This document shows positions 1 through 64,000 of a stretch of DNA of 64,000 bases, one piece after another (positions within the stretch are counted from its first letter, which is position 1; each line of letters begins with the position of its first letter). Below the pieces are notes generated by a model, which saw only the letters and a program-made list of their open reading frames with translations, searched no databases and had not been told where the DNA came from. The translations under genes were made by a program, and so were the position numbers. Source of the stretch: Gracilaria domingensis (lineage: Eukaryota; Rhodophyta; Florideophyceae; Gracilariales; Gracilariaceae); assembly GCA_022539475.1 (NCBI GenBank), contig VCMS01000169.1, forward strand, positions 339,333-403,332, read 5' to 3'.

Positions 1-83
1 ACGTCAGTTATCGGAATTTTATCCTTTAGTTTTGCAATTTGTTTGGGAAGATGAAAAAACAATGATCAGGAACATTACATTAG

Positions 84-476
84 CTGTTTTGTTACGTTTG
101 TGTGACAAAATCAGATTTGTGTAGTCAAGTTGTGAACCCTGGGATGATTTTTGAACTTGTCATTGACTGGCCTGAAGTAATGACAAATCCAAAGGCTTTG
201 TTCAAAGGTGATCTGGAGAAGCAGTTCCACGCTCTAATGTCCTACCACCCTAAAATGGGAGGGTTTCACAGGGCAATGCGAGAATTGCGAGAAAAGGAAT
301 CGGACAAAGTGAAATCGTTTTGTCATATTGACCTCCCTTTCGCAGTTGAGACCGACGTCCGTCAGAAGAAGGTTCTAAACTTTGGCGAAGGGCTACGAGT
401 GTTATATGTTGAGTTGAGAGCTCCTGACAACAAATATGTTGACACCGATGACATTGAAGAGGTGATTGTAATGTAG
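84..476 (+). CDS. Hypothetical protein, probable last exon
   Basis: The reading frame is open from 84 to the TAG at 474-476 and has no ATG before 144, so this looks like the 3' exon of a gene starting outside the window. TCAG ending at 113 and TGTGTAG ending at 123 are possible splice acceptors. The translated tail of about 115 residues is mixed charged/hydrophobic and ends in a short acidic stretch. It has no signal peptide, membrane segment or motif I recognise. A good codon mix and no low complexity argue that it is coding. The function is unknown. Confidence 0.4.
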   Translation: MFCYVCVTKSDLCSQVVNPGMIFELVIDWPEVMTNPKALFKGDLEKQFHALMSYHPKMGGFHRAMRELREKESDKVKSFCHIDLPFAVETDVRQKKVLNFGEGLRVLYVELRAPDNKYVDTDDIEEVIVM

Positions 477-767
477 AGTATTATGGTTTAAATAGTAACA
501 TCTATTACATTTCATTATTACTTTAAGCAGTTTTGTTCTTGAATGCGCCAATATATGGTTTTATGTGAATTACGCAAACTTCAAACAATGAGCAATTGAT
601 ACGACATAACTCTTTAGTAAAATTGAATCGTTTGAAAAAGGCGAATTTACCGCTGTTCCCGGGCTACACTTGTGCTGCCCACCTGTGCCGCGCCGCGTGT
701 TCAAGAATAGCCACGTCGTCGCTGTATACGGTGCATCGTGACGTACATTGTAGGGCGTTTAAAGTCA
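477..767. other. Intergenic, no supported feature
   Basis: AT-rich sequence after the first ORF, followed by a GC-richer patch near 655-750. No ORF with recognisable content and no repeat structure were seen before the inverted repeat family begins near 768. Confidence 0.4.
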
Positions 768-1452
768 TTTTGTATAGAAGGATCTTTTTTTTCAAACAAT
801 CAGTCATATTCTAATAAAAATTATTTAAAAATATGCGCCGTGTCAAACGACGCATTTAACGCCTTCTTTGCAACATTTTTGTGATTGGATGACTCCCATG
901 CCAACAAATAAGCGCCTGAAGTAAAAACATTCCTTCCATGCACACATTTGGCAAATGTTTCTTAGGTGATATCCAAAAAGAAAGGTTTTGTACAAGGCAA
1001 ATGTAGACGATTCTTCTGGCATTGCATTCAAACATCCAAGCATCACTACATATAGTTTAAAACAAGCCATAACAAAAACATTATTTACTTTCTTTTGTTT
1101 TTGTTTATCGCGTTTCTTGAGACAATTTAATACCTTATTCTAGCTCTATGTGTTAGGATACAAAATTTAAATTCAAATTTGTGTAAACGTTTGTTTTGTA
1201 ATATTTGATGTTGAGGACGAAAACTTCTGTTTTTCATATTAAGTTCAAAATATATAATTCAAAGCTATAGGGTCAAAATATTGATTCTTCATCAAATCTT
1301 ATGCTAATTATTTGAAGATTAATATATAAAATAAAGAAGTTTTTTGGCTTCATAAAAGGCTTAAAGAAAAATAATTATGTATCAAAAGATAATTTCTGAA
1401 GAAGTTTTGCCTGTTTCACTTTCAAACGTTTACTTCTCAAAGCTCTGATGCT
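768..1452 (+). repeat. Dispersed repeat, copy A of inverted pair
   Basis: This AT-rich stretch reappears in reverse orientation at about 16,320-17,475. Shared anchors include ATGCCAACAAAT, TTTTGTACAAG, AACAAAAACATTATT and AAGAAAAATAATTATGTATC, in the same order with many substitutions. Copy A lacks about 220 bp that copy B carries (about 17,063-17,285). I see no coding potential. The pair may be two copies of a non-autonomous element or the ends of a large composite element; the sequence alone does not decide. Confidence 0.7.
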
Positions 1453-3240
1453 CAGTGTGAACCTCTTCTTCCTCTTGAGGATTGCTTCTTCAATTGGCTT
1501 TGAGAACAGATAACCTTGTGACAACGATCAAGTTGAAATCAGCGACGACAATAGTGTCCACACGTCTACTATGGCGACTGATTCGATAAACATATCCCCT
1601 AATCAAGAATTGAAAAGCGTTTTGAACAGAAGGCCTATATGTAGATACATGCGCTCGCACACTTTGCACCCCTCCCCGAAAACATCTTCAGCCCAGAACT
1701 GAATTTGCACTACCTCAGACAACTTACAAAAGTTTGCAACCGTACTGCGATCATGAACAGGCAGCTCCCTACAACGTTTTACAAGTAGAAGACGACTTTT
1801 AGACCGTGGAGCGCTAGCGCCCGTCATTCTAAACGAAGTGTCCAAAACGAAACCGTCTCGCATAGAGGTACGTGCCAATGAATTTGCAAAGACTAGTCAA
1901 CATCCAGTACATTTAACCAGTAGTAGTTGATTGATTGATTTTTCGGGCAAATTGATTTTCCTGAACAGTAATCATCGCCGAGATATTGCGCAGGAATTTC
2001 ACAGAGCTAATGATAGTGTGAAGTATTCGTTGCAAACTACGCGATGAATGGATAAACAAATTATATCTTTTATTGAATTTATGAGTCAACAACGCAGTAA
2101 AGGGTCTAATGGCGGAAGAGTTGATCATGGATCGCACTCGCTTTCTCCCTCAATTGAGAAAGAATCTTCCATATAGGCTCACGCGCTAAACGCTCCACCA
2201 TCATCAGAATCTCCTCAAAGCCGTCGAGATAGGCCCTGGAGATGTGAAAGGCGCTAACGCAGTAAAGGGGCCACAATTTTCACCTCGGCAAGCAGGACGA
2301 AAGCAAACAACTTGAACGAAACTGTCCGAACCCACGTCGCTGGTCGGAGGAGCTGGAAGCGGCAACGGGCGCGGCGCGGAACCGTTAGGTGCCAAGGGCT
2401 CCGGCAAAAGAGCTAAAGGCGAAAACAGGACGGGTAGCGAAAGAGAAGACGAAGATAGAGGCTACGACATGGCGACGTTGGCGAAGATCACGCGAGACGC
2501 CATTTCACCGAGCGGCACAGGACAAAAACACAAACATCAAATTTCGAACCATGCACTATGCTGAATTTGGGATATCCCCGGTACACAACTCCATGAGCTA
2601 TGCCACCCTCTACCTAAAGCAAGGCACAAATGGAGACCGACGTTATACTCCCAGACATGACCCAATTAGGGGACATATATCAGACAGTCTCTGATGGGAG
2701 AAGAGAAGCAATCCCCACCGCACAAAAGAATGGGTAAAGGACCAGGGGCATGTCCCTTAACCTAACTGATCACGTGACGTGCAGTGAATCTTGGTTGCCT
2801 CAGAACACCTCGAGGAGGAAACAATTGGTAGGGTTTTCATGAATTTGGATTTGTGTCCCCTGGTGACGCGCTTCTATTTTCGTCAGCAATAACCGCTTGA
2901 TGAATCCCGTTGAAATTCCGTGCAGAGTGTACGTAACCCCCGAGCTTCACAAAACAGGTCTCAGACTGAGCTCGTTTTGAGTTCCCTCCCGCCGCGGAAA
3001 AATGGCAGCAAGAAATGATCTATGGATAATTCGTGAACCAGATGGTGAGCTACAGACAAGGGCTCAGTAGGAGTAGTTCTTAGCAAGAAAAGGTGTTGAT
3101 GGGAATGATTAGTAAGGAAAATGGCTTTGTGCACGCGAACATGGGATACATCTTCAGACCGCACGCTGGTTACATTTTGTTACTCGTTAGTTACACACAG
3201 ACGGACCTGCGAAACTGCACTGGAATTGAAGGTTCGATTT
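1453..3240. other. Intergenic stretch, probable repeat debris
   Basis: Mixed composition with only short overlapping ORFs. The part around 2,200-2,700 is richer in G/A and may derive from a mobile element, but no domain is recognisable. Confidence 0.3.
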
Positions 3241-3243
3241 GTC

Positions 3244-3250
3244 TATATAA
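3244..3250 (+). promoter_or_regulatory. TATA box, possible LTR promoter
   Basis: TATATAA lies immediately before a GC-rich GCGGCGGCCCGGG patch and then a long pyrimidine-rich tract (3,270-3,480). This arrangement resembles an LTR promoter plus leader. About 530 bp downstream is an ATG in the context ATGGCGCC, the same context as the Gag start of the minus-strand gypsy element. Confidence 0.4.
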
Positions 3251-3777
3251 GCGGCGGCCCGGGCTCGTTTTACTATCTTCGCCCTAGACCACCACTACCA
3301 CCACCAACACCAGCAGCAGCCAACGAAGCAACTAAAAACACCTTTCCTTTGGCAATTCTTTCTTCCCTTTAGCACCGACTGCGCTTCTCTGCCATCAACC
3401 ATCTTCCCCTCCTTTTCTCCTCTCTACCGGCGGCTCGATCTCCAGCTCTCTGTCCTGAAGTTGTAGTGTGCTGCCCTCTGTTGGGCTCGTGTGCACACTG
3501 CGACGGTTTTAATCGTACCAACGCCCTTGTCCTACCTAGGAACTTCGGTCGTGCGGTGCATCGACTAGCTACATGGCGTGCGTCTCCCTCGTCGGTTGTT
3601 GGTTTTGACGTGGACAGTGAGACAGGCCGGGTTGCTCCAGTTCTGTTGTTCGGCTATTGCGTTTATCGCTGAGCTACCGCATTATCTTTCGCCTTTTAGG
3701 CTGAGACTCTCGCGCATTTCTTGTGTTACTCTACTTGGGTTTGTCACTACCCACGCTGTTCCGTCTGGTTACGAGAA

Positions 3778-3882
3778 ATGGCGCCCACAGATAGCACAAC
3801 ACGAACGCAGTTACGAGAACCATTCATAATAAATGCTTACCTCTATTACACTAAACAAAAAAATCACCAAATGGCGGAATGA
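3778..3882 (+). pseudogene. Possible Gag start of plus-strand retroelement
   Basis: A short frame starting ATGGCGCC at 3,778 runs about 34 codons before a stop. The same ATGGCGCC context occurs at the Gag start of the minus-strand gypsy element (13,763). Together with the TATA box at 3,244 and the clear Gag fragment at 5.6-6.0 kb, this may be the 5' end of a degraded plus-strand relative. The similarity is limited to a few bases, so the call is weak. Confidence 0.22.
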
Positions 3883-5594
3883 AAACCAATTGTTCTCTTT
3901 CGGATCCAATCATGGTTGTTTCTTATGTCTCATGCACTAGAAATAAGCTTTTCGTCTAAACAGCGTTAACGAACTGCAGGTATTATGGTTCTATACGAAA
4001 CAGAACGGTTTGCTTTGAATCAAACGCCTCAAGCGAACCTCTAAATAAAGAATTTGTTTATTATTGCAGGCTGCCTTTTCGAGACCGCAATTTGAGAGCC
4101 TTAGACGATAGTGAAGACCGCAAACTCTACGGCGGTTTTACCATTCGGTCCTTAAAGCTGCATCTCTCTCATCAAACTCGTATACGACCGTTCTCAAAGT
4201 TGAAATGAATGAATGCGGTGTCTAGTTGTGCGAATGCGTGAACAATAAATAATTAAATACAGCACAATGGATATGCAGAGTACGTGAGAATGGCACAACC
4301 AGAACTCGTGTATGTGCAAAGGCCGCCTTCCGTTTTTTATTTACAGGATTGATAAATTGGATATGCGAACGAGAACGAAGCACTGGCGGATACATCGTAA
4401 TCTACATTAGCAAAGAATTGTATCCGAGTTTACCACTGTTCGTGCAAAATAACACCTGCTTGAAAGACGTAGATGCCGAGCAGAGAAAGTCTTCAAGCCC
4501 ACTCTACTATTTTTATGTGGTTATATGCCCAGTAACGCTGTTTCTTCAACTCTTTTCGCTGTTTTGACTTCTCTCTTTGCTTTACTTTTACGTATGTCAT
4601 AGTCTTGTTCCCGACAATGGAATACACGAAAAAGATTACTACGTTTTAAGAACGTGTTGGTCTTAGAGTTGCGTGAGCTCTGGTTCGAGTTGTCGACCTC
4701 TCGCAAGCAGTGCACTTGTACTGTACCTGTGGGGGCGCCTTTGAGCGCTCTGCACATATGCGCATCATGAAAGTACAGCGACAAACTGTGCTCACCTCCT
4801 TAGATCTGCAGTGCTCACCATTACTTGCATTGCACCTGCTTCCGCAATTAGAATCAGCGCGAATACGACTATCTACATATGTGCATAAATACTCCCTGGT
4901 TCGCCTCAGATGGAGACCAAGAGGAGAACAAGCACACAGACGTTAGCTGAAGCACTACCGTCGCGTAGTAAATCATCTCTGTGTATATTTTTCTGTCTCC
5001 TGTCACAACCCCAGTCTTTCAATGTTGCCCAGAGAAACACGATAATATCCAGGTGATGTACATTGAATACGCGGATATATATATTTCAAAATAAATGCGA
5101 TTCGTCACATCATATGTTATATCCATCGAATAAAACATCAGTATCATTGGGATATCCAACATGCTCTGTATAGCGCAAAAATGTGCATCAAGTCTCAGGA
5201 AAATATCATCCGTTCTCTGTATGTGCTAGTGATATGCAATTGCGGTGCAGTCGATCTAACAGAAGATTTGACGATTGATATGCATTTTGAATTATCCCAA
5301 ACAAAACTCGTTAAGAGAACACTAAAACGGTTTTCAGTAAACCTTCAGACAGAATGACTGGTGTGCTAAGGTAATATCATCAACGTCATTGAAAAATAAG
5401 TTGGTTCTCATTTTACTAACATTTCCATGACTGATTTTTTGAAAATATTAAATTTCTCGAAAGTGTTCTTACATTTTATCGAAACGCATCACTTTTATTT
5501 ACCGCCGCATGACGATTCAATGACAATGGGTTTTGCTACGGTATGTATCTGGATATCTTCTGAGTATCATCGTTCTCAATAGGGTTGGTTTAGG
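3883..5594. other. Gene-poor AT-rich stretch
   Basis: No ORF longer than about 90 codons and nothing recognisable. If 3,778 and 5,595 belong to one element, this interval is either its decayed Gag or an insertion into it. Confidence 0.35.
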
Positions 5595-5972
5595 ACAGAT
5601 GGAAAAATAAGCTCACGGTCAGGCCCCACAAGTTCTTATGGGAAGATCCAATTTTGGTCTTTGATTTCCTCCCTCGCTTCGTTGTGGAAGTGAATGTACT
5701 TCGGATGAGTTAGGCACAGGCCTACATTGCGCTGCCGTACTTTCTAACCGGCTTACCTGAAGATCACTTCCATTCGGTTCGTGGGTTTACTCGTGCCCTC
5801 GAAGAAGAAGTAACGTGTTGGCCGGAGCCTGTACCATACCTCTTGGGGTCGTACGCCACTGATGATTCCATACAAGATGCTGTACTCGCGCTGCAAGACA
5901 CGAAACAGGGAGCCGAAGAGTCGGAAACTGTCTATCCTATGCGCCTCAACAAGGCTTTCTAGCTTCAAGACA
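5595..5972 (+). pseudogene. Ty3/gypsy Gag fragment, plus strand
   Basis: The plus-strand translation is clearly homologous to the central Gag of the minus-strand element at 12.4-13.8 kb. Shared blocks include EDPILV-DFL-RFV, AQA(Y/F)-ALPYFL, CWPE-V-YLL-SYAT, LAL-DTKQ and ETVY--RLNKAF. An in-frame stop interrupts the first third and TAG follows RLNKAF at 5,960, after which homology ends. The two copies are divergent, not a recent duplication, and lie in opposite orientation, so at least two separate insertions of this family occurred here. It is a dead remnant. Confidence 0.8.
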
Positions 5973-6495
5973 TGTTCACATGGACCGTTAGACGGTAGTT
6001 CGCGTCTTTCCGATAAATCGGCGTCCGTTAGACGGAAATCATCTTTCTTCTTTCATCCCTTCGTTACTTCCTTCCGTAGGAACAACCCAAACTTCTTGGT
6101 AATACCATCAATAATTCTCCCACAAGTGGGCCCGTCGGTTCACCTCGCGGCACAGCAGTACTGTCACCCTACCTGGGCTGCGTCCAAGTTTGGAGGTGGC
6201 GGTAGGCGCTTGCGTCGGTAGTAGGCGAGAACCTTTGATCGAGGCAGATGTTAGATCGGCTCCAAAGTATCCTCCTCAGGGGAGTATCCGTACCAACGGA
6301 CTTGGCATTCAGTCTCCCCATTGGGGTTCAAGACGTGAATCACGATGCGTTCGATAACGAATTCTTGTGGGAACACTTCCCGTTCGCGGGCCTCCATGGC
6401 GTATGGGTCACTCCTGCTGACGCAGTTTCACCTGGAGAGGTTCTGTAGCTGCCTAAGACCACGCATGTGAAGCTTTCCAAGCGTTGGAGACGGGC
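5973..6495. other. Stretch between gypsy remnants
   Basis: No recognisable product. A CGTTAGACGG motif occurs twice within 45 bp (5,990-6,035). I looked here for the 3' LTR of the minus-strand gypsy element and found no match to its 5' leader region. Confidence 0.35.
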
Positions 6496-7053
6496 TTACT
6501 TCCGCGGTTTTCCACGCTTTCCGCTGCGGCGGCCGTACTGTAACTCGCGTCCTACGCGTCCTATCCTCGAGCTAGAGGGATGGTTGCAAAGCTCTCGAAC
6601 AGACGAGTCCAACGGTATCACGTTATTCCACGAGAATCGAAAGACCGACAAACCGTAGTACTTCCGGTTGACGAATCTCCCGGCCTTCACGGGGATAACC
6701 GTTTCAGTGACGGAGGTGCGTACGGCACTCCCTTGGCAGGGCGGCGGTTCACCGGGTCCACGGGGCTTGTGCCAAGAGCTCTGATTGGCTCTACGCCACA
6801 GATTGGCGACCACGACAATCGTGCGCGTGTTGTGCTCGGCCATCCGTTCGCGAAATGTCGCCAACCGCTCATTAGGGCTTTCCAAGCAGTAACGTGCGTC
6901 GCGTGGCACGCGCCTGGTTCTGTCAGGCCCCGTGTCACGGAGATTGCACTTTTTGCAGTGGTGGCGGAGTTCCAAGTCTCCACACGCGATGTGGTTCACA
7001 CTGTAGAGTGTCGGCTTCCAAGAGAGCGTTAAAAGTCCCACAAGGGAATCCAT
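6496..7053 (-). CDS. ORF downstream of gypsy Pol, unknown
   Basis: This 185-codon ORF is in the same frame as the end of Pol, 60 bp beyond the Pol stop. It begins with Cys/His residues (C-x9-C-K-K-C-N spacing near residues 25-36) that could be a degraded zinc finger, then becomes basic and low in complexity. It may be a third ORF of the gypsy element, a decayed Pol extension, or a chance open frame. I do not recognise a family. Confidence 0.3.
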   Translation of the reverse strand: MDSLVGLLTLSWKPTLYSVNHIACGDLELRHHCKKCNLRDTGPDRTRRVPRDARYCLESPNERLATFRERMAEHNTRTIVVVANLWRRANQSSWHKPRGPGEPPPCQGSAVRTSVTETVIPVKAGRFVNRKYYGLSVFRFSWNNVIPLDSSVRELCNHPSSSRIGRVGRELQYGRRSGKRGKPRK

Positions 7054-7113
7054 AATGAGTGGTAATACTCAGCACAACTCGTTCACGAGACTTTCAATTT
7101 CAGGGTTGTAATG

Positions 7114-8826
7114 CTATTCTTCCGCGTGCAGCGGCGGGTCCGGATCAGCGGAAACCTTTTTCACAGTTGGGCTGTGCTTCTCAGCGCGGATAGGCGAGTT
7201 CAAGCGGTTAGAGGTCCCAGAGTAGGTAGCTGCTTCTGCGGCAGCGTCGCGCCTCTCGCGGGCACGTTCCCTGGTAACGGAGCCCGATGCGGCGGAGTCC
7301 TCACGGTCGGGGTGCGACAAGGCAACTGTGCCACTAGATTCTCCCACGGGAGCGAATGGGTTGTCAGTGTGGATCACATTTACCGTGGTTGGGGAACCGG
7401 GCGACACCGGAGCGTCATCAGTGCCATTCGCAGCAGCTGCGGTATCCTCCCCCTCCTTAGGTGGCGCCTCGGGCTCCATCAAGAGATGGGGTGGCGGGTT
7501 TACTCTTGTAAATACTTGTGCAGAGTCGTTGGAATTCGTCCAAGTAGTAGGAAGTTCAGTTCTGTGGTCAGAAGTACCTACTCTAGGTAGATCAATTAAT
7601 CCTCGATCCGGGTGCGGAAGAATCGCCGTGCGCGACGGTAGTGTAGCGGCTGTTGACGATTCTGCCTCCTGTTGAGAATCCCGTGATTGGGTATTGGTTG
7701 AGGTAGGCCCGGTTGCGGTGGATGGCGTTGGTTCGGGCACAACGCGGTCGCGCGAGATTCGTTCATGACGTCCGTCAATGTCGAGTACGACGGTATCCGG
7801 ATTAACGGAAATGCGATATGGTCCATCAGCGATGGGGGAGAGCTTTTGTTTTTTTTCCTTGTCAGGATTATAATACTCCTTCCGAAGGAAGACAAAGCTG
7901 TTGGGCTCTACCACCACTAGTGTACCGCGAATTCGGCGATCGAAATTACGCTTGTACGTAAGCTGTGCCTTTTCCATGGCCTTCCGGGCTACCGGTACCA
8001 TCTTGGTTAACCAATTTTTCCAGGTGTCCTTCTACATCCGTGGTGACGTGAAAGACGCCAGCGTCGGTTGTGATTCGATTGCTACCGGTGGCGGTATCCT
8101 CGAAAGAACAAGTTCTAACTGCGAAAGCTTCGTTACCCGATGCACCTTGGTGTTGTACACGTACGTAATAGAATCGGTGTACAAGTCCCAATCCTTTGGG
8201 TGATCCGCAACATAGGATCGTAATGCGTTAAGTATTGTACGATTAAATCGTACTACCTGCCCATTGCACTGGGGATGATAGGTTGTTGTAAACAAATTCT
8301 TGACATCCAAGATACGGCATACGTCCATAAAGAACTTTGACGCAAACTGCGAGCCAATGTCTAAAAGCAGATTAACGGGTGGCCCGTAAGTGGACACCTA
8401 ATGCGTCACAAATGCTTGTGCAACTGCTGCTGCAGTGATCCGCTTCAACGGAACCGTTCGCATTAACTTCGAAAACATGTCCGTGATAACCAGGAGATAC
8501 CTGTGACCGCGTGCGGTTCGAATTAATTCGCCGAGAATGTCGATAGCGACGAACTCCAAAGGAGCCCGGGCTGGGAACAGCGTCATCGACTTAGAATTTC
8601 GTCGGAGTTTGACGTTGTTCTTGGCGCATTCCGTGCATGAACGGCGTACTGCGTAGCAGTCGAATGCCATAGCTGGCCAATAGAAGTCTCTTCGGAGAGT
8701 TAGATACAACTTCCTGCCACCAGAGTGTCCCCCAATCTTTGCATAGTGAGATATATGGAGAACCCTCCATTGTAGGGAGTGTGGAACTACAATTTGAGGG
8801 CGTGGCCCAACAATCCTAACAAGGAA
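7114..8826 (-). pseudogene. Integrase region of gypsy Pol
   Basis: An HHCC zinc-binding block (H-x3-H near 8,780, C-x2-C near 8,640) is followed by the integrase core: VITDMFSK (first catalytic Asp), DIGSQF (second Asp) and YHPQCNGQV-RFNRT. The position expected to be the catalytic Glu is Val, so the active site is lost. TAG codons at 8,398 and 8,032 interrupt the frame; the first sits where Trp is usual in this family. The C-terminal tail (7,114-8,001) contains a GPYRI-type segment and a long Ser/Thr/Pro-rich extension. Upstream it continues in frame from RNase H across a TGA at 8,827. Confidence 0.85.
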
Positions 8827-10474
8827 TCACTGATCGTTGGTAAGAAAGGGTATCTTGAATCCCCCGTTGAGTCGGGCCCTTATCTGAGTACAGAAAGGAT
8901 CCCCGTGTTGTTCACGTATTACCTCTTCAGCGGTAATGGGTTCAAATGAGCCAGGCGGTGGCTCGGCCGTTTCTACGGCGAGAATATCGTCACAGACGTC
9001 ATCCGTAATTTCGGAGTCTTCCTCCCAGTCTTCCACCAAGAAGCATGGTATTTCGTGGTCATCGACAGGTTCTGCTTCTACAGACGTTCCTAAGCGGGAA
9101 AGCGCATCAGCCTGCATATTCAGGGTGCCCCGTTTGTACCGGACATCATAATCAAATTCCGATAGACGGAGACGCCAACGCATAAGGCGACCCGACGGCT
9201 CGGAGATCTCCATAAGCCAGCGGGGAGCCGAATGATGGGTATGTAACTGAAAATGGGTTCCCATGAGATAGGGTCTTAAGGTAGACAGCGCCCAAACGAC
9301 GGCGAGACACTCTTTCTCAGAGACTGAGTAATTACGCTCATGCACGTTCAATGAACGAGACCAGTATCCAACTGGACGTCGCTCGCCTTCCTTCGAGACT
9401 TGAAACAAGGCACACCCCACTTGGTGGTCACTGGAATCAGTATCAACTTCATATGGAAGCCTTAAAGTGGGCAACGCCAAAATCGGCGGAGACGAAACAG
9501 CGTCGATTAACGACGAAAAGGCGGATGCTTCCGCATCGCCGAAGGGTTCCAGTTTAACTGGCTGTCCTTTCCTGAGGATAGAGTTGAGAGGAGCTGCAGT
9601 ATCAGCGAAATTCGGAACGAACCGACGGTAGACATTACATAAACCGAGAAATGATCGGAATTCCGTCTGAGTTGTCGGATGTTTCGCTTCCTTCAGCGAC
9701 TTCACCCTTACCTCGTCGACCGAGAGTTTCCCTGTGCGGATAATGTGGCCCAGGTATTTCACCGAGTCGGTAAAGAATTCGCATTTCTTGAGCTTCAAGG
9801 TAACACCTGCGTCACGCAGAACCTGCATCACTTCCCTCACATGGGACATATGTTCATCCATACTGTTGGAAAATATGACAATGTCGTCCAAGTACACAAG
9901 ACAAGTCTTCCGCTTGAATCTGGCCAACAGAATGTCAATCGCGCGCTGAAACGTAGCCTAAGCATTTGTTAGCCCGAAGGGCATCCGTTTGAAACGGTAC
10001 AGTCCTTGGTGACATACAAACGCGGTCTTGTCGCGATCTTCCTTTCGAATTGGAACCTGGCAGTAACCCCAATTCGCGTCAAGGGCGGTAAATACTCTGG
10101 CGCTTCCCAGCGAGTCGATGTACTCATCCATCCGTGGAATCGGATACACGTCTTTGACGGTAACGGCGTTAAGTCGCCTGTAATCGATGCAAAAATGCCA
10201 CGATCCATCCGACTTCGGAACAAGTATAACGGGCGATGCCCATGACGACTGAGGGCTCAATTACGTCGGCACGTAGCATCTTCTCGACTTGAGACTTTTC
10301 TTCTTCCAGCGCTTTCGGGCCTGCCCGATACGGGTGTTGCGCGATTGGGCGAGTATCTGGGAGCAGATCGATACGGTGCTCTGTAATTCTAATTGTTCCA
10401 AGGGAACCGTCCCACATGGGACTAAATTCTCTGAGCATTTTCTCGCAACTTCTCGCGATGAGACGCTGGGACAT
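8827..10474 (-). pseudogene. RT and RNase H region of gypsy Pol
   Basis: RT motifs are plain: ILVPKSDGSWHFCIDYR, LDANWGYCQ, F-RMPFGLTNA and the catalytic VYLDDIVIFS. The RNase H part has DTDSSDHQVG, EKECLAVVWAL and QADALSRL, but the usual TDH motif reads THH near 9,236, so one metal-binding Asp is lost. A frameshift near 10,250 separates the N-terminal RT part (10,169-10,474, which has GPKALEEE and L-ADVIEPS) from the rest. A TAG at 9,958 falls inside the conserved NA-ATFQR block. The enzyme would have made cDNA from the element RNA. Confidence 0.9.
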
Positions 10475-12089
10475 GGTCCATATTCAACTTCTCTAATTCC
10501 TCAACAGGATTCGTCTGTTCTGTGCCAGAGGGCAGCGCTGATTTAACCGTAGTGGACGGTCGTTCGTGGCCCGAACTAACTAGATTCACCTCTTCAGTAG
10601 CAACTGCTTCCGGTAGGGCGGAGTTTCTTTTTCTGAAGGAATCCGACAAAACGGAGTTTTCAGGACGCACCTCCCCCTTCTTAGCTTCGGGCACGCCGAG
10701 GACCTCGGAAGTTGGGATTCTCGTCTATACGAGCGCCTTCGGATGCGGCAGGACCGAACCCAGTACGTGGTGTTTGACTAGCCACTGAGTGGTTTTGCCA
10801 AAGTTGGCAACCAGTACCTTGAAAGGTTGATCGGGCTCGATAGAAACAACACCATTAGCTAAAGCGAGCTCTCGTTGATGGTACAACGATGAAGGCGGTT
10901 GAACTAGTCTAATTCCATGTTGTTTGGAGACGCACTGCACCCACACCTGGGATTCCGGCGGGATTGAAACGGATTACGCTATGCGAAGCTTTGTTGATTT
11001 CGGATCCACGTTTGGAACCTCCTGAGCCACCGGTAATGGAACGCGCTTCCGGACTGCGCGCCTCAACGGCTTCCGAACAATCGGAATGGTTGTACCGTCT
11101 TTCATTTCCACGGTTTTCGCCCTTGGTCGTATCGCTTCGACAAAGCGGTCGCAAAACTCACAACCGAGTATAACCGGTGCAGCGAGTGAATCGCAGACAA
11201 CAAATTCAAGTTTCAGCACGTAGGTGCCAAGTCTCACTGTGAGAGTTAGGTAACCAACCGTGCGCAGTGGGTTGTTGTTCGCGTCAGCGATATCCAAGCC
11301 TGGACCATAGCGAACGAATTCCCGAAGTGCCGGGGGCACTAACGAAGAGCGAATCAGATTGGGCGCAGCGCCCGTGTCCAACACAGACAGTTGACGAACC
11401 ATAAACTGGTGTGATAAGCGGAGGTCGGCGTAAACCTTATAATTCCTCTTGGCCATCACAAGGACTCTATCCGGGTTACGGAAATTTCGGGACCGTACCC
11501 AAGGACGACGGAGAACCGTTAAAAGCTCTGAGTCCACGTCAGATTGAGCCATCTTCCTCGCAAGGTTCTTCCTCTTAAGGAAAGTGACCTGGGAGCGAAG
11601 CGGCGGCGCCTCGGGCGTCTCCGACTTCGGCTCAGGAGACGCCCCTCCCGCAGGGGGATTCCCAAGTTTAGTTTTGCTGGGCGGGGTTGGCCGGCGACGG
11701 CAAACTCTGCTCAGAGTGGGAACAGAATACCCGGGTTCGGGGTTGGTCACAGTTACCTGTTCAGCCTGGTTCCGAGGTTGCTCAGTTCGAACGTTCTGTC
11801 CTGTAACAGGATTGCCAAACTTGGCCCTTTGCTCTTCATAATTCTTACACGGAACACGAGCACGCTGAGCTGGTGACAAGGACTCAAACCACCCGATAAT
11901 TTTAGGTAACTTCCGAGCGGGCAACATGCACACAGGTGCAATATGACCGGGTCGGTAACAAATATCACAGATGGTCGTCACCGACTTATCGAAAAATCGA
12001 TTACCATCTGGCCGTCGTTGCGGTTGCGCATTCACCCATTCTAGGCGTGAGAAACGGCTGCCGTTGATCGCGTAAGCGAGTGGGGTGGC
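10422..12089 (-). pseudogene. Zinc knuckle and aspartic protease, gypsy
   Basis: The frame opens with a CCHC knuckle (C-D-I-C-x4-H-x4-C, near 11,960), the nucleic-acid-binding end of Gag. About 170 residues later the protease active site reads LDTGAAPNLI (near 11,385), with a downstream VILGCEF flap/C-terminal motif (near 11,170). A linker towards RT follows. TAA at 10,974 and TAG at 10,725 interrupt it. It shares the Gag frame, so Gag and protease were probably made as one polyprotein. Confidence 0.85.
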
Positions 12090-13763
12090 TTATACCCGTG
12101 TTCCTCCCAAATAGAGCGCGGGGTCACGTTCGGAGGTCGGAGTCGATGACGACGGAATGTCAGAAGACCCGTACGAATCGGGAGCACTTCCAACGAAGTG
12201 GACGTTATCCAGATCCGTTTTCACGGAGTTTCCACGTTCCCAGGAAAGAGATGGAGATGACTCGTTGACGAGCAACGCCCTTGAGTGACGGGGTTTCGGC
12301 GGGCGCCGAGCACGAAGGACTTCGACTTCAGCCTAGGCAAACTGGACCAATTCCAGATACGTAATCCTACGTCTCTCTTCGCGATATCGTGCCACCAAAG
12401 CCTTGATAGAAGGTTAAAACCCATCCACGAACATCATGCATCTCTCCTGAGCGGAGTACACATTTCGACAGCGATGGAACGCTTTGTTCAACCGAGTTGA
12501 GTAAACCGTTTCGGTCTCTTCAGTCTTCTGCTTAGTATCTCGCAGAGCGAGCGTCGCGTTGTGAATCGCGCTTCCTGTTGCATAGGACCTCAGGAGATAT
12601 TGGACCGCTTCCGGCCAACAACTGACACCTCCCTCAGATGCACGGGACGATCCTCGGACCGAGTTAAACTGATCTTCAGCCATCCCTGACAGAAAATATG
12701 GTAAAGCGAGAAACGCTTGCGCCTCGTTCATACCGAGAATGTCGGCTTCCTGCACAAAGCGGGCCAGGAAGTCCAGTACCAGAATTGGATCTTCGCCATC
12801 GAATTTCTTCGTAAAGACGATATTCAGTCTTCTGATGTGGTCCTTCACCTTACCGGTGCTTCGCGAGGTGCAACTTGACGATGAATCGTCCAATCGGTAA
12901 TAACGATACGATAACAGCTTCCTGTACAGGAGATTCGTTGGTTTCAACTCCTTGAGTCCAAGATGACGTCTACCTTCCTCGCGAGAGCGAATCACTCCTT
13001 GAGTAGCGTATGTCGCCTTTGACTTCGTCCCGCGGGATCTACTCCCATACCGTTCTCGGTCTTCCTCACTGTCCGAAGAACTGGATGACGTATATTTCGC
13101 AGAGCGAACGCTAGAATTGGAACTAGACGAATCCGAGTCGTAACGGAGTTCGTTTTCGGATCGTCGATTTCCGTGATACGGAGATTGGCGTGCCGAGCGC
13201 TTAGAGGCTTCTTCCTTAGCATTCTTCGCATCAGATGCGTTATCCATCCGGATGATCTCTTCGAGAGTAGACAACCGAGTGGTGAGGCGATCGATTTCAG
13301 TTCGATGCTCCTGAATAGAGGAATGGTAAGCTTGAACAAAAGCGGCTGGTGCACCCAGACTTTCCAAAATGGAATTCACGTCTTGACGTAAGACACGAAT
13401 GTCATTGGTCGGATCTCCGATTTCAGCTTGGTCAAGCTTCCGTCTGAGATACTGCAGATTCTCGAACAACGAGTTTTGCGCGAGCTGACTGACACGCAGT
13501 TGAGCCTCGAGGTACGAGTATCCAGGGGTTTCAACCACATCTTCTGGTCTCTCCGTGGCCGGAGTACCCGTGACGGGCGGAGCTCCTGTCGTAGAAGCGG
13601 CCATCGGACCCGACGTGACTGACGAAGCTCTCCGGGGTTCCGGGACCTGTTCATTGTCAGGCGACCTTGCAGGTACGGAGGCGCGAGAACGCGGAGGCCT
13701 AGCTGGAGGCACACCAGCATCTCTGGCCACACCGTTTCGAGAGTTCGGCGCAGGTGGCGCCAT
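12090..13763 (-). pseudogene. Gag of gypsy element
   Basis: The open frame extends 5' to 13,799 but the first ATG is at 13,763 (CTCGGTATGGCGCC). The protein has a Pro/Ala-rich N-terminus, a predicted coiled region with leucine repeats (residues 85-190), a Ser/Asp/Arg-rich segment, and a capsid-like C-terminal part containing ALPYFLSGMAEDQF, LRDTKQKTEETET and R-ITYLELVQFA. The last block is typical of retrotransposon Gag. TAA at 12,414 and TAG at 12,333 truncate it and a TAA at 12,090 separates it from the zinc knuckle. The plus-strand fragment at 5.6 kb is homologous to its C-terminal half. Confidence 0.8.
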
Positions 13764-14592
13764 ACCGAGACACGGTGTACCGAACTGCGGTAAGATCAAA
13801 TTAACAACGAGAGGTCTCGATACTCCAAAGAGTAAGTAACGAACAACAAATAAAACACTCTAGAGAGTCCACTGTTCCACAGTAGCTTCCCAAAAACCAA
13901 TTGATCACTAATCTTGAGACTCCTCGACAAGAACGAGAACGAAAGAAAGAATCCAACCCCTTCTAAGTCGGGAGACCACTTGTAGAGCAAAACCCCAGCG
14001 ATGGGATCGTCTCTCAAGGCGTTCGAGTCCTTGCCCTCTAGACGAGGTGAACTCAGTGGTGAGCCCTCCGAACACGGATAGTGCCGGTGTAAGACCGCCC
14101 GTGGTACGGGATATACCTACGGAGGTTGAGGGGTGAACGGGCCTGATCCAGGAATCGGGCGAGAAGTGACGGAATGGTTGAAGAGGAAGGTACCGTAGAG
14201 CGGTGTAAGCCCTAGGTAAAGAGGGAGAAAGAAGGGAAAACAAAGGAGGGAAAGAGGGGAATCCCGCGGCGGGACGTGCGGCAAGCGGCAACAGACCCGG
14301 CGCCGGGAGAAGACGATGTGTATTAAGCCCACGCATCACAACTCTATACAGAGACGGAAACGCTACCAATTGTGGTGAAAGCAGTACAACTGCACAGTAA
14401 ACAAAACAGAAAGTCCGAAGACACGGAATAAATAAGCCCAAAGGCAAGGCCACAATGGTCAGTATTGCCTGAGTGATCCCGAGGGATGAATCCAATCCGT
14501 ACCGTACGCGGTAACCCTCCTGAGAGAGTTGTACACTTCGCGCAGGCGAACTTGGTTGAGGGCCGAACTCGGTTACACTTTACTGAAGGAGG

Positions 14593-14615
14593 AGGTGACC
14601 GGTCACCTCTTATAT
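14593..14615 (-). promoter_or_regulatory. TATA box and 16-bp palindrome, gypsy LTR
   Basis: On the minus strand CGATATAAGAGG is followed directly by AGGTGACCGGTCACCT, a perfect 16-bp palindrome. This is about 830 bp upstream of the Gag ATG and reads in the same direction, so it fits the LTR promoter. The palindrome may be a transcription-factor site; no matching LTR was found to test that. Confidence 0.5.
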
Positions 14616-14616
14616 C

Positions 14617-16319
14617 GTAACCGATAAATTAGTTAAACGAAATTAAATAATCTAGTACACCTCTAAGCAGGTCCGTAGACGTGGTGCACATGACAACCCG
14701 CGGCAGCGGCCAGTAAAATATCCGACAATCAGAACAAGACATGTGTGAACACACCTATTCCTACACACGCGTACACGCGACCAATACTCATCTGCGCCAC
14801 GTCATGGCCGTCCCCTCAGGGTGCCATACCTCAATACTGCCAAAACGTATCCCATCCGTGGGCCAATACTCATACCTTCCGAGTACCCGGAATCATCCTT
14901 ACCAGGGGTTTATGAAATCCTTCCCCGTGTACCGGGCGAGCACATTTTGCTCTACAGTTATGCCCAACAGCGTTTGCCTGGATATCTCCACTCGCTGTGG
15001 CTCGCCGGAATTACCCGGATTCTGCACCGATTCTACCCATCCCAATCTCCGGTTGCACGCCCAAGAGGGAGCTGCCCGGATTTACACCCGGCCTGTGTCA
15101 GTCCTATCAAAACGTTCTGGCACCGTCTCTACTCCTATAGTGAGCGGGTTTCGAACACCGCGTGGGTGAGATTTCCGCGATGCGGCTCTTGTTCGCCCAC
15201 TCGTGAGACTGCACCGCAGGTAGGGGTCTCAGCAATAAAACATTATCTAGGCAGTAACTCTTTCGAAAAACAAGACAACGAAAGACAATAGAATCACACA
15301 CTATGATCAATTTTCTACAAAAGCAGTTTCGATACACACTTCCAAAGCGTAATGAATCCAACAATATGTCAAATTGTCGGAGACAATCTAGGAAAGCTGC
15401 GAACTTTAGAGTCATCTACGATAATGAGACAAAAGCCCTGTGTACAGGCTAGAATTCTTAGTGAATAGGCAGGCTAGAATTCTTATTGAAGAGAGGAAAG
15501 TGTTCTTTAAACCCCTGCAGAGGGAAGAGACATGAACTTCGTTCGGACCCTTCCTTCAAATAGAAAAAAGAAGTAAGTAAACAGCTTTTGAAAATTGGGC
15601 AACGGTTTGAGTGTAAGTTGAGATCAAATTGTCCTCATGGGCGTAAGGAGCTCACAGAAATCGGTCGATGAGTCGCAGGTCGTGTGTGGACAACGTTTTT
15701 GCAAGTTTGAAAATATCACGAGACAAATAAACAGAACGATGGGGCACAAGCGGCGACGAGCAGACTGAGGTACGAGATCAACATGATCGGGCACAGAAAA
15801 AAAACAGACATACTGGTTGTGCGTACCTGTTAAGCAGAGATAAAAACAAAAGGAACAGTCTCTTTCTGTTTTGGTTTTTCCACTCATCAGCCGAGTTTGA
15901 ATACGGGCTTTGCTGCTCTGGTTTTTATCATGATATACATCACGGAGCTACGTTGATTTTTGTTGCCGTTTAGATTGGTACTCTCGAGCAATAAAATTGA
16001 TCTAATGTAGAAGTTATTTTGAAAAATATTGGCAAATGCGCTGTTTGACATAGCCCATTTTTTGAAATATTTTTTGTTTGTTGTAGAAAGCGGAAACGCA
16101 AGGCCAGCGCAGCAGATTGGTAATGTGCACATGTTGACCGCCAACGAGTAGGGCATTCGCCGGAACGGTCTTGCATTTTATTTTTTGCAAGGTGGCGCAA
16201 TGGGCAGCGCAATTTTGCAGCCCCGAAACGCTCTCAAAAACAAAAATGTCTCGCGTTTTCTGCGCTCGCCTTGCTGGAGGCCTCTAAGCCGTAAGGTTTT
16301 TTTAATGCCTTGTATCAGC
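14617..16319. other. Stretch 5' of the gypsy element
   Basis: This may include the rest of the LTR. Overlapping short plus-strand ORFs at 14,741-15,291 have no recognisable domain. A direct repeat of about 24 bp (CAGGCTAGAATTCTTA core) occurs twice in tandem at 15,446-15,490. Around 16,190-16,210 is a tRNA D-arm-like sequence without a T arm. Confidence 0.35.
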
Positions 16320-17475
16320 GTTTTGAGCAGTAAACTTCTCTAACTGAAAGACGCAAAGCTTCTCTAGAATTTATGTTTTGATACATAATTATTTTTCTTT
16401 AAGCCTACCATCAAGCCAAAAAAACTTCTTCATTTCATATATTAGTCTTCAGATAATTATCGTATGAAGAAGTTTTTGTTCCGTGAGTGTACCATCTGTA
16501 GCTCTTCTTTCTGTTTTGATATAGCATGACGCAGTTCTGCGTCATGTATAATAATTTACTTAAATATTGATCGTGCCATGGAACATACCCAGTTGGTTAT
16601 AGGAGCTATTTTGAAACTCTCGCAGACCTGATAGTCTGGAAGTGACCTGTGAAAATTATTAAAAGATAGATAGATTGTTTGTGTAAAGTATTCAGTACGA
16701 AGCGTTTAATTTGCTTAAGAATTAATACCTTGGAATCTTGGCTTTGAATTATATATTTCGAACTTAATGTAAAAAACAGAATTTCTCGTACTCAAAATGG
16801 AATATTACAAAACAAACCTTTACACAAATTTAAATTTAAATCTTGTGCTGTAACACATAGAGCTGAAGAAAGGTATTATGATATCCCAGAAAACCACTTA
16901 AACAAAAAATACAAAACAGAATAATGTTTTTGTTATGGCTCTGTTTAGGCTATATGTAGTGATTCTTAAATATTTTTGGATGCAATTACAGAAGAAACAC
17001 CTACAAATTTCTTGTACAAAACTCTTTGTTTTGTATATCACTTAAGGTACATTTCCTGTTAGCGCTGATGTGCGCAGTGTGGTTCGAGTGAACCTGGGAG
17101 CTGCCGGACGAACCCTCAGGAGGTTCTGTCTCAGCGTCTTTTATATGTTTTATTGTTTCCATTTTAGGAAACACTCTGCTAAGCTACTAAATAATTTAAC
17201 TATTACGTAGCACTATAGACTATTTCTTGTCCGCTATAATATTAGCCAAGTAAGAGCTTGACACTCTCTCAGATTATCTCTGACATTTCCCAAATGTGTG
17301 CTTGGAAGAAATTTTCTTTCTCGAGCCGCTCATTTGTTGGCATGGCAGTGATCCAATCACTGCAATGTTTCAAAAAAGGCCTTAAAGGCAACGCGTGACA
17401 CGGCTCATATGATTAAATGATTTTATCAGAATAGGACTGATGGTTTGAAAACAAAGGGATCATTCTATATATAAG
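16320..17475 (-). repeat. Dispersed repeat, copy B of inverted pair
   Basis: Reverse-complement relative of 768-1,452, collinear over its whole length, with an extra block of about 220 bp near 17,063-17,285 and another near 16,440-16,680. Copy A and copy B therefore face each other around a 15 kb block holding the gypsy elements. Divergence is high, so the arrangement is old. Confidence 0.7.
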
Positions 17476-18400
17476 CTCGCATTTTTTGTCAGTGTACCAA
17501 CAAGCTAAAAGGATTACCAAAACTACTGTTAACGCTAGTATTTATTTTTTTCGCTCAAATTCGCTTTAAATTTTGAGCTGTTTAGCCAGTGTCCACTTTA
17601 GTAGGAGCTTTGTGCCTTGCATGACGAAATAGAGCTTATTCTAAAAATAAGCGATGGCCTACGAGACTGTTCCAAATTTCGGCATATTACGGCCAAAATG
17701 TAAGTAGACAGTCCCTTGAAATATGTTAATTTTGCTAATCAGCTCTAGATTAGATTTACGCCTACACCAGTAGGAGCTTTGCTACAAACTTTCCTTCCAG
17801 AGCTCCGACGTTCTCCGTCGTGGAGGCAACCACTTAGGAGGGACTTTGTTCCCGCTGCTTCGCTTTCGCCACACGCGCGCTTCGGTATCCGTGACTTCTT
17901 TATTTCTTTGCGCGCTTTGCTACCGCACTCGCTACGCCGCCTACATCGTGTCTAGCTCACTCCCCGCTGAGCCAGTTCATTGCAGGGGGCTCTGATACGC
18001 ATATGTGCATGAGATATATCAAATACAGTATATCACGCGTGAGATACGACTCGCGTCTTCTCAATGGAGCATTGTAGATTTTCTGACTATGAAAAGTTAG
18101 AACCAGCCCCACACCATATAATTCTCCGTCTTATCAGGATGACTGAGCTCTGCTCACCAAACAGAGTGAAGATGATGGAAATGATGTTCTCAGTAGAGAG
18201 ATCAATTATGAGTTGAAATGGAAATATGCGTGTTGGAAATTGGAATCACTTACATAACGTCCGCGTAGACTATCTTGGTTGAAGCGCTGTACATCTGACG
18301 CGGAGAGCCATCGCGGACGTCCGCCCTACGAAAGTGTTATAGGCTTAGAGAACAAAACTCATAGAACATATTGCGTAGTGAGACTGACACCAACTTTAGA
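17476..18400. other. Intergenic region upstream of VioB-like gene
   Basis: No gene seen. It contains two copies of AGTAGGAGCTTTG (17,600 and 17,770) and an 80-bp segment (17,960-18,040) shared with the copia LTR at 32.3 kb. Confidence 0.4.
17960..18040 (+). repeat. Fragment related to copia LTR at 32.3 kb
   Basis: Shares CTCCCC-CTGAGCCAG, then GCAGG-G-CTCT, and ends in ATCAAATACAGTATATC with 32,342-32,426 in the same orientation and spacing. Sequence on either side does not match, so it is a fragment or a conserved LTR module. Confidence 0.5.
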
Positions 18401-18403
18401 CAA

Positions 18404-18410
18404 TATATAA
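18404..18410 (+). promoter_or_regulatory. Possible TATA box of VioB-like gene
   Basis: TATATAA lies about 470 bp upstream of the proposed start codon. The distance is long, so a long 5' UTR or a further 5' intron would be needed. An out-of-frame ORF at 18,566 would then be an upstream ORF. Confidence 0.3.
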
Positions 18411-18876
18411 ACTGCGATGACAAGCTGCGAGGAGCATCCGAACTCCTCGCCAGTCTTGTCGTTTTCTTGAACTAATCGTGAAACCTCCAGGGTCCTATAC
18501 AGCGTTAGCGCGAGAAACAAATTTCAAACATTTCATACTCAGAAAATCTACAAGAAGCCTTCAAAGTGAACCTTTTTATTATTTACCGTTTGTTGCAAAT
18601 GTATCTATATAATCAGCCATCTAATCGTCTTAAGAGTGCGCATTCCGCCTCCTGCTCTCGTGGCAAACCGTATGCACTGACCAAGCAGCCTTTTCCTGTA
18701 AGTTCATGCTCAGTCTCTGCTGATGTCACCGTCTCCAACCTGACGTTCGCAGTCGAGCCCATCCAAGCGCTATGTAAGCTCCAACCCTGCTCAGCTCAAT
18801 GCCTTCCACTCCCCTTCTGTTCACACCTTCCAAACCATCGGCCTTCATCACTATCGCTCCTGCTCAGCTCGTCATC

Positions 18877-21800
18877 ATGCAACCTCATCCGCATGCTCGT
18901 CCGAAACTCCCGCGTCTCAACTTCTCGGGCCGATTCTTTTGTGATGTGTCTACGGTGAACAATGATGTTCGTCACTTCGATGTCAACAATTTCCGTCCCA
19001 ACTACCAGATACCGGAAGATGAATCAAACACCAATGGACAGTAAGTCTAAAACTCAGCCCCTTATGCCTCGCGCTTCATATACCGCATTCAGCTAACTCC
19101 AAGCCGTTCCCATGTGATCTGTTTCTTTTCGACAACCCCGTGCTTCCCTCGTCCCGTCAGGTGGAATCCGGAAGGTACCGGTACATTCTCTCTCACCAAC
19201 TGCAACGTTGTCTCCGTGCACACCCTACAACCTGCTACCGACACGTCTCGGAGTACGTCGGGCGAGGTCCTTCTGGGCGATCCGCTCAGTGGTGCTCAAA
19301 TCTCTGGCAACACCGTCACCGTGCAGGGCAAAATGGTTGATCTTGATCCCCAGATGCAATTTATCAGTCAACTCTTTGGCGTTCGTGTTACCATAAAAGC
19401 CCCGAATGCGAACATATCGCCAGATAACATCAGCGGTGATGTTCTTTCCGGTGAAATCCTTCCCTGCGCTTTCCGTGATATGTGGACTAGTCTGCCATCC
19501 CGCGAAGGTTTCCCAAAGCTCAGTGCAGTATATCAAGGCGTCATCAAACTGGATGCTTTCTCTTGCCAAAGCTCACAGTTTTTGAGGGAATGTGAGCCGT
19601 ACATTAACTCTTCCAAACAAGATAAGCGCTTTCCTTTTGGTGCGATGAGCATCCGCTTCCGCGTTGCAAACTTTGACAGTTCCCGAAGCTCGGATAATTT
19701 TCGTTATGGCGACGTCAATGGACTTATCCAACCATGGCTTCTAGGACAACCGGATACTTTTGACGCAGCTCGCGTCATGCGACCTATTGGTGACATGGAT
19801 GTCGGTCCCGCCTACTTCTCCTTGCAGAAGTCGGGCAACAACTATTCTGTCTCCGTTGATCTTTGCAACAGCTTGGTTCGTGTGGAACCCGACCGGTACA
19901 AAGATATTGGCAGCTTGCTCCTCTGCATTCTAGTTGGTGGCTATCACGCTAATGCACGCCCCACCCTCCAATTGCTTGGTGAAGTACCCTATCTCAGTTT
20001 TGAATTTCACCAGTTGAGCAGTTCTGTTGCGGAAATATCCGTCTCCGAATCACTTGCGTTGGAAATCTCTAACAACCCTCTTGGAATCGTTGCAGAGTTG
20101 GAAGGAGTTCAGACTGTGCTGTTCGCTGAAGCAAATGACGGTCTCTTCGCCAAAGCAGATCAAACCTTCATGAGACTGAACAAAGGAGATGAGATGCCGT
20201 GCAACATTTTCGTAGCGGCGTTCGGGTCACGACAGAGGCAAGGCTATCCCGTATTGGTTGGGCTCGACAGCTCAGGAATGAAATTTCCGCGTTCTCCTTT
20301 GCCTGGTATACCGCTGGACGGCATCATTTTGAACACCAATACGCCTACGAGCCCAGACTTCACAACCACAGTGTACACGAATGAGAAGGGAGTAGCTTGC
20401 CTGAAGATATGTGCAGGAGAAATCCATAAGCCACGTAAGTATCTGGACGGTCAGGTGTACGGCGTGAGATATTCAGCCACATCTTTGCTGCCGCCTCAAG
20501 ATCCATCCAAAAAAGCGAGTGACAACGTGAACGTTCTCGTGTTTGATGAATTCGTTGCTCCACCTAATCCAAGTTGGATTGGAGATATCCTCCCTATCTT
20601 TAAGCAGTACGCCAACTTGTATCCATCGATGGGCCGCGTTGTGAGGTTGGATGACTATGGCTCAGTCTTGAGCAGAAGAAAAGCTTTGTGGGGTTGTTTC
20701 ACCGTTCCGGAGACTAGCGCACGCTACATGCCCGTTAGTCGTAATCTATCGGCTGCAAAGAGAGAAATGATCGTCAATTGGTTGGGTGATCCGTACTCGC
20801 AGGAGGAGAAAGAGAAGACACCTCTTTTCATGAACACTAAGAGCAAATCCGATCTAATGGACGCTTTGCAAATTGCGATTGAGTTGGAGCACGCAACCAT
20901 TCCTCCCTATCTCACCGCTCTCTACAGTATCAAAAGAGGATACAACCAATACATCGCTGATGCGATTCGAGAGGTGGTTCAAGACGAGATGGCCCATATG
21001 ACAATGGCATGCAATATTCTGATCTCGATTGGTGGGAGACCTAACATAAACAAAATGGGATTCGTGCCAAAATATCCAGGACCGTTGCCTGGAGGGTTGA
21101 GAAACGGTCTTCTTCTTCGACTGAGAAAGCTGTGTCTGGAGCAGGTGAAAGCGTTTATGGACTTGGAGGCCCCTGAGCAGCAACTGTTGACGCAATACGG
21201 TACGGCAAACGGCACGGCTGCAAATCCTCAAAGAGCAAGCCATGTGCAGACCAATGACTTCACAATTGGATTTGTATACGATCAAATTATAGAGGCTTTG
21301 ACAAATCTGCATGAGACCGGACACATTCAATTCCCTGATGATGTTGGACAAGACCTTGAGCAAGAAAATCTCAAATTCCAAGTGGTCAATCATTTCACTC
21401 CGAAAGTGAGCCAGATTAGGAACTTAGAGGACGCCGTGAATGCCATCGAGAAAATCAAGGACGAAGGAGAAGGTGCATCTCCGACCAACCCCACTGATTG
21501 CGATGTGGATCCGGAAACAGGACTTCTCGAGCTTTCGCATTTCTTCAAGTTTTCTGAGATTGTCAACGGACGTCGCATTGTTCTTCATGATGATGAGACA
21601 CAACAAGGGTTCTCATACTCTGGACCTAAGATTGAAATCGACGAAGATGGAGTTTACAACATGCAGGACGATCCGAACGTGAAGTTCTTGCCAAAAGGTT
21701 CGCGAGCTCGTTTGAGGTCAGAAGCGTTCTCTCGACACTACAGAGCATTGCTCAACGCGCTGCACATATCGTTCAATGGCAACCCGGATTACATCGATCA

Positions 21801-21957
21801 GGCAGTGTCATTAATGTTCCAGCTGACAATATTCGCAGAACCTCTGATGCAAATGCCTGTCCTGGGCTTGAACGACGATGGAAGGGTCCCGGAAGACGGA
21901 ACAACGGTAGGAATTAGCTTCCAAATGCCTTTTGATGAGCGTGAGGACGACATGTGA
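18877..21957 (+). CDS. VioB-like ferritin-fold protein, two exons
   Basis: Exon 1 (18,877-19,040) and exon 2 (19,161-21,957) are joined across a 120-nt GTAAGT...CAG intron in phase 2, giving 986 residues, near the ~1,000 of the family. The N-terminus has the LPRLNFSGRF block, and WNPEGTGTFSL spans just after the splice, as expected. The C-terminal half carries the ferritin-like di-iron helix pair: ELEHATIPPYLTALYSI (about residue 650) and QDEMAHMTMACNIL with its E-x2-H pair. VioB-type enzymes couple two indole-pyruvate imines in bacterial violacein synthesis; here only the fold and metal site are supported and the substrate is unknown. No VioA, C, D or E homologue is nearby. An AATAAA lies 62 bp past the stop. 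An upstream ATG at 18,799 in frame is an alternative start. Confidence 0.88.
19041..19160 (+). other. Spliceosomal intron, 120 nt
   Basis: Donor GTAAGTCT and acceptor CGTCCCGTCAG, with a pyrimidine-rich tract before it. It contains an in-frame stop just after the donor, and removal joins two conserved blocks of the VioB-like protein, so splicing is required. Confidence 0.85.
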
Positions 21958-22018
21958 CGTATGGTTGCTTCATTTTGTGGTAGAAAGCAAAATAGAGTTT
22001 AGTGCTCACCACTCTGGT

Positions 22019-22024
22019 AATAAA
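22019..22024 (+). terminator. AATAAA signal after VioB-like gene
   Basis: AATAAA lies 62 bp downstream of the stop in GGTAATAAAGAAG. The next gene has the similar GGTAATAAACAGC, which supports it as the local poly(A) signal. Confidence 0.55.
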
Positions 22025-23055
22025 GAAGCGGTATTTAAGATGCCCACATCAGTGCTTTGAGAAGCGAGCTTCTCGAAGAAAAAACCCCGCAAAGCTCCTT
22101 CGGAAACCCAGTGTAACACAGAGGACAGCCTACAAGCCGAAGTCCCTCCTGATCACCGTGCTTGGCTTGTAGCTGACGTGTTACGAGACAGTCAGAGACA
22201 GTAGACATCTTGTAGGATAGTTGTAGACATCTGTAGACTGCTACAAGATCTGTATTAAAGGAGCGTCAGCCGGCCTTCCCCTCCATCGAGGAAGGCCAGA
22301 CTTCACTCAACCATCATAGTGTTACACCCAGTTAGCCATTGAATCAAAATTGGAAGCACAAAATGTTAAAAAATTAGGATTGTTTTATGCAATAAAGTGT
22401 ACTTCTTTTTCAAATGTCACCGTAAAATTCTTTTGCCTTTGTACACGGTTTTTATGTCTACAGATATATACAGATATATGTCAAAATTTTGCAACTATCT
22501 CTTTAGAAAACGGAGTTTTTAGACGTAATTGTTTGTAACCAAGCCGCCAGTCATCAAACTGTTCCAAGCTGCTTCGATGCGACTTTCACCACGCCAGCGC
22601 AACATTTGCTCTTGTGAGTGACTGCTTCCATAAGTTTTCCGAGCAGGCAAAAGCGCTGGACACTCAGAAACAGTATGATGCTCGGGGCGGTTGAAACTGC
22701 TTGATCTTCTGATGTCATTTCGTGGCAGCGTTGCGAGAGGGCAGCTGTGGTCTTGGGCGGGAAGCTTTCCAAAACGACAATTGATTGGGCGATGCGTACC
22801 ATACATCACGTGCGCGTGATGTTCAACTACGTGTTATTCGTGGCGGTGCCTGTCCACGTGTGCTACGTGTTATTGATAGGCAGTGCGTTTTATACGCACC
22901 ACCCAAACTGAAATGAAAGGCATTGCATCTTCCGGCACCCTCATATCTTCCAAGCAGCGAGCACAACTCCGTCTTTTGCGCGGAACAGCCACCACTCGCT
23001 TTCAACGGAGAGCTTCACCGTCTCATGACGCCGATCACATAGTATTCACGGCCCA
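22025..23055. other. Intergenic, structured and MITE-like patches
   Basis: GAGAAGCGAGCTTCTC near 22,060 is a perfect short hairpin. TAGACATCTTGTAG / TAGACATCTGTAG units repeat near 22,200-22,250. A 96-codon minus-strand ORF (22,519-22,809) has no recognisable product. No gene is supported. Confidence 0.35.
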
Positions 23056-23883
23056 ATGCATACTCCCTGCTCCGACTACGATCTGCTCATCGTCGGCGCT
23101 GGCTATCTCGGAAGCCGAGTGGCGCGACAGTGGCGACACATTCATCCTGCTGCCGTCATCGTCGCTGAAACCAGAACAGATTCTTCCCACTCCGCGCTAC
23201 GCGATATCGGTGCAACTCCCGCTCTGGCTGGCTGCTCTTCCCAATCGTTTCCGTACGTTGTGTTTACCGCCCCGCCATATGGAAATGTCAACTACCACGC
23301 GCTGGTTGAAGCTGCTGCAAAGCGTGCGCAACGAAGATTTGTCTTCACGTCGTCCACTTCGGTGTATGGTAGTGCAAAGTCTGTGACTGAGAATACGCCT
23401 ACGTCGGACCAAGGGAGGGGTTCATTTCTGTTCCACGCCGAGGCCGCCGCATTGCGATACGACGTTTCGTTGGTTTTACGTCTAACGGGACTTTATTCGC
23501 TCGAGAGGGGTCCACAAGTGTACTGGCGTTCAAAGAAAATATTGCCCGGCAATGAGAAAGCTCGAGTTAATGTCGTGCACTATGACGATGCGGCCTCGGC
23601 AGTGGTGCGCGCGTTGTGTGTAGAGACTACGCCAGAGAGGCGTGTGTTTCTCATTGGTGCGCCTGAAACTCCGAATCGAGCTCAGATTCTTGAATGTCTG
23701 TTACAGCATCCTGTGTACAAGGGCATTATTTCACGCCAATTTGAGAATGACGAACCGTACTTTGAACGACATATTGATGGAGACTGGTCCAATCGCTTTC
23801 TGGATTGGCGACCAGTTTATTCCAGTCTCGTGCACTTTCTTGAGCGGCATGCTGCGCGTGTCACGGCTTCCAGTGCTGTGTAG
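23056..23883 (+). CDS. NAD-binding epimerase family, YeeZ-like
   Basis: The 275-residue protein begins with a Rossmann nucleotide-binding motif, LLIVGAGYLGSRVAR (residues 10-24, G-x2-G-x2-G type). It has VVFTAPP (68-74), RRFVFTSSTSVYGSA (92-106), LRLTGLY (about 141-147) and VHYDDAA (about 171-177). This is the pattern of the short atypical NAD-dependent epimerase/dehydratase branch that includes bacterial YeeZ, with N-terminal dinucleotide binding, the SSTSVYG strand and a shortened C-terminal substrate part. The usual Y-x3-K catalytic pair is not evident, so catalysis is uncertain. An in-frame TGA lies 30 bp upstream, fixing 23,056 as the first ATG unless an upstream exon exists. It is a single exon. 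Confidence 0.82.
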   Translation: MHTPCSDYDLLIVGAGYLGSRVARQWRHIHPAAVIVAETRTDSSHSALRDIGATPALAGCSSQSFPYVVFTAPPYGNVNYHALVEAAAKRAQRRFVFTSSTSVYGSAKSVTENTPTSDQGRGSFLFHAEAAALRYDVSLVLRLTGLYSLERGPQVYWRSKKILPGNEKARVNVVHYDDAASAVVRALCVETTPERRVFLIGAPETPNRAQILECLLQHPVYKGIISRQFENDEPYFERHIDGDWSNRFLDWRPVYSSLVHFLERHAARVTASSAV

Positions 23884-23922
23884 TGTTCAACGAGTGGGGA
23901 ACAGTAGTGCCACTAGTTCGGT

Positions 23923-23928
23923 AATAAA
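23923..23928 (+). terminator. AATAAA signal after epimerase-family gene
   Basis: AATAAA in GGTAATAAACAGC, 40 bp past the stop, nearly the same context as the signal of the preceding gene. Confidence 0.55.
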
Positions 23929-24005
23929 CAGCTTCCAACAGAAGCATCGATGCAAAAGCGAGGCGCAATGAGTTGTCCTTCACTGAAATATAGTAAACGT
24001 TTTTT

Positions 24006-24642
24006 ACCAGGGCTGCTCACAATATTATTGCAATATATTGCTCTGCAGAACGCAATATCCAATATTGGCTATCAAAATAACTTTTGCGCAATAAATATTG
24101 CAATATAAAGACTTATCTGCAATATTACTGCAATAATATCAGACAGTAGCCATAAGTTGTCAACTGAACTCATGCTTTAAGAATATGTTTATGGCTCAGC
24201 TCCTTGAAAAGTCAAGAACATTGTCACAGTGCTCGTAATCTGTTTTGAATTTACTTTTTGCTTGAAACGAGAGTAAAAAGGTCTGAAAACAAGCAAACGT
24301 TTCAAAAGCGTTTCATTTGAATTGTGATTTGTACTGTTTTGTTTAATTTTTGAAGCCATATATCACTTTTGCAGAAAATTCAAACGTACGTTGTATCTGA
24401 ATTTATTCTTTACAACATGTGTAGCTAACGTTAGCACTAAAAGTAGACCAACGCATGCTAGTGACATGTTTCCAATCAAGACGCAATAATCTAGCAATAT
24501 CTTCTTAGTCCCACAATAATAATTGCAGTAAGAAGAAGACTGCAATAAAAATTGCAATATGTTCAGGAACACGCAATAATGCATTGATATTGCTTATTGC
24601 AATATATTGCAATTGCAATTTATTGCTGAGGACCCCTGGTTT
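24006..24642. mobile_element. AATATT-rich MITE-like element with TIRs
   Basis: The left end starts ACCAGGGCTGCTCACAATA and the right end is the inverse of an ACCAGGGGTCCTCAGCAATA-type sequence, followed inwards by CAATATATTGCAAT on both sides. The interior is AT-rich, packed with TTGCAATATT palindromic motifs, and has no coding capacity. A CAGGG terminus is common in hAT-type non-autonomous elements, but I could not identify an 8-bp target duplication, so the superfamily is open. Confidence 0.6.
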
Positions 24643-24974
24643 GAATCAGGTTGCAGATATTTCCTGAAGGGAAGCTGACGGGATTGGGCGCAGCCATTTT
24701 AAACTAGGACGGACCTATGGAAAGTAACAACTCTCCAGGCCTTCGTGTCCAAGCATGTTTGAATCAGGTTGCAGATATTTCCTGAAGGGAAGCTGACGGG
24801 ATTGGGCGCAGCCATTTTAAACTAGGACGGACCAATGGAAAGTAACAATTCTCCAGGCCTTCGTGTCCAAGCATGTTTGAATCAGGTTGCAGATATTTCC
24901 TGAAGGGAAGCTGACGGGATTGGGCGCAGCCATTTTAAACTAGGACGGACCTATGGAAAGTAACAACTCTCCGT
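24640..24974. repeat. 118-bp tandem repeat, about 2.8 copies
   Basis: Units start at 24,640, 24,758 and 24,876 with TTTGAATCAGGTTGC and differ at only a few positions (for example ACCTATGG versus ACCAATGG). The third copy stops after AAGTAACAACTCTCC. The array abuts the right end of the MITE-like element and ends about 245 bp before the glutamate-cysteine ligase start. Confidence 0.92.
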
Positions 24975-25218
24975 ATCCACGCGTTCTCCGCCCGGGTCTT
25001 CGTCTTTCTATAAGATATCTAACATCAATCTCTGCATAGTTTCTGGCTGCGGTGCTCCAATAGAAAGCACAGATTCTCCGTTATCGTTTTGCTTCCGGAT
25101 CTTCTTCTTCATAAAAGATATCCAACCGCAATAACGACGCTAGTCGCGGCGCTTTGTCTGGCAGAGTTGCCTGTTATCTTCACTGTTCTTCTTGACGGCG
25201 CTTCGCAAAGAGACAACA

Positions 25219-27492
25219 ATGGGTTTGTTGACGGACGGTAGCCCCCTCTCATGGCGTGCTTCAGACCCGTACCGCAACCGCGTGCGCCTGGATGGCGTGC
25301 AGCAATTTCTTTCCGTTTACAAAGCTGCCAAGTATGTCAAGCTGAATGAACTCAAGTGGGGTGATGAAGTCGAATACACCCTCCTTCGTCTCGATGCTAA
25401 TAATCGACGAGCTACTCTATCTCTTCGTGCGCCAATTTTGTTGCCTCTTTTGCAGAAGGAAGAGCAGGAAAGTCCCATCGCTGTTCCAGTCGTGTGGAGA
25501 CCAGAATTCGCCCGATGGATGATTGAAGGCTCACCTGGAGTGCCATATCGCTCGTATGCCGCTGACTTGGTTAATGTAGAGAGGAATATGGTTCTTAGAC
25601 GCTCACAAATTGCCAACTTGCTGCGGCCGGGAGAGATTGTTCTCAGTCTTTCAGCTTTTCCCAGAATTGGGTGCGGTGTCTTTACTTCCCCACCTGCACT
25701 TCCATTTGGACCCGACACAAAATCATTTTTCACCAGTGACGATACTATTGGAACACATCCCCGCTTTCCAACTTTCACCAAAAACATTCGACTGCGACGT
25801 GGAAGAAAAGTTTCTATCGAAGTGCCCTTATTTGTTGACGAGAACACTGCGCAAGAAATGCCCCTCATTCCCGACGATCCTGAGCATCGTGCTTTACTTC
25901 AACAGGCGAGGGATCGCGTTTTGAAACGTGATACAATTCAGAGCGAAACGTGGCGTCAATGCGTGAAAGAACCCGGGTTGGAGCAGGAGAATGCAGATAT
26001 TAGAATTTTGGACACAGCTATGGACACCTTTGTCAGGGGCAAGATTGTCATGGATGCCACCGTTTTTGGCTTGGGTTCCAGTTGTTTGCAGGTGACTATT
26101 CAGGGACGAGATTTGAGTGAGACTCGTGTTTTGTATGATCAGTTGGCCGTTATGGCGCCTATCATGCTCGCGCTCACTGCTGCAACACCGGCCTTCCGCG
26201 GCTTGCTTGCGAACACTGATGTGCGCTGGAACGTCATCTCCGCCTCTGTGGACGATCGAACGTTTGAGGAAGAGCGTTCAGGGTCCGTTCCGAAGTCCAG
26301 GTACAGTTCTATTGATTGTTACCTTTCGGACTGCCCTAAAGACCGCTCGGAGATTTACAATGACATCCCAATTCCAATTGACCAAGATACGTATGAACAA
26401 CTTTGCGAGGGAGGTGTCGACCATTTGTTATCGCAGCATGTGGCTCACCTGTTCATTCGTGAGCCGATTGTTATTTACGAAGAGAAGATTGAACAAGATA
26501 ATACAACCTCGACGGATCATTTTGAAAACATCCAGAGTACCAATTGGAATACAGTTCGGTTCAAACCGCCTCCACCTGGTACAGATATTGGATGGAGAAC
26601 CGAGTTCCGCTCCATGGAGGTCGGACTTACCGACTTTGAGAACGCTGCCTTCTCGGTGTTCATCGTATTGCTTTCCAGGGTGATTCTGGCGTTCAATCTC
26701 AACCTTTATATTCCTATGTCGAAGGTAGATAAGAATATGGAGACGGCACACTTAATGGATGCTGTCAAGACTCAGACGTTTTATTTCCGCAAGAATATCT
26801 TCAAGTGTTCAACTGGCTCGGGCTTTCCATGTGAGCACGAACATGTCCATAATGCTTTGTCAGGGAGAAGAAAGTCTCGAGGACTTGATATTGAACACTT
26901 CGGCGGCTCAGCGGATAAGAAGGTCGGCGCGGAATCTGAATCCGATCTGTTTGATTTATATACGTTGGATGAGATCTTAAACGGCATACCACTACATCGA
27001 AATTGTCGTGACGAAAGGTCTGAGTTTGTTGGTTTGATTCCATTGATCAGGGGTTATTTGGACGCTTTAGAGATTGACAAGATGACTTGGACTCGTCTGA
27101 ATTTGTATTTGGACTTCATATCCAAACGAGCTTCTGGTGCTCTCTGCACGAATGCATCATTCATACGCCAGTTTATCCGACAACATTCGGCATATAGAGG
27201 CGATTCTGTGGTTTCACAGCAGATCAATTATGACCTGATGTTGATCTTGAAGGGAATCAGTTGCGGTGAAATTGCTGCACCGCAACTTCTGGGTGAGTAT
27301 CAGGCCAAATGCTTTTATAATGGTGTTGAGACGGCGGAAACTATGATGGCTTTGATGCAGCAGGAGCCTCAGGGACCAGAGGGGGCTTTATTGCATGGTG
27401 CTTCCATGCCCATTTCGGCGCTCAACGACGCTTTGAAGATGATAGCTAGAGAGACTGCAATGAAGAGAGAAGATACCGTGTATAGGTGTTGA
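25219..27492 (+). CDS. GCLC: Glutamate-cysteine ligase, eukaryotic type
   Basis: A single-exon ORF of 757 residues starting MGLLTDGSPLSW, the classic start of eukaryotic glutamate-cysteine ligase catalytic subunits; the frame is open further 5' but has no upstream ATG. It has LKWGDEVEYTLL (about residues 44-55), AFPRIGCGVFT (about 145-155), IYNDIPIPID, DHLLSQHVAHLFIREP, and the strongly conserved GWRTEFRSMEVGLTDFENAA (about 460-480), then PMSKVDKNME. The enzyme makes gamma-glutamylcysteine from glutamate, cysteine and ATP, the first and limiting step of glutathione synthesis. Eukaryotic-type rather than the bacterial/plant type GshA is notable in an algal setting. It is longer than the animal enzyme (about 640). 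The gene looks intact. Confidence 0.95.
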   Translation: MGLLTDGSPLSWRASDPYRNRVRLDGVQQFLSVYKAAKYVKLNELKWGDEVEYTLLRLDANNRRATLSLRAPILLPLLQKEEQESPIAVPVVWRPEFARWMIEGSPGVPYRSYAADLVNVERNMVLRRSQIANLLRPGEIVLSLSAFPRIGCGVFTSPPALPFGPDTKSFFTSDDTIGTHPRFPTFTKNIRLRRGRKVSIEVPLFVDENTAQEMPLIPDDPEHRALLQQARDRVLKRDTIQSETWRQCVKEPGLEQENADIRILDTAMDTFVRGKIVMDATVFGLGSSCLQVTIQGRDLSETRVLYDQLAVMAPIMLALTAATPAFRGLLANTDVRWNVISASVDDRTFEEERSGSVPKSRYSSIDCYLSDCPKDRSEIYNDIPIPIDQDTYEQLCEGGVDHLLSQHVAHLFIREPIVIYEEKIEQDNTTSTDHFENIQSTNWNTVRFKPPPPGTDIGWRTEFRSMEVGLTDFENAAFSVFIVLLSRVILAFNLNLYIPMSKVDKNMETAHLMDAVKTQTFYFRKNIFKCSTGSGFPCEHEHVHNALSGRRKSRGLDIEHFGGSADKKVGAESESDLFDLYTLDEILNGIPLHRNCRDERSEFVGLIPLIRGYLDALEIDKMTWTRLNLYLDFISKRASGALCTNASFIRQFIRQHSAYRGDSVVSQQINYDLMLILKGISCGEIAAPQLLGEYQAKCFYNGVETAETMMALMQQEPQGPEGALLHGASMPISALNDALKMIARETAMKREDTVYRC

Positions 27493-29646
27493 AATTGATT
27501 TTCTTTTTTGCCTTGCTTTATGTTAAATGCTAGTACTGCTTCTATACAAAGCGCGACAGAATGTTGGCGGATAGTTTAACATTTTAACACTTGGTTTGAC
27601 TTGATTGTCCATTGAAGTACGGTTCTTGAAGTAGAAGATCTGGCATTGACCGCAAAGATTACGTTTTTCAGTTGACAACGTAGTCTGAGAGAACCGCACT
27701 GAACCTGCGGAGGGCAAAACTTTTCTTGGCCGTGCGACGTTAGTCAAATACTGGGATGATGTCCAAATCGCAATACCGTTCAAAACGTTTGGCCAAAGTT
27801 TGCCACTGCACGTAGTTGCTTGGTAAGATTGGTAATTTATTCCACACTGTCCACTTCGCCAGAACAAATGTGGCATGTGGCACATTTCAAAACCGAGTAA
27901 TTCGTTTACTCACTTTCGGAGAAGCCTGCGCTTGTGGCAGGCATTGCCTTTCGTCCTAGAATGGGATGTCAATGCCATGGCGATAGACATTGGGGACGAA
28001 ACCTCCCAGCTCGTGGCGGTTGCTCGCCACAGTAGACGCTATAGGCATTAAGTTATACTATAACCGTATTCGTCAGGGATGCTTGGGAGGGTGGGAGAAA
28101 AAGAGAGAATTGGCAGGACGAGAGGAGGGTTGGCCAAGATGAACGTGGATTGAGATGCGGAGCTGTCCGGGATTGAACAGACGCAGTGAAATAAACTTGC
28201 GGGTAATATACGAGTAGGAACAACCAGTTCACACAGCAGGAAGGACACCAAGAAACGCAACCACCCACGCAGTCTGCATTGCAATGTTGGCTGTCGACTG
28301 TCACCCACGCAGGTCTAATAAATAACAGAACGTTTGGACGGGTGCATTTGCGTCTCGTTGCCAGATGTTCCAATAAAATATCATCTTCGATTAGTCCAGA
28401 AATTAGCACACATCGTGTAGTAAGATGCCGATCTACATGTAATTGATATCATAGAATGTGAGGGTAATCTTTACCTAGATAGGGGACTTTCAAAAAAGAA
28501 AGAATTTCTCTGGACGGTCGAACTCGAAACCTCCAAACGAAATATATAGGAAAGGTATGAGAGATCACCCTTGGGTAGATACCGTTGGTACCCTTATATT
28601 GATCAGATCGTTGGAGAAGAAATCGGTGTTTACAGCAGGCGTTAACTGATCGATCTATTTTCGTCTCCGAGTTTTGGCCGCTTGTATGCTGAATTATACC
28701 CCAGGGGTATCGGCATTTCAAATTTCAAAAAACTATAATTTCGAGGAACGAAGAAGAAGATTTATGTAAGCGAATGACACGCGTAAGCTCTAGATACGCT
28801 CATTACAGCGACTGAAACTGGCGAATGCACCGCCGGCGATCGCTGATCTATCTTCTCGCTCCTCGCGATGGTGGCGCGGTTACCATTACCGTCGGGAGTC
28901 GAGCCCAATGTGAGGTCTGGTTGCTTTGTTTTGTTTCTGATCTGCCTTTGTACCCGCGCTGCATAACTCAACACACTCATCCATTTGCGTCGTGATTTCC
29001 GCTTCCACCGCCAGAAGCCGCTCCGCCTCACACCCCGTTTCAACCGCGATCGCAACCTGAAGATCAAAGAAATGGTGGACTCGGATGTGGACTTCGTGCA
29101 AAATATTCCAACCGCTCTCTTTCCCACTAACTGCGCGTTGACGACAGGGTCATGAAGAAAAGAAAACTTAGTAACGCATTCCTTTTGTAATTGTTTACTC
29201 ACGGCTGGTAACCTAGATGCTCGAGGACTCTTGATACCTTTCTTCTGACGTCTCTGGTTTTTTCCTATGGGGTTCTTTTTCAGATTCGATCAAGGTTTTA
29301 GTGGTCTTGGAAGTCCGTCAACGGCATCTAGGGTTGGGATCTAAAGAGCTGCTCGATCACCACTGCGATCTCGCGTTCGGGACGGGAGCAGCATCCCTCT
29401 TGTAGAGAGGTGCTGAGTGCGATGGACAGTGTCCATTTAGCACGACAGGGTCGAGTTCCGATCCCGTCACCTGACCAACCGAGGCATGAAGATCTTGAGC
29501 GAAAGCTCGTCAGATAGCGAACGATAAATGGAATGCATGAAGATGCAGATTATTTTAGTTTGTTGAAGCGAATATTCTGAACAAAGATTCATTCTCGACC
29601 AGATACGCGATTCCCAATTTCCGTTTTTTGTACCGTTGGTAGCACT
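27493..29646. other. Intergenic region with possible LTR debris
   Basis: Short ORFs only. The minus strand at 28,330-28,360 reads CTGGCAACGAGACGCAAATG, which resembles primer-binding regions after gypsy LTRs, but no LTR pair was found. GTGGCGGTTGCTCGCCAC near 28,010 is a short hairpin. A 120-codon minus-strand ORF at 27,523-27,885 with five Cys is unrecognised and overlaps the likely GCLC 3' UTR. Confidence 0.3.
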
Positions 29647-29981
29647 GGTGATCTTGAGGCATGAATAGGGCGGCACTAGTTCTTTGTCAGATGTACCAAC
29701 TTGGTACCAACTTAGATCCAACTGTACCAACTTGGTACCAACTCGGTACAAACTTGGTGCTCTTGAGGCATGAATAGGACGGCACTAGTTCGGTATCAGA
29801 TGTACCAACTTGGTACCAACTTGGTACCAATTCGGTACAAACTTGGTGATCTTGAGGCATGAATAGGGCGGCACTAGTTCGGTATCACATGTACCAAGTT
29901 GGTACAGTTGGCACCATGTTGGTACCAAGTTAGTACATCTGATACCAACTAGTGCTGCCCCATTCATGCCTCAAGATCACC
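29647..29981. mobile_element. Foldback element with GGTACC-rich tandem units
   Basis: The ends are inverted copies of GGTGATCTTGAGGCATGAAT continuing through the CACTAGTT region (left 29,647-29,681, right 29,947-29,981). Inside, the left end is repeated directly at 29,756 and 29,845, and each unit carries several ACCAACTTGGTACCAA dyads. The result is two direct units plus a terminal inverted unit, able to fold into a long hairpin. No ORF. The right end lies 60 bp before the 5'-nucleotidase start, so the element sits in its promoter region. Confidence 0.75.
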
Positions 29982-30041
29982 TCACAATGCAAATCTCAGC
30001 GCGCCGAGCGCCGAGTGCTTTGCGCGTCAACCACATCAGTC

Positions 30042-31715
30042 ATGAAGCTCATTGTCGCTCTGTGTTTTATCTCCGCGTTGTGCTCTGCACACGCGCTGCG
30101 CCTCTGTCATCACGTAAGTGCACACCCCCATGCCCAGGCATTCACAGCTCTCCATACTCACATTTGCTCCGTCGTCTCTTAGAACGATTTCCACGCCAGA
30201 TATGCCGAGATTAACCGCTTCAACTCGCCGTGTAGCGACAAGGACAGTCTCGAGGGTAAGTGTTATTCTGGCATTGCTCGCATTGCCAACGCCGTTTCCG
30301 TGAGTTATGCCCGTCCATTGGTCACAACCTCGCGCATCAGAGCTCGTTCCAACCTTCTGACCACACGTCCACCTCTCCTTCACGTAGCTTCTTGCGTGCG
30401 ACCTCATTATTCATGTGGGAGATTTCGTACAAGGCTCCGTGTATCACACCATCTTCGGCGCTGAGATTGCGTCCGATGCCTACAAATGGGTCGGTTATGA
30501 TGTTGCTGTGCTTGGTAATCATGAGTTTAACCAAGGTCCGTCCGATGTGTACGAAGTGGTGCAGAACAATCCAAACACCACTTGGATTGCCTCCAATGTG
30601 CACTTTGAAGGTGCTCCCGAAGGCTTTTCAATCGCTCCGTTCGTCGACGCTTTTGATGTCTGCTGGGTGTCCGCTCTGACCACCGCCACCAACGTCATCT
30701 CTAACCCCGGCCCCAACGTCACTATCACCGATGAAGTTGATGCTCTCAACAAAGCTATTGCTGCCTGCTCACAGAACCAGAATGTGATTGCCATTAACCA
30801 CGTTGGCTTCGAGAAGGACGTGCACATGTGCGAGATCATTGCCGAACTCGACGTCGTCATAGGAGGGCATTCGCACACCAATCTCGATAACGCTCAATAC
30901 CCTCATAGCTTGTTCGTGAGGACGGATCAGTGTGTTGGGTCCTCACAGCGTACGCGTTCGGCCGTTATGTGGGCTTTGTGGACGTATCGTTCGATGAAGG
31001 CGTTGCTGAACTTTCCGGACATGCATACATGCCGATGGACGCACGCGTACCGCTCTCGCACAACGTTTCTACCCAATTGGCCATGTACACTGAGCGATTG
31101 GACAACTCTATCAAGCAGACCATCGCCGTCGCGTCCGAGCCTATTGACGGCTCACGCGAGTCGTGCCGCTCACAAGAGTGCCAAATGGGAAATCTTGTAT
31201 GTGATGCCCTATTGGCGCATGCCGGTCCCCAACAAGGAGCACAAGTGTGCATCCAGAATGGCGGTGGTTTGCGCGCGTCCGTAGATGAAGGTGAAATCAT
31301 CATTAAGGAAGTTCTCACCGTGCTTCCGTTTGGAAACGTTCATGTTGTTGTGTCAGTTCCTGGAAGTGCGATAGTAGCGGCGCTGGAAAATGGGTTCTTG
31401 GCGTTGTCTAATGACGAGATTGCTGGACGTTTTCCGCAGGTTGGTGGAATGAAGGTGGTGGTGGATGACTCCCAACCAGAGGGGGAGCGCGTCGTTTCGG
31501 TTACTATCGACGAAGAGCCTATCGAGATGGGCAAGGAATACAAGCTCGTGACCAACAGCTTTGTGGCTTCCGGGGGTGACGGATATGACTGGTCTGCAGC
31601 CACCGAGTCGGAACTTTCGGGACTGGGTCTGGATGCTCTCACTCAGCGCTATCTTGGAAACAACTCCCCGTACACTCCATTCACGGATGGTCGTATCGTG
31701 AAGGTGGGTACCTAA
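30042..31715 (+). CDS. Secreted 5'-nucleotidase family, frameshifted
   Basis: Exon 1 (30,042-30,113) encodes a signal peptide (MKLIVALCFISALCSAHA). Introns 30,114-30,182 and about 30,300-30,387 join HHNDFHAR, KCYSGIARI and HVGDFVQGSVYH. The metallophosphatase block continues with GNHEFNQGP, GHVGFEKD-type NHVGFEKD and GGHSHTN. The C-terminal nucleotide-binding domain has CQMGNLVCDALL, NGGGLRASVDEGEI, TVLPFGN and NSFVASGGDGYD. Family members hydrolyse extracellular nucleotides to nucleosides and phosphate. Between GGHSHTN and TAYAFGRYVG the frame changes near 30,930, in a TGTGTTGGG run, with no plausible intron, so it is either a real frameshift or a base-call error. The rest of the gene is well preserved. 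Confidence 0.85.
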
Positions 31716-31924
31716 GCTCAAGCTCTATTAGGAATGTGTTTTCACTAGATAGTAGATCTTCGCCACATATAACTCATAGATTCTCATAAACATATTCAAT
31801 GTTTGCAACAACTACAACACTGCAATCGACTTCTTTCGCAAAGATAAATGATGTCGAAGTCTGTTGAATTGCGGTCCCCTGGCTCCTCGTGGAGCTAGAG
31901 TTCGGGACCAACGAGGCCCAGTGT
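31716..31924. other. Junction between 5'-nucleotidase and copia remnant
   Basis: Nothing supported; the 3' UTR of the nucleotidase probably ends here. The sequence directly before the copia block may be more decayed Pol. Confidence 0.3.
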
Positions 31925-32089
31925 TCCGGCGCCCGGCGGCGCTGTTCTATTGAAAATGGAGAACTGGAAATTATATACTGCCCTACAGATGTTATGAAGG
32001 TAGATATTTTTACCAAGTCACTACAGAAAATTAAGCACTATCGATTCCTGCGGAATTTAGAACTGAGCAGTTATCCAGTTGAAAGGAAG
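31925..32089 (+). pseudogene. Ty1/copia Pol C-terminus (RNase H end)
   Basis: The translation ends the way copia RNase H domains do: GELEIIYCPTDVM, then a VDIFTKSLQK block in place of the usual ADI-TK-L, then a short tail. The rest of Pol is missing. It is followed at once by a purine tract (GAAAGGAAG, 32,081-32,089) and a TGTTG start, as expected at an internal/3' LTR junction. Confidence 0.75.
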
Positions 32090-32430
32090 TGTTGTAGAAG
32101 TATCTAGAAGCTTCCTAGAAGCAACTAGAAACTACTTCTTTCCGGAAAGTTCTAGAATGTGCCGACGAGACTAACGGCCCTCGCTGGGGCTGCGTCGCGC
32201 TGGTCGATCGAGACCGATGCAAATGGTAGTACAGCTGTAGTAGAAGAGAGTTTATTGATGATTGATGATTAAAGTCATTCATCGACAAATAGCTCTCTAC
32301 TGAAGTACTACTTTGAGATAGCGTAAACGTGCTAAATCGCGTATCTCCCCACTGAGCCAGATATATCGCAGGAGCTCTATCAAGACGCATTTGTGTCTTT
32401 GATATACATCAAATACAGTATATCGCACTG
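32090..32430 (+). mobile_element. Copia 3' LTR, right boundary unclear
   Basis: Begins TGTTGTAGAAG directly after the polypurine tract. It contains repeated TCTAGAA-type motifs at its left end and ATCAAATACAGTATATC at 32,407-32,424, part of an 85-bp block shared with 17,960-18,040. No CA end with a target duplication could be fixed; the LTR might extend to about 32,600. Confidence 0.55.
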
Positions 32431-32605
32431 TATAGCCCATCTCTCTCTAGATCACTACAGTGTGCGTTATCAAAGATATTCATATTGCACTCAACTCTCT
32501 TTCTGCCACTGCCAGCCCCCAGTGTCCCAACCAATTCGACATCGAGATACACATCTTGAACATTCTTCATAAACACACTCGACGAAACGACATCTGTGCG
32601 TCTTC

Positions 32606-32938
32606 TTAGCAACAGCACATGGCTTCTCCGGGGACCGAGCAAAACTTAACGGTCACCCAGCATTCACATGGTTTGTAAGTAAAACAATCGTCAATAGCGT
32701 CAAGCGCCGGCTTACATTCGCAGGGGCAATTGGCAGGTCCTCGGCTTGGCGCAGGCACATCTCTCGTAGTCGGTAAAGGAGGTGCGGGCGGAGGGATGGT
32801 GAAGGGTACGGCAGTTGCGAACGAACTGAAAAACTGCTTGTCTGCAGCCTCCAGAATCTCGTCACCAGACACCATCTGAAGATGACAAAGAAGAATTGTG
32901 GATAGCACAAAAAACAAAGACTTGCACGTGGAGATCAT
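32606..32938 (-). CDS. Small secreted Cys-rich protein
   Basis: The open frame reaches back to 33,052, but the ATG at 32,938 starts a textbook signal peptide (MISTCKSLFFVLSTILLC, cleavage likely near VSG-DE). The mature part of about 87 residues has a Pro-rich linker (IPPPAPPLPTT) and a C-terminal Cys-rich module: CPCECK, DDCF, KPCECW, KFC and terminal CCC. Ten Cys in the last 45 residues suggest a disulfide-stabilised extracellular domain. No family recognised. A GTATAAG box lies 100 bp upstream. The layout (box, pyrimidine-rich leader, signal peptide, Cys-rich tail) parallels the gene at 44,644. Confidence 0.65.
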   Translation of the reverse strand: MISTCKSLFFVLSTILLCHLQMVSGDEILEAADKQFFSSFATAVPFTIPPPAPPLPTTRDVPAPSRGPANCPCECKPALDAIDDCFTYKPCECWVTVKFCSVPGEAMCCC

Positions 32939-33037
32939 GGTTGCGATTCTCTTTCTCACGGACACACTTTTCAGAAGGAATGGATGATGGAGATGAGCTT
33001 GCGGCATTTTCAGGCCTCTCTCCCAAGCGTGCCCGTT

Positions 33038-33044
33038 CTTATAC
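33038..33044 (-). promoter_or_regulatory. TATA box of the 32.9-kb secreted-protein gene
   Basis: GTATAAGAACGGG on the minus strand, 100 bp upstream of the ATG. Nearly the same element (GTATAAGAAAATG) stands 97 bp upstream of the secreted-protein ATG at 44,644. Confidence 0.6.
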
Positions 33045-33052
33045 CTTTTCAA

Positions 33053-33716
33053 ATCAAACTATTTTTAGGATCATATCACTCCCTCATCAGCCAGGGATAA
33101 ACGCACCTCCTACTCTGTATTCACTTCTTCGTTCAATCTGATATACTTCATGAACTGGGATTCTAATTTTTATCCTATATTTCTTCTTGAGGGCAGTGAT
33201 AATAAAACATCACACTGAAGTTACGATTCATTATGATTGGATATAATGTATCCTTTCTCCATTGTAGGAAAAACCGTTTCGTGGCATATGCTTACGGAAC
33301 AATTGATTGCTGAAACGAGTCGTACCGAAACTAAAAGGAGCTTCTCATCCACGAAAAGGGTTAATGGGGTTTTACGATGGCAACATGAGAGACGGGGAGT
33401 ATTAGTTTCTCTGAAAAATGTCACAGTCCCCCAAAGTTTTCTGTACAGATCTTAATTGTGTCTCTCTCGCAACTGATTAACTTTGTTCCTTTAAAAGCTT
33501 GAGATTGGTAGAAGAAAGGCTATAATTACGTCAAATCACCACCGTCTCACTCCGGAATCCCTGTTTCCTGATATCATTATCACAGCTCATTTCGAAAGGG
33601 TTGTGTTTGATATCATTCTTTTCTACCTCAGTTACAAATATTATGACAAATTCAGGATGTAGCACTGAAACCCATCCCTATATCGAATTATGGTTTCTCC
33701 ATTGATGTCTTAGAAG
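33053..33716. other. Intergenic, no supported gene
   Basis: AT-rich sequence with ORFs below 75 codons and no recognised domain. Confidence 0.4.
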
Positions 33717-34023
33717 AAGAGGAGGCACCTTCGGGTATGGCTCGTGCACCATCAGTGTGGGTCGCTTGTTTTAGTGTACAACAGCCGCAGGCACTATCCG
33801 CCTGGTGCATCCACAGTGCGGAGGCACGGTCGGCATGCCGCATGTATCTGGTGCAGGCGCCCGGGCGTCCTTACGCAGTATAGGCGCCCGGGTGGCTGTA
33901 TCCGTTGGCGGCACCCAGGCGAATTTAGTGGATACAGATGCCCGGGCCTTTTAATTTCGAAAACTTGCCCGGGCAATTGTAACTGTACCCGGAGGCACCT
34001 TCTTTGAGGTGGCTCCTCCTCCA
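33717..34023. repeat. CCCGGG-rich foldback-like element, copy 1
   Basis: Imperfect inverted ends (GAGGAGGCACCTTCGGGTA left; GTACCCGGAGG...TGGCTCCTCCTC right) enclose repeated GCCCGGGC boxes. The blocks CCGGGTGGCTGTATCCG and GTAACTGTACCCGGAGGC recur, with small changes, in a second element at 45.5 kb. No coding potential. Confidence 0.5.
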
Positions 34024-35544
34024 TCCGAGATATGAAGACATGAATGATGCGGAAAGGAGAAAGGACGAATCACAAGTTTCTGCGAAAGGGTATCGACGAG
34101 TTCAAGTGATTTCGAAATCGCGCTGCGAAAACTAAGAGCGCGTCACGGAACAGATACCCTGAATGAATCCTCTGCCTTTTCCACCACATTATGTATTATC
34201 GTTCTTTTTCGACGATCTGGTGTGTTTTGAAGTGTTCTTAGAAAGCATATCTTTCGAATTAATCTGGCCTTATTGGACAGGCGGTGATGATCGGTTTTGG
34301 AGAATCCGTGTGCATTTCCTGGATTTAAAAGTAAATCTATGCTAGTGTTCGAAACGAGTGGTTGAACCTGTTGTGGGGGTTTTCTCGGGAAGATCGCGGG
34401 GCCGAGAGAATCTGTTTTTGCCGCCCTGATCTCACCTACCAGCTGCGCTCAACAAGGTTCCCCGAATTAGACTGTTGCTCTGAATGGGTGTGGGTACTTT
34501 TCTAATCACAGAGCGAGGAGGAAAGTAGGCGTATGGTTGAGGCAAATCCGTGACAGAGGTTGGTCCTGAGGGGCATAGGGCATTTCTATTCCCCGGGGCA
34601 ACAGAATTGCCTGAGGGCCAAAATATTGATATCATACATTGTTTGTCTATAAACCTTATTTATGTTTTTTAAAACTTCAAAAGACACGTAATGTATGAAA
34701 GATTGAGTGCACAAGATGCAACATCTCATACCGAGCAACAACCTCACAGTCATAGAGTGAAATGCATTAAAGCAATGTTCCTTACGCAGAACAACATCAA
34801 TAAGGGTAACGAAATTTTGCCATACTGTTCGCAACGATAAAACAACCACACTATATCGTTTCGAAGTTGTTTAAAACGTAGACCCATCGCTGATGCCATG
34901 CTAGATAGCATGTTTCAAATCTGGAGTGAATAGATAGTCAACCTGTGGAACGAATGCAAGGCACGAGTTCTTATGCGACCACTATCGCTGCATCGCAATC
35001 CACAATTGTTGACGAAAGAAATGCAAAGGCGTGAAAGATAAAAGATGCTTACAGTGTTCTATCCCAGTTGTGAAAAGCTGTTGATAGAGAGAAACAGACG
35101 GGACAGTATTCGATTCTCGTAGTACCTATCAAGGGTAAGCGACAATTTGTAATGGAATGTGCTTGGAAGAAGAACGAAAATTCGCTCCACAGACAGCACC
35201 GCGAAAAAGACCATCAGAGGCTTTAGAAGGATGCGTACGAACGAAAGGAGGAGCAGATCTTTTGGGGGAGGAGCAATATAGAGGGCGAGTGGCCCTCTGT
35301 TGGCCAAGTTTTGCATCGCAATTGAGTTCGTTCCAATAGCTTTAAACTGATTGAGCATATTGCAGGTTTATAGTTTTGTTGCAAGCGTTGCAAAGCAGCG
35401 AAGCGAAAGGGGAAGCTTCGGAGCGAATTCATTTGAAGGTGTCAATATGCAAATACGCCGCGTTGCCTCAAACAAAACAGTTTTTGAGCCACTTGAGCAC
35501 CAATTGAAAAACAAAAATATTCCAAGCTATTTGCATTCAAATTC
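34024..35544. other. Intergenic region left of the palindrome
   Basis: No ORF above 100 codons and no recognisable domain on either strand. Base composition is ordinary and changes to clearly GC-rich on entering the palindrome arm. Confidence 0.45.
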
Positions 35545-35846
35545 CATGACGACCGCTGCCGTCGTACACGAGCGCCATGGTACACGTGTTCAATTGCTCC
35601 GGCACCTCAACGTCCTGACAAACGCATCGACTTCGTAGACTCGCCCGCACATCCGCCCGCCTTCGCCACTGCGAGGTCGCTGCCGCCGCCGGCTTGCGCT
35701 GTGTACCCACCGCCCTCCATAGAACCAAGCCCGACATCCCCGTTCTCCACTCAGACAAACCCGTGTACCGCGGTGGGCTGCCACCGAGTCACCAGCACCG
35801 CACCTTGCTTAGGACGCCGCGGCAGCAACAGCACGACCGCGTACCC

Positions 35847-36998
35847 TCATCCCATGGTGCGTCCACGACGTCGCTGCCATAACCCTGCTACAAATTCCCT
35901 TTGGAAGGCGCGTAACCTCTGCGACAGGCTTCGCACATCATCATCTCGCCACCCATGGTCTCGCCGCGATTGAGAAGCCGCTACAATTAGATCGCGCGCA
36001 AACTCCATCTCGGCTGCTGTGACGGGCAGCGGTGGCGGCGGGAGTTGTATCCCTTGCGCTGTGAACGATGTACCGGCATGGTAATGCGAGTTGGTTGACC
36101 ATACCAGGTTGTGCGTCGGGGGCTCGAGCGGTGCTTCCCTCCTTGCAGCCACCTGATTACGGTGAACGTTTACTGCCATGGAATGCGTCGCCGTCGATTC
36201 CAATTCTCTCGCGTCCGCCGTTCGAAGGACTTGATGACGCGCGTCGGTCGCCGTTGGCAGCACATCAGCACGCCCGCTTGCAGCCGCGGAGCACTCCAAG
36301 ATGACTAGGTTGTGTCCACCACGTTCGCGGTGCGTGTAGGTGGCGGCGGTGACGAGCTCGGATGCAACTTGCTCGTAACGCGGCTGCGTCCTCGGTTCGT
36401 CGCGAAAACGCACTTGGAGACGTCGGCGCTTCGGCGACCGCGACCGCGATGGTGCACGCGTGCTGACGAGCAGCGGCAAAGAAGGGAAGTGCTGGCGATG
36501 GACGTCATCCTCGCGATGGATGTCATCCTCGCAATCGACGTCGTCCTCACCATGCAGCATGGTCGCGAAGTCCCTCTTACTGACGCGTCGCAGCGGGCGT
36601 GGGGGAAGGTGGCTTGCCGGTAGCCCACAAGTCATGAGCGCGTCGCGATTCGTAGGACGAGGCGTCAGTGGCGGGAACGGCAGATTCGTATGCGGCGTGC
36701 GTGGCGCTGCGAGAGGTTCGTGGATGCGGCGGCCAGTTTGGTGGCGACGGCGATGTTTGCGGATGCGAGAGCGCGCCACAGCGCGGGATGTGGCCGGGGA
36801 TCGCGGCTGTTCTGCGGCATTGGCGGCGGATGCGGTGGAGGAGTAAGAGCTTGACGGGGAGGAGGAAGCGACGCAGCAAGGCGGGGTGGTGTCAAGTGAC
36901 GTGCGTCGACGGGCGGGTTGTACGATGCGCCCGGTTGGTGGCTCGTACGACGAAGAGGAGGCGGCAGAGCTTGAATGGGTGTCCGCGGAGCTGTTCAT
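35847..36998 (-). CDS. Basic Ser/Arg-rich protein, left copy (383 aa)
   Basis: Mirror image of 41,961-43,112 with an identical protein. It starts in a GCCATGAAC context after a pyrimidine-rich leader. Visible parts: Ser-rich N-terminus; Arg/His-rich segment R-SRIRKHRRRHQTGRR (about residues 75-90), a likely nuclear-localisation patch; a threefold acidic repeat (E-D-D-V/I-x-C/H-R, about 150-168); a second basic patch SRSRSPKRRRLQVRF (about 180-195); and a C-terminal half without low complexity, predicted helical near AEMEFARDLIVAASQ. No family recognised. Long overlapping antisense ORFs are expected in GC-rich DNA, so coding status rests on leader, length and conservation between arms. Confidence 0.55.
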   Translation of the reverse strand: MNSSADTHSSSAASSSSYEPPTGRIVQPARRRTSLDTTPPCCVASSSPSSSYSSTASAANAAEQPRSPATSRAVARSRIRKHRRRHQTGRRIHEPLAAPRTPHTNLPFPPLTPRPTNRDALMTCGLPASHLPPRPLRRVSKRDFATMLHGEDDVDCEDDIHREDDVHRQHFPSLPLLVSTRAPSRSRSPKRRRLQVRFRDEPRTQPRYEQVASELVTAATYTHRERGGHNLVILECSAAASGRADVLPTATDARHQVLRTADARELESTATHSMAVNVHRNQVAARREAPLEPPTHNLVWSTNSHYHAGTSFTAQGIQLPPPPLPVTAAEMEFARDLIVAASQSRRDHGWRDDDVRSLSQRLRAFQREFVAGLWQRRRGRTMG

Positions 36999-37028
36999 GG
37001 CGGGCGAAGAAAGGCGGATGTAAGGTCG

Positions 37029-37100
37029 AACGAAGCGGGTAGTTTGAGCGAAGAAGAAAGGTTGAGCAAAGAAGAACGGTTGAGCATCGAAGAATGGTTG
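37029..37100. repeat. 17-19 bp tandem repeat, left copy
   Basis: Four imperfect units of the GCTCAACC-TTCTTCTT type (minus strand) immediately upstream of the 383-aa ORF; mirror of 41,859-41,930. It lies in the likely 5' leader or promoter. Confidence 0.75.
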
Positions 37101-37654
37101 AGCAAGGCACGCGGGGGAGCGGTGAGGGGAGCGAGCTTGCGCCTTATGGGCGCCCGTTGCGGGAGGACGCGCTCCATTGCGGCGGCGACGGCTGGAGAGG
37201 CGCGCTCCTCTTCGGGGGCGTCTCTGACGGCGACGCTTTCGTGCGCGACGCAGACGGCGGCGGCGGGACGCGCTGACTACATCTCGCGTCGAGGTGCGTC
37301 AATGGTACAGCAATGCGTAGTCGCAGCGCTTGCAATTAAATTCTCAGTCCGCCCATCCAATTATCGTTTGGCGAGTTCGCATTCGAACCAACCCGTGTCG
37401 AACACGGACGCCCTAACCGGAGGGCGTCCTCCCGTTGGTACCGCCGGTACCTTCGTACCTTCGTACCTTCGTACCTTTGGGAAGGTGTGGGCAATGCGAT
37501 GCTGGAGCCCGCCGGGGATCGTCGACTGGTGTAGTAGGTCTGGGTGTCCCAGCGCTCAGACATTTCAGTTTGTTCAAGTTAATTTATCTCCGAGTACTAC
37601 GATTTCTATCGTTCTACCCTCACCCTCGCCAACCCTCCTCCCCATCACGCCTTC

Positions 37655-38440
37655 TCAATCGCTGTAGCAGCTCGGCCCAAATCGCTCCTCCGTCTCAGAC
37701 GTGACGCTGCACGCCTCCAACACGTAAAACCAACAACCCCGCGGCGAAAGCCCGCCCGCTGCTGCCCACGCTTTGTCGGCGTGTGGCCCACACCCCGTTC
37801 CACTTGCCGCTACCACGCGCGGCGCAAAACGTCTGCCGAATTTGGCACCGGCCGCCGCCGCCTCAGCCAGCCCTTCGTAGTGCCTCAAGCTTTGACCGCT
37901 GTTTCTGTCCATGGCGCGGCGGCGCTCTTCAAAGCGCTGTCTCTTCCACGCACGGTGCGGCGAGGGGGACTTCGCTCGCGCCATGGTGCGGTTGCGAGCG
38001 GCCATGTGAGTAAGGTGACGCTTCAACGAGGGCGGGCAGGGCGCCGGCGAGGGTGGTGAGGCCGGCGGCGTGAACGGTGCGATGAGGGAAGAGGAAGGTG
38101 AAGCGCGTTGCACGATTTCGCTGTCTGTGCTTTCACCAGACAGGTCGTCCGCGTCTCTCTTCCTTCCCCGACGCTGCGGCAGCGGTGTCTCCGCGGGGCT
38201 TGGGTGTGGTGGCGGCGTGGGCGAGGTTTTGCCCCGGACATAGGCAGTGCGACGGCGAGGGCGGCGCTGTCGGAAGGCCTGGCGATTGCGGCGTTTAACA
38301 ATGTTTGCTCGCGATCGAAGGCGCGACGCGATCAGCCCATCGAGCGTCGCCGCTTGTGGGGTGGGCGGGGCGGTTGCATCTGAGGACGATAAGTTGGCGG
38401 CAGTGCAATCGCTGGAGCCGGTGGGGGTAGCGCTCGTCAT
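37655..38440 (-). CDS. Basic Arg/Pro-rich protein, left copy (261 aa)
   Basis: Mirror image of 40,519-41,304 with an identical protein. It starts in CACCATGACG after a strongly pyrimidine-rich leader. Features: an Ala/Thr/Ser N-terminus; a basic stretch with KRRNRQAFRQRRPRRR (about residues 48-63), a probable nuclear-localisation or nucleic-acid-binding patch; a Pro-rich linker; KRDADDLSGESTDSE, an acidic Ser cluster resembling kinase sites (about 94-108); a second basic helix-like stretch near HRAWKRQRFEERRRA; and a Gly/Ala-rich tail. No known domain. Layout resembles the neighbouring 383-aa protein, so the two may be old paralogues. Confidence 0.55.
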   Translation of the reverse strand: MTSATPTGSSDCTAANLSSSDATAPPTPQAATLDGLIASRLRSRANIVKRRNRQAFRQRRPRRRTAYVRGKTSPTPPPHPSPAETPLPQRRGRKRDADDLSGESTDSEIVQRASPSSSLIAPFTPPASPPSPAPCPPSLKRHLTHMAARNRTMARAKSPSPHRAWKRQRFEERRRAMDRNSGQSLRHYEGLAEAAAAGAKFGRRFAPRVVAASGTGCGPHADKAWAAAGGLSPRGCWFYVLEACSVTSETEERFGPSCYSD

Positions 38441-39025
38441 GGTGCGATGATGAAGTTGGCGGTAAGCGGGAATATGAAGAAGAACGTGAAAAGGATGAGA
38501 TAGAACGCGGAAGAGGAGGGAGCTGGAAACAAGGGAGAAGCAAGGTTGGATGGGGACTCGAATTATGTCAGCGGCAGAAGCACACGGCGCGGATTATTAC
38601 GAAATGACTCCCCCGCCACGCGGGAGGCGGCGGGAGAGGCCATGCGTAATTGAGGTGGCGGTTGGCGAGCAAACCTGTTGGAGAGGGGCTTTCCGTTTCG
38701 GGGGCGATGCCCTCGGCGAATTTGCTTTCGTGATCAATGCCTCCAGCTTTTGTGGAGTAGCTAAGGTTTGTGTTAATGCAACATTCGCTACGGACACGTA
38801 GTAATTGTCCTTACCTTCTCACCTGCTTTTGTGAATCATTTGTCCATCATCAGCTGTCTCTTCATTACATTCGCATATGCGTCAGAAGCCAATGAAAACG
38901 TTTAAGCACGTATTTGTTTACCCTTTCCAGCATCCAACCTCTTCAGTTTTGCATTTTAAGATACCAATGAGTGTGTTCTTTGCCTAGCGGGATTACTTGG
39001 CTTGAATCGCTCATCAACACTTGGG

Positions 39026-39032
39026 TATAAAG
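39026..39032 (+). promoter_or_regulatory. TATA box of spacer gene
   Basis: TATAAAG in TTGGGTATAAAGGTGG, 139 bp upstream of the ATG at 39,165, a distance similar to that at other genes in this window. Confidence 0.55.
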
Positions 39033-39164
39033 GTGGCGTTGATCAGAAGGTGCGGCCTGCAAAACTTCGTACTGCCTCATTCCACACCAATCGTCTTTCT
39101 TTCCAGCAGTTCTAAGTTGAAACATTTATTCTTTGTCAACGATTAATAGCTTAGCGCACAGAAG

Positions 39165-39638
39165 ATGGGAATCATTTGCAGCTGTTTCAATGGAAAGATG
39201 ATTGGCCTTCGTAACAAGCAGCAGGAAGATGTAGACAGTCCACTACCCGAGAGCAATGCTGCATGGGGAGAGACAAGAAACGGAGTCTCTGATAGAGGAC
39301 AATACGCTGAGTACGACCTGCAAGAAAGTTTAGAAGATGTGGTTGCCATAGCTAAACAAGAAGACGTTGACGTTTGTTGTACTTTGATAGAGGAAGCTGT
39401 GAGTTTGGAAACAGGATCTTCGGATGGTGAGAGCATTTCTGAAACTCGGAATACCACTGCTCGTGTGCCAGGCATAGTCGACGAACGAGAGTTGCCTCCA
39501 TTTCAAAGTCGCGTTTTGTTCTTCGAAAAGTTATGCATGAATGATAGCGTGGACGAGAAGCTAAAACTTGACATACCTACAGATGAATTGCATTGCAAGA
39601 CGGCGGCCTATACGCACAAAAGAATAGTGCATACATAA
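39165..39638 (+). CDS. Acidic protein with myristoyl/palmitoyl N-terminus
   Basis: This 157-residue ORF starts MGIICSCFNGK. Gly2 with small residues and Cys5/Cys7 fits co-translational N-myristoylation plus palmitoylation, predicting attachment to the cytosolic face of the plasma membrane. The rest is acidic and probably largely disordered (DVDSPLPES, QEDVDVCCTLIEEA, SSDGESISETRN), with a more structured C-terminal third (LPPFQSRVLFFEKLCMND). No transmembrane segment and no recognised family. It is the only gene in the spacer and has its own TATA box 139 bp upstream. It could be a signalling adaptor or scaffold, but that is inference from the N-terminus alone. Confidence 0.65.
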   Translation: MGIICSCFNGKMIGLRNKQQEDVDSPLPESNAAWGETRNGVSDRGQYAEYDLQESLEDVVAIAKQEDVDVCCTLIEEAVSLETGSSDGESISETRNTTARVPGIVDERELPPFQSRVLFFEKLCMNDSVDEKLKLDIPTDELHCKTAAYTHKRIVHT

Positions 39639-40518
39639 ATTTATGTTGTGATAAGCTTTGCGCTCAAGTGCGATGGTGATTTAACTTACAACTGCTGCTT
39701 CGCAACAGCACTACGTTGTTGACAGTCCATTGCAAGCGATCGCCAACTTCGTTACGGTATGCACGTGTGCAGGCACAACGTGTCTCGTACTCCTCCCCTG
39801 AAAGGTTATTACGGGGACACCCTTGACTAGAGGATGAGCTGTACACTTTCTATGTTTTTGAAGAGTTTCCCGGCTACCTTGCGTTGCCGGAAGCTCTCCG
39901 CAGTTTGAGATGTTTGAGTGCGAAGTTCAAAAGCTTAAACTCGACGGATACGGAGCTCGTTACACGACTACCACTTTGAACCCGGGCACACCATGTACAC
40001 TTTTCAATATCTTCTATCTGCTCTGACACCTGAAAGACCTCATAAACCGGTGCTTAAACGTTTTCATTGGCTTCTGACGCATATGCGAATGTAATGAAGA
40101 GACAGCTGATGATGGACAAATGATTCACAAAAGCAGGTGAGAAGGTAAGGACAATTACTACGTGTCCGTAGCGAATGTTGCATTAACACAAACCTTAGCT
40201 ACTCCACAAAAGCTGGAGGCATTGATCACGAAAGCAAATTCGCCGAGGGCATCGCCCCCGAAACGGAAAGCCCCTCTCCAACAGGTTTGCTCGCCAACCG
40301 CCACCTCAATTACGCATGGCCTCTCCCGCCGCCTCCCGCGTGGCGGGGGAGTCATTTCGTAATAATCCGCGCCGTGTGCTTCTGCCGCTGACATAATTCG
40401 AGTCCCCATCCAACCTTGCTTCTCCCTTGTTTCCAGCTCCCTCCTCTTCCGCGTTCTATCTCATCCTTTTCACGTTCTTCTTCATATTCCCGCTTACCGC
40501 CAACTTCATCATCGCACC

Positions 40519-41304
40519 ATGACGAGCGCTACCCCCACCGGCTCCAGCGATTGCACTGCCGCCAACTTATCGTCCTCAGATGCAACCGCCCCGCCCACCC
40601 CACAAGCGGCGACGCTCGATGGGCTGATCGCGTCGCGCCTTCGATCGCGAGCAAACATTGTTAAACGCCGCAATCGCCAGGCCTTCCGACAGCGCCGCCC
40701 TCGCCGTCGCACTGCCTATGTCCGGGGCAAAACCTCGCCCACGCCGCCACCACACCCAAGCCCCGCGGAGACACCGCTGCCGCAGCGTCGGGGAAGGAAG
40801 AGAGACGCGGACGACCTGTCTGGTGAAAGCACAGACAGCGAAATCGTGCAACGCGCTTCACCTTCCTCTTCCCTCATCGCACCGTTCACGCCGCCGGCCT
40901 CACCACCCTCGCCGGCGCCCTGCCCGCCCTCGTTGAAGCGTCACCTTACTCACATGGCCGCTCGCAACCGCACCATGGCGCGAGCGAAGTCCCCCTCGCC
41001 GCACCGTGCGTGGAAGAGACAGCGCTTTGAAGAGCGCCGCCGCGCCATGGACAGAAACAGCGGTCAAAGCTTGAGGCACTACGAAGGGCTGGCTGAGGCG
41101 GCGGCGGCCGGTGCCAAATTCGGCAGACGTTTTGCGCCGCGCGTGGTAGCGGCAAGTGGAACGGGGTGTGGGCCACACGCCGACAAAGCGTGGGCAGCAG
41201 CGGGCGGGCTTTCGCCGCGGGGTTGTTGGTTTTACGTGTTGGAGGCGTGCAGCGTCACGTCTGAGACGGAGGAGCGATTTGGGCCGAGCTGCTACAGCGA
41301 TTGA
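40519..41304 (+). CDS. Basic Arg/Pro-rich protein, right copy (261 aa)
   Basis: Identical to the protein at 37,655-38,440; see that entry for its parts. On this strand the leader (40,416-40,518) is almost entirely pyrimidine and the start is CACCATGACG. A GGACGCCCT...AGGGCGTCC hairpin (41,531-41,554) and a GGTACGAA tandem repeat (41,484-41,515) lie in the presumed 3' region. Transcription runs outward, towards the 383-aa ORF 656 bp downstream. Confidence 0.55.
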   Translation: MTSATPTGSSDCTAANLSSSDATAPPTPQAATLDGLIASRLRSRANIVKRRNRQAFRQRRPRRRTAYVRGKTSPTPPPHPSPAETPLPQRRGRKRDADDLSGESTDSEIVQRASPSSSLIAPFTPPASPPSPAPCPPSLKRHLTHMAARNRTMARAKSPSPHRAWKRQRFEERRRAMDRNSGQSLRHYEGLAEAAAAGAKFGRRFAPRVVAASGTGCGPHADKAWAAAGGLSPRGCWFYVLEACSVTSETEERFGPSCYSD

Positions 41305-41483
41305 GAAGGCGTGATGGGGAGGAGGGTTGGCGAGGGTGAGGGTAGAACGATAGAAATCGTAGTACTCGGAGATAAATTAACTTGAACAAACTGAAATGTC
41401 TGAGCGCTGGGACACCCAGACCTACTACACCAGTCGACGATCCCCGGCGGGCTCCAGCATCGCATTGCCCACACCTTCCCAAA

Positions 41484-41554
41484 GGTACGAAGGTACGAAG
41501 GTACGAAGGTACCGGCGGTACCAACGGGAGGACGCCCTCCGGTTAGGGCGTCCG
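41484..41554 (+). repeat. GGTACGAA tandem repeat plus hairpin
   Basis: Three to four direct copies of GGTACGAA run into GGTACCGGCGGTACC and then a perfect 9-bp hairpin GGACGCCCTCCGGTTAGGGCGTCC. The mirror copy is at 37,405-37,475. It may mark a 3' end or a protein-binding site. Confidence 0.7.
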
Positions 41555-41858
41555 TGTTCGACACGGGTTGGTTCGAATGCGAACTCGCCAAACGATAATT
41601 GGATGGGCGGACTGAGAATTTAATTGCAAGCGCTGCGACTACGCATTGCTGTACCATTGACGCACCTCGACGCGAGATGTAGTCAGCGCGTCCCGCCGCC
41701 GCCGTCTGCGTCGCGCACGAAAGCGTCGCCGTCAGAGACGCCCCCGAAGAGGAGCGCGCCTCTCCAGCCGTCGCCGCCGCAATGGAGCGCGTCCTCCCGC
41801 AACGGGCGCCCATAAGGCGCAAGCTCGCTCCCCTCACCGCTCCCCCGCGTGCCTTGCT

Positions 41859-41930
41859 CAACCATTCTTCGATGCTCAACCGTTCTTCTTTGCTCAACCT
41901 TTCTTCTTCGCTCAAACTACCCGCTTCGTT
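41859..41930 (+). repeat. 17-19 bp tandem repeat, right copy
   Basis: Four imperfect GCTCAACC-TTCTTC-TT units directly upstream of the 383-aa ORF, in a pyrimidine-rich leader. Confidence 0.75.
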
Positions 41931-41960
41931 CGACCTTACATCCGCCTTTCTTCGCCCGCC

Positions 41961-43112
41961 ATGAACAGCTCCGCGGACACCCATTCAAGCTCTGCCGCCT
42001 CCTCTTCGTCGTACGAGCCACCAACCGGGCGCATCGTACAACCCGCCCGTCGACGCACGTCACTTGACACCACCCCGCCTTGCTGCGTCGCTTCCTCCTC
42101 CCCGTCAAGCTCTTACTCCTCCACCGCATCCGCCGCCAATGCCGCAGAACAGCCGCGATCCCCGGCCACATCCCGCGCTGTGGCGCGCTCTCGCATCCGC
42201 AAACATCGCCGTCGCCACCAAACTGGCCGCCGCATCCACGAACCTCTCGCAGCGCCACGCACGCCGCATACGAATCTGCCGTTCCCGCCACTGACGCCTC
42301 GTCCTACGAATCGCGACGCGCTCATGACTTGTGGGCTACCGGCAAGCCACCTTCCCCCACGCCCGCTGCGACGCGTCAGTAAGAGGGACTTCGCGACCAT
42401 GCTGCATGGTGAGGACGACGTCGATTGCGAGGATGACATCCATCGCGAGGATGACGTCCATCGCCAGCACTTCCCTTCTTTGCCGCTGCTCGTCAGCACG
42501 CGTGCACCATCGCGGTCGCGGTCGCCGAAGCGCCGACGTCTCCAAGTGCGTTTTCGCGACGAACCGAGGACGCAGCCGCGTTACGAGCAAGTTGCATCCG
42601 AGCTCGTCACCGCCGCCACCTACACGCACCGCGAACGTGGTGGACACAACCTAGTCATCTTGGAGTGCTCCGCGGCTGCAAGCGGGCGTGCTGATGTGCT
42701 GCCAACGGCGACCGACGCGCGTCATCAAGTCCTTCGAACGGCGGACGCGAGAGAATTGGAATCGACGGCGACGCATTCCATGGCAGTAAACGTTCACCGT
42801 AATCAGGTGGCTGCAAGGAGGGAAGCACCGCTCGAGCCCCCGACGCACAACCTGGTATGGTCAACCAACTCGCATTACCATGCCGGTACATCGTTCACAG
42901 CGCAAGGGATACAACTCCCGCCGCCACCGCTGCCCGTCACAGCAGCCGAGATGGAGTTTGCGCGCGATCTAATTGTAGCGGCTTCTCAATCGCGGCGAGA
43001 CCATGGGTGGCGAGATGATGATGTGCGAAGCCTGTCGCAGAGGTTACGCGCCTTCCAAAGGGAATTTGTAGCAGGGTTATGGCAGCGACGTCGTGGACGC
43101 ACCATGGGATGA
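41961..43112 (+). CDS. Basic Ser/Arg-rich protein, right copy (383 aa)
   Basis: Identical to the protein at 35,847-36,998; its parts are described there. The start GCCATGAAC follows the tandem-repeat leader. Because the last 200 bp of the arm are diverged only beyond the stop codon, both copies keep identical coding sequence while their 3' flanks differ. That could reflect homogenisation that reaches just past the gene. Confidence 0.55.
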   Translation: MNSSADTHSSSAASSSSYEPPTGRIVQPARRRTSLDTTPPCCVASSSPSSSYSSTASAANAAEQPRSPATSRAVARSRIRKHRRRHQTGRRIHEPLAAPRTPHTNLPFPPLTPRPTNRDALMTCGLPASHLPPRPLRRVSKRDFATMLHGEDDVDCEDDIHREDDVHRQHFPSLPLLVSTRAPSRSRSPKRRRLQVRFRDEPRTQPRYEQVASELVTAATYTHRERGGHNLVILECSAAASGRADVLPTATDARHQVLRTADARELESTATHSMAVNVHRNQVAARREAPLEPPTHNLVWSTNSHYHAGTSFTAQGIQLPPPPLPVTAAEMEFARDLIVAASQSRRDHGWRDDDVRSLSQRLRAFQREFVAGLWQRRRGRTMG

Positions 43113-43435
43113 GGGTACGCGGTCGTGCTGTTGCTGCCGCGGCGTCCTAAGCAAGGTGCGGTGCTGGTGACTCGGTGGCAGCCCACCGCGGTACACGGGG
43201 TTGTCTGAATGGAGAACGGGGGCGTCGGGTTTGGGTCTGTGGAGGGCGTTGGGTACACAGCGCAAGCCTGCGGCGGCAGCGACCTCGCAGTGCAGGAGGC
43301 GGGCGGATGTGAGGACGGGTCAACGAGGAGCGCGGCAAGATGCGTTTTATGGCGAGGTAGAGGTGTGGGCTCAATTGGAGCAATAGAACACGTGTACCCG
43401 TTGTGCTCTTGGACACGGACATGGCCGTCATGGAA

Positions 43436-44540
43436 ACTTTCTCGCGAAAGAGTTCAAAGTTGCAGGTACGAAGGTGTTCGGTACACGTACCAGCGACACC
43501 GACATGTACACGTACGACAGGGAGCCCTCTTACGGTAGGTCTTATCCAGAGGTATCCTTACCCGCCTACCCTGAGGTAGCCTTCCCACACATGATAATGT
43601 ACAATCAAAGTGCCTGGATGGTGCCATTATCCAGCCTTCCTCACCGAGTTTGCGTCGAGCTGCTGATATCGAAGAGATGATACACCTTGATCAGTTATTT
43701 CAACTTGTCATATCAGGGCGGTAGGCAATTTTGGACAACTGATATCATCTCAGATTTGCATCAACCAGTTTCGAATATTATGGAAGCAAAGGAAAGGACG
43801 TATCTGGCATAGTCCGGAATTTGTAGTACTAAACGGCCGAGATGAGAGACCGGCTGTAACACGAAAAGTTTCTTCGACAAATGAGAAGCAAGCGATGTAA
43901 GGTTACAAAAGCAGGTGTGTCCGACAAAGATCTGCAAAAAAAACTGTATGCTACCCCACGTGTTGCAACCCGTTACGAATCTTTCCGAAACGAAGATAAC
44001 AAAGGCATGACGATTACGCTCTCGAGAACCTCAGTTGTAAGATATCACATGGGGTAATGTCAAAGCCTGCTTTGCCAAGTCATCCCCAAACTTATTTTGG
44101 GGCAAACTACCACGATGATTGGAAATCCAAACAATTTCAATATAGCAGTACTCTCAGATCTTGCACAGAGACCCCCACGTCTCTTGTCCCGTACAACAGG
44201 TACCGTAAAGGGGTTCAAAGATTTCAACAAACCCTTGATATAACTCCCTACTAAATTCAGCGCACTTCTCTGCAGGATTAATCGTCTGCGTGTAGGATGT
44301 GGTCAACGAGGTAGGTTACAATGAAGTCAGAGTTAACCAGTTCTTGTCTTCGATATTATTTCCTACCAGTTTCATATTCGCATCTAGAACTCGGGGCGGA
44401 GGATTCCTGAAGAGAGAAAATTTACTGGGAGAAGGGGCTTTGGCACGAATTCATATGTGCAACCAACCGTTACGCCGACAGTCAAGCACATTGCTGCCCT
44501 TTCAATCTCACTATCATCCACCTTGCCATCCCACAAAGCA
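43436..44540. other. Intergenic region right of the palindrome
   Basis: Short ORFs only (43,474-43,680; 44,057-44,254) without recognisable content. Nothing further supported. Confidence 0.4.
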
Positions 44541-44541
44541 G

Positions 44542-44547
44542 TATAAG
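44542..44547 (+). promoter_or_regulatory. TATA box of the 44.6-kb secreted-protein gene
   Basis: TATAAG in GTATAAGAAAATGG, 97 bp upstream of the ATG at 44,644; near copy of the box before the gene at 32,938. Confidence 0.6.
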
Positions 44548-44643
44548 AAAATGGCTACGCAACATCTGCCGAGAATGTTCCAAGTATCGGCATCTCACAA
44601 GCTAATGCTCTTTCAGTCTCCTCTCTTTCCTCTTCCTGCAATA

Positions 44644-45198
44644 ATGCTCTCGCTAAAACGTCTCTCTCTTTACGTATTTGCACTTCTCATTATTTCATCG
44701 TCCGCAAATGAGAAATTCCCCGTTTCCCTGGCTTTACCATGTGGCACTTGGAGATCGTTAGCAGGACATGCTGGCTCTGTGCTTTACCCTTGTTTTCCGC
44801 CACTGGATCATGATCCATGTGGAGGATTACCGGTAGCCACATCTAACAGAGAGCACGTGAGCGCATCTAGTCGTCTTACTATCGGATGCTTCCACATGGT
44901 TGAGTCTAAATGTCTATACCGTTTACAGGAACCCGGAAAAACAGTGAGAACCATCAGAACAACAGAGGCCTGCATCCCACCAGATGAACTGCAACCCGAT
45001 TGTTCACCCTGCAAGTCCTCTTCAGAATGCCTTTCTGGAAAATGTTGGGGGAGCCCTTTGAAGTGCTCCGATGGTTCTTACGAGAGCCTATTGTCATGTG
45101 GATTTACGGAGGATGGCGGAAGCTGCGAAAGTAATCTGCAATGTGCCACACAGTTTTGCGCTGAGAATGTGTGTGTGAAAATTGGACTTGCTAAGTGA
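44644..45198 (+). CDS. Secreted Cys-rich protein, 184 aa
   Basis: The frame is open from 44,299, but the ATG at 44,644 begins a clear signal peptide (MLSLKRLSLYVFALLIISSS, cleavage likely near SANE-KF) and follows a TATA box by 97 bp. The mature protein has an N-terminal part with spaced Cys (PCGTW, YPCFPP, DPCGG, IGCFH, SKCLY) and a C-terminal part with two knots of the form C-x2-C-x4-E-C-x3-K-C and C-E-S-x3-C-x4-F-C-x4-C. The latter resembles the short C-x-S-S-x-C-x-G-x-C modules of many extracellular proteins, including Dickkopf-like ones. The ligand is unknown. It may belong with the gene at 32.9 kb as a set of secreted Cys-rich proteins. Confidence 0.72.
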   Translation: MLSLKRLSLYVFALLIISSSANEKFPVSLALPCGTWRSLAGHAGSVLYPCFPPLDHDPCGGLPVATSNREHVSASSRLTIGCFHMVESKCLYRLQEPGKTVRTIRTTEACIPPDELQPDCSPCKSSSECLSGKCWGSPLKCSDGSYESLLSCGFTEDGGSCESNLQCATQFCAENVCVKIGLAK

Positions 45199-45530
45199 GG
45201 CATCAAGATGGCAACATTGCTGCGAATGAATTGTTTCCGTCTCCCATATTTCTCTTGCTCTTTGAAGTAGTTAAGGAACTATAGTTGATTCAAGGCTCGG
45301 AGCCCTTCTCTCTGGCAGCCCTCTTCCAGTAGTAAAGACCATCAACATGATGTTCATTGTATTTGCGTATGTATCGTATCCATCCATTAGATTTTTCGGG
45401 AACAAGTGCTGAGATCTGTCGAACGAACCGTTCTGGTCCCGGAGTGGGACTAGACGGTGGTGTCAGCGGGGCTCGGTGTCGCGGCTTCGACGTGAGGCTG
45501 GTGTCCCGCGCGATTGCTGGCGGGCACAGT
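45199..45530. other. 3' flank of secreted-protein gene
   Basis: Nothing supported; composition turns GC-rich after 45,420, approaching the foldback element. Confidence 0.35.
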
Positions 45531-45652
45531 GGCGGCCCCCGGGGTACGTAAAGGCTTAAACGTGCCCGCGATCGCTCAACCGTTAAAAGTGCCCGGGCGC
45601 GTTTAGGCCTTAAGCGACCCCGGGTAGCTGTAACCGTACCCGGTGGCCCCCG
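45531..45652. repeat. CCCGGG-rich foldback-like element, copy 2
   Basis: Inverted ends GGCGGCCCCCGGGGTAC (left) and GTACCCGGTGGCCCCCG (right) enclose GTGCCCGGGCGCG. CCGGGTAGCTGTAACCG and GTACCCGGTGGCCCC match blocks in the element at 33.7-34.0 kb. Confidence 0.55.
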
Positions 45653-47852
45653 TGGAGGGCGGCTGCATGTGTGGAACGAACCTACGGCTCCGGGATTGGA
45701 GCTGCGTCGCCTACAGTCAAGAGACTGGCGTAAAGCTATAGTTTACTGAATAGATTTGATGATACGATAGGTTCCTAGGCAAGACTGCTAGCGATCGAGC
45801 TCTAAGTACTACTGCGCCGGCGGAGGCGGCGGCTGCGCACGCGATCGCTATCGGCAGCGCATCCTGTGCGTCAGCCGCCGTCTTCGTACACGGCGTAGGA
45901 TTCCGAGAGTCCCCCTGGTCCTGCTCCCTCAACAACAAGGAAGTGGGTTTCTTGGAAGCTGGTTGCTGCGACGTGGGTCTTTGTTGGACGGTTTTGCCGC
46001 GAAGCAATACATAGCTTGGTTAGATTTGCAGCAGCTTGGTGGCAAACAGCCTGGCGTTCGTCCGCATCGATCTGTCGCGCACCCCGGTGACCCTCGGTGG
46101 TCGATTTTGTTTACCCACCCCACCACGGGACCACCACACCTTAACCTGTGATATCTTCAAGAAAAGCATTGAGTTAGATTACGACACAGTACTTGGAGTT
46201 AACGAAACATTGGGTTATTTGCACGTCAACTCTCTGCAAGGGATCTCCTTGCTTTACAGAATTCTATTTTCGTTTAATAAAAGCCATGAAGCGGTATTAA
46301 TGGGTCAAAATCTTTGTCATTGGGATTTTAAACCAAAGTTATCAGCATCGAGTAAAGCAAAAAACCTTGTAATACACCCTTTCTAGAATATCTCTGCAAG
46401 TCATTTTCGTCAACAAAAACACAAGTGCCTACAACCCTTGAACATATTCCTCCATAGAACAACGAAGCTGACAAGAAAATAACCAACTAAAAAAAAGCGC
46501 CTGATGAAGGCCTCGACTTCATCAAATCCAGAAAAGAACTTTATGCGAAGAAAAAAGAAAAAACCATTAAATAACTATCAAAGAAAACAAACGAGACAAA
46601 CCTAAATTTGAAGCAAATTTTACATTACAAACTATCTCTGCACGTCATAAACTGAACGATAAAGTTCTTCAAACAATATCAGACAATATTTGTTAGCTCT
46701 AAATAATGTTCAATTTATATCCAAGCAAGAGTTTTGCAGAACAAGTTACCATAACTTAAAAGCATTTTACAAATAGTTCTCCTTCGACCACAAAGTTTTG
46801 CTTTACATTTTCTATCGTCAATTTCACCTCAACTACAGTTTCAGAAAGCTCATTTTCAACCACTCCCTTTCACTTCAGTTTTGCATTCAATTCTGTTGCT
46901 TGAAAACCGTTATGCAGCAAGCTTCCATTTAAACAGAGAACCATAAGATTTAGTCCCGACAACGAAACTTCCGCACAAAGGTAGGGCGCTTATGACGACG
47001 TTGGGGTGTGGGGGCAATTGAATGTATGATACGACTAGAACTACCCAAGGGTACCAATGGTAATAGCAAAGCTCTTAATGCATGGACGCCCGCTGTTCAG
47101 ATCTAATTTAGAGCTATTCTAGAAAAGATTTTTATTTCTTGTGCCAAAAAGGCTTTGTTTTGGCCTTAGTAGGTGGTCAGTTGGTACATTGTCAAATTAT
47201 ACCGCTTATATATCAGTCCGTCAGAAACGACAAGATTTGAGGCAGATTTGGAAAATGCGGTTTTTTGAGGATTGGATGCACATTCGATTGTGTGTCTCAA
47301 GGCTCTTATCGCCGTCACCTCATTAAGCCGTTATCTTCGACATAAACCGCCACGGACGGGTCCCCACAATTTGAGAATTGTCCTAGCTCGACTTGACGTG
47401 TCTCCCCTCCGATTTCATTGTACCATACGCGCCATCAACCACTTCCTATTTGGTCCAAGACCATATGAACCTAACAGCGATCCCAAGAGCTTTACAAGTC
47501 GGCTATTAAGTCAGAAAAGCTCTCATATTAAATTTAAAGCTAACATGGCTTGCCGCAAACTACTCTAAAGATTATTGGCACTACTGCGGCGTCTTCGATG
47601 AATCTTGGGACAAACAGATATGCACTATTGACAGGCTGGGGTGGATGTAGTTCTGAATTAGCCAGGAACACCTAGATATCTCGCACTTCCCACATAGACC
47701 AATCGAAATATTGTCAGACGGTACCTCAAGTACCCGGCTACAGTTTATCTTTGCTTAAACTCAAGAACGCGTTTTCTGCTGGTAGATACTGTACTGCCTA
47801 CGTAATTTCTGTGCATGGAAGCGAATGCCCCCCAAACTCTCACAAGAAGAAA
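45653..47852. other. Long gene-poor stretch
   Basis: ORFs at 45,717-46,386 and 47,141-47,568 have no recognisable domain. 46,380-47,000 is strongly A-rich on the plus strand. An exon of the following gene could lie near 47,780 (GGTAG acceptor-like), but this is not secure. Confidence 0.35.
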
Positions 47853-48779
47853 ATGGTGCTCAAGGCGGATATTGCAAAGCGATTGTACTGGAGGTTTGGT
47901 CAGCATCAGAAATGGGCTAGTCATAACAGAAGAAATGACAACGCAAACGAAGTAACTTTATCAGAGAAGTTTAATACCAATTCCGTCTTTGAAATTGAAT
48001 TTATACCCGGCTGCAGAGATCCTCTGTTTTTACAGACGCTTTGCAAGATGATGTGTAGAAAGTTTTCGTCAAGAACGCGTACAGACTCACGAACCGTGAC
48101 ACCGTTCCTTCACTCTCTTTGGGTGCTGACATCATCGATTACAGTGGAGCTTTTCGCTGATTGTTTGAACGAAAGCGGAGTACTTTCAGCATATTGTAGC
48201 CTTGATTCTGAAGACAATTCCTTCGGACGTATTGGGGCTTGCCAGGACGTCAAAGAGACTGTGGAAGGTGCGGGAGGTAATCCACCTTTTGAAACAACTT
48301 TCTTGCAAAGAATGATAACCAAATTCGATAGTGGCGTTCGCTGTTCCGCTCTTTATCGTCGCTGTGTGCTTTTTCCACTCTGCGATAGGCATGGAGTTCT
48401 TCGAAGAACAACTGCACTGTCGTCACATGGTATTTTGCTGGTCAGAATTCCGCCTAGATGCTTGTCTTTTCGATGGCAAGAAGAGTACTTTATTTCTAGT
48501 AGTGTGAAAAGGTACAATTGTTTCCAAGAGTTGGACCTGTTCGTCTGGCGTAATCGACCGTATCTCGAAAAGTGTCCTCCTCCCATGGACGTGGATTTTC
48601 TTTATCTGAATTTCGTAGCACTTGCTTGCAGAAATCCGTCCAAGGTTAACGTCGACATTCAGGCCATTGAAATGGCGTTCTCCACTTCTTTTCGTGACAA
48701 TCACTGCCGGTTACCATTGTTAATGGAAATTTCCAACTGCAGTCAAGGAAATAATGAGTCCCTGCGTAGTGAGCGCTAA
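47853..48779 (+). CDS. Hypothetical protein, about 308 aa
   Basis: The frame is open from 47,751 but has no ATG before 47,853; an upstream exon is possible. The protein has basic and aromatic residues throughout and about 16 Cys without regular spacing. It lacks a signal peptide, transmembrane segments and any motif I recognise. It ends 56 bp from the convergent 3' end of the PIN/CXC gene. That tight tail-to-tail packing suggests the two may belong to one element, but no terminal repeats were found to confirm this. Confidence 0.5.
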   Translation: MVLKADIAKRLYWRFGQHQKWASHNRRNDNANEVTLSEKFNTNSVFEIEFIPGCRDPLFLQTLCKMMCRKFSSRTRTDSRTVTPFLHSLWVLTSSITVELFADCLNESGVLSAYCSLDSEDNSFGRIGACQDVKETVEGAGGNPPFETTFLQRMITKFDSGVRCSALYRRCVLFPLCDRHGVLRRTTALSSHGILLVRIPPRCLSFRWQEEYFISSSVKRYNCFQELDLFVWRNRPYLEKCPPPMDVDFLYLNFVALACRNPSKVNVDIQAIEMAFSTSFRDNHCRLPLLMEISNCSQGNNESLRSER

Positions 48780-48835
48780 GCTTTCGACTCCAATGGTTAG
48801 ACAGATCGATGCCCATAATATTCGATAAGCGAGCA

Positions 48836-50998
48836 TTACTCTTCAACTGCGTTCAGAAGCTCTTCGAAATCATGTTCCGAAGTCATTAGGCTATTTAGAC
48901 TTCGAAGGTCATTCTTTGTAAGCTCTGCGACATTTATATAGGTCGACTCATATGAATCACCACAAGAAACCTCCACATTATCCATACCACCATTTTCGTC
49001 ACAGCTGTCTCCGCCCCGGTCGACCAACATCTCGATGAATGGATCTTCAGTTACCTTATTCTGGCACTTCGAACGCGGGCACTCGCACCCTATGCACTTC
49101 AAGTTTCGTTTGACACATGAACAGTGCCTTGTAATGCAGGTTCCTTTGCATTTGCACTTAGCCAATAGTTCCCTTATTTTCGTCTCAATCGCTTTCACGT
49201 CTTCTTGTCGCTCTAGTAATAAATCTCCGTTACTTGTGAAGCCTGAATCAGCGTTACAACCTCCAACGAAGTCGGGACTCAATTCATTCTTCTCAGCTTG
49301 GTACCAGTACTTGAACACTATGTGTCGTACTCTCTTAGTTTGATTATCAACATGCTCTGAAGGTGGTATCAGCACATTCAAAGACCTTGATAGATCTGCC
49401 ACAAAGCTTCTGACATCTAAACACCAATCTTGGGTACCCACATCCCATTCACTAACAAAAATTTCCTTTGCACGTCGCATTGCGTCTTCCTCGCTGCATC
49501 CTTCTGATACCCACTTTTCTCGAAGCCTTTCCTTTTCTCGGCTGTTCGTAAGATACCTGAAGCCATGTTTCTCGAGATAGGCGAAGAGAATGAGTAATTG
49601 TAAGGAAGAGGAATCATCTGCGTCTCCGATGCCATTTAAGAATGACACATTTCTTAAACATGCCCTGAAGTAGTGCACATGTGTTACACCGTACGTTCCA
49701 GCAGAGAAGTCACATCCTGCCATAACGTAGCAGCTTGCGAACATTGTCGCACTAACTCCTTCTCTTCGGAGAGTTTCATTTAGATTGTCTAAGTCAACGA
49801 CTGCGTCACCCAAGACATGTATGACATTCATGTCTCGCATACATTGAGCGAGCGCTAAAATTATTGTCACATCCGTATCTCTCGAGACCAGAACACATCC
49901 GCTTTTTCCCGGCGATTCCTTGAGATCAGACTCATAAATGGTAGGCAATACGAATGTGTTGAATGCAGCCACAAACCTGGTCTCAGACTCTCCATGCGTC
50001 AGATAACTGTCATTTATGTGCAGTCCATGAGCAGAGGAAAACACTAGTGGCCTATTTCGCGGTACTTGAAGCAGTACATCTTCAAATTCGACTGCCTCTT
50101 GTCCTAGATGGGTTACGTTCGTCATTTGCTCTTTTGATTTCGAGTGTAGAGTAGTCTCATAGGTATGGTCGTTGACATGGGGGTCGGTCGAAGTACCGTT
50201 ATCTTTGTGGTGATCAAGCTTGGCCTCAACATTCTGCACTAGAGCCTTCGGCATCAGCAACACCTCACCTCCTCGTGGATGTTCAACTGTCTCATCTTTT
50301 GCTGCAAGCTCTGGAATCAATTCACTGGCAATCTTTCCAATGCAAGCTGGGCGTATACTGAAACAACCACCGTTCAGATATATGTCAATGTTGCGATTAT
50401 ATTCGTCTGCATGCTCCAGTCCAGCAACAGCCCCACAAAACAAATGTAATGAACTGATAGCATCTCTGCTAATTCTGGAGCTCAATAGTGTTCCCCATGG
50501 AACAGTAATGGGGAGCAAAAATCCCAATTTGTAGAGTTCTTCTTCTCCCTTTAGCTTCGAGTCCTGGCACATATCTCGCGCATAGTCGAGACGACCTTGC
50601 TCTCCAGACTTCTGTTTGATGACGTTGGATGGGTCATCGATATGGAGATGGAGTTGTTTAAGACATTCGGCCCGTTTCCCACTGAACCATGGTCGCAACA
50701 ACTGTTTCATCTTCAGAACTGTAACAGCGTGCATACTGTTTCCTCGTGACCCGTCAGTACCTCTGCTTCAAATATGATTCATGACATCAATCATGATCGA
50801 GATATACTGAGGCATTTGGTAGTCGTAGTAGTAGTAAACGTTCTTTCTACTGGATGTCGGACGTCTTATGGAACTCAGAACCGAATTTCCATCTTGTCTG
50901 AGGAATTCAAGATTCAAAGCGGATATTAGCTGACTTTTGTTGGCATGCCTCACGGTATTTCCCAACGAAAGATATGCATCTGCGTGTGGTGATAACAT
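48836..50998 (-). CDS. PIN/XPG-like nuclease with CXC zinc domain
   Basis: A frame of about 720 codons starting at ATG 50,998, interrupted once by TGA at 50,768-50,770; the longest uninterrupted part starts at 50,734 (632 aa, used for numbering). Residues 247-350 carry a PIN/FEN1-like pattern: HGESETRF, VLVSRDTDVTII, VVDLDNL and MAGCDFSAGTYGV. Acidic residues sit at the places where such nucleases bind metal. Residues 527-559 are a CXC zinc domain (CKCKGTC, HCSCVK, CIGCEC, KCQNK). An acidic tail follows. PIN/XPG plus a Cys-rich finger recalls proteins of Academ-type DNA transposons and related domesticated proteins. That assignment is from memory and untested. The terminal inverted repeats expected of a transposon were not found. 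Confidence 0.65.
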
Positions 50999-51434
50999 AT
51001 ATCTGGCGCTGTTGTAGTATAGTGGCACGGGTCACTAACCACGGGGAGGAATGCTCCAAAGGATGAGGGCCAACGGCGAGACCACTGGTAAGGAGGTGCA
51101 ATGGGCGAGCGCTACCTGTCGTGCCTGCAGGAAAGGGCGAGCGACGTAGCGATGGCTTGAAAACCTGAATGGTGTTGGTACTTACTAACCTGAGGGTCAA
51201 GTAGTTGCCAAGAGGGTCTCTGACTTTACCACAGGAGGGAGGCGCAGCTCGAGCGGCCCAAATATCGGCTGCGAGGCGCCTCAACCTCTGGAGTGGTGCA
51301 CTGTAACGCAGTGCAACACGTGTACTAACTATACTACCTATGGTACAAATAATACAAGTAAAAATAAATAGGCATATGGGGGCCGGCAAGGGCCCACGTG
51401 CACCACTGATGGGCCACTCCTGCACACACCAGCG

Positions 51435-53312
51435 ATGACTGACCATCCGGAAACCAACTTAAGGCTCATAATACTACACAGCCCCCCCCTAGACGCTGAC
51501 GTCCCGGCAGTACCAACACTGGAGAAGATGGCTTCCATTGGTGGCGATCTATTCACTCCTGGCCAGTACGACGATGTACCGGTGCCTCGCCTTCCGTCGA
51601 ACGTACCCTTCGCACCAGATTCTAGTGGCGTTTCTACGGCAACTGGGATGTATACCGGCCAACCTACGGGGAGTGGCGTTCGTCCCGGCAATGCGTTTGA
51701 TCACACCGTAGGCAGAGGTCCGATGTGTAGCCGAACCGCCAACATGCCCTACACCGTTCAACATTATATGAGCCAAGAGGCTGACTTCTTCGACGCCCGC
51801 CGCTTCGCCGCCATCCCTGAGGTCACCCGCGGTCCTAAAAAGTCGCGCCAGGTCGCCTGGCTCCAGCGCTGGGTGCATATGCCCGTGAACGCCCGAACGG
51901 TTCCGACCTGTAACGGTGGTGTGTTCACCGATATGGAGTATGTCCGAACCCTGGCCGAGGAGGACTACCAGCGCCGCGTCAACTCTATACTCTGGGGGTT
52001 GTACGGCGAGTTCTCAGATCCGTCGGTGCCTTTTCCTCCACCGCAACACAATCTCTTAGGCTTGATGGCCTTTCTACCTCCGTATGATAAAATGTATTGG
52101 ATGGTAGACCGTGTCTACTGGAACGACATGGCTGAGCCAGATAGTAGAATGCGGACCAATCTTCAGTACCTATTTTGTTGGCACCAAGTTGAGTTCCATG
52201 ACATGGAAGCGCCTGACAGGATCGGACTGTACCCACGGCTGCCTCTATTTGATGATCCAGAATGGGAGGAGTTCTGGAGGGTTTCCAACCTCCTGGTAGT
52301 CCCTACCCCACCGCTAGTCGCTTATCACTCGCGACAATTAATTCTGCAACCAACCGATCGACGGAACTGGCTTACCTGGCAGGTCCTTACCGTGGAGTGG
52401 GCAGTTTTTGTCCTTATGGCCTTCTTGGACACCTGCCAGTACGGTGTCCGTTGCAACGTGCGCACCAAAGACTGGAGAGTGTGGAGCCACACGAACGACT
52501 TTTTCAGCCCTTGCGGTCGCCTCGTTCCGCTTCCACGGATGTTGATAAAGTATCTGCGCGGTCTGGGGATACAAGATATCGTTCGTGGCACGGAATATCC
52601 ACCTATTCGCGTAGAGGAGCTGCTAGATTACGTATGCCGTGTTCAATGATCGTCCACGCCTGGTTTCCTTTGGTATAGCTACGAACAAGACCGCTTCGAG
52701 AGAATCCCGCGCCACCCAGCTGGAGAAGATGACGGCAGAGCGTACTCCGCATTTCCCGTTAGGACAGCGCCAGTAATGGTACGTCGAATAGTCGTACCTG
52801 ACTATTTTCCACGAGGCAGGGGGTTTGTGGGCGCATGTCTCATGTCCGATAGTCCTCTAAAACCACTTCCAGCTATGCCCTTCGGAGTCGGAAGCGCAAC
52901 AAACGTAGAACCAGCGCGATCATGCCTACAGAGAGTCTCTGACACTGCCGACACTGTTACAATGGTCGTCTCAGAAGAGGAACCAGCTCATATGGAGAAC
53001 GCGGGGGATATGCCGGTTGAATCATCTCAAATCATTCCTGTGGCAAATGCGGCCGCGGTGCACGATCGCTCTCTCGTAGTACTTCCACGGGGCTTGCCTC
53101 GCAACGAGTCAGCGGGGAGAATCTGTGCTTTCGAGAGGGAGGTATCGTCTGTGTTCTGCAAAGTGGAATATAGTCTGTTCGCTTTGGAAACTAAGCTAGT
53201 TTTGGGGCTATTTGGGGCGCGCGAGGGATTGGCAGAGGCTGACACTCAAAAAATTAAGAAATTTTGGAATATTAAATTCCATCTTGCGCAGTTTAATTCT
53301 TGGGTCCTCTAG
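51435..53312 (+). CDS. Unknown protein, frame split by one TGA
   Basis: ATG 51,435 opens 404 codons that stop at TGA 52,647-52,649. The same frame then runs on without another stop to 53,312 (about 220 more codons), and the bridging residues look coding (for example FLWYSYEQDRFERIPRH). The first part is rich in Pro, Trp and Tyr with no low complexity. The distal part contains an Ala/Glu stretch and a hydrophobic helix-like segment near LETKLVLGLFG. No zinc knuckle, protease or other recognisable domain. It could be a host gene, a mobile-element structural protein, or a pseudogene with a single nonsense change. Confidence 0.5.
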
Positions 53313-54603
53313 TTTTTGTAGAGGTTCTACTTCGTCGCACCACCCCATTCACTCTTTTCCGCGACCCTCTCTCAAAACTGCGCTCGTGCTAGTTTGCGTT
53401 TCCATTTTCTCCCATGTTGCAATGCCAATCGCAACTCATCCCACCTCAATCATCTCATCACTTCTTCCCAGTCCACACCACCCCCACTCTTTACCCATTT
53501 ATGGCCCATCACGCGTTCGCATCCTCCCTCTCTGTCTCCGCAAACGTCATTTTTTAGAAGTCAGGTAGGCAACCCTTCCCCTTCTCGTATACCCGTCTCG
53601 CCCCAAAACGGCTTCCAATCCCTCCCCATCCTTCTCTCCTCTCGCACTTTGAAATCTGGGCCGCCATTCGCATTGCCATGCCCTACTCCGAAATCCAGTC
53701 AATACCGGAGCCTCGATTGCATCCTGCAACACCTTTTCCAGCACCTTCCTTTTCTCCTTGCGCTTTTTCTCCAAAAGACTCTTCTAGTCCCTAAACCTAC
53801 CACATATCGCCTTCGTTGTCAAACATGGCCTCTTCTGTGCCACAAATCTTCCGGCACTTGCTATATATTCCCTTCTGTGTTCGCTGGGCGTAATTGAAAT
53901 ATGGTGCTCTCACTAGATCGAAGAAGTCAATACGATACACTGCAAGCAAAGAGTGCTGAGCTGTTCGAACTTCTAATCTTGTCGCACGCGCTTTTGTTCA
54001 CCTACGGTCATCCTCTTGCTCTTATTCTAGTTCTCCTGGGACGCTCTTCCGTGAAACTTCCCATCTTTTACTAGTTTGTTCTCACTAATTATCCTCCTTA
54101 TTATCATTAAATAGTGTTTTTAACTACGTTGCCTCGACCTGGAGTACTCTTGACATTTACTACTTCTTTCTTGTATGTATTTAAAAAAGTATATCCTTAG
54201 TAGCGTCATGCTTTTTAACAGTAGCCATAATGGTGTCCCAAGCTCTCGCTCACCGGCTTGCGCGGAGAGCACAGAAAGAATGCATTCAGCAACGGCGTGT
54301 TCTTGCTCAGAAAGTGTTTGAGCAATTCCGAGAGTAGCTTTGGCGTGGAACTCAGCAGCATGTCAAACACAACATTTACTGAGAAAGCCTCTTGCGAGAA
54401 AAGCTGCACAAGCGCGCTTGAGAGTGCGCGCCCCGCCTGCATCGGCGCCATCTGCCTGCATCGCGTGCCGCCTAACTCGGCGAAAAGACAGCGCAGAAGC
54501 GCACGCGGTATGGATTACATGCTATGGAAGACTCAACGAAGACGCCGCCGCGAAGTGGGACGTGACGTCTTTATTTGCGCAGGCATATACAGCAGTAGCG
54601 GCC
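53313..54603. other. Pyrimidine-rich tract and short ORFs
   Basis: 53,330-53,900 is strongly C/T-rich on the plus strand, giving open but low-complexity frames. A 126-codon plus-strand ORF at 54,258-54,638 overlaps the start of the TIR element. No product recognised. Confidence 0.35.
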
Positions 54604-55431
54604 CCAGCATTTCTAGCATTGGAAGAATGATTCCTTGACTGCATTCAAACAACGAATACTATGAACAGCACATCATTAAAATGGTCTTCTCCATTTGAAT
54701 AACGCTCTTTCAGAACCATTGGAATGGTCCATACTGAACAAGGGATGAGCGCTACAATACAATCGACTGGATTCCTTACATTGAATAGTATGGCCCGCAA
54801 ACTATTTGAATGCATTCTTCATCTGAATGATATATCCTTATAATGCAAAATCATTTCAATGCCTCGAATGCCCATACTAATAATACCGCCGTCGCGCGTC
54901 ATCAGAATAACCACAATCCGCGGGGCGCGGCGCACACGGCACGGCGGTGGGGCGCTCACATTTAAGCTGCGTGCGCTGCTCCGTGGAGGGATTGAACGAA
55001 GCGCACGAGCGCATACTTGCTTCAATTCAGTGCCGTGCACTACATAGGGGCCACCCCGTAAGGCAGCACGTCTCGCCTTCGCTACACATACGGGCCGCCT
55101 CAACGGCGCACCGCGTCCGGCGCGACCACTGCCGGCTTGTGGCTGCGGTGATGGCAGTGCTATCAACGCAGCCACAAGCCGCTGCCAAAAAAATGGTTTC
55201 TATTTGAATGCTTTGAATGGTTTGACTGATAATCCAATATGTTTATTCAAATGGTTTCGCAAGTATGAATGGTGAAGCACCATTTCCATTGGAATGCATC
55301 CACTGCTTTGACCGGTGTAAGCATTTTTTTATTTTAAACGCATTTGAATATACTGTAAGATGTACTACGAATGGCAAAACATTCGAATTGCAGTTGGTCA
55401 ACCATTCTTCCAATCCTAGCAAATGCTGGCA
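54604..55431. mobile_element. Non-autonomous TIR element rich in GAATG motifs
   Basis: Ends: CCAGCATTTCTAGCATTGG then AAGAATGATT at left, and the inverse of GCCAGCATTTGCTAGGATTGG then AAGAATGGTT at right, about 26 matching bases. Subterminal zones (54,640-54,880 and 55,195-55,410) are dense in CATTTGAATG/CATTCAAA-type motifs in both orientations. A GC-rich core between them carries a perfect 15-bp stem. No transposase. No clear target duplication was seen. Confidence 0.65.
55133..55181. repeat. Perfect 15-bp hairpin in TIR element core
   Basis: CGGCTTGTGGCTGCG and its exact complement CGCAGCCACAAGCCG are separated by a 19-nt loop. It sits in the GC-rich centre of the 54.6-55.4 kb element and could form a cruciform or a hairpin RNA. 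Confidence 0.8.
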
Positions 55432-55532
55432 TTTGGACCGCATACCGCGGAGGCGTCTCGCCACGCCTCCTCTGGCTGACTATTGGCGGTGATCGCCGCT
55501 GCCGACTCAGGTGCTGATCTCCGCAGTCCTTC

Positions 55533-56153
55533 ATGATCTGCCGACGCCGCGCCGCTCTTGCTCGCCGCGTCGGCAATGTCAGTCAGAACAAGGCCAAGCG
55601 TCAGAAGCGCATCAAGTGGACCCCGCAGGAAGTCGAGGCGCTTCGCTGTGGCGTGCAGAAATTTGGTGAGGGCCGCTGGGCCGTCATACTGCGAGAGAAT
55701 GCCAACCTTTTCAACCCGGTACGAATCAGCGTAGACCTCAAGGATAAATGGCGCATTCTGTCGAAATCACACAAGACTTCAGATAAGCCGGACAACCGTG
55801 TTCCTTCTTCGCCTGCATTGCAATCTACTCCGACGCCTTCCACTCCTTTAGCCTCACCTCCGCGCGTGCGTTCACAACCACCTCATCCAATCGCCTTGCG
55901 TAATACCCCTCGTGTTTCTGAGAAACTCGCTTTTCCCAGTTTGCCGGCCCTTCATGTTCACCGCCCTCAGGTGCACAGGTCTCTGTTGAATCCGAAGCGA
56001 GTTACCCCTGAGCTTGTGTCCCCAATGGGTGACGTAAGGAGGAACCATAGCCTTCCACAAACTCACCCTTCCGACAATCTCCCAGTGTTTGGCTATCACC
56101 AGATGCTTCGATCTAGGCCTGTTCAAGAGCCGAGCGAAGCTATCCGCGGTTGA
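55533..56153 (+). CDS. Telobox Myb-domain protein, N-terminal part
   Basis: A single Myb/SANT repeat near residues 25-80 reads KRIKWTPQEVEALRCGV, GEGRWAVIL and ends in VDLKDKWRIL. VDLKDKWR is the telobox signature of plant and animal telomeric-repeat-binding Myb proteins, so binding to telomere-like or short telobox DNA is the likely activity. A Ser/Pro/Thr-rich linker follows. The frame ends at TGA 56,151, but the next ORF (56,172-57,689) continues in the same frame and looks like the same disordered protein, so the stop may be a nonsense change or may lie at an undetected intron. Start: first ATG in the frame, just after the 54.6-55.4 kb element. Confidence 0.75.
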   Translation: MICRRRAALARRVGNVSQNKAKRQKRIKWTPQEVEALRCGVQKFGEGRWAVILRENANLFNPVRISVDLKDKWRILSKSHKTSDKPDNRVPSSPALQSTPTPSTPLASPPRVRSQPPHPIALRNTPRVSEKLAFPSLPALHVHRPQVHRSLLNPKRVTPELVSPMGDVRRNHSLPQTHPSDNLPVFGYHQMLRSRPVQEPSEAIRG

Positions 56154-56171
56154 AACCTGTCCGGCTTTTAT

Positions 56172-57689
56172 TTGCACCCGTCTCCCGCAATGACCAAGCA
56201 CATCCCTTCGGAATCAAGACCTATGTTTATGCCGCTTCGGTTGGAACATAGATCTTTGGTCACTCCTAGCAATGCTTCGTTGCTTGTTGGCAATGGTGCT
56301 GCACCACAAGACACCGCGTTTGCCAGATCTCTCGAAGAAAGGACTTTACCCCATGTCCACCACACCCTAGGCCCTCGAGCGGATCATCGAGCTTCAGAAG
56401 TCATGCATCATGGAAGCGCGGTACATCCTGTACCAATGTCAAGCCCGCAGCATTTCAATACCGTTTCTCAGGCATACTCATCCTCCGCACTGCATATATC
56501 TCGCGAACCACCGGTTACAACGGCAGGAGGTCATCGCTCCTACGCTATGCATGGTGAAGAAAGACCGCCGCCAGTAAGGATTCTTGGAGCGCCGATTCAT
56601 CCGGCACATGCGTACCGTCATCAGCCCGTGGCACAACATGTTGTCACCGATTCCAACCATTTTCGTTCTCTCCATGGCTTGAAGGAGCGCAGTGTCAGTG
56701 AACCTACAAATGAGGTGTATCCTGTTCCAAATGAGAAAAGCGCTGCACAGGATATGAATTCTCGCTACTCTCGCTTTGTCTCAAGGGAAAGCGGTTCAGA
56801 GAGCCAGCGAGAATTTCATGTCCCAAGGCCTAATCGTCATTCACTGGAAGAGGTGGTTCGAAACCACAGAGGTAACGCCAATCAACCACAGCAGTCCGAA
56901 CAACGCAATTTGCGAGAGAGTGAATTAGGTTCTCGCGGGAACCCGCGAAATGGTATGGGTCAATCTCTTGATGACGAAATGAATCTGCGGTCGTCAAACT
57001 CAGAAAACCGTTTTACCCATCATCAGACTGAGGATGACCAGGATCATTATTTGCGCGCACCTGGAAATGATGGGCAATTTAGTTCAAGACAGGGCGATAG
57101 TGATGTGCATCAGCGCACCAGTTCTCCTCCGCATAGCCGTTTTAGCCAGGAAGAAGAAGAAGAAGAAGTAGAAGTAGAGGATATGAATCGCAACAGTGTG
57201 GAACACGGTCACATTGGCATGGGAGATCAACAATCGGCCCTTGTTCACACACGGGAGTGCATCCATAATGAAGACTCAATGCACCAAGTAGAAGTGCCTC
57301 GTGAGGTGTTGGACAATGATGGAGATGACGCGGATGACGAACATATCAGTCATCCCCACACTGACCCCAACCCGTCAAATTTGTATCATGGAAATGATGT
57401 TGACGATGATCAGTTGGCTTCACATCATCCTTTCGGCCTGGTCAATCCCGATGTCGGTCATTCGGACGATGGCGAAGCACGTGACGATAATCATACGTTG
57501 GCACTTTCAGAGCCTCAGCAGGGAATTGAGTTGCAAGTTCGACTGGAGGAAGAATCACAGGATTGTTACGCGCCGGAGCGCCCCCGATCACCCTCAACGG
57601 ATCAGGAACATCAGCATCAAGGACAGCATTTCGGTACCTTTTCTACGCGCGATAAAAGATTAAGAGCGGTCAGCTTGGCGATATTATAG
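56172..57689 (+). CDS. Disordered continuation of Myb-type protein
   Basis: 505 codons in the same frame as the Myb ORF, separated only by one TGA and 18 bp. Composition is His/Ser/Pro/Arg-rich, then acidic (a run of Glu near residue 330 encoded by GAAGAA repeats, and Asp-rich clusters). There is no globular domain. It probably forms the disordered tail of the telobox protein. At its 3' end the coding signal moves to another frame near 57,650-57,690, where the 351-codon ORF at 57,749 takes over. Confidence 0.5.
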   Translation: MHPSPAMTKHIPSESRPMFMPLRLEHRSLVTPSNASLLVGNGAAPQDTAFARSLEERTLPHVHHTLGPRADHRASEVMHHGSAVHPVPMSSPQHFNTVSQAYSSSALHISREPPVTTAGGHRSYAMHGEERPPPVRILGAPIHPAHAYRHQPVAQHVVTDSNHFRSLHGLKERSVSEPTNEVYPVPNEKSAAQDMNSRYSRFVSRESGSESQREFHVPRPNRHSLEEVVRNHRGNANQPQQSEQRNLRESELGSRGNPRNGMGQSLDDEMNLRSSNSENRFTHHQTEDDQDHYLRAPGNDGQFSSRQGDSDVHQRTSSPPHSRFSQEEEEEEVEVEDMNRNSVEHGHIGMGDQQSALVHTRECIHNEDSMHQVEVPREVLDNDGDDADDEHISHPHTDPNPSNLYHGNDVDDDQLASHHPFGLVNPDVGHSDDGEARDDNHTLALSEPQQGIELQVRLEEESQDCYAPERPRSPSTDQEHQHQGQHFGTFSTRDKRLRAVSLAIL

Positions 57690-57748
57690 AAAGCGAGAGA
57701 GGGGGACATTTACTGGGTGCGAGTGGAGACCGTGAGGCACCTAGTGGT

Positions 57749-58804
57749 ATGCAACGCACGAAGGAAGAGAATCAACATACCACCAATTTGAAAAGGTCAG
57801 TAGAAAACTTCACTGAGCATCAGAGTCCTGAAAATAGCACAGGGCATGGTGCGGTTTATGGCGGTCGTGACGATGACAGTGGACACCCGGAACGCCGGGT
57901 GCTTACTGGTCTATATGAGAAAGATTCTGATGTTCAACAGCTTGACTCAAATAGTCGTGTGCGAAGTATTGTAGGAGAGATTAACGAAATGTCTGCAGGC
58001 GGTATGCACTCAAATGAAAGCGAGTTTACGCGAAAGGGCGATTTCAAAGAGGAGAACGACGAGGACCGAAGCGAAGCGCATCAAGCAAAGGATACTCGGG
58101 GAATGCTCGAAACTGGAACTATTGTGAATGACAGAGACGGGGTGAGAAGAGGTTCACCGATATTACAACCCTCCAGTGCTGTTTCGAGAGCACACAGTGG
58201 CAACGAGAAGGATCCCACGTTGGACATGCCCAATCGGGCATCATTTGAAGGGCAAAACGATCCAGTGAACACGTCCAGCAGTGACAGCTCAAGAGAGATG
58301 ATCCCTCTTGTACATTCAGCGAATAGCTTTAAGGTGATGAGAATCAAATCATCCACACAGAGACAGGAGAAAATGGTCATCGAGAGTCAAGGCGCGACTG
58401 AATGCAAGTTACAAGCTTCCATGAGAAATGGTCATAGTGTTCCGATTGGATGCGATAAAGGAGTAATGCGGAATAGGAAGCCAGAAATTCATCAGGAGAG
58501 TTATGAAGATAAATCGACCACAGGAGGAGGAGGGCGACATCGCGTTGAGGCAGTTGCAAGTTTGGCAAATCTTCTAAACCCGACGTCGTTTGACAGCGGT
58601 CCTCGAAGAAGTGCTTACAATCGAAGACAGGAAGGAGAAGGAGAAGAAGGGGGAAAAGAAGCACATGTCCGGGAAAATGAAGTGCCTGCTGATGGCGTTG
58701 AACTCGATCCCATATGTGTTCTTTCGAATCTTGGCAAAGGATTACCGGCAGCATGGAAGTCGATTGTATCCAACTGCACTGGAGCTTCGCAGCCGCCAGT
58801 ATGA
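57749..58804 (+). CDS. Third segment of Myb-type protein, shifted frame
   Basis: 351 codons of hydrophilic Ser/Glu/Arg/Asn-rich sequence in a frame shifted relative to the preceding ORF. Its frame is open upstream into the overlap (about 57,640), so a single small indel there would join the two. The C-terminal part near residues 275-345 (VEAVASLANLLNP, DPICVLSNLGKGLPAAW) is less disordered and may be a short conserved motif. A separate gene is possible. Confidence 0.42.
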   Translation: MQRTKEENQHTTNLKRSVENFTEHQSPENSTGHGAVYGGRDDDSGHPERRVLTGLYEKDSDVQQLDSNSRVRSIVGEINEMSAGGMHSNESEFTRKGDFKEENDEDRSEAHQAKDTRGMLETGTIVNDRDGVRRGSPILQPSSAVSRAHSGNEKDPTLDMPNRASFEGQNDPVNTSSSDSSREMIPLVHSANSFKVMRIKSSTQRQEKMVIESQGATECKLQASMRNGHSVPIGCDKGVMRNRKPEIHQESYEDKSTTGGGGRHRVEAVASLANLLNPTSFDSGPRRSAYNRRQEGEGEEGGKEAHVRENEVPADGVELDPICVLSNLGKGLPAAWKSIVSNCTGASQPPV

Positions 58805-58918
58805 GTTCTTTTGGTACAATAGAAGTACACAGTCGATCTGGGAATTGCACACTGTTGCGGCGTACGACTGCTTGTGAGTTGCCGTTTTATAGCTCACGAA
58901 TGAGTGGGACAACGTTGA

Positions 58919-59436
<518 letters not shown>

Positions 59437-60282
59437 GCCCTCCTCTTGTCAACTACTGGGCATATGGAGGTAAGGACGGGATGGAACAGCGTGAATGCTG
59501 CAACAACCAGAGAGCCTAACCGAGATTCGTATCTGGGTTTGTTCAATGTTTTCGTTATCGGCAGATCCCAAATGAAAAAATGCCTTTATCAGCATTTTGT
59601 GACACGCAGCCGCTGCCAAACGTTATCTACAAAGGTAGATATCCAACCCCAGTATATACTGTATATTGTCAGCGTTCCTCATAAACTCTAGGCCTCCAAT
59701 ATTGTTAATGCAGACGTTAGCCCCTAGAAAGCCCGCATTCGTACTACGAATGCGCGGTTTTCTATTTCGTAGTAGCCTGCTATATAACCTATATGCCAAG
59801 CAGCAAAGTTCGTAGTTAATTTGGCTCAAACTTGGCTTGTCGATGAAAGTCAATTCTGGACATTCCATAGTTCGCTCTCTCTGTTATCGGATATAAACGC
59901 GTAGCTTAATTAGGAGGGAGAGCAGAACTTTTCTGTTCCGCTCGCGAGGAAAGCCAGCCCGCCCTCTGAAAACTGCTGGCACCGTCGAAGATTGGAATGT
60001 CGATATGTGTCGCTTCGCCAAGAAAGGCAGACCGCAGGAAGGCGGATCGCAGGTGTGTTAACATAGTTCTTCATTCTGAGACTGATGATCAAGATGACTC
60101 GTTCGGACATGTAGGCCTCACGAAAGAATAGAAGGATACCAACCAACGAACGAACGGGACCATAAGGATACTCTGCAGGCAATTGGAACCCACGCGCAGA
60201 GCTCGGAAAGCGCATGACAATGTCAGCAGACAGTGGACGTACAGCGACACGCTTTCTGTCTCGTGGTTTCGCGACATGGTGG
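59437..60282. other. Stretch between pds and thiE pseudogenes
   Basis: No product recognised. It contains a near-perfect 21-bp dyad CGCATTCGTACTACGAATGC(G) at 59,734-59,754 with flanking pairing, a likely small hairpin. Confidence 0.4.
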
Positions 60283-60805
60283 GAACATGGCGACTGGTCA
60301 TGATTGAAGCCAACTGTTGGGCAGCTAGTGCTGGCTGTGGAGTGGCCATAATTGCCGAAATGACTGCAACGCCATCAGCCCAGCCCGTTTGCAAAAGACA
60401 GCGTGTCTACTTTGATGCCGCAAATGGCGACTAGCGGAATTCTCGAGCTGGTGCAGCGTACCAATTGTCGTAGCCGGTGTTCACCGAGCGGCTCTCCTGC
60501 ATAGACTTGGAGGAGGTTGGAAACACGGATCCCACACCTATTTAATCCGCACCATCAGCTATCGCAGCGTCTATTTCTTGTTCGGTTGCAGCAGAGACAC
60601 CAACGATAGCGTTGTTGCCCAGCCGCTGTCTGGCAACAGAAACAGACTGATCATCCTGACCCAGATGCACGCATCTGCACCAAAGGGGGCGAGTTGGATA
60701 TCGTCGTTCACCACGAACGCTACGTCGGCGAGCTCTGTGATTCTGCGCAGTTGGCGTAGCGAGCTCGATAAACTGTGCGCGAGGAACGTTCTTGTCTCGA
60801 AGTCT
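60283..60805 (-). pseudogene. thiE: Thiamine-phosphate synthase fragment (thiE), decayed
   Basis: Minus-strand pieces in order: LRDKNVPRAQFIELA (60,805), then in another frame LADVAFVVNDDIQLAPFGAD, then CVHLGQDDQSVSVARQRLG, IVGVSAATEQEIDAAIADGA, then after TAA at 60,542 IGVGSVFPTSSK, then IPLVAICGIK and WADGVAVISAIMATP in further frames. These are the TIM-barrel motifs of ThiE in correct order, including the NDD and HLGQDD pyrophosphate/Mg sites and the C-terminal GVAVISAI. The enzyme joins the thiazole and pyrimidine halves of thiamine. At least four frameshifts and two or more stops make it dead. The N-terminal start is missing or unrecognisable. Confidence 0.85.
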
Positions 60806-61619
60806 AGGGTTGGTCAGTGGGAGTTCGGACAAGGGGCAGCAAAACCGGGGTTGAAAAAGTATCCACAAAGGTGACTTGGCGCGCGTTCTGTGCAGTGGTC
60901 ACCACTTGTGCAACGACGTGCTGCACGCTGCGGCCTCACGCGGTTCTACGATCCTTGACCGGTACACCGATGCATGAAGCTGCGGCGCGAGACGCGCATG
61001 CGCACGGCAGCCGCAGCGCATCTCGGGGGCTTGCAGGCGGCGCGGGGGCAGGCAGGGACGAGAGCGCGACGAAGGCGGACATGGGGAGGGGAACCACCAC
61101 CGAAGCGCGCAGCTGCGGATCGCGAGGTGGGCGGCGCGCGCAATGAGCGCGCACATTTGCAGGGCGGTTCACACGCAGCGCTTATGCCGCTGCGCGACGC
61201 GGGTATGAAGACGCGCGCACCTTCGCGCTGGCGAGTGCATCAAAGACACATGGCAGCAGCACTCGTGGGTCTTTCTTCGCTCGTGCGCCTCGTAACATGC
61301 ATCTACCGCCTACCGTGCCTCCACGCGTCCGCGTTGCGCCGCGCGTCGGTCCTTCTGTACGCCTCCGTGCGCCGATCTACATCCTCCTTCTCCTCCGCCC
61401 ATGCCAACCTGACAAGCCGCAACGTCTGTTGCGCCGCTCGCACTTCTGGCAGGTTTTTCTGCGCGATAACGTCGTCGTCACGTGCCACGGAAAGGGCGTC
61501 AGCCTCACTGGCGGTGGCGGCGGGGTTTGCGGCGGCGTCGCGGCGGGAACGCGAACGCGTGGATGGAGGTTCGCTGGCGTCGGGTTGTTTGCAGAAGGAC
61601 ATCGTCAGACATGTCATAA
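60806..61619. other. GC-rich stretch with overlapping ORFs
   Basis: From about 60,960 the DNA is very GC-rich, so long ORFs occur on both strands (plus 60,974-61,687; minus 61,303-61,653). The minus-strand one is Arg/Ala/Glu-rich and somewhat more protein-like, but neither has a recognisable domain. Confidence 0.35.
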
Positions 61620-62070
61620 TATCATTCTGTCGTACTGGGCGGGCGAGGAACAAGTTGTGTTACGGTCGCTACCTTAACACAACTTGACTACCCTGCCCGC
61701 GGGCACGTTACGTTTTGGCTGGGTTGCCTGCGTTGCGTGTTTTGGGAGGTCTGTGGACGCTACCAGAACGAGGCAAAAACGTGCCGCGGGCGGGGGGTCG
61801 GTTGTGTTAGGGTCGCTACCCTAACACGACCGGACCCCCCGCCGCGGGCATAAAATCGCACATTTTTCAAAAAATCGGCCGAAATGTGCCCGCGGGTGGG
61901 GGGGTCCGGTCGTGTTAGGGTAGCTACCCTAACACAACTGACCCCCCCGTCGGGCATAAAAAAGCACATTTTTAAAAAAACCGGCCAAAACGTGGCCGCG
62001 GACAGGGGGGTCGGTTGTGTTAGGGTAGCCACCCTACACAACCGACCCCCCCGCGCCCGTGGGCACGTTG
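61620..62070. repeat. Array of four long palindromes, telomere-like dyads
   Basis: Palindromes are centred near 61,668, 61,816, 61,924 and 62,029. Each has arms of about 17-22 bp: a GGGGTC-GGT-GTGTTAGGGT stretch meeting its inverse (the first is more degenerate). Units of about 105-108 bp also share TAAAA-GCACATTTTT-AAAAA--CGGCC spacers and a CCGCGGGC box. The dyad places GTTAGGGT against ACCCTAAC. Confidence 0.88.
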
Positions 62071-64000
62071 TGGTCACATTTTGGCACCATGCCGAGACCT
62101 CCCAGAACACTTCTTCGACACTTCCCGCACTCAGTACGATGCCCCGCCCGCCAACACGTTGCGCCGCTGTCCACGTGGATTGGCGGGAGGGCAGAAAAGC
62201 TGTAACGTTCATGCAGGGTGTATCTGAGTATGGAGCCTTCAAACGTCACGACTGAAGAGCGCCGGATGCCTCGCCTAAGTCTATTACTTCACTAAAACCC
62301 CTCTCCAACAATAACATTGAGGCTCTTGTAGCGTTCCCACAGCTCGAAACACAAGTCGCTGCATTTTCTGCAAATCGTTGTTCGAGCTCAGTAATCTATC
62401 AGAGAAGAATCAAACTATTTTTGCATCCAATTGATCCTCAACTATTGCACACATACGCGACCTTGGTAACAATTGGTGTGTTATTGACAGACTACAACTG
62501 TTAACCTGCGAAAGCGGCCGAAGAGCGTACCATGGAAGCCCGTCAACACCCTCACTGCACGAAAGTGGTAATGCGCCGGGTTGAAATACAGAGACACAGG
62601 TGAGGCAGTATTAGACGTAAAATACAAGGCACCATGTTTTGCCGGTGAAGATACAATTCTTCGATATCGTTTGGAATGAAGGTAAAGGTATACTAATAGC
62701 ATGGCGCTCTCGCTCTGGGTTCATGTTATACTTTGAATTTAATTCGTTCGTTGTGAAAGGTCTGGCAAACAAGATGGAGGCGGAACGACCATAGAATACG
62801 GTATTATAGGGTCAAGAGAGCTCTCTGCGATACTCATACAATAACTTATATAAGTTCTGATAGGGCCTATACTACTACATGGTCTCACCAGGATTAGAGA
62901 AAGGGGGCTGTAGCAGCTCGTATCTACATTCATTCATACAAAAGTGTATAAACAAGGGCGTGCGACGAGAGTGTGCGGAAAGCAAACAGTATGGTAGGCA
63001 TGAAAATCCTTCAATCCCGCGTGCTTTGAGCTGGTACCGACATGACAAATAGTTCCAAGTTGAAATCGTATCGCTCTCATACCCTCCCGTTAACAAGGCC
63101 TGTCACAACATACAACAGAAGATATTAATCGACGTGTTTGTGAAGATACTAAAATGCTGCATTGGTGTTGCGTTTTTCTTCCGTTAAGAGCCGTGGATAA
63201 AATTCAGAGCACCACTTCCAGAGCATAAGTGCTGCAACTGACTTTTGTCGAGGAGCGTTAAAAGCGCCAATGCTGCCACGAAGAGACAATAGAACTTTTA
63301 TTACATCATTGCGCACGATGCACCTATAATTAGTCAAAGCGAGCTCGAGTACTGAGAAATGTTCTGATTGGGGCCCTGTCGTGCGCCTCACGTTAGAATT
63401 TCAAAGAATTCTCATACGGAAAACCATGTCAGGGTCTTGGTTATGCTTGGCTCCATCATTCAAAGCGATTGCTCGGTGATGGTTCATTCAGTGCCTGCCT
63501 TTCTTCGGGCGTAAAAATCTATATGTAACCTCTGGAGAAAAGTTGCAATGCATGGGGCAGATTAGCGTTTGTAAAGTTGCGGATTGAGAACGTATCGTTT
63601 GAAGATGAAACGTGAGCGGATTGATTCTATTTGCCAGGGATTAAGTCCGACTACAGTTCTCGGATTACTGAGTATTAATCAGCTCAATTATGCGAATGCA
63701 AGTACGTACTTTCGAAATAGAGGTCCGTGTTTCCAAACAGACTGCTAAGAAAAACCTCTGGGATCATCCTACGTCAAGAGGTTTCGAAAGAGGGTTTCGA
63801 TGAACGACAGAATATGAGATATGTAATAACACGCTTGAGAGTATCCGCCTGATATCCTTCGCACGACGGGGACGTCTTTCCGTCCTCGTTTTTTGTGCAT
63901 CCGTTTGTAGATGCTGTGTGGCCTTTCGTGCTACTTTTCGTTTGCTTTTGAGAAGTCCGTTAATGGAGTGGGATAGGACTGCCTAAAGAGAGCGAGGGGC
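62071..64000. other. Right end of window, no supported gene
   Basis: No ORF above about 80 codons. Near 63,867-63,895 a 9-bp stem (ACGGGGACG/CGTCCTCGT, one G-T pair) with a TCTTTC loop precedes TTTTTT, which could be a Pol III-type or structural terminator, but no RNA gene was recognised upstream. Confidence 0.35.

Follow-up and report, generated by a model that had tools for sequence, protein, structure and literature searches.

A palindrome in Gracilaria domingensis with identical ORF-bearing arms and an abrupt outer step to older, diverged homology

The locus and its surroundings

The window considered here, the whole stretch of DNA that was analysed, comprises 64,000 nt of the genome of the red alga Gracilaria domingensis. 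Its genes lie mostly in long frames and have a eukaryotic look; among them are a glutamate-cysteine ligase that matches PDB entry 3ig5, a reverse transcriptase carrying RNase H domains, a ferritin-like protein and a 5'-nucleotidase. Between 35542 and 43435 there is a palindrome, in which two inverted arms, each with two open reading frames termed A and B, surround a spacer with an open reading frame of its own (Table 1). Comparison of the sequence confirms that the palindrome exists, and it is by far the longest of the 14 inverted pairs found in the window by a repeat search.

Several smaller repeats and genes were recorded around it. Older inverted matches (74-83% identity, in pieces of 88-200 nt) at 817-1449 and 16314-17424 lie on either side of the region that contains the reverse transcriptase ORF. 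A unit of 118 nt is repeated at 24639-24972, upstream of the glutamate-cysteine ligase ORF, in 2.8 tandem copies with 98% matches. At 29615-29981 there are nested repeats, direct as well as inverted, composed of GTACCAACTTG-like 11-mers together with a unit of 89 nt. The 5'-nucleotidase at 30388-31715 is split near 30.9 kb over two overlapping frames, one holding the metallophosphatase part and the other the C-terminal domain, and may be a pseudogene, contain a short intron or carry a consensus error. On the forward strand, 47676-48779 matches the PCIF1 WW-domain family weakly, at 23.7 bits against a curated cut-off of 31.1. This stretch is followed on the reverse strand, at 48836-50767, by an ORF of 643 aa for which Pfam gave nothing up to E 0.1 and whose cysteine-rich C-terminal stretch presumably resembles the CXC domains of transposon-linked genes. 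Finally, a 106-nt unit is present in 2.7 copies at 61772-62053, where inverted arms 36-49 nt long are 92-96% identical. No tRNA was found by a tRNA search, and RNA family searches gave no match in the window at gathering scores; a search of 35500-40100 was also empty up to E 0.5.

Table 1. Features of the palindrome, in window coordinates
Feature	Position	Strand	Remarks
Left outer fringe	35542-35759	+	older diverged homology
Left arm	35760-38909	+	identical to the reverse complement of 40050-43199; 0 of 3,150 sites differ
ORF B, left copy	35847-36998	-	383 aa; no family match; codon periodicity z 1.3
Leader before ORF B	36999-37118	-	pyrimidine-rich (75%); mirrored at 41841-41960
ORF A, left copy	37655-38440	-	261 aa; no family match; codon periodicity z 0.5
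Leader before ORF A	38441-38560	-	pyrimidine-rich (77.5%); mirrored at 40399-40518
Spacer	38910-40049		1,140 bp; halves without mutual homology; G+C 0.452, like the flanks
Spacer ORF, probable gene	39165-39638	+	157 aa; periodicity z 4.1; frame first of six; no family
Right arm	40050-43199	-	identical to the reverse complement of 35760-38909
ORF A, right copy	40519-41304	+	identical to left copy
ORF B, right copy	41961-43112	+	identical to left copy
Right outer fringe	43200-43435	-	partner of 35542-35759

Open reading frames of the arms and spacer

A preliminary description of this DNA had reported the same two proteins in each arm, reading away from the spacer and neither of them recognised. 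Both ORFs were indeed found in each arm in the outward orientation. Neither they nor the spacer ORF had a Pfam match up to E 0.1 or an NCBIfam match up to E 1, and the PHROGs collection, searched up to E 1, returned only three weak matches, to families of unknown function (E 0.096-0.24). ORF B had no match among solved structures up to E 1. Viral contigs contained no relatives of ORF A, ORF B, the spacer ORF, the reverse transcriptase ORF or the ORF at 48.8-50.8 kb, and prokaryote genomes contained none of ORF B. Searches of the arm DNA and of ORF A against phages, and of ORF B against plasmids, were likewise without a match. The possibility that A and B are paralogues was considered and found no support (blastp E 4.8).

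The coding signals of A and B are mixed. In the comparison of codon-position periodicity from which the values in Table 1 are taken, nine other ORFs of the window reached z 6.2 to 30.3, and an antisense ORF of the arm and the stretch between A and B each reached z 2.4, above both A and B. When the arm was shuffled 1000 times, 66 of the shuffled sequences contained an ORF that began with ATG and reached the length of A, and 3 contained one that reached the length of B. When frames were ranked by a codon usage learned from ten ORFs of the window, a procedure which placed the own frame of a left-out ORF first in 10 of 10 cases, the frames of A and B came first of six by small margins; the antisense ORF of 230 aa also came first of six. 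The ORF strand of the arm has 38 ATGs, and a pyrimidine content of 75% or more in the preceding 120 nt is confined to the two at which A and B start. Seven other ORFs of the window are without such a leader (pyrimidine 0.44-0.57), so a pyrimidine-rich leader is no general mark of genes in the window. Judged from these features of the sequence, A and B are probably genes, encoding basic, low-complexity and mostly disordered proteins. Structure models from the single sequences were of low confidence, with several helices and a mean pLDDT of 59.3 for A, and with a mean of 44.5 and two C-terminal helices, at 328-348 and 352-377, for B.

Identity of the arms and the outer fringe

Within 30-48 kb the repeat search gave one inverted pair, 35633-38909 and 40050-43326, of 3,277 nt with 1,140 nt between the members. 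The 100% complementarity assigned to this pair is a rounded figure: a base-by-base comparison about 39,479.5 found no mismatch and no gap over the 3,150 bp of the arms, and 16 mismatches at 35633-35759. An exact match of 3,150 bp is ruled out as a product of chance. Gapped local alignment extended the homology further outward, to 35542 and 43435. The preliminary description, in which two arms of 3.27 kb mirrored each other exactly and without indels, is thus correct for the inner 3,150 bp; it does not hold for 3,270 bp, because of the 16 mismatches. The outer part of the gapped alignment has 24 gap columns. Its observation that ORF translations match from about 35,760 inwards coincides with the true step in identity. 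The spacer, which it had called unique, has halves with no homology to each other above shuffled controls (Smith-Waterman score 20.0 against a shuffled mean of 20.7; 200 shuffles), and the same is true of the flanks beyond 35542 and 43435 (18.5 against 24.5; 200 shuffles).

The outer fringe is 86.5% identical between the two sides, with 186 matches and 29 mismatches (11 transitions and 18 transversions) in 215 aligned bases. Identity is even through its successive blocks (0.857, 0.846, 0.883 and 0.867) and then rises abruptly to 1.000 inside. Were the 29 mismatches placed at random over the 3,365 aligned sites, the probability that all would fall in the fringe is given by log10 P = -35.4; the gapless stretch 35640-35759 alone, with 15 mismatches in 120, gives log10 P = -21.9. 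Divergence between the arms themselves has a 95% upper limit of 0.095%, which is lower than that of the fringe by a factor of about 142. At the inner edge, the arms are 100% identical to the last homologous base, without a diverged remnant.

Base composition

The arms differ in composition from their surroundings. Over 35600-38760 the G+C content is 0.625, as against 0.452 in the spacer and 0.462 and 0.454 in the flanks, while the inner 150 bp of the arm have 0.413. The arms have an observed/expected CpG ratio of 1.24, and the remaining four stretches have ratios of 0.91-0.97. The G+C richness of the arm extends into the fringe down to about 35600, and fringe and arm therefore look like parts of one original unit. 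Conversion biased towards G+C was considered as the source of this richness and rejected, since the fringe, which would have escaped conversion, is equally rich, and the inner 150 bp, which would have been converted, are poor. At the 15 differing sites of 35640-35759, G or C is found on the left at 8 and on the right at 8. It may be that the unit arrived with its own composition, perhaps from elsewhere.

Origin of the identical arms

The confinement of all 29 mismatches to the fringe implies that the inverted homology arose first and that the inner 3,150 bp became identical only much later. Under a joint duplication of arm and fringe with no later copying, mismatches would be expected throughout, and a single recent inverted duplication of the whole unit is rejected on account of the step from 86.5% to 100%. 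The comparison of the two sides suggests, instead, that an inverted homology was there earlier and that about 3 kb passed later from one side to the other, by gene conversion or by one-ended copying. The interpretation first offered for the palindrome, which named very recent duplication and ongoing arm-to-arm gene conversion, is supported in part. The identity step supports recent copying between the sides over older inverted homology and speaks against duplication of the whole unit in one step. The word ongoing is unsupported, as one event suffices.

The concern that the structure is an artefact of assembly, also raised at the outset, has two sides. Chimeric reads and reads with a missed adapter are known failure modes that yield false palindromic structure, but the diverged fringe, the differing flanks and the non-repeated spacer speak against such an origin here. 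It is also possible that a real inverted repeat with differing arms had its reads pooled into one consensus; this could explain why the identity is exact but not why there is a repeat at all. The perfect agreement over 3,150 bp would fit such pooling; so would the split 5'-nucleotidase at 30.4-31.7 kb, which may reflect consensus errors, and the lack of any such error that differs between the arms. We nevertheless regard homogenisation during assembly as unlikely, because genuine differences are retained in the fringe right up to 35759 and because arms 86% identical are normally told apart by an assembler. The suggestion of a mobile unit with long terminal inverted repeats has fared worse. A terminal-inverted-repeat or fold-back element with ends at 35542 and 43435 would explain the long inverted arms and their G+C of 0.625 amid 0.45-0.46, and remains of transposons do occur in the neighbourhood. 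Yet the outer ends have no target duplication, the longest common word within 20 bp being 4 nt, as the preliminary description had itself remarked; they are the diverged part of the homology, whereas the ends of terminal inverted repeats should be well kept; no further copy lies within the 64-kb window; and arms and spacer gave no transposase-like or integrase match in Pfam, NCBIfam or PHROGs, although non-autonomous elements may lack one. If each arm is taken as a unit of its own, a common 6-nt word is found near its ends but does not abut them, and the number of such words expected by chance in two 40-nt stretches is 35 x 35 / 4096, or about 0.3. The mobile-element reading is accordingly disfavoured, as highly improbable, and the palindrome is not classed as a transposon.

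There remain two ways in which one side could have been copied from the other, and the older homology visible beside the homogenised part, in a contiguous fringe at 86.5% against 100%, is expected under both. We consider it slightly more probable than otherwise that two full, diverged arms existed and that about 3.15 kb of one was recently overwritten from the other by arm-to-arm conversion. A possible but on the whole doubtful alternative is that one side had only a short diverged inverted repeat, the present fringe, and that the second arm was made anew: a broken end would have entered the full arm at its fringe, been extended inward over 3.15 kb by break-induced replication and then been joined to the spacer side without homology. 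Break-induced and microhomology-mediated copying appear in the available literature as a documented route to duplications, and this course would account for the diverged outer edge together with the abrupt inner edge. The absence of a diverged remnant at that inner edge is a point against conversion, and one-ended copying accounts for it at least equally well. Conversion is preferred because it requires no pre-existing isolated fragment of fringe, whereas one-ended copying does; moreover, the G+C of the fringe is high, as in part of a full unit. The sizes of conversion tracts in the human palindrome P6, for which the available part of the report gives a mean minimum of 2,068 bp and values up to 9,023 bp (PMC3723533), make a tract of 3.15 kb plausible in a single event.

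Under arm-to-arm conversion, a G+C-rich unit with two outward ORFs would have stood on both sides of an unrelated spacer, once in each orientation, and its copies would have drifted to about 86.5% identity. In one or several recent recombination events, one arm would then have served as template for overwriting about 3.15 kb of the other, the tract being limited inwardly by the spacer and outwardly at 35760 and 43199, so that 218-236 bp of the older homology were left as fringe. The likely mechanism would be a break in one arm, from which a strand invades the other arm, either of its own chromatid or of the sister chromatid, followed by copying and by resolution without structural change; resolution by crossover would flip the spacer. 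The outcome would be two identical copies of A and B evolving together. The route of conversion and its direction, like the expression of A and B, are matters that we infer.

Comparison with known palindromes

The palindrome is of a known kind, exemplified by the inverted gene pairs of Caenorhabditis elegans and the palindromes of the Y chromosome, at a new place and with a clear boundary. In the available portion of a study of Caenorhabditis, the F44E5.4/F44E5.5 inverted repeat has arms of 2,207 bp, a spacer of 126 bp and 99.7% identity, and the HSP16 locus has two genes per arm and 100% identity between the arms; the structure outlives its sequence in several species, though it has been lost at HSP16 in C. 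briggsae, and the authors, who consider gene conversion, lean to selection on structure (PMC1803023). As in these pairs, a spacer lies between long near-perfect inverted repeats whose two arms hold the same genes, here probable ones. The spacer described here is longer, however, and contains an ORF, the arm ORFs are without a match in the families searched, and the palindrome is known from one sequence, whereas persistence across species has been demonstrated in Caenorhabditis.

The amplicon palindromes of sex chromosomes are much larger than the present one. Accounts of human P6 (PMC3723533), willow (PMC7023750) and the primate X (PMC8981503) describe, in the parts available, inverted arms like those seen here, kept alike by arm-to-arm conversion with multi-kb tracts and rare inversions. 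Conversion biased towards G+C has been seen in mammalian palindromes according to the sources at hand, while the even distribution of G or C over the differing fringe sites gives no sign of it here. In yeast, the arms of short inverted repeats become alike when one is copied from its partner, with inversion of the spacer possible, as may apply here; that template-switch case, as far as its available text goes, involves short repeats, unlike the 3.15 kb of the present arms (PMC8604942). No paper on the present locus was recognised in the literature searched, which is no claim that none is in print.

Implications

A more far-reaching proposal, which we consider very unlikely, is that the palindrome is a self-maintaining inverted cassette, selfish or dosage-keeping, in which two orphan, basic and largely disordered proteins of foreign-looking, G+C-rich origin would be kept alike by continuing conversion between the arms, around a spacer gene that can be flipped. 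We know of no selfish or dosage-keeping palindromic gene unit in the host lineage.

The clean boundary of homogenisation, from 86.5% to 100% within continuous homology, separates recent duplication from older homology with recent copying by means of one sequence. Active upkeep of gene-bearing palindromes is, to our knowledge, little documented in the host lineage. The finding would carry greater weight if relatives of this alga had the same structure with a different sequence, which would amount to active upkeep of this kind.
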